A DNA stretch of 35,256 bases from Thermoproteaceae archaeon (GCA_020833025.1 JAJHRB010000008.1:1-35256); one strand, 5' to 3'; shown: positions 1 through 35,256, counted from the stretch's first letter. Numbers and translations are program-made. The notes: a model not told the origin generated them from the letters alone.

Positions 1-976
1 GCAGTGGCCGCCGCCACGCAATCCTGCCTTCCCTGATGGCCACCACCCCGTCCGCGGTGCCGACGAAGAGCCACCTGCCGTCCTGGCTCGCCGCGAACGC
101 CAGCCTCGGCGCGTCTGTGCTGTAGGCAACGAGGACGGGGTCTTGCAGCGTGATGCCGTGGGGGTAAACGCGGAGGTACGGCCTCTCTCGCTTCTCGAAG
201 CAGAGCGCGACCGGCATTTCGCCGGCGCTCACGTACAGCCCGTAGACGGCGCCGCCGCACTCGGCAATTTTTGTGGTTCCTGCCGCCGTCACTGCGTAAA
301 TCCCGCCGCCCTCGGTGCCGGCGTAAATCGCGCCCGCCCCGACCGCCACGGCCGTGACTGGCGAGCCGAGCCTGACGGCGGCCTCGACGGCGCCGCCGCG
401 GACTACGTACACGTCACCCGCCGCGGTGCCGGCGGCGACGAGCTCGCAGTCCGTCGCGAGCGCTGTCACGTTGGCGCGCGGGCCGAGGTTGAGGGCCCAC
501 AGCGGGTAGCCGCTGGGCGCGTGGAGCGACAGCACTGACGTCTTGTAAACCGACGCGAAGACGACGGGGGGAAGCGGCAGCGAGAGGTTCATTACTACCG
601 TCACGGTCTGCGGCAGCTGGACTCCGTACTGCCTCAGCGCGCTGACGAGCTCGTCGGAGAGCCTGAGCTGGACCGGCGCCGACACCTGCGCCTCGTGCCT
701 CCAGGCCCTCACGTCGTATACGTACGGCCTGTTGGCGACCGCGATGCACCTGCCCGCCCTGTCGGCTGCGATCAGCGGGTAGGCGGCGCCCTGCGACCAG
801 AGCTCCCTCCCGTCGGCGCCGATCGCGCCGACCGAGCCGGGAGCCGCCCTGTAGAATATATCGCCGGACTCCGCCGGGATTAGGTGGGCGCTGGCGAGGG
901 CCGCCAGTGCGGCCAGCAGGAGCGCGGCGAGCGCCACGGCGCGCGCGAGCCAGCGAGCCGCGGGACTCCTAGTCAT
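1..976 (-). CDS. Secreted beta-propeller-like protein, C-terminus cut by the window edge
   Basis: Open on the minus strand from ATG at 976 to the left edge without a stop (about 325 codons seen). The N-terminus has basic residues followed by a long Ala/Leu-rich segment ending in an Ala-Ser-Ala type site near residue 30, a Sec-type signal peptide or anchor. The rest is rich in short strands with repeated patterns such as VFASVYKTSVLSL, VTALATDCELVAAGTAAGDVY, VTAVAVGAGAIYAGTEGGGIY and WLFVGTADGVVAIREG. These resemble the blades of PQQ/WD40-like beta-propellers, which usually bind ligands or partners. The family is inferred from the repeats only; no catalytic motif was seen. It lies downstream of the pilin gene on the same strand, so a role at the cell surface is plausible but unproven. 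The exact repeat number cannot be given because the gene is cut. Confidence 0.7.
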   Translation of the reverse strand, partial: MTRSPAARWLARAVALAALLLAALAALASAHLIPAESGDIFYRAAPGSVGAIGADGRELWSQGAAYPLIAADRAGRCIAVANRPYVYDVRAWRHEAQVSAPVQLRLSDELVSALRQYGVQLPQTVTVVMNLSLPLPPVVFASVYKTSVLSLHAPSGYPLWALNLGPRANVTALATDCELVAAGTAAGDVYVVRGGAVEAAVRLGSPVTAVAVGAGAIYAGTEGGGIYAVTAAGTTKIAECGGAVYGLYVSAGEMPVALCFEKRERPYLRVYPHGITLQDPVLVAYSTDAPRLAFAASQDGRWLFVGTADGVVAIREGRIAWRRPL

Positions 977-990
977 TCCGGCCCCCGCGC

Positions 991-1218
991 TCAACGCCGC
1001 TCACGTCCGGCACGACTGCTGGCTGCAGCGCGCAGCCCCGGCCGCTCCCTGCCCGCCGGCGCGTGGGGCTGCACCTCAACGGCCCTCCCCGACGCCAGCG
1101 TGCCGTGGAAGTCTCCGGGCCTGGCGTTTAGCGCGCGGACGAGGAAGCCGCCGCCGGAGTCGATGTCATGCAGGTGCGCGCTGACGTTAGGCAGGAGGAG
1201 CCGGTCGGGGGAGAGCAT
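991..1218 (-). CDS. Possible small protein (75 aa), uncertain
   Basis: A short open frame with coding-like base use in its first 50 codons lies between the pilin and the propeller gene. Its ATG overlaps the TATA-like box at 1217-1225, so transcription from that box would start inside the frame, and no ATG or GTG suits a leaderless start. A different frame near the 3' end reads through to a TAG overlapping the next ATG (976). A frameshifted gene remnant or a plain long leader for the downstream gene are both possible. No family recognised. Confidence 0.2.
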   Translation of the reverse strand: MLSPDRLLLPNVSAHLHDIDSGGGFLVRALNARPGDFHGTLASGRAVEVQPHAPAGRERPGLRAAASSRAGRERR

Positions 1219-1225
1219 ATAAAAA
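1217..1225 (-). promoter_or_regulatory. TATA-like box
   Basis: TTTTTATAT on the minus strand, the most AT-rich stretch between the pilin and propeller genes. It would place transcription start near 1195, giving a leader of about 220 nt for the propeller gene. Confidence 0.4.
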
Positions 1226-1245
1226 CAGGGGCTTTCCCGCCGCCC

Positions 1246-1683
1246 CTAGCCTTGCTGCTCGGTCTGCGTGCTGCCCGGCTTGACTATTGCAGTGAACGGG
1301 AAGCTCTGGCCGCCGGCGAGTATCACGCGGCCGCTCAGCGACGTGCCGGGCGCCGGCGTGAGGCCGCTGAAAGTCGCAGTGCACGTGGCATTCGCGCCGA
1401 CCTTTATGATGTTACTAGTTTGCTTACCGACTGTACACGATGGCGTCTGCGACACGCCGGCCAGCTCCACCGCGGCTATCTGCGCGTCGACGGGCCCGGG
1501 ATTGACCATCACCAGCGTGAGCATCTTGTCGTCGGCCGTGACCTCGGCGGTGACCACGTTGAGCCTCGGCTGGCCGGTCATGGCTGCGCCTGCCGTCGTG
1601 TAGAGCCACCAGCCCACCGCGACCGCTATCACCAGTATTATGCCGACGATTATCGCTATCTCCATGCTCGTCAGGCCGCGCAT
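1246..1683 (-). CDS. Archaeal type IV pilin (major pilin candidate)
   Basis: 145 aa. The N-terminus MRG-LTSMEIAIIVG is a canonical class III (prepilin) signal: cleavage by a PibD-like peptidase after Gly3 would leave Glu at +5, followed by about 22 hydrophobic residues ending in WWLYTT, the helix that packs in pilus cores. The C-terminal part (about residues 37-145) is a small Thr/Val/Gly-rich beta domain with two Cys (near residues 83 and 101) that could form a disulfide, as expected for an extracellular protein of a hyperthermophile. Size and layout match crenarchaeal type IV pilins such as those forming filaments in Pyrobaculum. A TATA-like box centred 28 bp upstream suggests its own promoter and a leaderless or near-leaderless mRNA. 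The upstream neighbour is a small GTPase. No assembly genes are in the window. Confidence 0.8.
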   Translation of the reverse strand: MRGLTSMEIAIIVGIILVIAVAVGWWLYTTAGAAMTGQPRLNVVTAEVTADDKMLTLVMVNPGPVDAQIAAVELAGVSQTPSCTVGKQTSNIIKVGANATCTATFSGLTPAPGTSLSGRVILAGGQSFPFTAIVKPGSTQTEQQG

Positions 1684-1705
1684 GTGATGCAGGAGCTGGG
1701 AGAGT

Positions 1706-1717
1706 TCAAATATCTTG
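1706..1717 (-). promoter_or_regulatory. TATA-like box of the pilin gene
   Basis: AAGATATTTGAA on the minus strand, centred 28 bp before the pilin ATG at 1683 and after the GTPase stop codon. It suggests the pilin is transcribed on its own as well as, or instead of, with the GTPase gene. Confidence 0.45.
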
Positions 1718-1754
1718 CGTTGCAGTGCGCGGGGGCTAACGCAAGGCAGGGCGG

Positions 1755-2204
1755 CTAGAGGAGGAGCTCAAGCAGAACCTCGGGCGGGTCCTTGAGCGCC
1801 GATATGTACTTCGTCGGGTACGGCAGCGACATGTTCTCCACCATGTACCCCAGCTCCTCGGCGAGGTCCCGCTTGTTCCCGACGACCACCACCTCCCTGG
1901 CCGGGCAGCCGCCGGAGCAGAAGAGCCCGGCGACCTCCTCCAGAGCATTTAGAGTCTCGGGGCGCGTCACGTCGTAGACCAGCAGCGCCCTGTCTATCGG
2001 CCCCGCCCTCCTGGCGGCCCACGCCACCTCGGCGGCGCGCTGCCCCGGCACGTCTATTACGTCAATTGCCTCCCCGCGCGCGTAAATCCTGTACACGCCG
2101 GGCCTCAGCGTGGCGCGCGGCTGCGCCGCGGCGCCCAGAATTCTGTATATCAGTGTCGTCTTCCCGACGCCGCCGACGCCGAGCAGCACGACCCTCCTTG
2201 CCAC
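1755..2204 (-). CDS. Small Ras/Arf-like GTPase
   Basis: 149 aa from GTG at 2204. This start is chosen because a TATA-like box sits about 27 bp upstream; the longer frame from TTG 2225 would begin inside the promoter. Motifs: P-loop GVGGVGKT (residues 9-16), switch II DVPGQ (51-55, the DxxGQ of Arf/Rab-like proteins), base-recognition NKRD (110-113) and SAL (135-137). The protein is a single compact G domain without a membrane segment, so it should be a cytosolic GTP-controlled switch. The family includes bacterial MglA, which controls pilus polarity, and archaeal small GTPases of mostly unknown role. It is 71 bp upstream of the pilin gene on the same strand, which makes a surface or pilus role worth testing, but the link is only positional. 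GTPase assignment is firm; partner and process are unknown. Confidence 0.85.
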   Translation of the reverse strand: MARRVVLLGVGGVGKTTLIYRILGAAAQPRATLRPGVYRIYARGEAIDVIDVPGQRAAEVAWAARRAGPIDRALLVYDVTRPETLNALEEVAGLFCSGGCPAREVVVVGNKRDLAEELGYMVENMSLPYPTKYISALKDPPEVLLELLL

Positions 2205-2223
2205 CCGCGCCGCCCTCGGCGCC

Positions 2224-2240
2224 AAACTATATTAATTACC
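2224..2240. promoter_or_regulatory. Shared divergent promoter region
   Basis: The only AT-rich stretch (AACTATATTAATTA) between the GTPase gene (minus) and the orphan gene (plus). Its centre is about 25 bp from GTG 2204 on one side and GTG 2255 on the other, so one short region seems to drive both leaderless transcripts. Confidence 0.55.
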
Positions 2241-2254
2241 CGCGCCGCAGGCGC

Positions 2255-2863
2255 GTGCTCTGCGAGTGGCTGACGCGCGGCGCGATGTGCTCGGCGGCCC
2301 ACAGATACCTCGGGCTCCCGCGCGGCACCAGCTGCACCGAGGAGGAGGCGCTCGTGGGCAGGGCGCTGGAGAGGGCCCTGGCGTCGCTGAGGGACGGCCG
2401 GGCGCTGAAGCCGGGCGACGTGCACTCGGCGCTTCTAGTCCTTCTGTCGAAGAGCGGGACTGAGGCGGCGCTGCAGGCCGCCGTGAGGGAGGAGGCGGTC
2501 GGCATTGACTGGGACTACTGCCCGCTCGGCTTCGCGCTCGGGAGGAGGGTGACTGTCTTCGCGGGCTCTCTCGTCGAGAGCGCGGAGGAGCTCTACGAGG
2601 GCTACAGCTGGCTGTTCGAGCGCTTCGGGATGGCCCACGTCTTCGCCAAGGCGGCAGACGATGCCGAGCGCGAGGAGGCGTACCGCAAGTACGGCGCGGA
2701 GGCGGTGATAACGTGCCTGAGGAGGCCCCCGTGGCGCCTGAAGACCTACGTCGTGTCCTGCGACTGGCCGGGCCCGGCGGCCAGGCTTCTCGCCAGGGCC
2801 ATGGGCCTCGAGCTCTACCGCGGGGGCCAGCGGCTGGCCCCCGGCATTTACGTCGTCTCGTAG
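2255..2863 (+). CDS. Hypothetical protein, 202 aa
   Basis: No family recognised. GTG 2255 is chosen because it lies 25 bp from the divergent TATA-like box; ATG 2284 is an alternative. The N-terminal third has three Cys (residues 3, 11 and 26) and helical, charged sequence. The middle has SLVESAEELYEGYSWLFERFG and AERE-EAYRKYGAEAVI segments that look like amphipathic helices around a short beta/alpha core, and the C-terminus ends in VVS. No membrane segment or signal peptide. Base use is like the housekeeping genes, so it appears native. Its last 16 bases overlap the convergent fragment at 2848-3042. Confidence 0.65.
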   Translation: MLCEWLTRGAMCSAAHRYLGLPRGTSCTEEEALVGRALERALASLRDGRALKPGDVHSALLVLLSKSGTEAALQAAVREEAVGIDWDYCPLGFALGRRVTVFAGSLVESAEELYEGYSWLFERFGMAHVFAKAADDAEREEAYRKYGAEAVITCLRRPPWRLKTYVVSCDWPGPAARLLARAMGLELYRGGQRLAPGIYVVS

Positions 2864-3042
2864 TCGCGCGAGAATAGCTCGCCGGGCGGCAGCTTCCCCT
2901 CCGCCACGAGCCTCCCCTTAACTATGTCGAGGGCCGCGCGCAGGCGCCAGTAGAAGTCCGCAAGGTCCTCCCTCCCCGTCTCCCTCCACTCTGCATATAT
3001 CAGCCTGGCTATGTGCTCCAGCTCCCTGACCAGCACGACAAG
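2848..3042 (-). pseudogene. C-terminal fragment of a gene split by the tnpB element
   Basis: The frame encodes about 64 residues (LVVLVRELEHIARLIYAEW to a TAG-type end after DYETT), a helical, charged tail. On its own it could start only at GTG 3036, with the transposable element directly upstream and no host promoter. It continues the frame of the fragment at 4581-4964: joining 4581 to 3042 gives ...GPAEM-T-LVVLVREL... without a shift, a product of about 192 aa. It is therefore read as the 3' part of an interrupted gene, although a short protein could still be made from GTG 3036. Confidence 0.65.
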
Positions 3043-3062
3043 CCTCGCCCTTCAGGGCGGGG
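3043..3062. repeat. Left-end palindrome of the tnpB element
   Basis: CCTCGCCCT-TC-AGGGCGGGG, a 9-bp stem with a 2-base loop and one wobble pair. It matches the right-end palindrome at 16-17 of 20 positions. Confidence 0.7.
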
Positions 3063-3100
3063 TCGCCCCATCTGCGGCGAAAAGCTTATGAGACCCGGCC

Positions 3101-4567
3101 TTGCCAGGGCGATCGGTGCCCGGGGCGGTGCCCCCTCCCTCCCCGGATGAGCCGGTGGGGCGATACCCCACTGTTCTCGCCGCCCCGGGCACTGAATCTC
3201 CCAAATCGAAGGGTAAGAGAAAGCGCGCTTTGGGGGACGAAAACAAGAGGACTGTTAGGCTTAGGTTGTTGCCCAACGGCTCTCAAGAGAGGAAATTGCG
3301 AAGAATAGCCGATACCGCTGCCAAGCTGTGGAACGAATTGAACCACGCCAGGCTGGTTCAGCATAGGGAGAGTAGTGCGATTGATTTCAAGGGTACAGAG
3401 CATGAGTTCTACCACAGGTATAAGAGTGTGTTGGGTGTGAATGCTGGCCAGGTGATTAACCTAAATAATTGGATGTGGAAATCGTTCTTTGAGTTGTCTA
3501 GGCTGTATAAACAAGGCGAGCTACCGAAATTCATGGGTAAGCCATCGCCACCAGGCTTCTGGAAGGACAGGTTACTGGGCAGGAGGGAGCTGAGAGTCCT
3601 CGTGAGGAATGACAGGTACTACATTGAGCCGATCAACAACGGCGAGGGCTACCTAGTCCTAAAGGACTGGGGTTTGAGGATTAGGTATGCTGGCAGAATC
3701 AAGTGGAGTGGAAAGCAGGGCACGCTAGTGATAAAGTACGAGGGTGGCAGGTGGTTCGCCTATGTGCCAATCACCGTTGGGGAGAAACCCGCCAGATCTA
3801 ACCCGAAAGGCTACGTGAGGGGCATCCACGAGAAAATACAAATTGAGAAGCCTAAAGGCAACAACAAGGCCTTTATCGACGTTGGCTTGAACAACTTGTT
3901 CGCGGTGGCGTTTAGTCATACCAATGCGGCTATCTTGATTAAGGGCTCAACAATTAAGGCCGAGTACTACTGGTGGAAGCGTGAAATCAGGACGTATCAG
4001 GCAATTAGGGATTGGCTCAAACACCGTGGTTTTGAGCTATGGAAGAAGTACCACGCACTCTACATGCACGCAGTTTACAAGAGGAGGGAAAGACTTAGGC
4101 ACTACTATAGGACGGCAGTTAGGTTCCTGACAGAGACACTCCACGAAATGGGCGTTGATGAGGTATTCGTTGGTTACCCATACCTGGTGAGCCAGGACAA
4201 CGGTAATGAGTACAACACGAACATTTGGTGGTACGCTAAGGTAATAAAATGGCTCGGCGAGGTGCTGCAAGAGTACGGAATCAAACTCAACGTGGTGAGC
4301 GAGCACGGAACAAGCAAGCAGTGCTCCATATGCAATGCGGAGCACGAGAACGGTAGGGTTAAGCGTGGACTATATGTATGCCCAGTAACGGGTATAAAAA
4401 TTAACGCCGACATAAACGCAGCAAGAAACATTGCAAGGAGGGTAGGTTACGAAGTACCAATACCAAGGAAGATACTGAGCTACATAGTAACAAGTAACGG
4501 AGTAAAACCAATAACCCCCAAAGAGGGGGTAACGGTCGAGACCCCCACGATGGAAACCCCGCCCTAA
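3101..4567 (+). CDS. tnpB: TnpB (IS605 OrfB family), atypical active site
   Basis: Up to 488 aa from TTG 3101; GTG 3116 or TTG 3230 are also possible starts, and family similarity begins near residue 48 (NKRTVRLRLLPN). TnpB proteins are RNA-guided RuvC-type nucleases of IS200/IS605 elements and ancestors of Cas12. Seen here: the N-terminal helical/OrfB region, RuvC-I AFIDVGLNNLF with Asp260, and RuvC-III INADINAARNI with Asp437. At the RuvC-II position, where a Glu is expected, the sequence is VFVGYPY with Gly358. The zinc ribbon has Cys408, Cys411 and Cys427, but the fourth ligand is Thr430 (CPVTG). Other crenarchaeal relatives are known to carry GYP here, so it may be a lineage variant; Glu residues just downstream (GNEYN) could substitute. 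Whether it cuts DNA cannot be judged from sequence. Confidence 0.85.
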   Translation: MPGRSVPGAVPPPSPDEPVGRYPTVLAAPGTESPKSKGKRKRALGDENKRTVRLRLLPNGSQERKLRRIADTAAKLWNELNHARLVQHRESSAIDFKGTEHEFYHRYKSVLGVNAGQVINLNNWMWKSFFELSRLYKQGELPKFMGKPSPPGFWKDRLLGRRELRVLVRNDRYYIEPINNGEGYLVLKDWGLRIRYAGRIKWSGKQGTLVIKYEGGRWFAYVPITVGEKPARSNPKGYVRGIHEKIQIEKPKGNNKAFIDVGLNNLFAVAFSHTNAAILIKGSTIKAEYYWWKREIRTYQAIRDWLKHRGFELWKKYHALYMHAVYKRRERLRHYYRTAVRFLTETLHEMGVDEVFVGYPYLVSQDNGNEYNTNIWWYAKVIKWLGEVLQEYGIKLNVVSEHGTSKQCSICNAEHENGRVKRGLYVCPVTGIKINADINAARNIARRVGYEVPIPRKILSYIVTSNGVKPITPKEGVTVETPTMETPP

Positions 4568-4580
4568 AGGGCGGGGAGGG
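4505..4580 (+). ncRNA. Possible omega/re-RNA at the right end of the tnpB element
   Basis: TnpB guide RNAs are known to cover the 3' end of tnpB and the right end of the element, with the guide taken from flanking DNA. Here the last 60 bases of tnpB can fold (ACCCCC near 4514 with GGGGGT near 4525) and are followed by the perfect hairpin at 4557-4576. A guide would then begin near 4581 in the disrupted host gene. No promoter was identified; the call rests on family knowledge and folding potential. Confidence 0.3.
4557..4576. repeat. Right-end palindrome of the tnpB element
   Basis: CCCCGCCCT-AA-AGGGCGGGG, a perfect 9-bp stem with a 2-base loop. It overlaps the tnpB stop region. Confidence 0.75.
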
Positions 4581-4964
4581 GGTCATCTCGGCCGGGCCAA
4601 GCCTGCCCTCCGCGCCCATCCTGAGGAGCTCCACAAGCCTCCTCCTCGCCTCCTCGGTGTAGTACTTGGTCCTCGCGGGCGGCACTAGGTCCAGGAGGCC
4701 CGTGAGAATTACTGCCTCAGCGCCCGTCAGCACGCCCCTGCTCGAGAGGGCGTGCACGAGCGCGGTGCCGTAGGCGTGGAAGACTCTCGCGAGCTGCCTC
4801 ACGCTCTCGCCAACTTTCGCGACCTCTCCCCTCAGCCTGGCGACCTCCTCCCTCAGCTTGTGGAACTCGCGTCTGAACAGCGCGTAGAGCGCCGCCACCG
4901 CCACGGCCACCAGCGGCGTCTGCGCCAGCGCGTGCGCCGCGACGTCCCAGAGATTCAGGCCCAT
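4581..4964 (-). pseudogene. N-terminal fragment of the gene split by the tnpB element
   Basis: 128 codons from ATG 4964 up to the element. Residues 17-30 form one hydrophobic segment (PLVAVAVAALYALF), followed by a charged heptad-type stretch (residues 31-62, FHKLREEVARLRGEVAKVGESV), so the intact protein was probably a small membrane-anchored coiled-coil protein. The current frame reads on into the element for about 60 more codons, which would replace the native tail by element-encoded sequence. AT-rich sequence at 4985-4996 lies about 25 bp before the ATG, so it may still be transcribed. The architecture resembles the coiled-coil protein at 11642-12058, but no family was named. Confidence 0.7.
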
Positions 4965-4999
4965 GACGCTGCACGCCCGGCTGCAGAAAAATCTTAGCG

Positions 5000-5134
5000 C
5001 TAGCCCTCCTCGAGCTCGTCGGCAAGATCCCTGAGCTCGTCCAGCGCCTCCTCGACGAGATCCCAGTCTCTGCCCTCCAGGGCGCTCTCGAGGAGGTCTA
5101 TCACGTCCCTCAGCCTCCTGGCGACGGCCTCCAC
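5000..5134 (-). CDS. Very small acidic helical protein, 44 aa
   Basis: GTG 5134 is chosen because a TATA-like box is centred 23 bp upstream; a longer frame from 5191 would start upstream of that box. The product is almost entirely predicted helix with a repeated acidic/leucine pattern (LRDVIDLLESALEGRDW, LVEEALDELRDLADELEEG), likely a helical hairpin or dimer. No family recognised. It lies 35 bp upstream of the split gene on the same strand and is divergent from the five-gene surface operon. Confidence 0.55.
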   Translation of the reverse strand: MEAVARRLRDVIDLLESALEGRDWDLVEEALDELRDLADELEEG

Positions 5135-5151
5135 GCGTGCCTCCCGCGCGG

Positions 5152-5163
5152 CAGTTATAACTG
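5152..5163 (-). promoter_or_regulatory. TATA-like box of the 44-aa gene
   Basis: GTTATAAC core, centred 23 bp from GTG 5134. The stretch GTGTTAATACT at 5198-5208 could act in the other direction for the five-gene operon that starts at 5303, giving a leader of about 70 nt. Confidence 0.45.
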
Positions 5164-5302
5164 CGGCGCCGTTAGCCGCGCGCCGGTGCAACGCAAAGTG
5201 TTAATACTCCCCGGCATGTAGGAGCGTGGGAGTGCGCGCGCCCGGCTGCGCGAGACGGCTACCGCGCATTGCGCTGTCTGCGTGCCCCCGCGCGTGTGAG
5301 CC

Positions 5303-6640
5303 ATGGCGTGGGAGGTAGTAGAGGCCGCCCTCGTCTCCTGCATTCTCGTCGGCTTCGTGGCGTTCGCGCTGATCTACGCGACACCCCTGCAAGGGCCTGC
5401 CGCGTACACCCCGCCCCAGCAGCCGCAGCTGATGAACCTGGCGCAGCAGGCGCTTGATCGCGTTGTGCTCGTCAACGGCAGGGTTTTCGCGAGGGATGGG
5501 GGCAGGTGGGCCGTCGCGGATCTCGCGCTCTCCGCGCCGCGCCCTCTCTACCAGCCGCAGATAGACGAGACGAAGCTCTCCCTCCTGCAGGCCCTCGCGG
5601 ACGCGGGGCCCGCCGGGCCCCTGTGCGCGATCAACCAGAAGGCGTTTGTCGACGAGACCGGGATAGAGAGGGCAATCCTTGTAGGCTTCGGCGTCTTGAG
5701 ACCGGCCAGCACGTCCGCGCATTTCGACTACGCCCGCATTCTCAGGAATTTCTTCGGCGGGGACTGGGATAAGTACGATATAGAGCTGGTAATAAAGCCG
5801 CTTGTTAACCTAACCATTTGTCCGAACGTGAGGGTTGCGGGCGTCGACATTACGCGGAGAGACCCCGTGTGCAGCAACGTGCCGCGGGGCAGGGTGTTTG
5901 TCAGGTCTACCGCCGGCGGCAGGGTGGTGGTTACCGGCATGCGTTGCGAAGTGAATGTTGGATGCGACGTCTTCTCGTACGACCTGAGCCTGACCTATGC
6001 AAACGGCGTGTGGCAAGCAGAGGTGCCGCTGCCTCCATCTGCGTACGCCGGGCTGGGCGACACGGCCGGTTTGGCGTTAATAGCGCAGAAGGTAGATTAC
6101 CCAAGGGCGTCTGATCTCTTTGTCTTCAACACGACTTCGCGGAGTTTAGCGTACGGCATGTACGGCCCGGACGGCAAGCTCTGGCTCCTCCACGACCACA
6201 CGGTGAGCTGCGGCACTGGCAGCACTCCGGCCCTGGGGATTAGGGAGCTCGATGTATACACTGGCGCCGGGTTCGTGACGCTTGTTAACGGTGCCGTGCT
6301 CGACCCCGGCGCCGGCGGAGGCAATGTTAAGGTAGATGCCTGCCAGTCGTGCACCAAAAACGCGAGGTGCGCTGCGTGCTGGGTCGAGCCGCCAGCTAAC
6401 GCTATTTTTGCTGTAGCGTGGGTCGAGCGCGAGAGCCAGGGCAAGAAAGACTCCGCCCCGCTCTCGGTCATGTTGCTGGTGCCGCTTGCGCCGGCGCAGC
6501 CCCGATCGGCCATCAGAATCGGCACGTGGCACCGCTGGACGCCGCGGGAGCCGGAGCTGCAGAGCGCGGTTGCCACGAGGATCGCGGACGGGCAGACGAC
6601 AACGTACCAGCTGCGGCTGGTCCTGTACAGGAGGCCGTGA
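5303..6640 (+). CDS. Pilin-like secreted protein A of the surface operon, 445 aa
   Basis: First gene of a five-gene unit. ATG 5303 is followed at once by a hydrophobic helix (residues 7-26, EAALVSCILVGFVAFALIYA) with Glu at 4 and 7. The very short leader and early Glu resemble prepilins more than Sec-cleaved proteins. The remaining 415 residues are beta-rich with several NxS/T sequons (for example NLT near residue 171), expected for an exported, N-glycosylated domain. A cluster C347-x2-C350-x5-C356-x2-C359 looks like a metal or disulfide knot; further Cys pairs occur earlier. No known enzymatic motif. The stop TGA overlaps the GTG of the next gene. Pilin-like is inferred from N-terminus and context; an ordinary membrane-anchored surface protein is the alternative. 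Confidence 0.75.
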   Translation: MAWEVVEAALVSCILVGFVAFALIYATPLQGPAAYTPPQQPQLMNLAQQALDRVVLVNGRVFARDGGRWAVADLALSAPRPLYQPQIDETKLSLLQALADAGPAGPLCAINQKAFVDETGIERAILVGFGVLRPASTSAHFDYARILRNFFGGDWDKYDIELVIKPLVNLTICPNVRVAGVDITRRDPVCSNVPRGRVFVRSTAGGRVVVTGMRCEVNVGCDVFSYDLSLTYANGVWQAEVPLPPSAYAGLGDTAGLALIAQKVDYPRASDLFVFNTTSRSLAYGMYGPDGKLWLLHDHTVSCGTGSTPALGIRELDVYTGAGFVTLVNGAVLDPGAGGGNVKVDACQSCTKNARCAACWVEPPANAIFAVAWVERESQGKKDSAPLSVMLLVPLAPAQPRSAIRIGTWHRWTPREPELQSAVATRIADGQTTTYQLRLVLYRRP

Positions 6641-7077
6641 GGTGGGTTATTGAGCTCGGCCTCTCCGCCATCGTGGTGGGCTGCATTTTCTACGCGCTGT
6701 CGGCCGCACTGCCGTCGCCCACGTACATAGCCTCAGAGCGTGAGGTCACCGCGAATGCGTACTTCGTGCTTCTGCGCCTCTCTTCAGACCCGAGCTTCAT
6801 GGCTGTGGTGGAGCGGGCCGTGTGCGGCGACCGAAGCGTGGACATAAGGGCGACGCTCGACGCGACAATCCCCGCGAGGTATTACTACAACTTTACCGTG
6901 TATCTAGACGACGTGCGGCCGCCTGCCTGCAGGGTGTGCGCCGACTGGAGCGCCAAGCTTGTGAGCGTGGCGAGGCCCAATGGCTACCGCGCCGGGAGCG
7001 TCAGCGCCGCAGCGGTCTCTGCATTACTGAGCGACGGCACTAGGGTGAGGATGGCGCTGTCTCTTGAAAGGCCGTGA
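6637..7077 (+). CDS. Pilin-like protein B of the surface operon, 146 aa
   Basis: GTG 6637 shares three bases with the previous stop (GTGA), which decides the start. The N-terminus MRWVIELGLSAIVVGCIFYALSAAL is a pilin-like hydrophobic helix with Glu at 6, directly after a short basic leader. The outer domain is about 115 residues with Cys37-type single residues replaced later by a CGDRS and a CRVCADW segment, so two or three Cys could form disulfides. One sequon (NFT) is seen. Size is like minor pilins/pseudopilins. The stop overlaps the next GTG. Confidence 0.75.
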   Translation: MRWVIELGLSAIVVGCIFYALSAALPSPTYIASEREVTANAYFVLLRLSSDPSFMAVVERAVCGDRSVDIRATLDATIPARYYYNFTVYLDDVRPPACRVCADWSAKLVSVARPNGYRAGSVSAAAVSALLSDGTRVRMALSLERP

Positions 7078-10000
7078 GGGGCCAGCTCATATTGCTGACC
7101 GCGTTGGTAGTGGCGGTGGCCGTTGCGGCCGTAATAGCCGCTCAGATGGCGCTTAACATGGGCCAGTTCTCGTCCAGCGTCAGGACGGGCTACGGCATAT
7201 ACGCCAAGGCATGGCCGGAGGCCGTCGACCTGGCGGACTCCCACGCGCTGCAGGCGGCGCTCAAGGCCGCCTCGCAGATATCGGCGGGCGCGCTCTCGTC
7301 CGGCCTCTACGCGAGCCCCGCCAAGGCCTCAAGGTGGCTGACCTACAACGCCACGTACCTCTACCTCAACAGGTCTCTGGCGGTGGTCAAGGAGAACTTC
7401 CTCCCTCTCGGCGCCCAGCTGGACTTCAGCGTCCGCGTGCGCTACTACGGCTTCAACGGCACGCTGGGCCCCTACCCGCTGGCCGCGCCGCTCGGTAGGT
7501 GGAACATCGAGCCGCTCAGAAACGGCTACATGAGCATCCAAGGCGCTGACCTATACCGGATCGTCGCGGTCTGGCAGGCCCCCGACTACGACGGCTACTA
7601 CGCGGTCACCTACGGGGCGCACGTCTCCGAGCCCGGCGCCGTGGGCGAGATCTACCACGTCGCGCTCGGCGAGTTGCTGCGGAAGCTGAGAAACGCGAAC
7701 CCAGAGCGGAGCCTCTTTGTATTCTTAGTAGACAGCCAGACGTGCAGAATGTGGCAGCTCCCCTGGTGGGCAGAGATGGCGAAATGCCCGCTTTGTCTCC
7801 TGCACGTGCGGATACCAAGCAGGTCTGAGATAGGCGCTAGCGAGCCTGTGCTGCAGGGCGGCAAGGCCCTGGAGTTGCTGGCGGTCCTCACGCCGAACTA
7901 CGTAGGCGACTCTCTACCCGTCATCAAGTCCGGTCCCTGCGCGGGCGGCAGCGTGGAAACAGAACAGGTACCGCTGAACTTTGACATAAATAACAACCCC
8001 AAGGCAGTTTTTGCGCAGACCGTCGAATACAGCGGCCCCCGCCCCAGCCAATATTCAGGTTGGCTTTTCTGGGATGCCAGCGATATAGTTCAGTGGGCTC
8101 AGTCGACGGTAAGCACGACCAGCTCTTGCTACCCGGATCACCCGGTGACAGGCGGCGTCTTGTCCGCGGGCAAGAGCGTTGTTTACGACGCGGGCTTCGG
8201 GAGGGTTGCGGAGGTGTACGCCACCTATGACGGCGGCACGAAGAACTGGGCTTTCAACTTATACACAGGACCTGTGGCTCTCCCATCTAACTGGGCGGGC
8301 TTCATGGTTGAGGCCCTAGTTAGGCCCGCAGCCACAAATACCGTGCGCCCGGCTAGGCTGGATCTTTATTTCTACTCCTCCGATCCCGCCTCGACGCATC
8401 CCATATGTGCGAACTTTCTAGGCGTCCAAGCCGTGTGGCCGGTCTTGGTGTGGTCGAGCTGGAGGGGCCACCCAAACGGCGTCTGGAACGGCCGGACTTG
8501 GGATGACTCGGGTACTGTTTATTTCCAGACGTCGTGGTACCTCTTCTCGCTTGCCGCGTCGACAAGCGTTGTGAGGTATCAGGTGTTTTCCTACAACACC
8601 ACGAGGCCTCTGAGGGTCTTAGGGACAAAGACCCTTCAGGGCAATCCGTGGGGCACCACTTGGCAGTTCTACGTAGTTCTAGGGAGTGCCATTGTGGACA
8701 GCCCAGCAAGCGATCAGCCCTGGACTGAGAGCGCGAGGTATGCCTACGTGAGGGTGAGGCCGTGGGTTGACCCTCCCCCGGCTGTCATGTTTGGCTTCAT
8801 CTCTGGCGCGCCCGCCGTTAGGCCCAGCCGTGTGGATGTCGTCGCGGAACGCTCGGCCTCAGCTATGTCTAGCATAAACCTGACCGGCAGCATAGGCCTG
8901 GCGGGCGTGAGGGACTTGGTAATACGGAGAAGCATCTCCCTCAACGTCAGCGTGTTGGAGGCAGAGGCGGTGAGGGACGGCGCCAACCAGATCGCCTACC
9001 GGTACAGGATTGTGGTGAATTCGTCAGTGCCGAGGGGCTCCCTCGCCGCCTCGCTCACTCTCTTCTACAGCTTGGGCAGTAGCTACGTGAACTCCACGTG
9101 CCCGTCGCCGCTGTGTGAGGCCAACTTAATCGAGTACCGGGGCTACTCCCGCGGCGTCGACACCGCCGTATACGACGTGACGTTTACGGTGCCGGCATGG
9201 GCGAGCCACGCGCTCATAGTGAATGTGTTCGGCACAAAGGCCGCCGTGTCTGCCGCGAGGCCCAGGCTGTACGTCTTGAGCGCGGGCACAAATGCCTACT
9301 ACTTGATAAACGAGGGCGACGGCACGGCGGCATTCGTCGTGCCGTGGCGCCAAGACGGACCTTTGATCACAGGCATAAGCCCCGACGACGCCAAGTTCGC
9401 CGGGCTCTTTCACGTCACCGACGGGAGGGATAGATGGACTGTCCTTCTGGTGCCGCCGGGCTCCGTCGTGAGGGTGGTCACCGCCTCAGCCGTTGATGAC
9501 TGGCGCCAGTACCTAGTCCCGTGGCAGGCGGAGATGCTTACCTATACAGACAGTCCGTGCCCGGATCCCAGATACGTCCGCGTGTACTTCCCGGGCAACG
9601 TGACGCTTAGACGTTACTACGTTTTACTGCCATATCAACCCTCCACGGTGCCTAACGGTCATGCATTTCTCGGCGGCAGGTGGGCTTCTCTAGCTGTCTA
9701 CAGGGATCCTGCGAATATGCTGTGGCTGAAGCTCTCAACGTCGCAGCAATTAACCAACAAGGCGGTTCTCGTGGCGCTGTGCGGGACTGGAACTAACTCA
9801 CCGCCTTCGTCGTTTTTCGACTGGTACAGCCCCACGCCGTCTGGCGGCGCCTTGGAGTTCGCGTCGCCTCCAAGCCTCTCGACCTACCCCGACGGCTACA
9901 CCGTGGCGGTGTGGCACTCCGGCCCTATGAGCGTTGCTCTCCAGAACGGCACTGACTATCCACCCTGGAACTGTTATGAAGGCAGAAGAATTGTGGGCAT

Positions 10001-10346
10001 ACAGTATACTGGAAGTGATCCCGCCTTTCTGTGGCACTTTAACGGCTTCTGTTTCGACATGCATATATGGGAGCGCGTGGGGTCCGGCACGCCGCAGATG
10101 TACGCGCTTTCTATCTCCCCGCAGCCGGTGCTGTACCAGATCTCTACGGGCACGGATGTTGGGAGCTGGTGGCTTAGGTCTTATCCAAACGTGGCGCCTG
10201 CGCTCGGCGGCAGGCCTCTGCAGTCTTTTACGCACGTTTACGGCTCCGCCGGTTTTAGCGCGGCCCTCATCCCGTTTACGTGGCCTAGGCCGTACATTTT
10301 CCTGGACTTTTCGGAGAACCCCGTCGGCCCCTACTCGACGACATGA
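7074..10346 (+). CDS. Giant pilin-like surface protein C, 1090 aa
   Basis: GTG 7074 overlaps the previous stop (GTGA). The N-terminus MRG-QLILLTALVVAVAVAAVIAAQM has the short Arg-Gly leader and hydrophobic helix of archaeal class III signal peptides (Gln rather than Glu near the site). The ectodomain of about 1060 residues is beta-rich, aromatic-rich and carries many NxS/T sequons (NATYLYLNRS, NGT, NTTR, NLT, NVS), as expected for a heavily glycosylated extracellular protein. Segments such as WAGFMVEALVRP and YAYVRVRPWVDPPPAVMFG resemble jelly-roll/LamG or DUF2341-type folds often found in adhesins and carbohydrate binders, but this is impression only. No C-terminal anchor was seen, so it should be held by the N-terminal helix. 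It is by far the largest protein here and is probably the exposed tip or functional part of the system. Confidence 0.8.
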   Translation: MRGQLILLTALVVAVAVAAVIAAQMALNMGQFSSSVRTGYGIYAKAWPEAVDLADSHALQAALKAASQISAGALSSGLYASPAKASRWLTYNATYLYLNRSLAVVKENFLPLGAQLDFSVRVRYYGFNGTLGPYPLAAPLGRWNIEPLRNGYMSIQGADLYRIVAVWQAPDYDGYYAVTYGAHVSEPGAVGEIYHVALGELLRKLRNANPERSLFVFLVDSQTCRMWQLPWWAEMAKCPLCLLHVRIPSRSEIGASEPVLQGGKALELLAVLTPNYVGDSLPVIKSGPCAGGSVETEQVPLNFDINNNPKAVFAQTVEYSGPRPSQYSGWLFWDASDIVQWAQSTVSTTSSCYPDHPVTGGVLSAGKSVVYDAGFGRVAEVYATYDGGTKNWAFNLYTGPVALPSNWAGFMVEALVRPAATNTVRPARLDLYFYSSDPASTHPICANFLGVQAVWPVLVWSSWRGHPNGVWNGRTWDDSGTVYFQTSWYLFSLAASTSVVRYQVFSYNTTRPLRVLGTKTLQGNPWGTTWQFYVVLGSAIVDSPASDQPWTESARYAYVRVRPWVDPPPAVMFGFISGAPAVRPSRVDVVAERSASAMSSINLTGSIGLAGVRDLVIRRSISLNVSVLEAEAVRDGANQIAYRYRIVVNSSVPRGSLAASLTLFYSLGSSYVNSTCPSPLCEANLIEYRGYSRGVDTAVYDVTFTVPAWASHALIVNVFGTKAAVSAARPRLYVLSAGTNAYYLINEGDGTAAFVVPWRQDGPLITGISPDDAKFAGLFHVTDGRDRWTVLLVPPGSVVRVVTASAVDDWRQYLVPWQAEMLTYTDSPCPDPRYVRVYFPGNVTLRRYYVLLPYQPSTVPNGHAFLGGRWASLAVYRDPANMLWLKLSTSQQLTNKAVLVALCGTGTNSPPSSFFDWYSPTPSGGALEFASPPSLSTYPDGYTVAVWHSGPMSVALQNGTDYPPWNCYEGRRIVGIQYTGSDPAFLWHFNGFCFDMHIWERVGSGTPQMYALSISPQPVLYQISTGTDVGSWWLRSYPNVAPALGGRPLQSFTHVYGSAGFSAALIPFTWPRPYIFLDFSENPVGPYSTT

Positions 10347-11014
10347 CGTCGCTTGAGGTTTTGATCCTCACCGCGTTCACTCTCCTGATAGTGTTCGCGG
10401 CTCTGCCGTATGTAATCGGCATGCTTCACTCCTCTCTGGCTCCGCTGGAGTACAGAACCGCGGCCGGGTACGTTTTGGCCTTTGCCGACAGCTTAGAGGC
10501 AGATTTCGGGATGGCCGGCGCGCGGAAGTACTTCAACCTGCCGAGGTTTGTCTACGGGAGCTTTGGCCCCGTCAACCGGACGTATACTCTCCAGCTGCTT
10601 GGTTGCGGGCCTCTGCAGACGTTCCGCTGGAATTCTGCGGAGCTGTGGTACAACGCGACCTATCTCGTCGGGGAGCGGAGGCTGCTGCGCGGTCTCAGCG
10701 CGGGCTTGACGGCACGGCCGCCGGACACGTTAATGGCGGTGGAGGCTCTCGAGAGCGGCATCAGGGCGTACCCGAGAGTCTTCATCGTGAGCGGCAAGGG
10801 CGAGGCCTATGTGTATATCATTAACGCCACGGTGCGCCTCTCCGGCGCTGGCACCCCGGCCTACGTGACCTACGAGATGTCCGGCTTAAGGCTGGTGGGG
10901 CCTTTCAGCTGCCGGGACCCCAAGCTCGTGGTGCCCGGCGCCCCGGCCATTCTCGGGAGCGGCGACACGAATGTATACATCGTGATCCAGAACGCTACTG
11001 TGTGGCTGAGGTGA
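10343..11014 (+). CDS. Pilin-like protein D of the surface operon, 223 aa
   Basis: ATG 10343 overlaps the previous stop (ATGA). The N-terminus MTSLEVLILTAFTLLIVFAALPYVIGM is a pilin-like helix with Glu at 5. The outer domain (about 195 residues) has sequons NRT, NAT (three times) and few Cys (LLGCGP, FSCRD), fitting an exported glycoprotein. No enzyme motif. In type II secretion and type IV pili, small sets of minor pseudopilins of differing size are co-encoded and form a tip complex; this protein would fit such a role, which remains an inference. The stop overlaps the next start. Confidence 0.75.
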   Translation: MTSLEVLILTAFTLLIVFAALPYVIGMLHSSLAPLEYRTAAGYVLAFADSLEADFGMAGARKYFNLPRFVYGSFGPVNRTYTLQLLGCGPLQTFRWNSAELWYNATYLVGERRLLRGLSAGLTARPPDTLMAVEALESGIRAYPRVFIVSGKGEAYVYIINATVRLSGAGTPAYVTYEMSGLRLVGPFSCRDPKLVVPGAPAILGSGDTNVYIVIQNATVWLR

Positions 11015-11541
11015 GGGGGGCAGTCTCGCTCGCGTCGGCAGTTCTATTCATGGCTGTCGCGGCCGCGCTGGCGGTCATCGCTGCAGTCGTGAACATGATA
11101 GCGCAGGGCGTGCTCGAGGACGACGCCCAGGCGGCCGCGCAGTCCGCGGCAGACTTCGTGGCCTCGCAGATAAGGGATGCCGTGCTGTGCGCGTCAGTGC
11201 CCGGGGTCGTTAGCGTGAGGAAGGATCTGCTCGTCCCGGGCACTTTTTACGGGTTCGACAGCGCCGCGGCGGCCGTCTGCGTGGGCAACAGGGACGGGAA
11301 CATCTACGTTAACGTGACGCTGTCCGCGGCGAGGGGCTCTGGGGTGGCTCGCGCAGCGGCGACTGCCTGGGTCTTCAACATCACGGACGGCAGGGTAGTA
11401 CTCATTGAGGGCTCCTACGCCCCGTGTCCCGGCGCGGTGCTGCCGCGGGAGTGCGTGGCCGGCAGTGCGGTGAACTTAACGCGTCCAGGCTGCGCCGCCG
11501 CAATATTTAACGGCGCAACGATATACCTGGGCCCGCCCTAG
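11011..11541 (+). CDS. Pilin-like protein E of the surface operon, 176 aa
   Basis: GTG 11011 is preferred over GTG 11002 because it gives the same GTGA overlap as the other junctions and the same MRG leader as protein C. The helix AVSLASAVLFMAVAAALAVIAAVV follows directly. An amphipathic stretch (EDDAQAAAQSAADFVASQIRDAV) continues the helix as in pilins. The outer domain has five Cys, two sequons (NVT, NLT) and a beta-rich pattern. Last gene of the unit; about 100 bp separate it from the convergent gene. Confidence 0.75.
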   Translation: MRGAVSLASAVLFMAVAAALAVIAAVVNMIAQGVLEDDAQAAAQSAADFVASQIRDAVLCASVPGVVSVRKDLLVPGTFYGFDSAAAAVCVGNRDGNIYVNVTLSAARGSGVARAAATAWVFNITDGRVVLIEGSYAPCPGAVLPRECVAGSAVNLTRPGCAAAIFNGATIYLGPP

Positions 11542-11641
11542 GCTGCTGGAGCGCGCCAGGATCGATCCTGCCCACTGCCTGCACGCCTGCCAAAGACTTG
11601 CAGCTCTCAGGGCCGCCCCGCCAGCGCAACCTGTCCCCTCC

Positions 11642-12058
11642 TTATTGCTTCTGCGCCGCTGCCTCCCTTACCAGCGCCTCGTACATCTTCCCCAGCAGGC
11701 TGTAGAGCGCGTCGATCCTACTGTTCGTCTCGTCGATCCTCCCGCTCAGCGCGTCTCGGATCTCGTCTATCCTCTTGCTTAGCGAATCGTTTAGCGAGTC
11801 AATCCTCTTGTTTATTTCATCTATCCTCCTATTTGTGTCGTTTCGTAGATCGGCGACTTCCTTTCTGACATCTGCAACTTCCCTCCTTACGTCTGCAATT
11901 TCCCTCCTAACTTCAGCTATCTCACTGCCCATCTCTCGAAATAACCCGAGCATTAACACGACAAGGTCCTCTGTGGACAGCCTCTTGCCCTCGCCAACCT
12001 TTTTCAAGACGGCCTCTAGTGCCTTGTTAACAACTGAGGCGACGGCTGACCCGACCAC
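11642..12058 (-). CDS. Coiled-coil protein with heptad repeats, 138 aa
   Basis: GTG 12058 is chosen because a TATA-like box is centred about 24 bp upstream; ATG 12097 would lie before the box. After a helical N-terminal part (about residues 1-45, ending MLGLFREMGSE) the protein consists of near-perfect heptads: EVRREIA, DVRREVA, DVRKEVA, DLRND, then RRIDEINKRIDSLNDSLSKRID and related repeats to residue 120. This is a long parallel coiled coil, without a membrane segment. Such repeats exist in many unrelated proteins, so function is open; structural, tether or phage-tail-fibre-like roles are possible. It is convergent with the surface operon. Confidence 0.65.
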   Translation of the reverse strand: MVGSAVASVVNKALEAVLKKVGEGKRLSTEDLVVLMLGLFREMGSEIAEVRREIADVRREVADVRKEVADLRNDTNRRIDEINKRIDSLNDSLSKRIDEIRDALSGRIDETNSRIDALYSLLGKMYEALVREAAAQKQ

Positions 12059-12076
12059 TAAACTGCACGGCCGGCA

Positions 12077-12086
12077 CACTATAAGG
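12077..12086 (-). promoter_or_regulatory. TATA-like box of the coiled-coil gene
   Basis: CCTTATAGTG on the minus strand, centred about 24 bp before GTG 12058. The 200 bp further upstream (12098-12296) are GC-rich with small inverted repeats (for example GCGCGCC-GGC-GGCGCGC near 12176) and no gene that I can support. Confidence 0.45.
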
Positions 12087-12296
12087 CTTTGTGTCATGTT
12101 CGTGAGCGTCGGTTAGTTTGGCTTTGCATAGCACCATTGCCTGCAGGCCCCACGGCCGCGGGCAGATCGAGGGGCGCGCCGGCGGCGCGCGGCATAGTGC
12201 CGGCAGCGCGAGAGCTAGACGCGCAAAGGCGCTGGAGGGGCTGAGACGAGCCCCGGCGGGCTGGGGCGCGCCGGACGTCGCGGAGTATTGCGAATC

Positions 12297-13190
12297 TCAG
12301 TAGTACCAGGTCAAGAAGTGCGCGTGCTCCGGCGGGTACCTTGAGAGAGAGTGCGCCTTGCACGCCTGCCTGAAGGGACACGCGGCGCACCCCGGCGACG
12401 CACGCGTGCAGACCCTGCGCCCGAAGTTCCACAGGTAATCGTCGAGAGCGAAGGGGTGAGCTCCGGCGAGCTCCGCGACGAGCCTCCACGCCCTCTTGAC
12501 CAGCTCCCTCAGCCTCACGTCCTCCTCCAGCGAGACCTCGACGCCGCTCTCAAGAAAGTCGTAGTTTATGTCGACTATCCCAAGCCTGTAGGCAACTCTC
12601 GTCAGGTGGTTGTCGACCGGCACGTCGGCCTCGTCTGCGTCCTTGAATTCGGCCAGCCCCCTCCCGTCGAGAAACTTTGCGAGCAGCAGTGCCTTCTTGC
12701 CGACGGGATCCTCGTAGGCCCTCAGGCCCCTCAGCGCCTCCCTCAGCCTCTTGATGGAGTCGAGGGGGACCAGCCTCTCGAACCCGCCGGAGAGCAGCGC
12801 CTTCCTGCCCGCGTCGCGCAGTAGGAGGACTCTCGCATTAAAGTCCCACACTCTCCTCCCGCCAATTGACAGCAAGGCCTCGGCCTCGGCCGGCGTCATC
12901 CTGGCGAGCCTCTCTGCGGTGAAGAGCCCCTTGTCGTAAGCAATTCTCCCCAGCCTGTAAAGCGCGTCCGCTCCGTGGTAGAACTCGCCGTCTATCACCC
13001 CCTCGAACGGCTCCCAGAGGCCGGTCCTGTGGTCGATCGCGACCATCGCGACGAAGTACGCGAGCTGGCTCTCAAGCGGGTCGTCGGGCGGGGGGTAGAA
13101 GCGCTGGTCCGAGTAGCTCTCGCGCCTAATCTGCAGCCCCCTCACTGCGGCCGCGACCGCCTCGGCCCTGTCAACGTCTATTGCTGGCAT
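12297..13190 (-). CDS. HhH-GPD DNA glycosylase-like protein with a 4Fe-4S loop
   Basis: 297 aa from ATG 13190; a TATA-like box centred 25 bp upstream supports the start. The C-terminus has C261-x6-C268-x2-C271-x5-C277, exactly the iron-sulfur loop spacing of endonuclease III/MutY proteins. PVGKKALLLAKFL (162-174) aligns with the helix-hairpin-helix segment GVGRKTA of Nth, putting Lys166 at the Schiff-base lysine, and PVDNHLTRVAYRLGI (191-205) matches VDTHVxRV with Asp193 as the catalytic aspartate. So a bifunctional base-excision glycosylase/AP lyase is likely. The N-terminal 110 residues (with YSDQRFYPPPDDPLESQLAYFVAMVAID) are unlike Nth and the protein is longer, so the damaged base removed is unknown, and a queuosine-salvage-like relative remains possible. 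Confidence 0.65.
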   Translation of the reverse strand: MPAIDVDRAEAVAAAVRGLQIRRESYSDQRFYPPPDDPLESQLAYFVAMVAIDHRTGLWEPFEGVIDGEFYHGADALYRLGRIAYDKGLFTAERLARMTPAEAEALLSIGGRRVWDFNARVLLLRDAGRKALLSGGFERLVPLDSIKRLREALRGLRAYEDPVGKKALLLAKFLDGRGLAEFKDADEADVPVDNHLTRVAYRLGIVDINYDFLESGVEVSLEEDVRLRELVKRAWRLVAELAGAHPFALDDYLWNFGRRVCTRASPGCAACPFRQACKAHSLSRYPPEHAHFLTWYY

Positions 13191-13210
13191 CGCGAGACTC
13201 GCTGAGACCC

Positions 13211-13219
13211 CAATTTATG
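13211..13219 (-). promoter_or_regulatory. TATA-like box of the Fe-S glycosylase gene
   Basis: CATAAATTG on the minus strand, centred 25 bp before ATG 13190. Confidence 0.45.
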
Positions 13220-13354
13220 GCCGGCAGCGCGGGGCCGCTAGGGGGCTGTCTCGGGACCCGCCGCGGCCCACCGCCGCTCTGACCGGGCTGAGCTACGGCG
13301 GCCAGGCTCCCCGGGAGGGGAACTTTATAAGCTTTCCGCGCCTGCGGGCCAAGC

Positions 13355-13362
13355 GTTAAAAG
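13355..13362 (+). promoter_or_regulatory. TATA-like box of the HAD phosphatase gene
   Basis: GTTAAAAG centred about 25 bp before GTG 13383. A second AT-rich box, CTTTATAAG (13324-13332), lies further upstream and would give a leader of about 25 nt. Confidence 0.45.
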
Positions 13363-13382
13363 GTGAGCGCGCGGCGCCGCGA

Positions 13383-14069
13383 GTGAACTGCACGCTCCTG
13401 GTAGTCGACCTGGACGGGACGCTGACTCTCAGCCGCAACACGTACGAGCTCTCCCTCGAGGCGCTCGCGGCACTGAGGCGCGCGAGAGATGCGGGCATCA
13501 GGATCGTGCTCGCCACGGCGAACGGCCTGGACTTCGCGCTCACGGTCGCGCGCTACCTTGGAATAAGGGACGTGATTGCAGAGAACGGCTGCTTCGTCTA
13601 CCTCGACGGCAAGGTCCACGAGCTGTGCTCGGGCGATATGAGCGGGGTCGACAGGGCCGTCCTCGCGACGGGCGCCGTGGCCCCGAGCCCGCAGAACAGG
13701 TGCAGGAGGTACGACCTGGCGTACATACCGCTGGCAAGCAACGCGCTGGAGAGGGTCAGGGCGGCCGTCGGGCCCGGCTACGTCGTTGAGTTCAGCGGCT
13801 ACGCAATTCACGTGAGGCCCGGGGGCGTTGACAAGGGCTACGCCGTGCTGTGGCTGTGCAAGAGGCTCGGGATTCCGTGCCACAAAGTCGCGGCGGTGGG
13901 CGACAGCGATGTTGACGCCGGCATGCTGAGAGTAGCGTGGGGCATAGCGGTGGGGAACGCCTCGCCGGCGGCCAAGAGCGCGGCGCGCGTCGTTGTCGAG
14001 GGGCCGAGCGGCATCGGATTCAGCGAGGCGGTCGACTTGATACTCTCAGGCGCCGCCTGCACTCCCTGA
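13383..14069 (+). CDS. Phosphoglycolate phosphatase-type HAD hydrolase
   Basis: 228 aa, GTG start 25 bp from a TATA-like box. HAD motif I is VVDLDGTLT with nucleophile Asp9 and acid Asp11; motif II is LATANG (Thr45); motif III Lys151 (VDKG); motif IV VGDSDVDAGM (Asp174, Asp178). The 100-residue C2-type cap lies between motifs II and III. Length and motif spacing match the archaeal phosphoglycolate phosphatase family (TA0175-like), which removes phosphate from 2-phosphoglycolate made during DNA-damage repair or metabolism. Close homologues act on other small phosphates, so substrate is inferred. The DNA glycosylase is divergent next door. The last 24 bases overlap the convergent small membrane gene. 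Confidence 0.8.
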   Translation: MNCTLLVVDLDGTLTLSRNTYELSLEALAALRRARDAGIRIVLATANGLDFALTVARYLGIRDVIAENGCFVYLDGKVHELCSGDMSGVDRAVLATGAVAPSPQNRCRRYDLAYIPLASNALERVRAAVGPGYVVEFSGYAIHVRPGGVDKGYAVLWLCKRLGIPCHKVAAVGDSDVDAGMLRVAWGIAVGNASPAAKSAARVVVEGPSGIGFSEAVDLILSGAACTP

Positions 14070-14285
14070 GCCCCTGCAGGAGCCCCTCAGCACGAGCCTG
14101 CCCGCGGCGTACACCAAAAGCCCGTACGCCAGCGTGAGCGCTATTATCGCGGCGTCTCCCACTGTCACGCGGCCCTGGAGGGCCGGGAGGGGGGCACGCA
14201 AGACCGGCAGCGCCGCCCCTCCCAGCGCGAACAGCGCCACGAGAGCTGCGTAGGAGAGCAGCAGCAGCGCCAGCGCCCGCCTCAT
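14046..14285 (-). CDS. Small membrane protein, 79 aa
   Basis: Two hydrophobic helices (about residues 4-28 and 44-66) with a short loop, basic ends, and a Gly/Ser-rich tail. Its ATG overlaps the stop of the GlcNAc-1-P-transferase-like gene by 4 bases (ATGA), which ties it to that operon as the last gene. No family recognised. A helper of the membrane transferase is possible from context only. Confidence 0.6.
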   Translation of the reverse strand: MRRALALLLLSYAALVALFALGGAALPVLRAPLPALQGRVTVGDAAIIALTLAYGLLVYAAGRLVLRGSCRGSGSAGGA

Positions 14286-15256
14286 ACTGCCGCGCCCGCG
14301 AGCTTGAGGGCCGCCGCGAGGGCCACTGTCAGGCAGGAGGAGAGCGCCACGAGCGCCGTCAGCGACTTGAATATCTCGTACTCGCCCATCGGCCTGTCAG
14401 CCACGAGAACCCTCACGAGCGAGATCACGCCGGAGTTGCAGTTCTGCACCACGGCGCCGCCTGCCAGCAGGGTCGGCCTTTCAATTTTCTCTCTGCCGCG
14501 CACTCCCCGCGACGAGAAGACTATCAGCGCCCCGTTGATTACAAACGGGAGCGCGGCCAGCACCATGTAGGCGACGAGGTCGTAGAACACGGCCACAGCC
14601 GAGAGGCTGGCCCCGAGGAAGTAGCTCCCGGCGTTCCCGTTCAGGGCCCTCGCCGGGTAGCGGTTGAACGCGTACAGCGCCGCCGACGCCGCGACGTGCA
14701 CGAGGAGGAGGCACGCGGCGTCTGCCTGGCCCCGCAGCGCGGCGACGGCCGCCACGGCGCAGCCGGCTATCGCGCTGGCGGCGGGGAGGAAGCCGTTGAC
14801 GGGGTCGAGCATGTTGAACGCATTTGCCATAATGGGTATTGCGAGGACGGCGAACAACGCAGCCGTTCCGGAGAAGCACGCCGCCAGCGGAATTGTCAGC
14901 ATGAGGGCGCCCCCGGCCTTGACCGCAGACCTGGCAACGACGAGCGCCACGAGGGTCGGGACGAGCACCCTGACGTACTCGTTAACGCCCCTTATGTCGT
15001 CGATAAAGCCGAGAAGCCCGGCGCAGAGAGACGCGACGAGCACGGGAATCGCGCCCTCCACTCCCGCGCTCGCGACGCAGTATCCTGCCGTGGCGGCCAC
15101 CACGGCGACGAGCCCCCCGGAGCGCGGCACTGCATCAATTCCCTTGTGCACGTCGCGCGTTGTAATACCCCTGGCCCTCTGGTAGGGCACCCACCACATG
15201 CCGAATAAAATCCCGGCGGCAGCGGCAACGGCGGCGGCGAGCAGCCCGAGCGTCAT
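14282..15256 (-). CDS. GlcNAc-1-phosphate transferase-like membrane enzyme (GPT/MraY/AglH family)
   Basis: 324 aa with about ten membrane helices. Family motifs are present: DVHK (35-38) in the first cytoplasmic loop, GFIDDI (83-88) with the Asp pair that binds metal, NAFNMLDPVNG (145-155, the NxxNxxDxxNG signature), and FNRYPARALNGNAGSYFLG (198-216, substrate loop). These enzymes move a sugar-1-phosphate from a UDP-sugar to a dolichol- or polyprenyl-phosphate; in archaea this starts N-glycan assembly. That fits the many sequons in the surface proteins of this window. The sugar is not known. It follows deoxyhypusine synthase with a 4-base ATGA overlap, so they share an mRNA. Confidence 0.8.
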   Translation of the reverse strand: MTLGLLAAAVAAAAGILFGMWWVPYQRARGITTRDVHKGIDAVPRSGGLVAVVAATAGYCVASAGVEGAIPVLVASLCAGLLGFIDDIRGVNEYVRVLVPTLVALVVARSAVKAGGALMLTIPLAACFSGTAALFAVLAIPIMANAFNMLDPVNGFLPAASAIAGCAVAAVAALRGQADAACLLLVHVAASAALYAFNRYPARALNGNAGSYFLGASLSAVAVFYDLVAYMVLAALPFVINGALIVFSSRGVRGREKIERPTLLAGGAVVQNCNSGVISLVRVLVADRPMGEYEIFKSLTALVALSSCLTVALAAALKLAGAAV

Positions 15257-16134
15257 AGCAGCGCGCGGAGCAGCACCGGCAGCACGAGCGTCGCGTCTGC
15301 GTAGACGTGAACGGATCTCGCGCCCGGCTTTATCTTGCCCCAGCTCACTGCCTCTCTCGGCCTCGCGCCGCTTAGAGAGCCGTCGTACTCAACTGCCGTC
15401 GTTATGTAAACGGCGTAGTCCAGGCCGCCCTTGAACTGCGCCCACCAGATGACGTGGTGCTTGCTTATGCCGCCGCCGACTATCAGCGCGGCCATTTTCC
15501 TGCTCTCGAAGACCATGTCCCTCAGCCTCTCCTCGTCCTTGAGCACGTTTATTGACACTCTGGAGCCCGCCGACTTGGCGCGCAGCACGTCGTTGCACGT
15601 CAGCAGCGCGGTTCCCACGGCGCCGTCGACTATGCCTGGCACGAAGACCCTCGCGCCGGCCCTCGCGGCAGCTCCCAGAATTGAGTCTCCCGGCATTTCC
15701 CTGCCCAGCTCCTCCGCCAGCTCGTACGTGGCCAAGTCCCTCCCCGCCAGCCTCTCGCACAGCCCCAGCACGAATCTCTCAACGAGCGGCCCGTAGTCCT
15801 CGCGCCTTATCAGGATGTTGCCCAGGCGGTGGTACCCGCGGCCGGCGAGCTCTGCGTCGTCCATGTCAAACGACGCGGGAATGTATCTGGCCCCCATTGC
15901 CCTGGCAATGTCGTGGTCGAGCGCGCCGGCTGTGGTGACCACGACGTTGAAGAGCCCCCGCCCCAGCGCCTCCGCTATTATTTCCCTGAGCCCCGTGGCG
16001 GCTAGGTTAGCGGTAAAGGAGAGGAAGCGGAGGTCGGCGCTGTCTATGGCCTCCCTGAGCGCGTCATACGCCTCGGCGACGTGCAGCGCCTGAAAGCCGC
16101 CCACTCTCCTGTACAGCTCTACTACCTCCCTCAT
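15253..16134 (-). CDS. dys: Deoxyhypusine synthase
   Basis: 293 aa. The enzyme uses NAD and spermidine to put the aminobutyl group on a lysine of translation factor aIF5A, the first step of hypusine formation. The C-terminal half carries the hallmark sequences GGGISKHHVIWWAQFKGG and DYAVYITTAVEYDGSLSGA, then EAVSWGKI, where Lys267 corresponds to the active-site lysine of human DHS (Lys329). VVTTAGALDHDIARAM (NAD site) is near residues 64-80. Length is shorter than the human enzyme but usual for crenarchaea. It is the second gene of the unit at 16874-14046, 8 bp after the methyltransferase and overlapping the transferase by 4 bp. No aIF5A gene is in the window. Confidence 0.93.
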   Translation of the reverse strand: MREVVELYRRVGGFQALHVAEAYDALREAIDSADLRFLSFTANLAATGLREIIAEALGRGLFNVVVTTAGALDHDIARAMGARYIPASFDMDDAELAGRGYHRLGNILIRREDYGPLVERFVLGLCERLAGRDLATYELAEELGREMPGDSILGAAARAGARVFVPGIVDGAVGTALLTCNDVLRAKSAGSRVSINVLKDEERLRDMVFESRKMAALIVGGGISKHHVIWWAQFKGGLDYAVYITTAVEYDGSLSGARPREAVSWGKIKPGARSVHVYADATLVLPVLLRALL

Positions 16135-16142
16135 TCACGTCG

Positions 16143-16874
16143 CTATTTTATCACGCGGACTTCCTTGACCGCGCCGAGCTCCCTCAGGCGCTCGACGGCC
16201 TCCCTCACGGACCTGAGAGTCACGCCGAGCTTGACTGCTATTTCCTCCAGCGACGTGCTCCCGTCAATAAGCGACGCGACCTTTCTGAGCCGGTCGTCGT
16301 CGACCAGCACGGCCCTCCCCGGCACGGGCACCTCCCTGCCCGGCATCTTGTAGAGGTACACCTTATGACTGCGCCAGTCCTCGTACACCTCCTCGACGAC
16401 TATCGGGCGCCACCCAGGGACCTCGAAGTCGTGGCTCACGACCCTCACGCCTGGCTTCAACTCCCGCTCTAGCTTCGGCTTCAGCTTCTCGTTAACGCTG
16501 GTGAGGAGGTACATCGTCACCACGTCGGCGTTCGACACGTCGACGTTGAAGAAGTTCGCGTGGATTATCGCTGCTCTGTCCGCGAGGCCCAGGTCGCGTA
16601 CGCGGGCCACGGAGTGCTCGTAGAGATCCCTGCGTATCTCGATGCCGACGGCCCTCGCGCCGAACTCTCTCACTGCAATTATGACAATCCTCCCGTCGCC
16701 GGAGCCCAGATCGTAGACGACCTCGCCGGGTCTCACCCTGGCGAGCTGCAGCATTCTGCGCGCGACGACCTCAGGGGTTGCGACAAACGGCACGTCGTAC
16801 ATAAGGCCCGTGACGCCCGCGCCATATAAGCTTACCAGCGGCAGGTCCCAGGGCCATGACGGCGGCCCGCCCAC
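16143..16874 (-). CDS. aKMT-like protein lysine methyltransferase with C-terminal winged helix
   Basis: 243 aa from GTG 16874 (TATA-like box centred about 24 bp upstream; ATG 16904 is an alternative). Residues 28-178 match the crenarchaeal broad-specificity protein lysine methyltransferase a[23 protein letters not shown]-binding [10 protein letters not shown] (54-63), acidic VGIEI (77-80), [36 protein letters not shown] and [11 protein letters not shown]. aKMT methylates many lysines in crenarchaeal proteins, including chromatin and DNA-binding proteins. Beyond the usual end, residues 193-243 form an added helix-turn-helix-like domain ([27 protein letters not shown]). The N-terminal 24 residues are also extra and hydrophobic. 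First gene of the operon with DHS. Confidence 0.75.
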
Positions 16875-16892
16875 GCGCTCCCGCCCCTCCCC

Positions 16893-16972
16893 GTTTTTAC
16901 GCATTCCACAGCATTAAAGGCCGGCGCCTCCGCGCGTTCTACTCTCCCGCCGGCAGCACCATTTTTAAAAGC
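16893..16972. promoter_or_regulatory. Divergent promoter region of the methyltransferase and uS15 genes
   Basis: Minus-strand box GTAAAAAC (16893-16900), centred about 24 bp before GTG 16874, and plus-strand box ATTTTTAAAAG (16961-16971), centred about 24 bp before GTG 16989. Both genes would be leaderless. Confidence 0.5.
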
Positions 16973-16988
16973 GGGCTCGCGGAGGGCC

Positions 16989-17444
16989 GTGCCTCACAGA
17001 TCGCGGCACAAGAAAGGCAGGTCCAGCTCGACGAGGCCGCCCCACCCGACGGCGCCTATGTGGATACAGTACACCCCGGAGGAGGTAGAGCAGCTAGTGG
17101 TCGAGCTCGCGCGGCGCGGCTTCACCCCGTCGCAGATAGGCATCATACTCAGGGACCAGTACGGAATTCCCCTCGTCAAGGCGGTGACCGGCAAGAGCAT
17201 AACACAGATACTCGACGAGCGCGGCATCAAGTACGAGGTCCCTGAGGACCTCCTCTACCTGATCAAGAGGGCGCTGAGAATAAGAAAGCACCTAGAGGAG
17301 CACCCGAAGGACGCGGCGTCGCGCAGGGGCCTGCAGCTCGTGGAGTCTAAGATTCACAGGCTGGTCAAGTACTACAAGAGGGCCGGCAGGCTGCCGGGCG
17401 ACTTTGTTTACAATCCCGAGGCGCTGTCGCATCTGGCCGGCTAG
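16989..17444 (+). CDS. rps15: 30S ribosomal protein uS15
   Basis: 151 aa, GTG start. Archaeal/eukaryotic S15 (S13e type) with the N-terminal extension [14 protein letters not shown], the conserved segment [33 protein letters not shown] and the C-terminal S15 fold with [16 protein letters not shown]. Binds 16S rRNA near the platform. Followed after 15 bp by the RecJ/Cdc45-like gene, an order also found in other archaea. Confidence 0.95.
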
Positions 17445-17459
17445 AGCCGGCCGCTCGCC

Positions 17460-18542
17460 GTGAGCCTCAAGAGCTTTGTAATAAACCACGTCGACAGAGT
17501 GCTGGAGTACCTCAAGCAGAACCCCCTCGTCATTTACGCCAGGAGGACTGTAGACGCCTACCTGGCGGCTTACGCGCTGCTCTCCGCTCTCGGCGAGACT
17601 GCGCAGGTGGCCGTCGTTGACTGGCCCCCCGAGGGCGGCGTCTGCGTCGGCTTTAAGTGCGAGGGCATGTACATAACCGAGCGCGAGGTCGGCATTGACG
17701 GCGACGCGCACGCATCAGAGCCCACGTCGCTGAGCCACCACGCTGCGTCCGTGATACACACGCTGGTGCCCGTGGACGAGGAGGTGCGCCGGGCCCTTCA
17801 CGTAGGCCACTACGCGTGGAGCGTTGACTACTGCGAGTACGGCTGCGCGCTCCCCCGGGAGCTAGCGCGCGGGGACGAGAGGCTCTCTGTAGTCTTTCCC
17901 TTCATGGACAGGCTCCCCGCCAGAAAGGCCCTGTCGCTCTCGACGCTGCCAGTACTGCCCGGCATCACAGGGCGGGAGGCTGAGGACTCCAAGCCCGCGG
18001 CCGAGATGACGAGGGAGGAGGCAATAGATCTGCTCGACTGGGCTCTCGGCGTCGTTGCAAGCGAGGGCTTCCACACGGCAATACTGGACAAGGCGGTCAG
18101 GCCCTACTCGCCGGCCTACAGGCCGGCGGACGTTGCAGTGAGAGTAGAGGCAGACCTCGCGGGATTTGTGGACAGGGACGTCGATGTGTACGTCTCGGGC
18201 CTCGCCGAGGCGCTCTACAGCACGCTTAGGAGGCTGAGAGATGGCGTCATAACAGTCCAGAATCCATTTTATTTACATAAAATACCGCCATACCTGTCCT
18301 ACTGCTTGAGGCTAGTAGACTGGGTGGCGGTGAAGTACGAGACGGCCAGAGGGTTTGCAATAGCCTTGGTGCCCCCGCCGGGGAGGAGGGGCTCGGCGGG
18401 AGCCGCGGCGCGGGCCCTCGCCGAGCTCGGGCAGGTTCTCGAGCTGCCGACGCACCTAGTGGTCTACGTCCCGACGAATAAATACACAGACTTCCTGAGA
18501 GTGTATGAAGAAATTAAAGAGCAGGATAGTGACGCGGCTTGA
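17460..18542 (+). CDS. RecJ/Cdc45-like protein (RecJdbh type)
   Basis: 360 aa from GTG 17460. Position between uS15 and a Pcc1-like gene is the place of the GINS-associated RecJ-family gene in many archaea. In crenarchaea that gene encodes an inactive RecJ homologue that acts as Cdc45 in the CMG helicase. The sequence fits: a Rossmann-like start (NPLVIYARRTVDAYLAAYALLSAL) where active RecJ proteins have the DHD/DHH-type metal ligands; here the acidic residues of motif I are missing, and a canonical DHH is not seen (GIDGDAH..SLSHHA is the nearest). The C-terminal part (GFAIALVPPPGRRGSAGAAARAL) may be a degenerate DHHA1 domain. Similarity is weak enough that assignment rests partly on gene order. 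Confidence 0.65.
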   Translation: MSLKSFVINHVDRVLEYLKQNPLVIYARRTVDAYLAAYALLSALGETAQVAVVDWPPEGGVCVGFKCEGMYITEREVGIDGDAHASEPTSLSHHAASVIHTLVPVDEEVRRALHVGHYAWSVDYCEYGCALPRELARGDERLSVVFPFMDRLPARKALSLSTLPVLPGITGREAEDSKPAAEMTREEAIDLLDWALGVVASEGFHTAILDKAVRPYSPAYRPADVAVRVEADLAGFVDRDVDVYVSGLAEALYSTLRRLRDGVITVQNPFYLHKIPPYLSYCLRLVDWVAVKYETARGFAIALVPPPGRRGSAGAAARALAELGQVLELPTHLVVYVPTNKYTDFLRVYEEIKEQDSDAA

Positions 18543-18744
18543 CTGCAAGTTCATAAATGCCGTCAAGCCGGACGACGTTGACGTGCCCAGCGGCGTGTCA
18601 ATCCGGCACGAGTGCGTCGGGGGCAGGTGGGTCGTGGAGGTGGAGTGTCAGGTCGGCGAGCCGGAGGACATTCTGACCGTTAAGAACACGCTGGACGACA
18701 TAGTGAGGGCAATTCAAGTGATCGAAAGGGCCCTCAGTCTATGA
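18505..18744 (+). CDS. KEOPS subunit Pcc1-like protein
   Basis: 79 aa; ATG 18505 overlaps the RecJ-like gene by 38 bp, and GTG 18529 is an alternative start with less overlap. The alternating strand-helix pattern ending in DILTVKNTLDDIVRAIQVIERAL is like Pcc1, the small dimerising subunit of KEOPS, which makes t6A37 in tRNA. Pcc1 genes are found beside recJ and rps3Ae in other archaea, and the eS1 gene is close by here (21354-22034). Size fits. The last 11 bases overlap the convergent BFN gene. Confidence 0.65.
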   Translation: MKKLKSRIVTRLDCKFINAVKPDDVDVPSGVSIRHECVGGRWVVEVECQVGEPEDILTVKNTLDDIVRAIQVIERALSL

Positions 18745-19192
18745 CCTTCCCGCTGGGCGGCGCCACGTACTTGTGTATGTCCTCGGCGTACTTCTCAAGC
18801 GTGTCGGCTATGTAAATGGGCGCGTTTGTCCTGACCGCGAGCGCGACGGCATCGCTGGGCCTGGCGTCAAATGCGTGAACCTTGCCCTCCCTGTCCTTCA
18901 CGTAGACTGTCGCCGTGTAGGTGCTTGAAATCAAGGCGTCTATCGTGATCTTCTCTATCGCGCCGCCGAGGGCCTCTATAATCTCGACGAATAAGTCGTG
19001 ACTGAGCGGGCGCGGGAAGTCTATCTCGCCGAGTCCCTTCTTTATTGACAGGGTCTCCGCCGGCCCGATGATTATCGGCACCGCCCTGTCGCCCCACTCC
19101 TCTGCCCCTATGAGCATTATGCCGACGGCCTGGCCGTGGGCGTCCACGGTCTCAATCACGTCTATCAGCTCGGCTCTCAAGTACTTGGCCAT
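18734..19192 (-). CDS. Bifunctional nuclease (BFN, DUF151) domain protein
   Basis: 152 aa from ATG 19192, chosen by the TATA-like box centred about 25 bp upstream. The DUF151 core is clear: IMLIGAEEWGDRAVPIIIGPAETLSI, RPLSHDLFVEIIEALGGAIEKI, TYTATVYVKDREGKVHAFDARPSDAVALAVRTNAPIYI. Proteins of this family occur in bacteria, archaea and plants; some show nuclease activity, but the cellular role in archaea is not known. Convergent with the Pcc1-like gene. Confidence 0.85.
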   Translation of the reverse strand: MAKYLRAELIDVIETVDAHGQAVGIMLIGAEEWGDRAVPIIIGPAETLSIKKGLGEIDFPRPLSHDLFVEIIEALGGAIEKITIDALISSTYTATVYVKDREGKVHAFDARPSDAVALAVRTNAPIYIADTLEKYAEDIHKYVAPPSGKVID

Positions 19193-19210
19193 TACAAGCC
19201 ACGCGCCGGG

Positions 19211-19222
19211 CTCTTTTAAACT
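19211..19222. promoter_or_regulatory. Symmetric TATA-like box serving both strands
   Basis: CTCTTTTAAACT contains TTTTAAA, nearly symmetrical. It is about 25 bp from the BFN ATG (19192, minus) and about 25 bp from the predicted 5' end of the C/D-box-like RNA (19242, plus). Confidence 0.5.
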
Positions 19223-19241
19223 TTCCACATCGGCCGCAATC

Positions 19242-19297
19242 TGGCGTGATGAAGACCGGCTGGCGAGCGGTGACAGAGCCTGGACCAGGCTGACTAT
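19242..19297 (+). ncRNA. Candidate C/D box small RNA
   Basis: An exact C box GTGATGA (19246-19252) and an exact D box CTGA (19290-19293) are separated by 37 nt. An internal C'-like TGACAGA (19271-19277) is followed by exactly 12 nt before the D box, the usual guide length in archaeal 2'-O-methylation guides. The D' box is weak (CTGG at 19260-19263 or less) and the terminal stem is poor. The TATA-like box lies about 25 bp before the predicted start. The guide is GCCTGGACCAGG; its target was not identified. Confidence 0.45.
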
Positions 19298-19559
19298 CTG
19301 CCCGGGGCGGTGAAAATTCGCGAGCGGGCGCAGAGATGGCGGGGCGCCGCCCACCGCGCGGGCTCGCGCGCGGAGGCAACGGGGTGGGGCACGCCTAAAC
19401 TCGCCAGGAAGTGTAGCCGAGCTTGCCGGCGTGACGCGCGTGTCCCGGAAAACTGCAGTCTTGTGGTGGCGGCGCGCGGCACAGAGCCGTCAACTCCTCG
19501 GGCAGCAGCGCCCGAGAGCCCTCGGCGAGCACCGCTCCGTTCGGGGCGGGGAGGAACCG
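19298..19559. other. Gene-free GC-rich stretch
   Basis: No credible ORF, tRNA or repeat seen between the sRNA candidate and the TFS-like gene. Short inverted repeats (CCCGAGAGCCCTCGG near 19511) suggest transcript ends; the strand is unclear. Confidence 0.4.
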
Positions 19560-19829
19560 CTACTCGCCCTCCCTATCGGTCTCCTGCAAGTTCTCCAGTA
19601 GCTGCCTCCTGAGCTCCTCCCGCTGCTCCTGGTCAATTTCAACCCTCTCCTCCTTGGCTATTATGACGCCCCGCCTCTTATCCTCAGACACTCCGGACTT
19701 CTGCCGGTAGCCTTCTCTCAGCCCCTCGGTAGATTTCACCTCGTAACCGCACCTGGGGCACCTCAGCAGGATTACATCACCCCTGCGCTGGGGTATCAGC
19801 AGCGCGCCGTCCCTCGGGCAGAACCGCAC
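19560..19829 (-). CDS. TFS/RPB9-like protein with only the N-terminal zinc ribbon
   Basis: 89 aa from GTG 19829, set by a TATA-like box (CTTTTAAATA, 19847-19856); ATG 19835 is an alternative. The start RFCPRDGALLIPQRRGDVILLRCPRCGYE resembles the N-terminal ribbon of archaeal transcription factor S and RPB9. One ligand of the first knuckle is Asp instead of Cys (C4-x2-D7), the second knuckle C24-x2-C27 is intact. The C-terminal ribbon with the DE hairpin needed for RNA cleavage is absent; a charged tail rich in Glu, Lys and Arg follows, ending in REGE. It could bind RNA polymerase without cleavage activity. Same strand as RIO1 but with its own promoter. Confidence 0.65.
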   Translation of the reverse strand: MRFCPRDGALLIPQRRGDVILLRCPRCGYEVKSTEGLREGYRQKSGVSEDKRRGVIIAKEERVEIDQEQREELRRQLLENLQETDREGE

Positions 19830-19927
19830 TGACATTTCTCGCGGAATATTTAAAAGCATTTCCCGGCAGGCAGCTCCCTCAGGGGCTCTAGCCCGGGCCG
19901 GGCAGCGCCTGCGCAGCTAGCAGCGGC

Positions 19928-20734
19928 CTAGTCATCGACAATCCTCCTCCCGCCTATTAAGAGCCAGCCCTCTTCGTCCACGTCAATGGGCCCGCGCCAC
20001 GATCCCCTCTCGACGAGCCTCTTGAGCAGCCTCTGCGGCTCTATCGAGCTGCCGAAGAACTCGAGAATTCTCTCGACGTCGCGCCTCAAGTAGTCCAGCT
20101 CCCTCGGGTGCCCCCGCCTCACGGCGGACCCCCAGTCAATTATCCACGGGCTCTCGCCGTCATAGAGGACGTTAAAGGGGCTCAGGTCGCCGTGCACGAG
20201 GCCTCCCAGAATGTAGACCCTCTCGACGCTCTTGACTATCTCATACAGCACGCTGTCGGGGTCGTCCAGTCCCTCGAGCCCCACGTCTGCCAGCAGCGGC
20301 GCCGGCGTGGTGCCGCTGCCCACGAACCTCATTGCCAGCACGTTCCTGTAGAATCCGTACGGCTCGGGCACGCGGGCTCCTGCCCTGAACGCCCGCGAGA
20401 GGTTTCCGAACTCCTTCCTGCACCAGACTTGAACTAGGTGGAGGTAGTTGCGTACCTTGAGGCCTCTAAATCTGGGATCGCCGAGTACGTAGCCGTAGCG
20501 GCTCTTGACGAACTTCACGGGAACCGGGTAGAATATCTTGAGCGCGGCGTGCGTCCCGTCGCGCCTTCTCGCCAGCACGAGCTTGGCCTCCTTGCCCTGC
20601 CCGACGGGCCCCAGCACGTCATCTATGATGCCGCGCTCCTGGAGCTTCACCACCGCCGCCCACGTGTACGAGTTTATCGCGTCGTCCACTACCCTGAAGT
20701 AGTCGCTGTCCTTCTCTGTCCTGCGGCCCGCCAC
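19928..20734 (-). CDS. rio1: RIO1-family serine/threonine kinase
   Basis: 268 aa from GTG 20734, chosen by a TATA-like box centred about 24 bp upstream. RIO kinases act as ATP-driven switches in late small-subunit maturation. Seen: ATP loop VGQGKEAKLVLA (44-55), lysine Lys66 in AALKIF, hinge-like AMRFVGSG (134-141), catalytic loop LVHGDLSPFNVLY with Asp183 and Asn188, and metal-binding IIDWGSAV with Asp200. RIO1 and the KH protein are classic neighbours in archaea, usually in one operon; here they are divergent, sharing about 80 bp of promoter DNA. Confidence 0.92.
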   Translation of the reverse strand: MAGRRTEKDSDYFRVVDDAINSYTWAAVVKLQERGIIDDVLGPVGQGKEAKLVLARRRDGTHAALKIFYPVPVKFVKSRYGYVLGDPRFRGLKVRNYLHLVQVWCRKEFGNLSRAFRAGARVPEPYGFYRNVLAMRFVGSGTTPAPLLADVGLEGLDDPDSVLYEIVKSVERVYILGGLVHGDLSPFNVLYDGESPWIIDWGSAVRRGHPRELDYLRRDVERILEFFGSSIEPQRLLKRLVERGSWRGPIDVDEEGWLLIGGRRIVDD

Positions 20735-20752
20735 GGCAAGATCCCGCCCGCC

Positions 20753-20795
20753 GCTAAAAACTTGCGCGGCGGGCGCCCGCGCGAAGCTTTTTAGA
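20753..20795. promoter_or_regulatory. Divergent promoters of the RIO1 and KH genes
   Basis: Minus-strand AGTTTTTAGC (20753-20762) lies about 24 bp before GTG 20734, and plus-strand AGCTTTTTAGA (20785-20795) about 24 bp before GTG 20814. Confidence 0.55.
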
Positions 20796-20813
20796 CAGCC
20801 CGCCGGAGGCGGC

Positions 20814-21347
20814 GTGCTGTCCGAGCATGCGCGCGGGACTATAATCCAGCCAGTAGACAAGAAGCGGGCGGAGGCCGCGGCGAGATTCGTGGAGCTGGTC
20901 AGCGGGCGCTACGGGGATGTCAGCGTGGAGTTCGACGCGAGGGACGTGAGCATAAGAATAACCCCCAGATCCGGTGCGACGGTCGACGCGGTGCTGAAAC
21001 TGCGGGAGATGGCAAGAGCGGTGGCGCTTGGCTTCGCGCCGGAGCAGGCACTGCTCCTTGAGGACGAGAACTACACGCTCGCCGTGATAGACCTGAAGGA
21101 GTACGTAAACAAGCCGAATCGCCTGAGAAGAATAAAGGGGAGGATAATTGGCGAGGAGGGGCGCGTGAAGCGCACTATAGAGCGCCTGGCGAGCGTGTCC
21201 GTAATTGTCGGCGACCGCCATGTAGCAATTCTCGGCAGGCTGGAGGACGTGGAGGTTGCGCGGAGAGCTATCGAGATGCTCATTGAGGGCAGAAAGCACG
21301 GCACGGCGTACCGGTACATACAAAGCATAAAGGGAGGGCGGCGGTAG
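20814..21347 (+). CDS. Dim2/Pno1-like two-KH-domain RNA-binding protein
   Basis: 177 aa from GTG 20814. Two KH-like units: residues 10-85, and 90-165 with the GxxG loop IIGEEGR (G113-G116) flanked by RRIKGR and VKRTIERLA. The KH2 ending HVAILGRLEDVEVARRAIEMLIEGRKHGTAYR matches archaeal Dim2 homologues, which bind the 3' end of 16S rRNA and the initiation/maturation machinery. Divergent from RIO1, its usual partner; convergent with eS1, with 6 bp between the stops. Confidence 0.88.
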   Translation: MLSEHARGTIIQPVDKKRAEAAARFVELVSGRYGDVSVEFDARDVSIRITPRSGATVDAVLKLREMARAVALGFAPEQALLLEDENYTLAVIDLKEYVNKPNRLRRIKGRIIGEEGRVKRTIERLASVSVIVGDRHVAILGRLEDVEVARRAIEMLIEGRKHGTAYRYIQSIKGGRR

Positions 21348-21353
21348 CTCCGG

Positions 21354-22034
21354 CTACTGCGTCTCCGCGCTGGCGCCTGCCTGGGCGACCGCCTCGCGGG
21401 CGGCCGGGCGCGCTCCCTCCTCGGGCGGGTGCATGAGCACCTTTATTTTCGCCACCTCGACCTTCCTGATCGGCGCTATTTTCTTGGCCGCGACGAAGGC
21501 GTCCGCAGCGAGCGTGCCATCTAGTACCTCCCGGAGGAACTGCCCGATGTCCGACTCCGCGGCGCGAGACGTAACGACGTGTATTATTCTCTTTCTTATA
21601 GCCGACTTCTGCGCGGCGCCCACTCCGTGGACGGTTATTGCCATGATGGTGACCCTCATGTGCCAGCCGTCCCTCGTCCTCACATCCATGATTGCAGCGA
21701 CCTTGCTTGTGCCGCGCCTGACGAGAGACTTGATGTAGTCACTGGTCAGCTCGAGCCCCTTGAACCTGGTCGAGGCCCTCACTCCGTCCACCTCCTTTAT
21801 CTGGAGGCGCAGCTTAACCGGCAGGTGGGATATGTCCTTGGTTATGTCGTAGAGAGACACCTCGAGCGTCCTCATGAGCAGCTTCTGCGGCTCGGACGCG
21901 GGAACCTCGGCGAGGAAGACGCCGCCGAGGTAGTGCGGGGCGTAAACGCTGAACCACTTCTTCAGCGCCCACGAGTCTCTCTTCGATATGGCTACCTTTT
22001 CCTGCGCCGCCGCGGCCTTCTGCCTCTCGGACAT
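21354..22034 (-). CDS. rps3ae: 30S ribosomal protein eS1 (S3Ae)
   Basis: 226 aa from ATG 22034. GTG 22049 gives five extra residues but lies inside the promoter; the TATA-like box is about 23 bp from 22034. Family hallmarks: SWALKKWFSVYAPHYLGGVFLAEVPAS, LTSDYIKSLVRRGTSKV, and RVTIMAITVHGVGAAQKSAIRKRIIHVV. The Ala-rich tail (EGARPAAREAVAQAG) is disordered. Part of the 30S subunit near the mRNA exit. Confidence 0.95.
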   Translation of the reverse strand: MSERQKAAAAQEKVAISKRDSWALKKWFSVYAPHYLGGVFLAEVPASEPQKLLMRTLEVSLYDITKDISHLPVKLRLQIKEVDGVRASTRFKGLELTSDYIKSLVRRGTSKVAAIMDVRTRDGWHMRVTIMAITVHGVGAAQKSAIRKRIIHVVTSRAAESDIGQFLREVLDGTLAADAFVAAKKIAPIRKVEVAKIKVLMHPPEEGARPAAREAVAQAGASAETQ

Positions 22035-22050
22035 CTTGACGCGAGGCACG

Positions 22051-22063
22051 CCGCGAATATAAA
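22051..22063. promoter_or_regulatory. Shared divergent promoter of eS1 and Lrp genes
   Basis: GAATATAAATTTT is the only AT-rich stretch between the two genes. Its centre is about 23-27 bp from ATG 22034 (minus) and ATG 22085 (plus), so both mRNAs should be leaderless. Confidence 0.55.
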
Positions 22064-22084
22064 TTTTGGCTCTTGCTCTCCGCT

Positions 22085-22591
22085 ATGGACGAGCTAGACC
22101 GCAAGCTCGTACTTCTGCTGCAGATCCACGGCAGGAGGGCGCTGAGCGAGCTCGGCAGGAAGCTGAACAGACCAAAGACTACCATCGCGGCCAGAATAAA
22201 GAAACTGGAAGAGGGTGGTGTGATTCTCGGGTACAAGGCAGTTGTGAATCCGTCCGCGCTCGGGTACAGAGTGCTCGCCTTCGTGCTGGTCAGCGTGCGC
22301 AGAGGCCCCTCGGCGCGAGAGGCCAAGCCGCTGCAGCTCGAGGTCGCCGAGAGAGTACTCTCGGAGTGCAACGGCGAGAGGGGAATGCCGTTTGTTGAGG
22401 AGGCATATGTAATAACCGGGCCCTACGACTTGCTCTTCAAGGTCTGGGCGAGGGACATAAAGCAGCTCTCCGCCTTCCTCGTCACGTACCTCGCGTCAAA
22501 CCCTGACATACAGCGCACCGAGACCTTCATCGCCCTAGAGGTTGTCGACGACTGGCGCAGACGGGCGATGCCGCCGGCCGAGCCGGCGTGA
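22085..22591 (+). CDS. Lrp/AsnC-family transcription regulator
   Basis: 168 aa from ATG 22085. The N-terminal winged HTH (MDELDRKLVLLLQIHGRRALSELGRKLNRPKTTIAARIKKLEEGGVI) is of AsnC type and is followed by a RAM/effector domain (YRVLAFVLVSV, EEAYVITGPYDLLFKVWA). The linker and the insert (RRGPSAREAKPLQLEVAERVLSECNGERGM) are longer than usual. Such proteins form octamers or dimers and bind amino acids. Its target is unknown; its own divergent promoter with eS1 is a natural place for autoregulation. Confidence 0.85.
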   Translation: MDELDRKLVLLLQIHGRRALSELGRKLNRPKTTIAARIKKLEEGGVILGYKAVVNPSALGYRVLAFVLVSVRRGPSAREAKPLQLEVAERVLSECNGERGMPFVEEAYVITGPYDLLFKVWARDIKQLSAFLVTYLASNPDIQRTETFIALEVVDDWRRRAMPPAEPA

Positions 22592-22642
22592 GCGACGCTG
22601 CCCGACGCAGCACGGCTTAAATACTGCCGCCTGCTGTTACAC

Positions 22643-22942
22643 GTGAGCAGACGCAGGAAGATGTATTACTATGAAGAGGTCCCGGTAGGACCGCTCGTGA
22701 GGAGCCCCGCGGAGTCGATGGTGTTCAAGTACACTGACTGCTCTGTAGTCGAGAGGGGGCCCTCGTCGCTCACTGTAATATGCAAGCCGGACACCGTGAT
22801 AAAGATTTACAAGGGAGAGGAGGCAGAGTATGTTGTGGAGTTCACAAACACGAACACCGGCGCCTCGGAAAAGCACAAGGTCGACCTCTCCACGGCGGTG
22901 CTCGTGAAGAGATACCTAGAGTCGCGGAGCAGGGCCTCCTAG
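22643..22942 (+). CDS. Hypothetical protein, 99 aa
   Basis: GTG 22643 with a TATA-like box (GCTTAAATAC) 24 bp upstream; Met7 is an alternative start. The protein is basic at the start (MSRRRKMYYYEEVPVG) and shows beta-strand patterns (SLTVICKPDTVIKIYKG, AEYVVEFTNTNTG). No family recognised, no membrane segment. It is followed after 11 bp by the Lrp-ligand-domain gene and then the amidotransferase, so it is probably the first gene of a three-gene unit. Confidence 0.65.
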   Translation: MSRRRKMYYYEEVPVGPLVRSPAESMVFKYTDCSVVERGPSSLTVICKPDTVIKIYKGEEAEYVVEFTNTNTGASEKHKVDLSTAVLVKRYLESRSRAS

Positions 22943-22953
22943 CCGCGCCGTCC

Positions 22954-23196
22954 ATGGAGGCGATGGTCTTTCTTAACGTTGATGTAGGCCTCGAGGACAA
23001 GGTAATGGAGGAGGTTACTGCCATACCGGAGGTGAGGGCGGCTTACTTCACGTACGGCCCGTACGACATCGCGGTTAGAGTGGAGGTGCCAAGCCTTGAA
23101 GCACTGAAGAATGTCGTGAGCGGGAGGATAAGAAGGATCAAGGGAGTGCGGTCCACGGTCACCATGATCGTAATAAGGTCGTACAGGAGACAGTAA
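22954..23196 (+). CDS. Stand-alone Lrp/AsnC effector (RAM) domain protein, 80 aa
   Basis: ATG 22954. The sequence MVFLNVDVGLEDKVMEEVTAIPEVRAAYFTYGPYDIAVRVEV and IKGVRSTVTMIVIR is a RAM domain with no DNA-binding part. These single-domain proteins exist in many archaea and can bind small molecules or pair with full-length Lrp proteins; a full-length Lrp gene lies 360 bp upstream. Four bp separate it from the amidotransferase, so the two are co-transcribed. Confidence 0.8.
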   Translation: MEAMVFLNVDVGLEDKVMEEVTAIPEVRAAYFTYGPYDIAVRVEVPSLEALKNVVSGRIRRIKGVRSTVTMIVIRSYRRQ

Positions 23197-23200
23197 CCTC

Positions 23201-23878
23201 GTGTGCAGGCTCTACGCGTCCAGGGGCCCTGTTGACTTATGTCGTGCGCTCAAACTGGCAGCTAGGTACGACCCCTACAGTCCCGACCCGGAGAGGCGAC
23301 ACGGGGACGGCTGGGGTTTTGCTGTCGTGCAGGGGCCGCGCGTCTTTTACTACAGGTCCAGCATCCCGGCGTGGGAGGACCCGACGTGCATTCCCGCGGG
23401 CGACGTCGTGCTAGCCCACGCGAGAGACGCGTCCGAGGGAGAGCCGGTGGGAGTGCTTCACGCGCATCCCTACATGGTCCACGCCGATGACGGAAGGACC
23501 TTGTTTGTAGCGCACAACGGGTCCGTGGACAAGCGCGCGCTGGCCCCGCTGGCAGGCGTCAGCAGCCCAGAACTCCACACCGACAGCTTCGTGCTTACGC
23601 TGTTCCTTGCTAGGCGCTGGCACGCGCCGGAGAGAGCAATCGAGGAGGCGCTCAAGTACGTAAAGTCAGCCCTCAATCTCGTGGTGTTAGAGCTCCCGGG
23701 CGTCAGGGTGCACGTGCACGCGTACTACAAAGACAGTCAGAACAGGAAGTACTACGCGCTCTATCTCGCGAGGGGCGGCGGCGCGGTTGCAGTAATGTCA
23801 TCGACGCTGCTGAGGCACATAGACGCCGACAGATTCGAGATCCGCGAGCTGGAGAGCGGGACGTATCTCGTGCTGTAA
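23201..23878 (+). CDS. Class II glutamine amidotransferase-like protein
   Basis: 225 aa, GTG start leaving Cys2 as the N-terminal nucleophile after Met removal. Motifs: MCRLYASRG, RRHGDGWGFA (H34-W38), VLAHARDAS (71-78), HAHPYMVHADDGRTLFVAHNGSVD (88-110). Stand-alone GATase type 2 domains of this group (YafJ/DUF-like) are thought to release ammonia from glutamine, but their acceptor is not known. Last gene of the unit starting at 22643. Confidence 0.85.
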   Translation: MCRLYASRGPVDLCRALKLAARYDPYSPDPERRHGDGWGFAVVQGPRVFYYRSSIPAWEDPTCIPAGDVVLAHARDASEGEPVGVLHAHPYMVHADDGRTLFVAHNGSVDKRALAPLAGVSSPELHTDSFVLTLFLARRWHAPERAIEEALKYVKSALNLVVLELPGVRVHVHAYYKDSQNRKYYALYLARGGGAVAVMSSTLLRHIDADRFEIRELESGTYLVL

Positions 23879-23883
23879 CCGCG

Positions 23884-24879
23884 CTACTCAGCGACAGAGA
23901 ATCCGGCGCTGTAGAGCAGGTCAAGCACGTGATCGAATAGCTTCGAGGGCGCGGAGGGCCGCGCGATCTCAGCCTCCCCGCCCTCGATGAAAACCACGCC
24001 GCACTTCAGCCTGGGCGGCTCGCGGGGCCTCCTGCCCCTGACCACGATAACAAGGTTCCTGAGTCTCCACAGCTTGCGGGAGTAAGAAAGCCACGGGCAT
24101 ATTGCAATAACGCCGCTCCTCTCCGCGGAGCCGTCGACAGATAGGTAGTTCATCCCGCACCTGTAGTCCCTGCTGAACTCGTACTCGCCGTGGAGCGACA
24201 GCGCCCTGGCCAGCGCGCTCGCCCTCCTCTGCTTCAGCTGGAGCAGCGCGCTCAAGATCTCGCCGGCAGAGCGCGCCGGGTTTACCACGAGGCCCACGCC
24301 GCTCCGGTAAACCGCGAGGTTCCCGACTCTCACCTCGGCTGGAGCCCTGCCGTAGAATGCCTCGTGGAGGCTCTCGTTGAAATCCCTGGCCAGCATGCCC
24401 TCCAGAAATGCCAGCGTGCCGCCGTCGGAGCAGGACCTCAGCTCGCTCCACACGTCAATGTCGACCGCTCTGGCGCGCTGCGAGATCTCGAGCAGCAGCC
24501 TCGCCAGATAGGGCGGCGCGGCCACGACGTCGTCGCTGTAGTGAATTGCAAGGCCCCATCTCACCAGTCTCTCGACTGCACTGCGGCAGCCAAGCAGCTC
24601 CATGCCCAGCTCCAGCTCGCCCTCCACCGCGAGATTGCGGCCGTACGCCGCGTAGAGCGCGGCGACTTGCTCGTCGTCTATTCTGGACTCGACGAGCCTC
24701 GCTAGATCGCCGGAGTACTCCTCTGCGGCCTTCAGGTCGGCCTCCGAGGCCCCGTCGGAGGCCTTCCACAGCTCCCGCCACGACGCGCCGTACCTGAGCA
24801 TGAAGTCTCTCTGGAGGGTTGCCTCGCTGCCGCGAAACACGGCGCGCTGATAGCGCGCCTCGATAACGGCGGGATCCAC
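23884..24879 (-). CDS. Hypothetical protein, 331 aa
   Basis: GTG 24879 with a TATA-like box (CTTAAATAC) centred 23 bp upstream. No family recognised. The N-terminal half is helical and acidic (RRELWKASDGASEADLKAAEE-like segments), with a possible winged-helix-like pattern near residues 100-150. The C-terminal half has strands such as NLAVYRSGVGLVVNP, VIAICPWLSYSRKLWRL and KCGVVFIEGGEAEIARP, which look like a small alpha/beta domain. No membrane segment. GC-rich and native in base use. Convergent with the amidotransferase. Confidence 0.65.
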   Translation of the reverse strand: MDPAVIEARYQRAVFRGSEATLQRDFMLRYGASWRELWKASDGASEADLKAAEEYSGDLARLVESRIDDEQVAALYAAYGRNLAVEGELELGMELLGCRSAVERLVRWGLAIHYSDDVVAAPPYLARLLLEISQRARAVDIDVWSELRSCSDGGTLAFLEGMLARDFNESLHEAFYGRAPAEVRVGNLAVYRSGVGLVVNPARSAGEILSALLQLKQRRASALARALSLHGEYEFSRDYRCGMNYLSVDGSAERSGVIAICPWLSYSRKLWRLRNLVIVVRGRRPREPPRLKCGVVFIEGGEAEIARPSAPSKLFDHVLDLLYSAGFSVAE

Positions 24880-24943
24880 GCGGGCTCTCGCGCGCCCGTA
24901 TTTAAGTGCAGGCGCGCTGCTCGCTCCGGGCTTGCGCCCCCTC

Positions 24944-24965
24944 GCAAGCTCTATTAAGAGCTTGC
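24944..24965. repeat. Perfect inverted repeat, 9-bp arms
   Basis: GCAAGCTCT-ATTA-AGAGCTTGC. It lies about 40 bp upstream of the promoter of the 331-aa gene and downstream of uS8 by 250 bp. Could be a regulator site, or an intrinsic end for a transcript. The central TATTAA could also act as a promoter for the structured stretch that follows. Confidence 0.6.
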
Positions 24966-24973
24966 ATACCTTT

Positions 24974-25116
24974 CAGGAGGGCGGTCTGCAGTACGTCTAT
25001 TCTCTCTGCCAGACCGTCAACTATCCTGCTGACCTCTTGAGGGCCGGGGGCATCAACCCTCCTGTTAGTCTAGTCGACCCCGTCGTCGAGCCCGCCCAGC
25101 CCTGCCCCATGCCCCC
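24974..25116 (+). other. Gene-free stretch with strong, knotted folding potential
   Basis: Between the 331-aa gene and uS8 no ORF was credible. Three perfect or near-perfect pairings are seen: CAGGAGGG (24974-24981) with CCCTCCTG (25057-25064), CGGTCTG+CAG (24982-24991) with CTG-c-CAGACCG (25006-25016), and GGGGGCAT (25046-25053) with ATGCCCCC (25109-25116). The last crosses the first, which would make a pseudoknot. A TATTAA box lies about 25 bp upstream on the plus strand. A structured RNA is possible, but GC-rich DNA gives such pairs by chance as well. 25117-25217 holds nothing I can name. Confidence 0.3.
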
Positions 25117-25217
25117 AAGCTCCTTGACCACAAGTTTCTGTCGCAAGCCAAGCCCTAGCCGCTCAGCAGTGTCGGAGGTGCGAATAGGCTGGCTCAAGCC
25201 GGCGGCAGCCGCACTGG

Positions 25218-25610
25218 TCAGTAAACGTAGGCCAGCAAAACTCCCCCTATCCTTCTCTCCTTGGCCTCTATGTGCGACATCACTCCCTGGCTTGTCGATA
25301 ATACCAGAATGCCGATGTTCCTGGCCGGCAGGAACTTCTGCTCCCACTCGACTATCTCCCTGTACTTGACAGGGAATCTTGGCTTTATCGGCCCCACCTC
25401 ATTTATCCTGCCGAGCAGCTGCACTATGTACTTGCCGCCCCTCCCGTCATCGACGTACTCTATCTCGCCGACGTAGCCGTAACGCTGCATAACTCTCAGC
25501 ACGTGATATACAAGCTTGTTGACGGGCCATATGGTCACCTGCCTCTTGCCGACCCTCTCTGCGTTTTTTATCATTATCAGCGCGTTTGACAGCAAGTCGA
25601 GCATTACCAC
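25218..25610 (-). CDS. rps8: 30S ribosomal protein uS8
   Basis: 130 aa from GTG 25610 (TATA-like CTTTTAAAG 24 bp upstream; Met3 is a possible start). Typical archaeal S8: [46 protein letters not shown], the end [27 protein letters not shown] with the STSQG RNA-binding loop. It is not in the usual spc-type ribosomal operon here. Confidence 0.95.
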
Positions 25611-25666
25611 GCCTGCCGGCGCCGCGGGACTTTAAAAGTGCTCCCGGGGTGCCGCGGCGCGCTCTC

Positions 25667-26962
25667 TCACGGCCTGACCCTCCTCACGTCGCGCGGGAAC
25701 GGCACGACGTCCCTTATGTGATCCGCGCCCACTATCCACATTACAAGCCTGTCAACGCCGAGGCCGAAGCCCGCGTGAGGCACCGAGCCGTACCTCCTCA
25801 AGTCGATGTACCACTGGTAGTCCTCGGGATTCATGCCGAACCTCACAATCTTCTCCACGAGCTCCCGCGCGTCGTATATCCTCTCGCCGCCGCCAACGAC
25901 CTCGCCGTAACCCTCGGGCATTAGGACGTCGAAGCTGAGGGTCGCCTCGGGCCTCCTCGGGTCGTTCCTGTGGTAGAACGCCTTGACCCTCTCGGGGAAT
26001 CCGTAGAGCACCACCGGCCTGTCGAACTCGAGCGTCAGCGCCCTCTCCTCGTCTGCCCCCAGGTCATCCCCCCACTTGATGGCGAGGCCCCTTCTCTGCA
26101 GTATCTCGACAGCCTCGTCATAGCTAATGCGGTAGAACGGCGGCCTGGCCCTCTCCAGGCTCTCCATTGCGCGGCCGAGCATCTTGAGCTCGTCCTGCCT
26201 CTCGCCCAGCACCCTCTCAATGACGTGGCCAACCAGCTCCTCGCTCACGCGCACCGCGTCCTCAACGCCGGCCCACGCCATCTCCGCCTCTGCGTGCCAG
26301 AACTCCGTCAGGTGCCTCCTCGTTCTGGAGGGCTCTGCCCTGAAGCTCGGCGCCATCGTGTACACTCTCTCGAGGCTGTAGATCAGAGCCTCTAGGTAGA
26401 ACTGCGAGCTCTGCGTTAGGTAGACGTGCCTGCCGAAGTAATCCACCCTGAAGAGCGTCGCGCCGCCCTCGACCGCAGCTGTGACGAACATCGGCGCCTG
26501 CACCTCGTAGAACCCGCGGCTCCTGAAGTACTCGTGAACTGCGCCGAACACGGTGTGCCTCACCTTGAGTATTGCCTGCATCTTCCTGCCCCTCACCCAC
26601 AGGTGCCTCATGTCAAGTAAATACTCGCTGTCGGCCTTAACAGCGTCCTCGTTTATCGGGTACGGCTCTCCGGCGCAGGCCCAGTCGACGCTCTCGACGT
26701 GAAGCTCGACGCTGCCGGGCGCTCTGGAATCCCTGACCAGGACCCCCGTGACGACAATGGACGACTCAATATTGAGATCCCCTGCAACTCTGAACTTATC
26801 GCGCGGGAGCACCAGCTGAATCACGCCTGTGGAGTCCCGCAGTAGGATGAAGACCTTCTCCCTGAGCGCCCGCTTGCGGTAAACCCACCCCCTCAGCGTT
26901 ACACGCCCCTCTCCAAGCTTGATCGCCTCGGCCACAGACGTGGCCCGTTTGAATAGCTCCAT
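25667..26962 (-). CDS. asnS: Asparaginyl-tRNA synthetase
   Basis: 431 aa from ATG 26962, TATA-like box 25 bp upstream. OB-fold anticodon domain (RVTLRGWVYRKRA to about 105), class II core with VEGGATLFRVDYFGRHVYLTQSSQFYLEA, motif 2 FRAEPSRTRRHLTEFWH (207-223), and motif 3 GFGLGVDRL (398-406). The sequence YLTQSSQFYLEA and the RTRRHL-type motif 2 point to AsnRS, not archaeal AspRS; nondiscriminating behaviour cannot be excluded. Charges tRNA-Asn in the cytosol. Confidence 0.88.
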   Translation of the reverse strand: MELFKRATSVAEAIKLGEGRVTLRGWVYRKRALREKVFILLRDSTGVIQLVLPRDKFRVAGDLNIESSIVVTGVLVRDSRAPGSVELHVESVDWACAGEPYPINEDAVKADSEYLLDMRHLWVRGRKMQAILKVRHTVFGAVHEYFRSRGFYEVQAPMFVTAAVEGGATLFRVDYFGRHVYLTQSSQFYLEALIYSLERVYTMAPSFRAEPSRTRRHLTEFWHAEAEMAWAGVEDAVRVSEELVGHVIERVLGERQDELKMLGRAMESLERARPPFYRISYDEAVEILQRRGLAIKWGDDLGADEERALTLEFDRPVVLYGFPERVKAFYHRNDPRRPEATLSFDVLMPEGYGEVVGGGERIYDARELVEKIVRFGMNPEDYQWYIDLRRYGSVPHAGFGLGVDRLVMWIVGADHIRDVVPFPRDVRRVRP

Positions 26963-27006
26963 CGGGGCTGCGCCGGGAGCGCGTTAAAATGCCTAACCGC
27001 TGCCCC

Positions 27007-27258
27007 TCAGGGCTGCCGCGGCACCTCCTTGAATATTCCAACGATGAGGCCGCCAGCGCACTCCTGCGTCTGCTTCCCGACAAAATCGCCCTCCTGGTAC
27101 TTTCTCTTCCTTATGCCGTCGTCGCAGCGCACCACGGTATATAGCTCGGCAACTCTCTCCCTCGCTCCGATGGCCGCCCTTCTCCGCAGAACGTGCGTTA
27201 AAAAGGCCAGTATCAGGAGCGCCAGCAACATTAGCAGGAGGTAGTCCGCGGCGCCCAT
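27007..27258 (-). CDS. Small single-span membrane protein, 83 aa
   Basis: ATG 27258 with a TATA-like box (CATAAAAG) 27 bp upstream. Residues 6-24 are a membrane helix; the cytoplasmic or external tail carries CDDGIRKRKYQEGDFVGKQ and QECAGGLIVGIFKE with two Cys. No family recognised; the pattern suggests a small beta domain bound to the membrane. It is upstream of asnS on the same strand but has its own promoter. Confidence 0.6.
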   Translation of the reverse strand: MGAADYLLLMLLALLILAFLTHVLRRRAAIGARERVAELYTVVRCDDGIRKRKYQEGDFVGKQTQECAGGLIVGIFKEVPRQP

Positions 27259-27377
27259 GAAAAAAGAATTCGCGCATGTCCCTTTTATGAATGCTCCCCA
27301 CCTCCCCGCCGCTCCCGGCGCCGGAGGGCCCTCTCGCGTGTCGCGGCGATCCCGCTACCGCCGGCGGCCCAGACGCT

Positions 27378-27512
27378 GTGGGCGTACTTCACAGCGGCGC
27401 TAAGTATAGGGGCCTCGACCCGTACAGGGGCGTTATTGAGAGGTTGAGGCGCGTTGGCTTCAGCGTGTACAGGGTCGACCGCGGGTACGGGGTCTATGCA
27501 GTGCGGCTATGA
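27378..27512 (+). CDS. Small hypothetical protein, about 44 aa, start uncertain
   Basis: GTG 27378 to TGA 27512. The last 30 residues (PYRGVIERLRRVGFSVYRV, RGYGVYAVRL) look like a genuine beta-alpha-beta small protein. The open frame extends upstream to 27291 but that part is proline-rich and low-quality, and the nearest TATA-like box faces the opposite gene. A short ATGA-overlapping frame follows to 27703 and is not supported. Confidence 0.4.
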   Translation: MGVLHSGAKYRGLDPYRGVIERLRRVGFSVYRVDRGYGVYAVRL

Positions 27513-27598
27513 CCGCGAGATCGCGAGCCAGGGGCGCTTACGAGAGGGGGCTGGCCTCGCGGCAGATCAAGCAGCGTCAGATCTCTGCCCGCCGCGAT

Positions 27599-27611
27599 CT
27601 AAGCTTTAAGC
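27599..27611 (+). promoter_or_regulatory. TATA-like box of tyrS
   Basis: CTAAGCTTTAAGC, centred 25 bp before GTG 27630. Confidence 0.5.
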
Positions 27612-27629
27612 TGGCCCGGGTAGTGAGGC

Positions 27630-28748
27630 GTGGATGTCGACGAGAGAATGGAGCTAATATTGCGCTACCCCACAGAGGAAGTACTAACAGTCGACGAGCT
27701 TAGAGAGCTGCTCCTCACCGGCCACAAACTCAATCATTACATAGGCTTTGAGATCAGCGGCTTCATACACATAGGCACAGGCATTGTGAGCATGGCAAAG
27801 GTGGTTGACCTGCAGAAGGCGGGTATTAGAACTCAGGTATTCCTTGCAGACATACACTCCTGGCTTAATAACAAGCTGGGAGGGGACTTGGACACGATAA
27901 GACGCGTTGCGGTGACGTACTACATTGAAACATTTAAGAAAATAATCGAGATTTTAGGCGGCGACCCCGGCATGACAAGGTTCATTCTAGGCTCAGAGCT
28001 GTACAGCAAGAACGATGAGTACTGGCTCTTGCTGCTGGACATAACGAGATACCTGACCCTATCTCAAGTGAAACACAGCTTGACAATACTCGGCAGGAAA
28101 ATGGGCGAGTCAATACCGCTGGCGTACTTGGTCTACCCGCCGCTCCAGATTGCTGATATTTTCGCACTCGCTGCCCATCTACCTCACGGAGGCATTGACC
28201 AGCGGAGGGCGCATATACTGGCAAGGCACGTGGCGGGCAAAATCAAGCTCTTCCCGATGGAGGTCGGCGGCAAGAGGATAAAGCCCGTGGCAATTCACCA
28301 CAGGCTGATCCCGGCGCTGAACATAACATCCAAGCCGAGCGGAAGGGAGGAGCTAAGCGAGATTAAAATGTCAAAGAGCGTGCCGCAGAGCGCGATTTTC
28401 GTGCACGACGCACCCGAGGAGGTGAGACGCAAGATATACGGGGCGTACTGCCCGCCCCGGGAGACTGAGTACAACCCCGTGCTGGAGCTGTTGAGACTCT
28501 CAGCATTCAGAGAGAGAAGAAAGGCGCCGCTAGTAATTAAGCGCCCGCCGCAATACGGCGGCGATATCGACGTGTGGAGCTACGAGGAGCTGGAGGCTCT
28601 GTACAGGGACGGCAGAATACACCCGGCGGACTTGAAGGCGGCGGCGGCCGAGGAGCTCATAAAGCTCCTCGAGCCCGTCTACGAGTTCTTCCAGGGCCCT
28701 GGCGCCAGTCTGCTGCGCGAGATGAATAACATCGCGGTCACGCGCTAG
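27630..28748 (+). CDS. tyrS: Tyrosyl-tRNA synthetase
   Basis: 372 aa from GTG 27630. Archaeal/eukaryotic-type class I Tyr[18 protein letters not shown] (36-51) with the HIGH-like [18 protein letters not shown], the tyrosine pocket [10 protein letters not shown] (169-178) and [13 protein letters not shown], and EIKMSKS (244-250) as the KMSKS loop. Length is that of the archaeal enzyme. Base use is less GC-rich than many neighbours. The last 11 bases overlap the convergent orphan gene. Confidence 0.95.
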
Positions 28749-30141
28749 TAGAGGCGCCTGCCAGCGGGTGAGAGCTCAGCAGCCTCCTGAGAGTCTCTGG
28801 CGTTGGGGATCTAGCGAGCTCGCTGCAGACGCCCGGCTTCTCGAGCCACCGCTCCACGTCTTCTGCTGCCGCGCCGAGCGCGAGCGCGTGCCTCAGCAGC
28901 TCTTTTGCGAGCGCCGCCGCCCTCTCCGATATGCGGAACTCGTACCGCACAAACCTCCACCTAACGCCCCACTCTACGCGGTCGTGGGGGTACGCGAGCG
29001 TGAATGGCGCGAGCGCGGCCAGCACCACCTCCTCGGTCTCGAAATCGCTAGGGTCGGTGCAGATTGTCACGGAGAGAGTCCAGCCGAGCTCCATGTCCAC
29101 GATCTTGTCCCGCCCGATTCTCTCCCTAACCGCGTTGATCTGCTCAATAATGCACCTCCCAATGCACTCGCTCATCATCGCCGTGAGAGTCTCGGCCGTC
29201 AATTCGCGCGCGCGGCGTGCCGCGTCAGCGTACTCCTCGAGAAGCTCGGCGGAGGCTGCGCTCTCGGCAAGATAGATTAACGCTTTTAACTCTCTCGCGA
29301 CGCGCGTCACGCTGTCCGACACCTCAACGCTGAGAGTCAGGGGCACGCCCAGCTCCCTGGCCGTCTTGTAGTAAACATACGCCTGGGGGCGGAAGCCGAG
29401 TTCTGCCAGCGTGAGCAGAAGGTCCCTGATCACCTCGGCCGCACCCGGGGACCTCTCTCCGGACTTCCACTCCTCCAGCGCCTTTTTGAGCTGCGCCTCG
29501 ATCACTGCCGCGTAGGACGTAATGCCCGGCGCGAACAGTCTAGCTACGCGCTCGAGAGACTCGAAGAACTTGTCGCGAGAGGCGCAGTCCACCGTGCTAA
29601 AGATGTCGGCATCGATCAGTACTTCAGGGCTCGCGCCGAAGCTCGCAAGGCGCTCTGCGTAGCTCTTAACTCGCGCGCTCTCTATAGGCCCCGCATCGAG
29701 GCCGCAGTACTCCAGCGCGGCCTCCAGCATGTCGTAAATCCGCTGCGCGCGCCTCTGCACGTCCTCCTGGGCAAGTACGCTGGAGTAGTACCTCATAATG
29801 TAGAGAGTCCAGTAGAGGCCGAAGCTAGATAGCGGGTCGTCAGTCCGGGCGACGAGCCCGCCGGCATGCCTGTCTGGCACTATGAGATAAACCACGCGCC
29901 TCTCGTCGCCTCCTGTATGGTAAACCCTGTCGGCAATCTCTTTCAATTGCTCCAGCTCTTCAGTGTTGCCGAATTTTAACGCGTTTACGAGCTCCTCTAG
30001 TGTTATGCCGCGCTCCATTAACCGCGCGTACAGTGCTGCAATCGCGCTGCGGGGGGCCTGCCTACTCGTCATGCGCGCCAACCGCGCCGGCCGCTCTTCC
30101 GGCGCCTGCAGGCTCGCTCGCTCGCAGCGCGACCGCAGCAC
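28738..30141 (-). CDS. Hypothetical protein, 467 aa
   Basis: GTG 30141, about 30 bp from a TATA-like box (GTAAAATG, 30167-30174). No family recognised. It is mostly helical, soluble, with acidic and Ala/Leu-rich helices (for example [73 protein letters not shown]), and a C-terminal unit with strands ([45 protein letters not shown]). Not a membrane protein. Base use resembles the surrounding genes. Confidence 0.65.
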
Positions 30142-30191
30142 GGCCGCCGAGGCTGACGCCTATTGCCATTTTACACGCGGCGAGTACTATT

Positions 30192-31280
30192 TTAAGTATT
30201 GCCCACCCTCTGCGCGCCTTCTGCCAGCGCGAGAAGGTACCTCACTAGAGCCTCCGTGCCCGCTGCGAGAGACCTTTTGCCCATTAGCGCCGCGGCGGCG
30301 AGAGTCTTCACGTGATCGTCATAGTCAACGGCGACAAAACTCTCCCCGTCCAGTCTGTGGAGCAGCACGTCAATGAGTCTCATGCCGTACAGAGCCCTGA
30401 AGGCCTCGAACGCCAGGCGCAGCTTCAATCTTAGCGGCGTGGTCGCGCGCTCGTAGAGACTCGGCGTGTCGCGCGCCAGCGCCTCTGCCGCCGCCCTGCC
30501 GCTCTGCGCCGCGAGCGCGACGCCGCCCCCGCTCAGCGGCTTGACGAGGCCGGCCGCGCTGCCGATCAAAATCACGCGCCCAAATACCAGGCGCCTCAGC
30601 GGAGGGCCGGCCAGAACCGTGCCTCCGAACGGCGCCCTGACGGCCTTCCCGCGGATTATTTTGACGAGCTTGCCGAGCCTCTCCACCACGCAGCACGTGT
30701 CGGCAAGGCCGACGCGGTAAAGCCCCCGGTCTAGTCCTACAATCCAGGAGAAGTAGGCCCGGGAGAGCTTTCTATTGTAGACTACCGCGATTCCCGGCAG
30801 CTCGAAGTCGCTCTTGACATCGACCTGCACTCCTGCCAGCCCGACGACATGCCCGTAAACGCTGGAGAGTCTCCTGGCCGAGCCCTCGGCTATCACTATG
30901 TAGTCGTAGGGCCCGTATCTGTCGCCGCCCGAGGTATAAACGTACCCCCTAGATATCATTGCGACTCTCTTGTTGAGGTATAGCCGGCGCGCCCTCTCAG
31001 CGAGCCGCCTGTCAAGGCCCGGCCTGTCTATGAGATACGCGCGCCTCCTCAATTTAAAGTGCACAGACCTGCCCTCGAGATCTGTAATCAACAGCTCGTC
31101 GTAGGAGTTTAGTACTACATCTCCCGGGGCCTCGACCAGTCTGAGCGCGGCCTCGCTGACGAGGCCCGTGCAGTGCGCCGGGAGGCCGACCTCGGCGTGT
31201 TCCTCAAAGACGTCAGTGTCGCCAAATCTCGCAGCAAATGAGAGCCCTGCAACTCCGGCGCCAACGACGGCCACTCTCAC
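30192..31280 (-). CDS. Geranylgeranyl reductase family protein
   Basis: 362 aa from GTG 31280 (TATA-like GATAAATAG 24 bp upstream). FAD-binding MRVAVVGAGVAGLSFAARFG (dinucleotide fold GxGxxG, 7-12), GLPAHCTGLVS (33-42, the family's Cys-containing motif), IVIAEGSARR, and VILIGSAAGLVKPLSGGGVALAAQSG (FAD ribityl contact). Reductases of this family saturate the geranylgeranyl chains of archaeal ether lipids or of other prenyl compounds. Which lipid is not clear. Divergent from the HD gene. Confidence 0.85.
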   Translation of the reverse strand: MRVAVVGAGVAGLSFAARFGDTDVFEEHAEVGLPAHCTGLVSEAALRLVEAPGDVVLNSYDELLITDLEGRSVHFKLRRRAYLIDRPGLDRRLAERARRLYLNKRVAMISRGYVYTSGGDRYGPYDYIVIAEGSARRLSSVYGHVVGLAGVQVDVKSDFELPGIAVVYNRKLSRAYFSWIVGLDRGLYRVGLADTCCVVERLGKLVKIIRGKAVRAPFGGTVLAGPPLRRLVFGRVILIGSAAGLVKPLSGGGVALAAQSGRAAAEALARDTPSLYERATTPLRLKLRLAFEAFRALYGMRLIDVLLHRLDGESFVAVDYDDHVKTLAAAALMGKRSLAAGTEALVRYLLALAEGAQRVGNT

Positions 31281-31388
31281 GCGCCCCGGCGCGTGGCTCT
31301 ATTTATCACTCGCGCGATAGCTCTCGCCGCGGCTGCGCGGGCCCTGAGGGCAGCTCCCACTATTATTAATGGCACGTTAAATGCTGCA

Positions 31389-32819
31389 ATGCTGCAGTAC
31401 AGAAAGGTCGTCCGAGATCCTGTGCACGGCTTCATCAAGCTCACCGATGAGGAGGTCGCGTTAATTGACGGCGAGCCGCTCGTGCAGAGACTTAGGTACG
31501 TGAAGCAGCTCGGCTTTGTGTATCTCGTCTACCCGACTGCGCTGCACACGCGCTTTGATCATAGCCTCGGCGTGATGCACGCCGCATCTCTAATAGGCGA
31601 GAGGGCGCTTCAGCAGCTCGGCGAGCGCGACGACGCAATACTGAGGCACTTGCGGGTCGCCGCGCTGCTCCACGACATAGGCCACCTCCCCTTCTCTCAC
31701 ACGTTTGAGGTGCTGGCCGAGGACGTGGTGCGCGCGGCCGTCAAGATGGGCTGTGTCAGTGCCAGTCCTGCGCGCTTAGACGCCAGCACGGGCAGGCTGC
31801 ACGAAGCTGTATCCAGGCTGGTAGTCGAGAGAATGTCTGACAGACTAACAAGGCTCGGCTACGATCCCGAGACTGTGAGAGACCTGCTGCTCGGGCGGGG
31901 CCGCAGGTATCGGCTTCTCGGCAGTATTCTCTCGGGCAGCTTTGATGCCGACAAGCTCGACTACATAATGCGCGACATGTACTTCACCGGCGCGACTGTG
32001 GGCTCCAGTTTCACGCACATAGACCTCGAGAGGATAGTAGAGAACTTGGAGATCGAGGACGGCAGGTTTCAGTTTAATGAGAAGGCAAGAGTGAATATCG
32101 AGGGCTACTTAATCACGAGATACAATCTGTACAGGCACGTGTATCTGCATCACAAGACCGTGCTATTTACAGAGATCGCGCGGAGCGTGGTAATGGACAA
32201 CGCAACAAAGTGCGCCGGCGGTCTCGGCGAGGGGGCGATCTGCCAGTACCTCTGCGATCTGGCGCGCTTCATTACGGGCAACATCGATAGTGATGAGGCC
32301 TGGAAGATCACAGACCATTACTTCATCTCGGTGTTCATGCGGGACCCTAGGTTCAGAGATCTGCTGGCGAGAAAGCCGCCGGACTACGTGGCGTTATGGA
32401 AACGTGAGAAGGACTTCATGGAGGCAGTCGGGAATCCCGCGAAGTTCAATGAAGTAGTGGGCGCGTTAAGGTGGCCCAGACTGGAGGCGCTCAAGAGGAG
32501 CTTAATAGAGAGCCTCAACAAGGCGCTTGTGGGCTGCGAGCTCTCGCCGGGCGATCTCTTGATATCGCACGCGTGGTTCGAGCCGTACACTGAAGATCTC
32601 TACATCACAACGGCAACGGGCCCCGCCCCTCTGTCGAGTATCTCGCCGTTTGTCAATGCCATATACGAGGCTTGGAAGCGAGCGCCTCACGTGTTCATGT
32701 ATGTGAGCAGGAGGGCCCTCAAACGCTGCGGCGACAGATTACTCGATCGCGTGAGGTCAGAGCTGAGACTTCTCGTCGAGGAGATCGGCAGAGGTCTAGA
32801 GCTCGCGGGGAGGAGCTGA
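31389..32819 (+). CDS. HD-domain phosphohydrolase (SAMHD1/dGTPase-like)
   Basis: 476 aa from ATG 31389, chosen by a TATA-like TATTATTAAT centred about 25 bp upstream and by the typical start LQYRKVVRDPVHGFIKLTDEE. HD metal motif: HTRFDHSLGVMHAA (His53/His58), LLHDIGHLPFSHTFE (His95-Asp96), and FDADKLDYIMRDMYFTG (the second Asp). This arrangement is that of the SAMHD1/YdhJ family; nucleotide triphosphohydrolase activity on dNTPs or other nucleotides is inferred. Later residues (about 250-476) hold an additional domain of unknown role. Confidence 0.85.
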   Translation: MLQYRKVVRDPVHGFIKLTDEEVALIDGEPLVQRLRYVKQLGFVYLVYPTALHTRFDHSLGVMHAASLIGERALQQLGERDDAILRHLRVAALLHDIGHLPFSHTFEVLAEDVVRAAVKMGCVSASPARLDASTGRLHEAVSRLVVERMSDRLTRLGYDPETVRDLLLGRGRRYRLLGSILSGSFDADKLDYIMRDMYFTGATVGSSFTHIDLERIVENLEIEDGRFQFNEKARVNIEGYLITRYNLYRHVYLHHKTVLFTEIARSVVMDNATKCAGGLGEGAICQYLCDLARFITGNIDSDEAWKITDHYFISVFMRDPRFRDLLARKPPDYVALWKREKDFMEAVGNPAKFNEVVGALRWPRLEALKRSLIESLNKALVGCELSPGDLLISHAWFEPYTEDLYITTATGPAPLSSISPFVNAIYEAWKRAPHVFMYVSRRALKRCGDRLLDRVRSELRLLVEEIGRGLELAGRS

Positions 32820-33119
32820 CGCGTTTTCCCGCTAGCTTTACTTATGTAGATATTTCCGCTAGCGGATCTGGGCCTGGCGCTGGATCGCCCGCGCCGCACG
32901 GGCCCCGCCGAGACGCGACGAGGAATCCCGTCTGGGCGCGCGGCCGGCGCCCCCGCCCCGTCTGCAGCTCCCGCCGGCCTTGCTGCCTCTTCCTGCACGC
33001 CTCCTTGCTGCGTTGTGCCGGTCTCGCGGCGCGGGGCCCTGAGAGCGGCAGGGCTGGGGGCACGAACGCCGCCTTGCGCTCGGGTTACGAGATTAAAGGC
33101 AGTGCAGCGGCGCCGCCTC
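32820..33119. other. Gene-free stretch between HD and surE genes
   Basis: About 300 bp without a credible gene; proline/arginine-rich frames are antisense or random GC effects. It holds a direct repeat TTTCCCGCTAGC (32825-32836) / TTTCCGCTAGC (32853-32863), the second copy extending to the palindrome CCGCTAGCGG (32856-32865), and, near its end, the surE promoter ATTAAAG (33092-33098). Confidence 0.5.
32825..32865. repeat. Direct repeat with palindromic core (GCTAGC)
   Basis: Two copies of TTTCC(C)GCTAGC, start to start 28 bp, just after the HD stop codon. Could be a protein-binding pair or part of a transcript end. Confidence 0.4.
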
Positions 33120-33869
33120 GTGAAAATCATAGTGACGAACGACGACGGTCCCCACTCGCCGCTACTGAGCGCGCTCACCAGTGCATTGAGAGAGGCTGGA
33201 CACCAAGTCGTAGTGGTAGTGCCCGAAAAGCCGAGATCGGCGGCGGGTCTCGCGAGGACTTACCACAAGCCGCTCAGGGTGAGAAGGCTTGGGGACTACT
33301 ACCTCGTTAACGGGTTTCCCGCAGACGCCGTGTTTGCGGCCCTCAGAGTGATAGCGCCTGACGCAGACCTCTTGATATCGGGTATTAATATTGGCGAGAA
33401 CTTAGGCGTGGAGGCGACCTACGGCAGCGGCACAGTCGGCGCGGCAATACAGGGCGGCATCCTGGGAGTGCGGTCTCTCGCAGTGTCCATGGAGGGCAAC
33501 GGCAGCGTAGAGCTTGCAATGCGCGTTGCCGTGGAGGCAGCTGCCGTCGCTGACAGGCTGCACGATGACGTACTCGCGGTAAGCATAAACATCCCGAGCG
33601 ACTGGAAGGGAGGGCTTTACTGCGTGAGAAAGCTCGCAAGAGCCGTGTCCCGAGAGCGAGTCTACGAGGGGGTTGACCCGCGCGGCGAGAAGTTCTACTG
33701 GCGCTGGGGGCCGCGCGCCAGCGCCTTTGAGCCGGGGACCGATGCGTACTACTTTTACGTGAATCGCGGTATTACAATTCTCGGGCTCTCTGGATCGGGC
33801 ATTATCAACATAGCGGCATTCGCGACCGGGCTCGGGACTAGACTAGATGCCAGGCACGTGCACTGCTGA
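33120..33869 (+). CDS. surE: SurE survival-type nucleotidase
   Basis: 249 aa from GTG 33120 (TATA-like ATTAAAG about 25 bp upstream). Family hallmarks: IVTNDDGPHS (metal Asp8, Asp9), PRSAAGLART with Ser40, NGFPADAVFAAL, SGINIGENLG (metal Asn90) and YGSGTVGAAIQGGILG. SurE enzymes are divalent-metal 5'/3'-nucleotidases and exopolyphosphatases. The C-terminal half is typical of archaeal SurE. Confidence 0.94.
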   Translation: MKIIVTNDDGPHSPLLSALTSALREAGHQVVVVVPEKPRSAAGLARTYHKPLRVRRLGDYYLVNGFPADAVFAALRVIAPDADLLISGINIGENLGVEATYGSGTVGAAIQGGILGVRSLAVSMEGNGSVELAMRVAVEAAAVADRLHDDVLAVSINIPSDWKGGLYCVRKLARAVSRERVYEGVDPRGEKFYWRWGPRASAFEPGTDAYYFYVNRGITILGLSGSGIINIAAFATGLGTRLDARHVHC

Positions 33870-34052
33870 GCTCGCCCCGCTCCCGGCCGCCTTATGGAGG
33901 CCAGAGCCCCGGAGCCTCTCGCGCGCCTGTCAGTTGCCGCGCCCAAGCGTAACATAACGAGGCCGCTGTCAGTAGTGCGGCGGTAGTCCGGGCGTGGTGC
34001 ATGCCTGTCGGCTGGCGCTGCAAATAAATGCTGCACTGAGATATCCCGCCCC

Positions 34053-34397
34053 ATGGAGTCTGACGTGGTTAGGGCCATGCGCTATAAATTCGTGCGCTAC
34101 TGCATTAACAAAGCCTACGCAGAAATGGACTTCGGAGGGGTGCCGGCCGAGGTTATCAATGTATTTGACGACGTGGTCGACCAAATTAGACGTCTCGAAA
34201 AGTATTTCACGTCCATAGAGTCTATTAAAACTGCACTGCAGACAGACATAGCAGAAAAATTGAGAGCGCTCAAGGAGAGAGATCCGAACTTCACAAAAGC
34301 ATTTGTGGATAAAGTTGTGAAGCACTGCCTAGAAATTGAGGAAATAGCCGGCTCCGAAATCCGGCAGTACATTGAGATGTTGCGCGAGGTCGTGTAG
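34053..34397 (+). CDS. Hypothetical helical protein, 114 aa
   Basis: ATG 34053 with a TATA-like CAAATAAATG about 27 bp upstream. All-helical, charged (VINVFDDVVDQIRRLEKYF, LEIEEIAGSEIRQYIEML). No family recognised, no membrane segment. The 183 bp before it (33870-34052) hold nothing that I can name other than this promoter. Confidence 0.6.
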   Translation: MESDVVRAMRYKFVRYCINKAYAEMDFGGVPAEVINVFDDVVDQIRRLEKYFTSIESIKTALQTDIAEKLRALKERDPNFTKAFVDKVVKHCLEIEEIAGSEIRQYIEMLREVV

Positions 34398-34440
34398 CGG
34401 GCGTGCCAACCGCGCCGGCCGTTACAGAAGTTTTTATACG

Positions 34441-34453
34441 AAAAAATAAAAAA
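34441..34453 (+). promoter_or_regulatory. AT-rich promoter of the winged-helix gene
   Basis: The stretch AAAAAATAAAAAA is about 26 bp before ATG 34475; GTTTTTATACG just upstream could be a second box. Confidence 0.5.
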
Positions 34454-34474
34454 CTACGCCACAAAGAAGGCTTT

Positions 34475-34843
34475 ATGGATGGCGCGCGCACGATTTCGCG
34501 CAGCTACAGCGAGAGACTTGACGCGCTCAGGATAAAGCTCGCGATAATTAAATTCCTCAAGGAGCTTGTGCAGAGTGCAAAGGGCAACCTAGTAACTTTC
34601 AGACCGTCCAAGGTAGTGCAAGAGCTGCACATATACGACTCACACGATATGCGAACCAAGACCGTAATGATTAGAGCCTTCCTCGACGAGCTAGTACAGC
34701 GTGGCTACATCACGGTAATAAAGAGAAGCGCGCGGGGCAAGGTTTACGGGCTGTACAGAAACAACAGGTTCTGGAGTGTGCTGCTCAGCCGCGAGCCGGA
34801 GGGTGTGCTTGAGACTCTGAACATGGAGGAGGCGCGCCGCTGA
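34475..34843 (+). CDS. Winged-helix DNA-binding protein, 122 aa
   Basis: ATG 34475 is chosen from the AT-rich box upstream; the frame opens earlier (34403) but that part would be inside the promoter. The pattern LRIKLAIIKFLKELVQS, FRPSKVVQEL, KTVMIRAFLDELVQRGYITVIKRS, GKVYGLYRNNRFW is a winged HTH with a recognition helix near residues 62-80. Small archaeal regulators of this type are common; target not known. Confidence 0.7.
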   Translation: MDGARTISRSYSERLDALRIKLAIIKFLKELVQSAKGNLVTFRPSKVVQELHIYDSHDMRTKTVMIRAFLDELVQRGYITVIKRSARGKVYGLYRNNRFWSVLLSREPEGVLETLNMEEARR

Positions 34844-34895
34844 CAGCAGTAAATTCTCACTGCTGCGCTTATATTAGCAAGGTATCACACTTTAG

Positions 34896-35256
34896 GTGGA
34901 CGCTGCTGCCATCCTGCGCGCGCTGCACGAGAAGTACAGAGGGGGGCGGGCATTCAGAGTTGCAATTATCGGGGCTTACAGCGGCGGCAGGTACGTAGAA
35001 CCGCCCCGTCTGAGACCCGGCAACTACATACTCATGCTCCCGTTCGTACCATCAGCAGTACTGACAGTCCTAAATACTGGTATTATCACCCAGCTAACTG
35101 CCGGCGTGTGCGCCATACTTGCATCTTATATAATAATTTATTACTACATGAGGAGGGCGTGTTTCACGCCCGACGAGATTAAAGTCGTGCGGACAAATTA
35201 CAGAGACACAAGCTACTTATCGTCGAGCAAGCTCAAGATTCTGGAGGAGCCGCAAC
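34896..35256 (+). CDS. Membrane protein, C-terminus cut by the window edge
   Basis: Frame opens at GTG 34896 (TATA-like CTTATATTAG about 25 bp upstream) and has no stop before the edge. About 120 codons: an N-terminal soluble part (MDAAAILRALHEKYRGG), two hydrophobic helices (about residues 48-60 and 68-86, with LPFVPSAVLTVLNTG and VCAILASYIIIYYYM), then a basic loop. No family recognised. Confidence 0.6.
   Translation, partial: MDAAAILRALHEKYRGGRAFRVAIIGAYSGGRYVEPPRLRPGNYILMLPFVPSAVLTVLNTGIITQLTAGVCAILASYIIIYYYMRRACFTPDEIKVVRTNYRDTSYLSSSKLKILEEPQ

Follow-up and report, generated by a model that had tools for sequence, protein, structure and literature searches.

What does an archaeon do with five adjacent genes for unlike pilin-like surface proteins, one of them a giant, when no assembly ATPase is seen beside them? 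The locus lies in a window (the whole stretch of DNA analysed, 35,256 nucleotides of a Thermoproteaceae archaeon, GCA_020833025.1 JAJHRB010000008.1:1-35256), in which the genes, named A to E here, occupy positions 5303-11541 of the plus strand. To our knowledge, many archaeal pilin-like genes have no assigned partner or position. By profile comparison and gene order, the window operon, from a Pyrobaculum genome, is one version of a matched five-subunit pilin set that occurs, together with its motor genes, across Thermoproteota and in some haloarchaea.

Gene layout and start sites

An earlier note on this DNA had described five plus-strand genes joined by ATGA/GTGA-type overlaps, and this is borne out by the coordinates and by four 4-bp overlaps (GTGA at A/B, GTGA at B/C, ATGA at C/D and GTGA at D/E; Table 1). 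For B and E a mechanical ORF list places the starts further upstream than GTG 6637 and GTG 11011, respectively. We took these two GTG codons as the starts since they match the N-termini conserved in 13-15 relatives. Upstream of the operon there is a promoter-like box with the core CAACGCAAA, which in most relatives, including five Thermoproteus-type ones, lies 37 nt before the start codon of A; in the window it lies 114 nt before ATG 5303. Position +37 from the window box is GTG 5226, which is in another frame than A, and the sole in-frame start is ATG 5303. The start of A is placed at this ATG, a choice that is not fully certain. It may be noted that the box CACCACAAAATAT was also considered as a special regulatory motif and rejected, as the same box is found ahead of other genes; it is probably a general promoter.

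Table 1. Positions of the five genes and associated features in the window (approximate where so marked).
Feature	Position	Strand	Description
Promoter-like box CAACGCAAAGTGTTAATAC	5189..5208	+	Upstream of operon; core CAACGCAAA
Gene A	5303..6640	+	445 aa, pilin-like (MAWEVVEAALVSCILVGF), Ig-like beta-rich ectodomain; orthologue leaders RG|LESIEL / RKG|QMSAIEA
Gene B	6637..7077	+	146 aa, pilin-like (MRWVIELGL); GTG start inside GTGA overlap with A
Gene C	7074..10346	+	1090 aa, giant pilin-like (MRG|QLILLTALVV), without early acidic residue
C region, residues ~355-575	8136..8798 (approximate)	+	Putative ConA/L-type-lectin-like domain; position from strand pattern of the model, not reported by Foldseek
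Gene D	10343..11014	+	223 aa, pilin-like (MTSLEVLIL); by alignment, initiator Met would be mature position +1
Gene E	11011..11541	+	176 aa, pilin-like (MRG|AVSLASAVLF)

The single N-terminal hydrophobic helix that had been noted for each protein is seen in all five sequences, and the early Glu claimed for three of them is present in A, B and D and absent from C and E. The claim of richness in NxS/T sequons stands for D and E only (4 sites, p 0.005 and 3 sites, p 0.015, respectively, by shuffle test); C is borderline in the same test with 10 sites against 6.0 expected (p 0.067), and A and B are at chance. Cysteines number 11 in A, 4 in B, 12 in C, 2 in D and 5 in E.

Pilin nature of the N-termini

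The N-termini of the orthologues are not ordinary Sec signal peptides but canonical class III leaders, which supports the pilin-like reading that had been given to the window proteins. A orthologues begin with MRG|LESIELV, MRG|MESIDML or RKG|QMSAIEAIV, and the Thermoproteaceae B proteins read all begin with MRW-(V/I/L)-x-EL, except that one has MKW; B proteins from distant loci begin with (K/R)GQxRxxE (e.g. KGQVRVVEAV). The cleavage motif (R/K)G|Q is found in C orthologues. In Thermoproteus, D begins with MRG|LEALEVAIL and E with MRG|ISAIEAAIL; RIG|QSNIIGV is also found among D orthologues and RRGxSP in distant D proteins. A basic leader ending in G or A is present in window C (MRG|Q) and E (MRG|A) as well as in relatives of A, D and distant B; window A, B and D lack such a leader ahead of +1. 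An A24 prepilin-peptidase-like gene is located elsewhere in the same genome (G000:C34). An acidic residue near mature position +5 is found in all A (37/37) and B (36/36) proteins, in 21 of 38 D and in 21 of 35 E proteins. For C it follows a true G|Q in 0 of 33 cases, the one flagged case being due to a chance upstream GQ in an over-long translation.

In the register of the orthologues the initiator methionine of window D (MTSLEV) is at +1, and the same is true of some A, B and E orthologues. Several of these leaderless orthologues cannot be extended upstream because a stop codon lies 1-5 codons before the start, and the leaderless A of Thermoproteus cannot be longer also because the promoter box lies 37 nt ahead of its GTG. 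Phylum-wide, even when each ORF is extended as far as it can go, no basic residue precedes the helix in 14 of 18 A, 15 of 18 E, 1 of 18 D and 5 of 18 C genes, where at least two of the five C cases are starts truncated in the ORF calls. Since A, B, D or E is without a basic leader in several lineages, prepilin peptidase could not cleave these proteins as usual, a point against the tip-complex reading preferred below.

Besides the hydrophobic N-terminal helix of all five proteins, the structure models of A and C have a beta-rich domain. None of the five window proteins scored over the cut-off of a Pfam or NCBIfam model. One D orthologue matched PF07790 with E 0.0049, which is below the cut-off, and the lone Pfam/NCBIfam hint is a DUF7261-like N-terminus of C (best E 8.5e-4 among 11 orthologues). 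A PDB sequence search with the C and D profiles gave nothing significant.

Conservation of the five-gene set

All Thermoproteaceae loci read that are complete (Pyrobaculum and Thermoproteus) have the genes in the order A-B-C-D-E, which puts the grouping of the genes beyond chance; the five genes do remain together in relatives. Carriers of the operon include Pyrobaculum oguniense, Pyrobaculum sp. WP30, Thermoproteus sp. CP80 and UBA157. In whole-genome searches A was detected in 54 of 81 genomes of the class and C in 17 of 61 relatives. Among Thermoproteaceae the length of C varies from ~400 to 1240 aa, whereas A, B, D and E are nearly constant; the long C proteins align end to end with window C at 30-57% identity, and over all loci C spans 244-1240 aa. 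A second family of the order (Vulcanisaeta-like) has a five-member set ordered A-C-B-D-E, in one case with an extra pilin ahead of D.

In Thermofilum-like and other genomes the pilins are ordered D-E-A-B-C, some directly beside an ATPase and a TadC gene (TadC matches to PF00482 with E 7e-20 and 3e-26). On comparing the Thermoproteaceae set with the Thermofilum-like set by hhalign (5x5), the best partner was on the diagonal for all five subunits and the off-diagonal controls were weaker. A search of the phylum with the A profile gave matches in 101 of 349 Thermoproteota genomes (48 of 147 genera). The arrangement TadC-D-E-A-B-C was found in 18 of 18 loci sampled across Thermoproteota. The ATPase gene lies directly upstream in 15 of these and is divergently oriented in L201 and L203, and none was seen in L196; in several of the 18, position served to assign E and C. 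The position-assigned phylum profiles matched the window family with E values of 7.5e-22 (A), 4.3e-6 (B), 2.4e-3 (C), 1.4e-7 (D) and 1.5e-6 (E), again with 5/5 of the best values on the diagonal, and the alignments of A, D, E and B (365, 103, 99 and 87 columns, respectively) extend well beyond the helix. For C the sequence evidence of orthology is weak, and the assignment depends on position and the N-terminal motif. This one-to-one conservation of five subunits supports the joint function that had been proposed for the genes.

Motor genes

The statement that no assembly ATPase is nearby is correct for the window and for contig C20, which holds the operon and gave no secretion ATPase match in a PF00437 search; it fails for the genome, where an ATPase gene adjoins a TadC-like gene on contig C72. 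The genome has several PF00437-type ATPases, one of which belongs to this pair (505 aa and 490 aa; PF00437 E 6e-24). Genes for a 524-aa polytopic protein and a 495-aa T2SSE ATPase come 1-3 kb after the operon in three Thermoproteus genomes, and in a fourth the motor pair is nearby in inverted orientation. In Pyrobaculum the same pair is ~80-110 kb off or on a different contig. As judged by gene arrangement, then, the missing ATPase near the window operon reflects operon splitting, and the suggestion of a pilus built from elsewhere-encoded parts holds, since the genes for ATPase and TadC-like protein adjoin the operon in Thermoproteus and lie on a different contig in the window genome. The 524-aa-type polytopic protein had no Pfam match. 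Compared with TadC of the other five-pilin loci it aligned over 329 columns with E 3e-7, with negative controls, and by this alignment the partner of the ATPase is TadC-like. In ATPase trees the branch leading to the clade of the 495-aa protein is so long (~4.6-4.8 changes per column) that the clade has no reliable position, so that the pairing of operon and motor rests on synteny.

Structure models and the ectodomain of C

The model of C, computed with 11 sequences (pLDDT 78.6), shows the N-terminal helix, then a neck of helices, and beta domains arranged in a chain. Foldseek matched it to ERGIC-53, VIP36 and legume lectins (prob 1.0, E ~1e-4 to 1e-3), with a TM-score to the target of at most 0.57 and identity of about 7-12% over a part of the model only. 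The top match was a phage carbohydrate esterase (6yp6), likewise sugar-related and the sole enzyme among the top hits. We therefore describe the C model as containing a concanavalin-A/L-type-lectin-like domain by remote match, a fold likeness for part of the model without a Pfam match; the PDB profile and Pfam searches gave no sequence support for a ConA-like fold. One C protein of another lineage carries an F5/8 type C domain instead (E 5e-11). For A (model pLDDT 83.6) the Foldseek hits were weak and mostly of Ig-like/macroglobulin type (best E 1.1e-3, none significant), and transglutaminases appear among them at non-significant scores only. Rather than unrelated enzymes, the A and C models are beta-sandwich surface domains. 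The lectin-like fold of C favours, without proving, a location at the tip and carbohydrate binding.

Haloarchaeal counterparts

A tblastn search of plasmids with the ATPase of a five-pilin locus led to haloarchaeal loci. On the Halobaculum halophilum plasmid and on Haloferax mediterranei pHME505, an upstream ATPase gene is accompanied by TadC, DUF7287, DUF7288, DUF7261-like, DUF7266 and DUF7289 genes, that is, TadC and then five unlike pilins in overlapping or abutting genes, as in the loci described above. In profile comparison DUF7287-7288-7261-7266-7289 pair with A-B-C-E-D. The phylum profiles matched these families with E values of 1.8e-4 (A), 0.018 (B), 6.2e-4 (C), 3.9e-8 (E) and 9.1e-7 (D), each best value being on the diagonal (5/5); E and D are strong, A and C moderate and B weak, and the C match is confined to the helix region. 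As B and C are weak individually and depend on position and N-terminal motif, the one-to-one match is drawn from the five comparisons taken together and from the A-B-C block common to both sides. The haloarchaeal set differs from the window in that all five proteins have leaders, the last two genes are in swapped order and the C counterpart has 314-333 aa against 1090 aa. A literature search for the names of these DUF families found no paper. According to the census of Makarova, Koonin and Albers 2016 (PMC4858521), some haloarchaeal pilins are duplicated euryarchaeal pilins, and only the ATPase and TadC are crenarchaeal. The one-to-one pairing hints that one haloarchaeal set or more arrived, or was kept, as a single unit. 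As a lead for function, though not proof, we mention H. volcanii pilB1-C1, a haloarchaeal pil operon, either of this type or of another, that continues into a predicted pilin gene and is needed for full adhesion (PMC6491452).

Relation to known systems

The type II secretion system (T2SS) has five unlike pseudopilins, GspG-H-I-J-K, of which the largest lacks Glu5 and is thought to cap the tip, and type IVa pili carry a large adhesin (PilY1) at the tip with minor pilins. The likeness to the present set (five unlike pilins, and a C that lacks the early acidic residue as GspK does) is used here as a working analogy and no homology is claimed, the motor genes being archaeal T2SSE/TadC. Unlike both systems, C joins a pilin helix and a giant adhesin in a single chain.

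The 2016 census describes clade 4E pili in Thermoproteales, for which it predicts minor pilins or adhesins and whose major pilins are mostly stand-alone, and also Vulcanisaeta/Caldivirga loci without ATPase and TadC and Thermofilum loci of similar composition (PMC4858521). The lineages are those of our loci, and similar Vulcanisaeta/Caldivirga and Thermofilum loci were also found here. Membership in the 4G system was rejected, as 4G loci have a MinD-type ATPase and their own pilins without A-E (L098 and L107 carry such other pilins). The lineage pattern and the exclusion of 4B and 4G loci agree with clade 4E. The window operon is very probably this same system, of a kind already known, and we infer the identity of A-E with arCOG05475/05473, arCOG05475 being the signature pilin of clade 4E. 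A layout new to science is therefore not supported: archaeal loci that combine several pilins with ATPase and TadC have been described, and the census predicts a fitting Thermoproteales system (PMC4858521). The census sections consulted give no one-to-one five-subunit set across phyla (PMC4858521), and the matched set, its haloarchaeal partners and the leaderless subunits appear to be new.

Proposed function and alternatives

We consider it likely that the operon encodes five non-interchangeable minor pilins that form the tip complex of a type IV pilus-like machine, with C as the adhesin; the complete archaeal form of this machine would be ATPase-TadC plus five pilins. The five helices would pack in the membrane as a short tip or initiation complex, in which C, without the early acidic residue and with a cleavable RG|Q leader, would be the first and outermost subunit in the manner of GspK. 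The ATPase (here on contig C72) and the TadC-like platform would push the complex outward on a filament whose major pilin is encoded separately. C would then display a large multi-domain beta-sandwich, linked to the shaft by A, B, D and E, and, given its lectin-like module, the tip would attach to glycans present on surfaces or on cells nearby.

The same proteins could instead form a short pseudopilus, a secretion or sensing piston like the T2SS pseudopilins, with no long adhesive pilus. As in GspG-K, the operon has five unlike pilins and lacks a small major pilin of the abundant type; this, the GspK-like C and the transmission of the set as a block with ATPase and TadC all fit such a pseudopilus, but no recurring secreted-substrate genes were seen beside the loci, these archaea have no outer membrane to cross, and the great size and variability of C, with its lectin-like or discoidin domains, better suit an exposed adhesin; we hold this alternative to be unlikely. 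Still less probable, and in our judgement improbable, is that these are membrane-anchored, S-layer-like surface glycoproteins that retain the anchor helix and no longer enter a filament. Leaderless N-termini in many orthologues (MTSLEV, MRWVIEL, MQSIEL), the large beta-rich ectodomain of C and the distance between operon and motor genes in Pyrobaculum speak for this. Yet A and B strictly keep the acidic residue near +5 and C keeps RG|Q, the genes adjoin ATPase and TadC in Thermoproteus and phylum-wide, and the genome in question retains ATPase, TadC-like and prepilin-peptidase-like genes. That the operon is an adhesin operon of Thermoproteales only, unrelated to other archaeal loci, is very improbable: pilin helices do resemble each other, and the haloarchaeal B and C matches are weak singly, so the likeness might come from generic helices, but the diagonal is best in both 5x5 comparisons, the window-family alignments pass the helix for A, D, E and B, and the A-B-C block order is common to the loci.

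Starting from the preferred tip-complex reading, a wider and more tentative one, which we would sooner doubt than accept, is that archaea inherited a fixed five-subunit tip complex, a counterpart of the T2SS tip of independent origin. C would be its fast-changing, domain-swapping giant adhesin with sugar-binding-type domains, several other subunits would be leaderless and bypass prepilin peptidase, and the haloarchaeal pilins would have arrived with ATPase/TadC, not by recruitment of euryarchaeal pilins as the 2016 census proposes. The subunits called leaderless here would have the initiator methionine at, or at most 2 residues from, mature position +1.

A one-to-one set shared by Thermoproteota and Halobacteria gives each gene an identity and predicts the tip member. 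It also joins five haloarchaeal families of 'unknown function' to crenarchaeal genes, and as genetics is available in haloarchaea, the set becomes testable there. The leaderless subunits, if true, would mean that signal processing is not required for a pilin to join a filament. With its lectin-like fold, C is a candidate molecule for the sticking of hyperthermophiles to surfaces or to each other, an attachment that the 2016 census describes as an enigma (PMC4858521).

In ten of the archaeal loci read for comparison (L191-L194, L197, L198, L202, L204, L207 and L208), the gene B protein is 429-466 aa long with the N-terminus MMRTIEV or MIRTVEV, and at the other loci it is about 150-170 aa with a KGQxRxxE leader; B of these ten loci is an enlarged form that lacks a leader. 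Among the haloarchaeal sets, Salinigranum (L164, 7571-9616) encodes a 681-aa PKD-domain protein between the DUF7261 position and the fifth pilin, and therefore the identity of the giant member may vary by lineage.

Within 5189-5303 of the window, the start indicated by the promoter-like box is a GTG at 5226, which opens a 30-aa ORF in another frame, and not the gene A ATG at 5303. Either gene A has an unusual 77-nt leader, or there is a frameshift or assembly error. In a Vulcanisaeta-like genome (L148, 9140-10648 and 12160-13620), a second A-type gene occurs without B-E; its neighbours include an ATPase gene and one for a polytopic membrane protein.

Other genes in the window
Feature	Position	Strand	Remarks
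OrfB_IS605/TnpB-type gene	3101-4567	+	PF01385, PF07282; immediately 5′ of the operon
AGOG-like N-glycosylase/DNA lyase	12297-13190	-	PF09171, E 3e-4, below its cut-off
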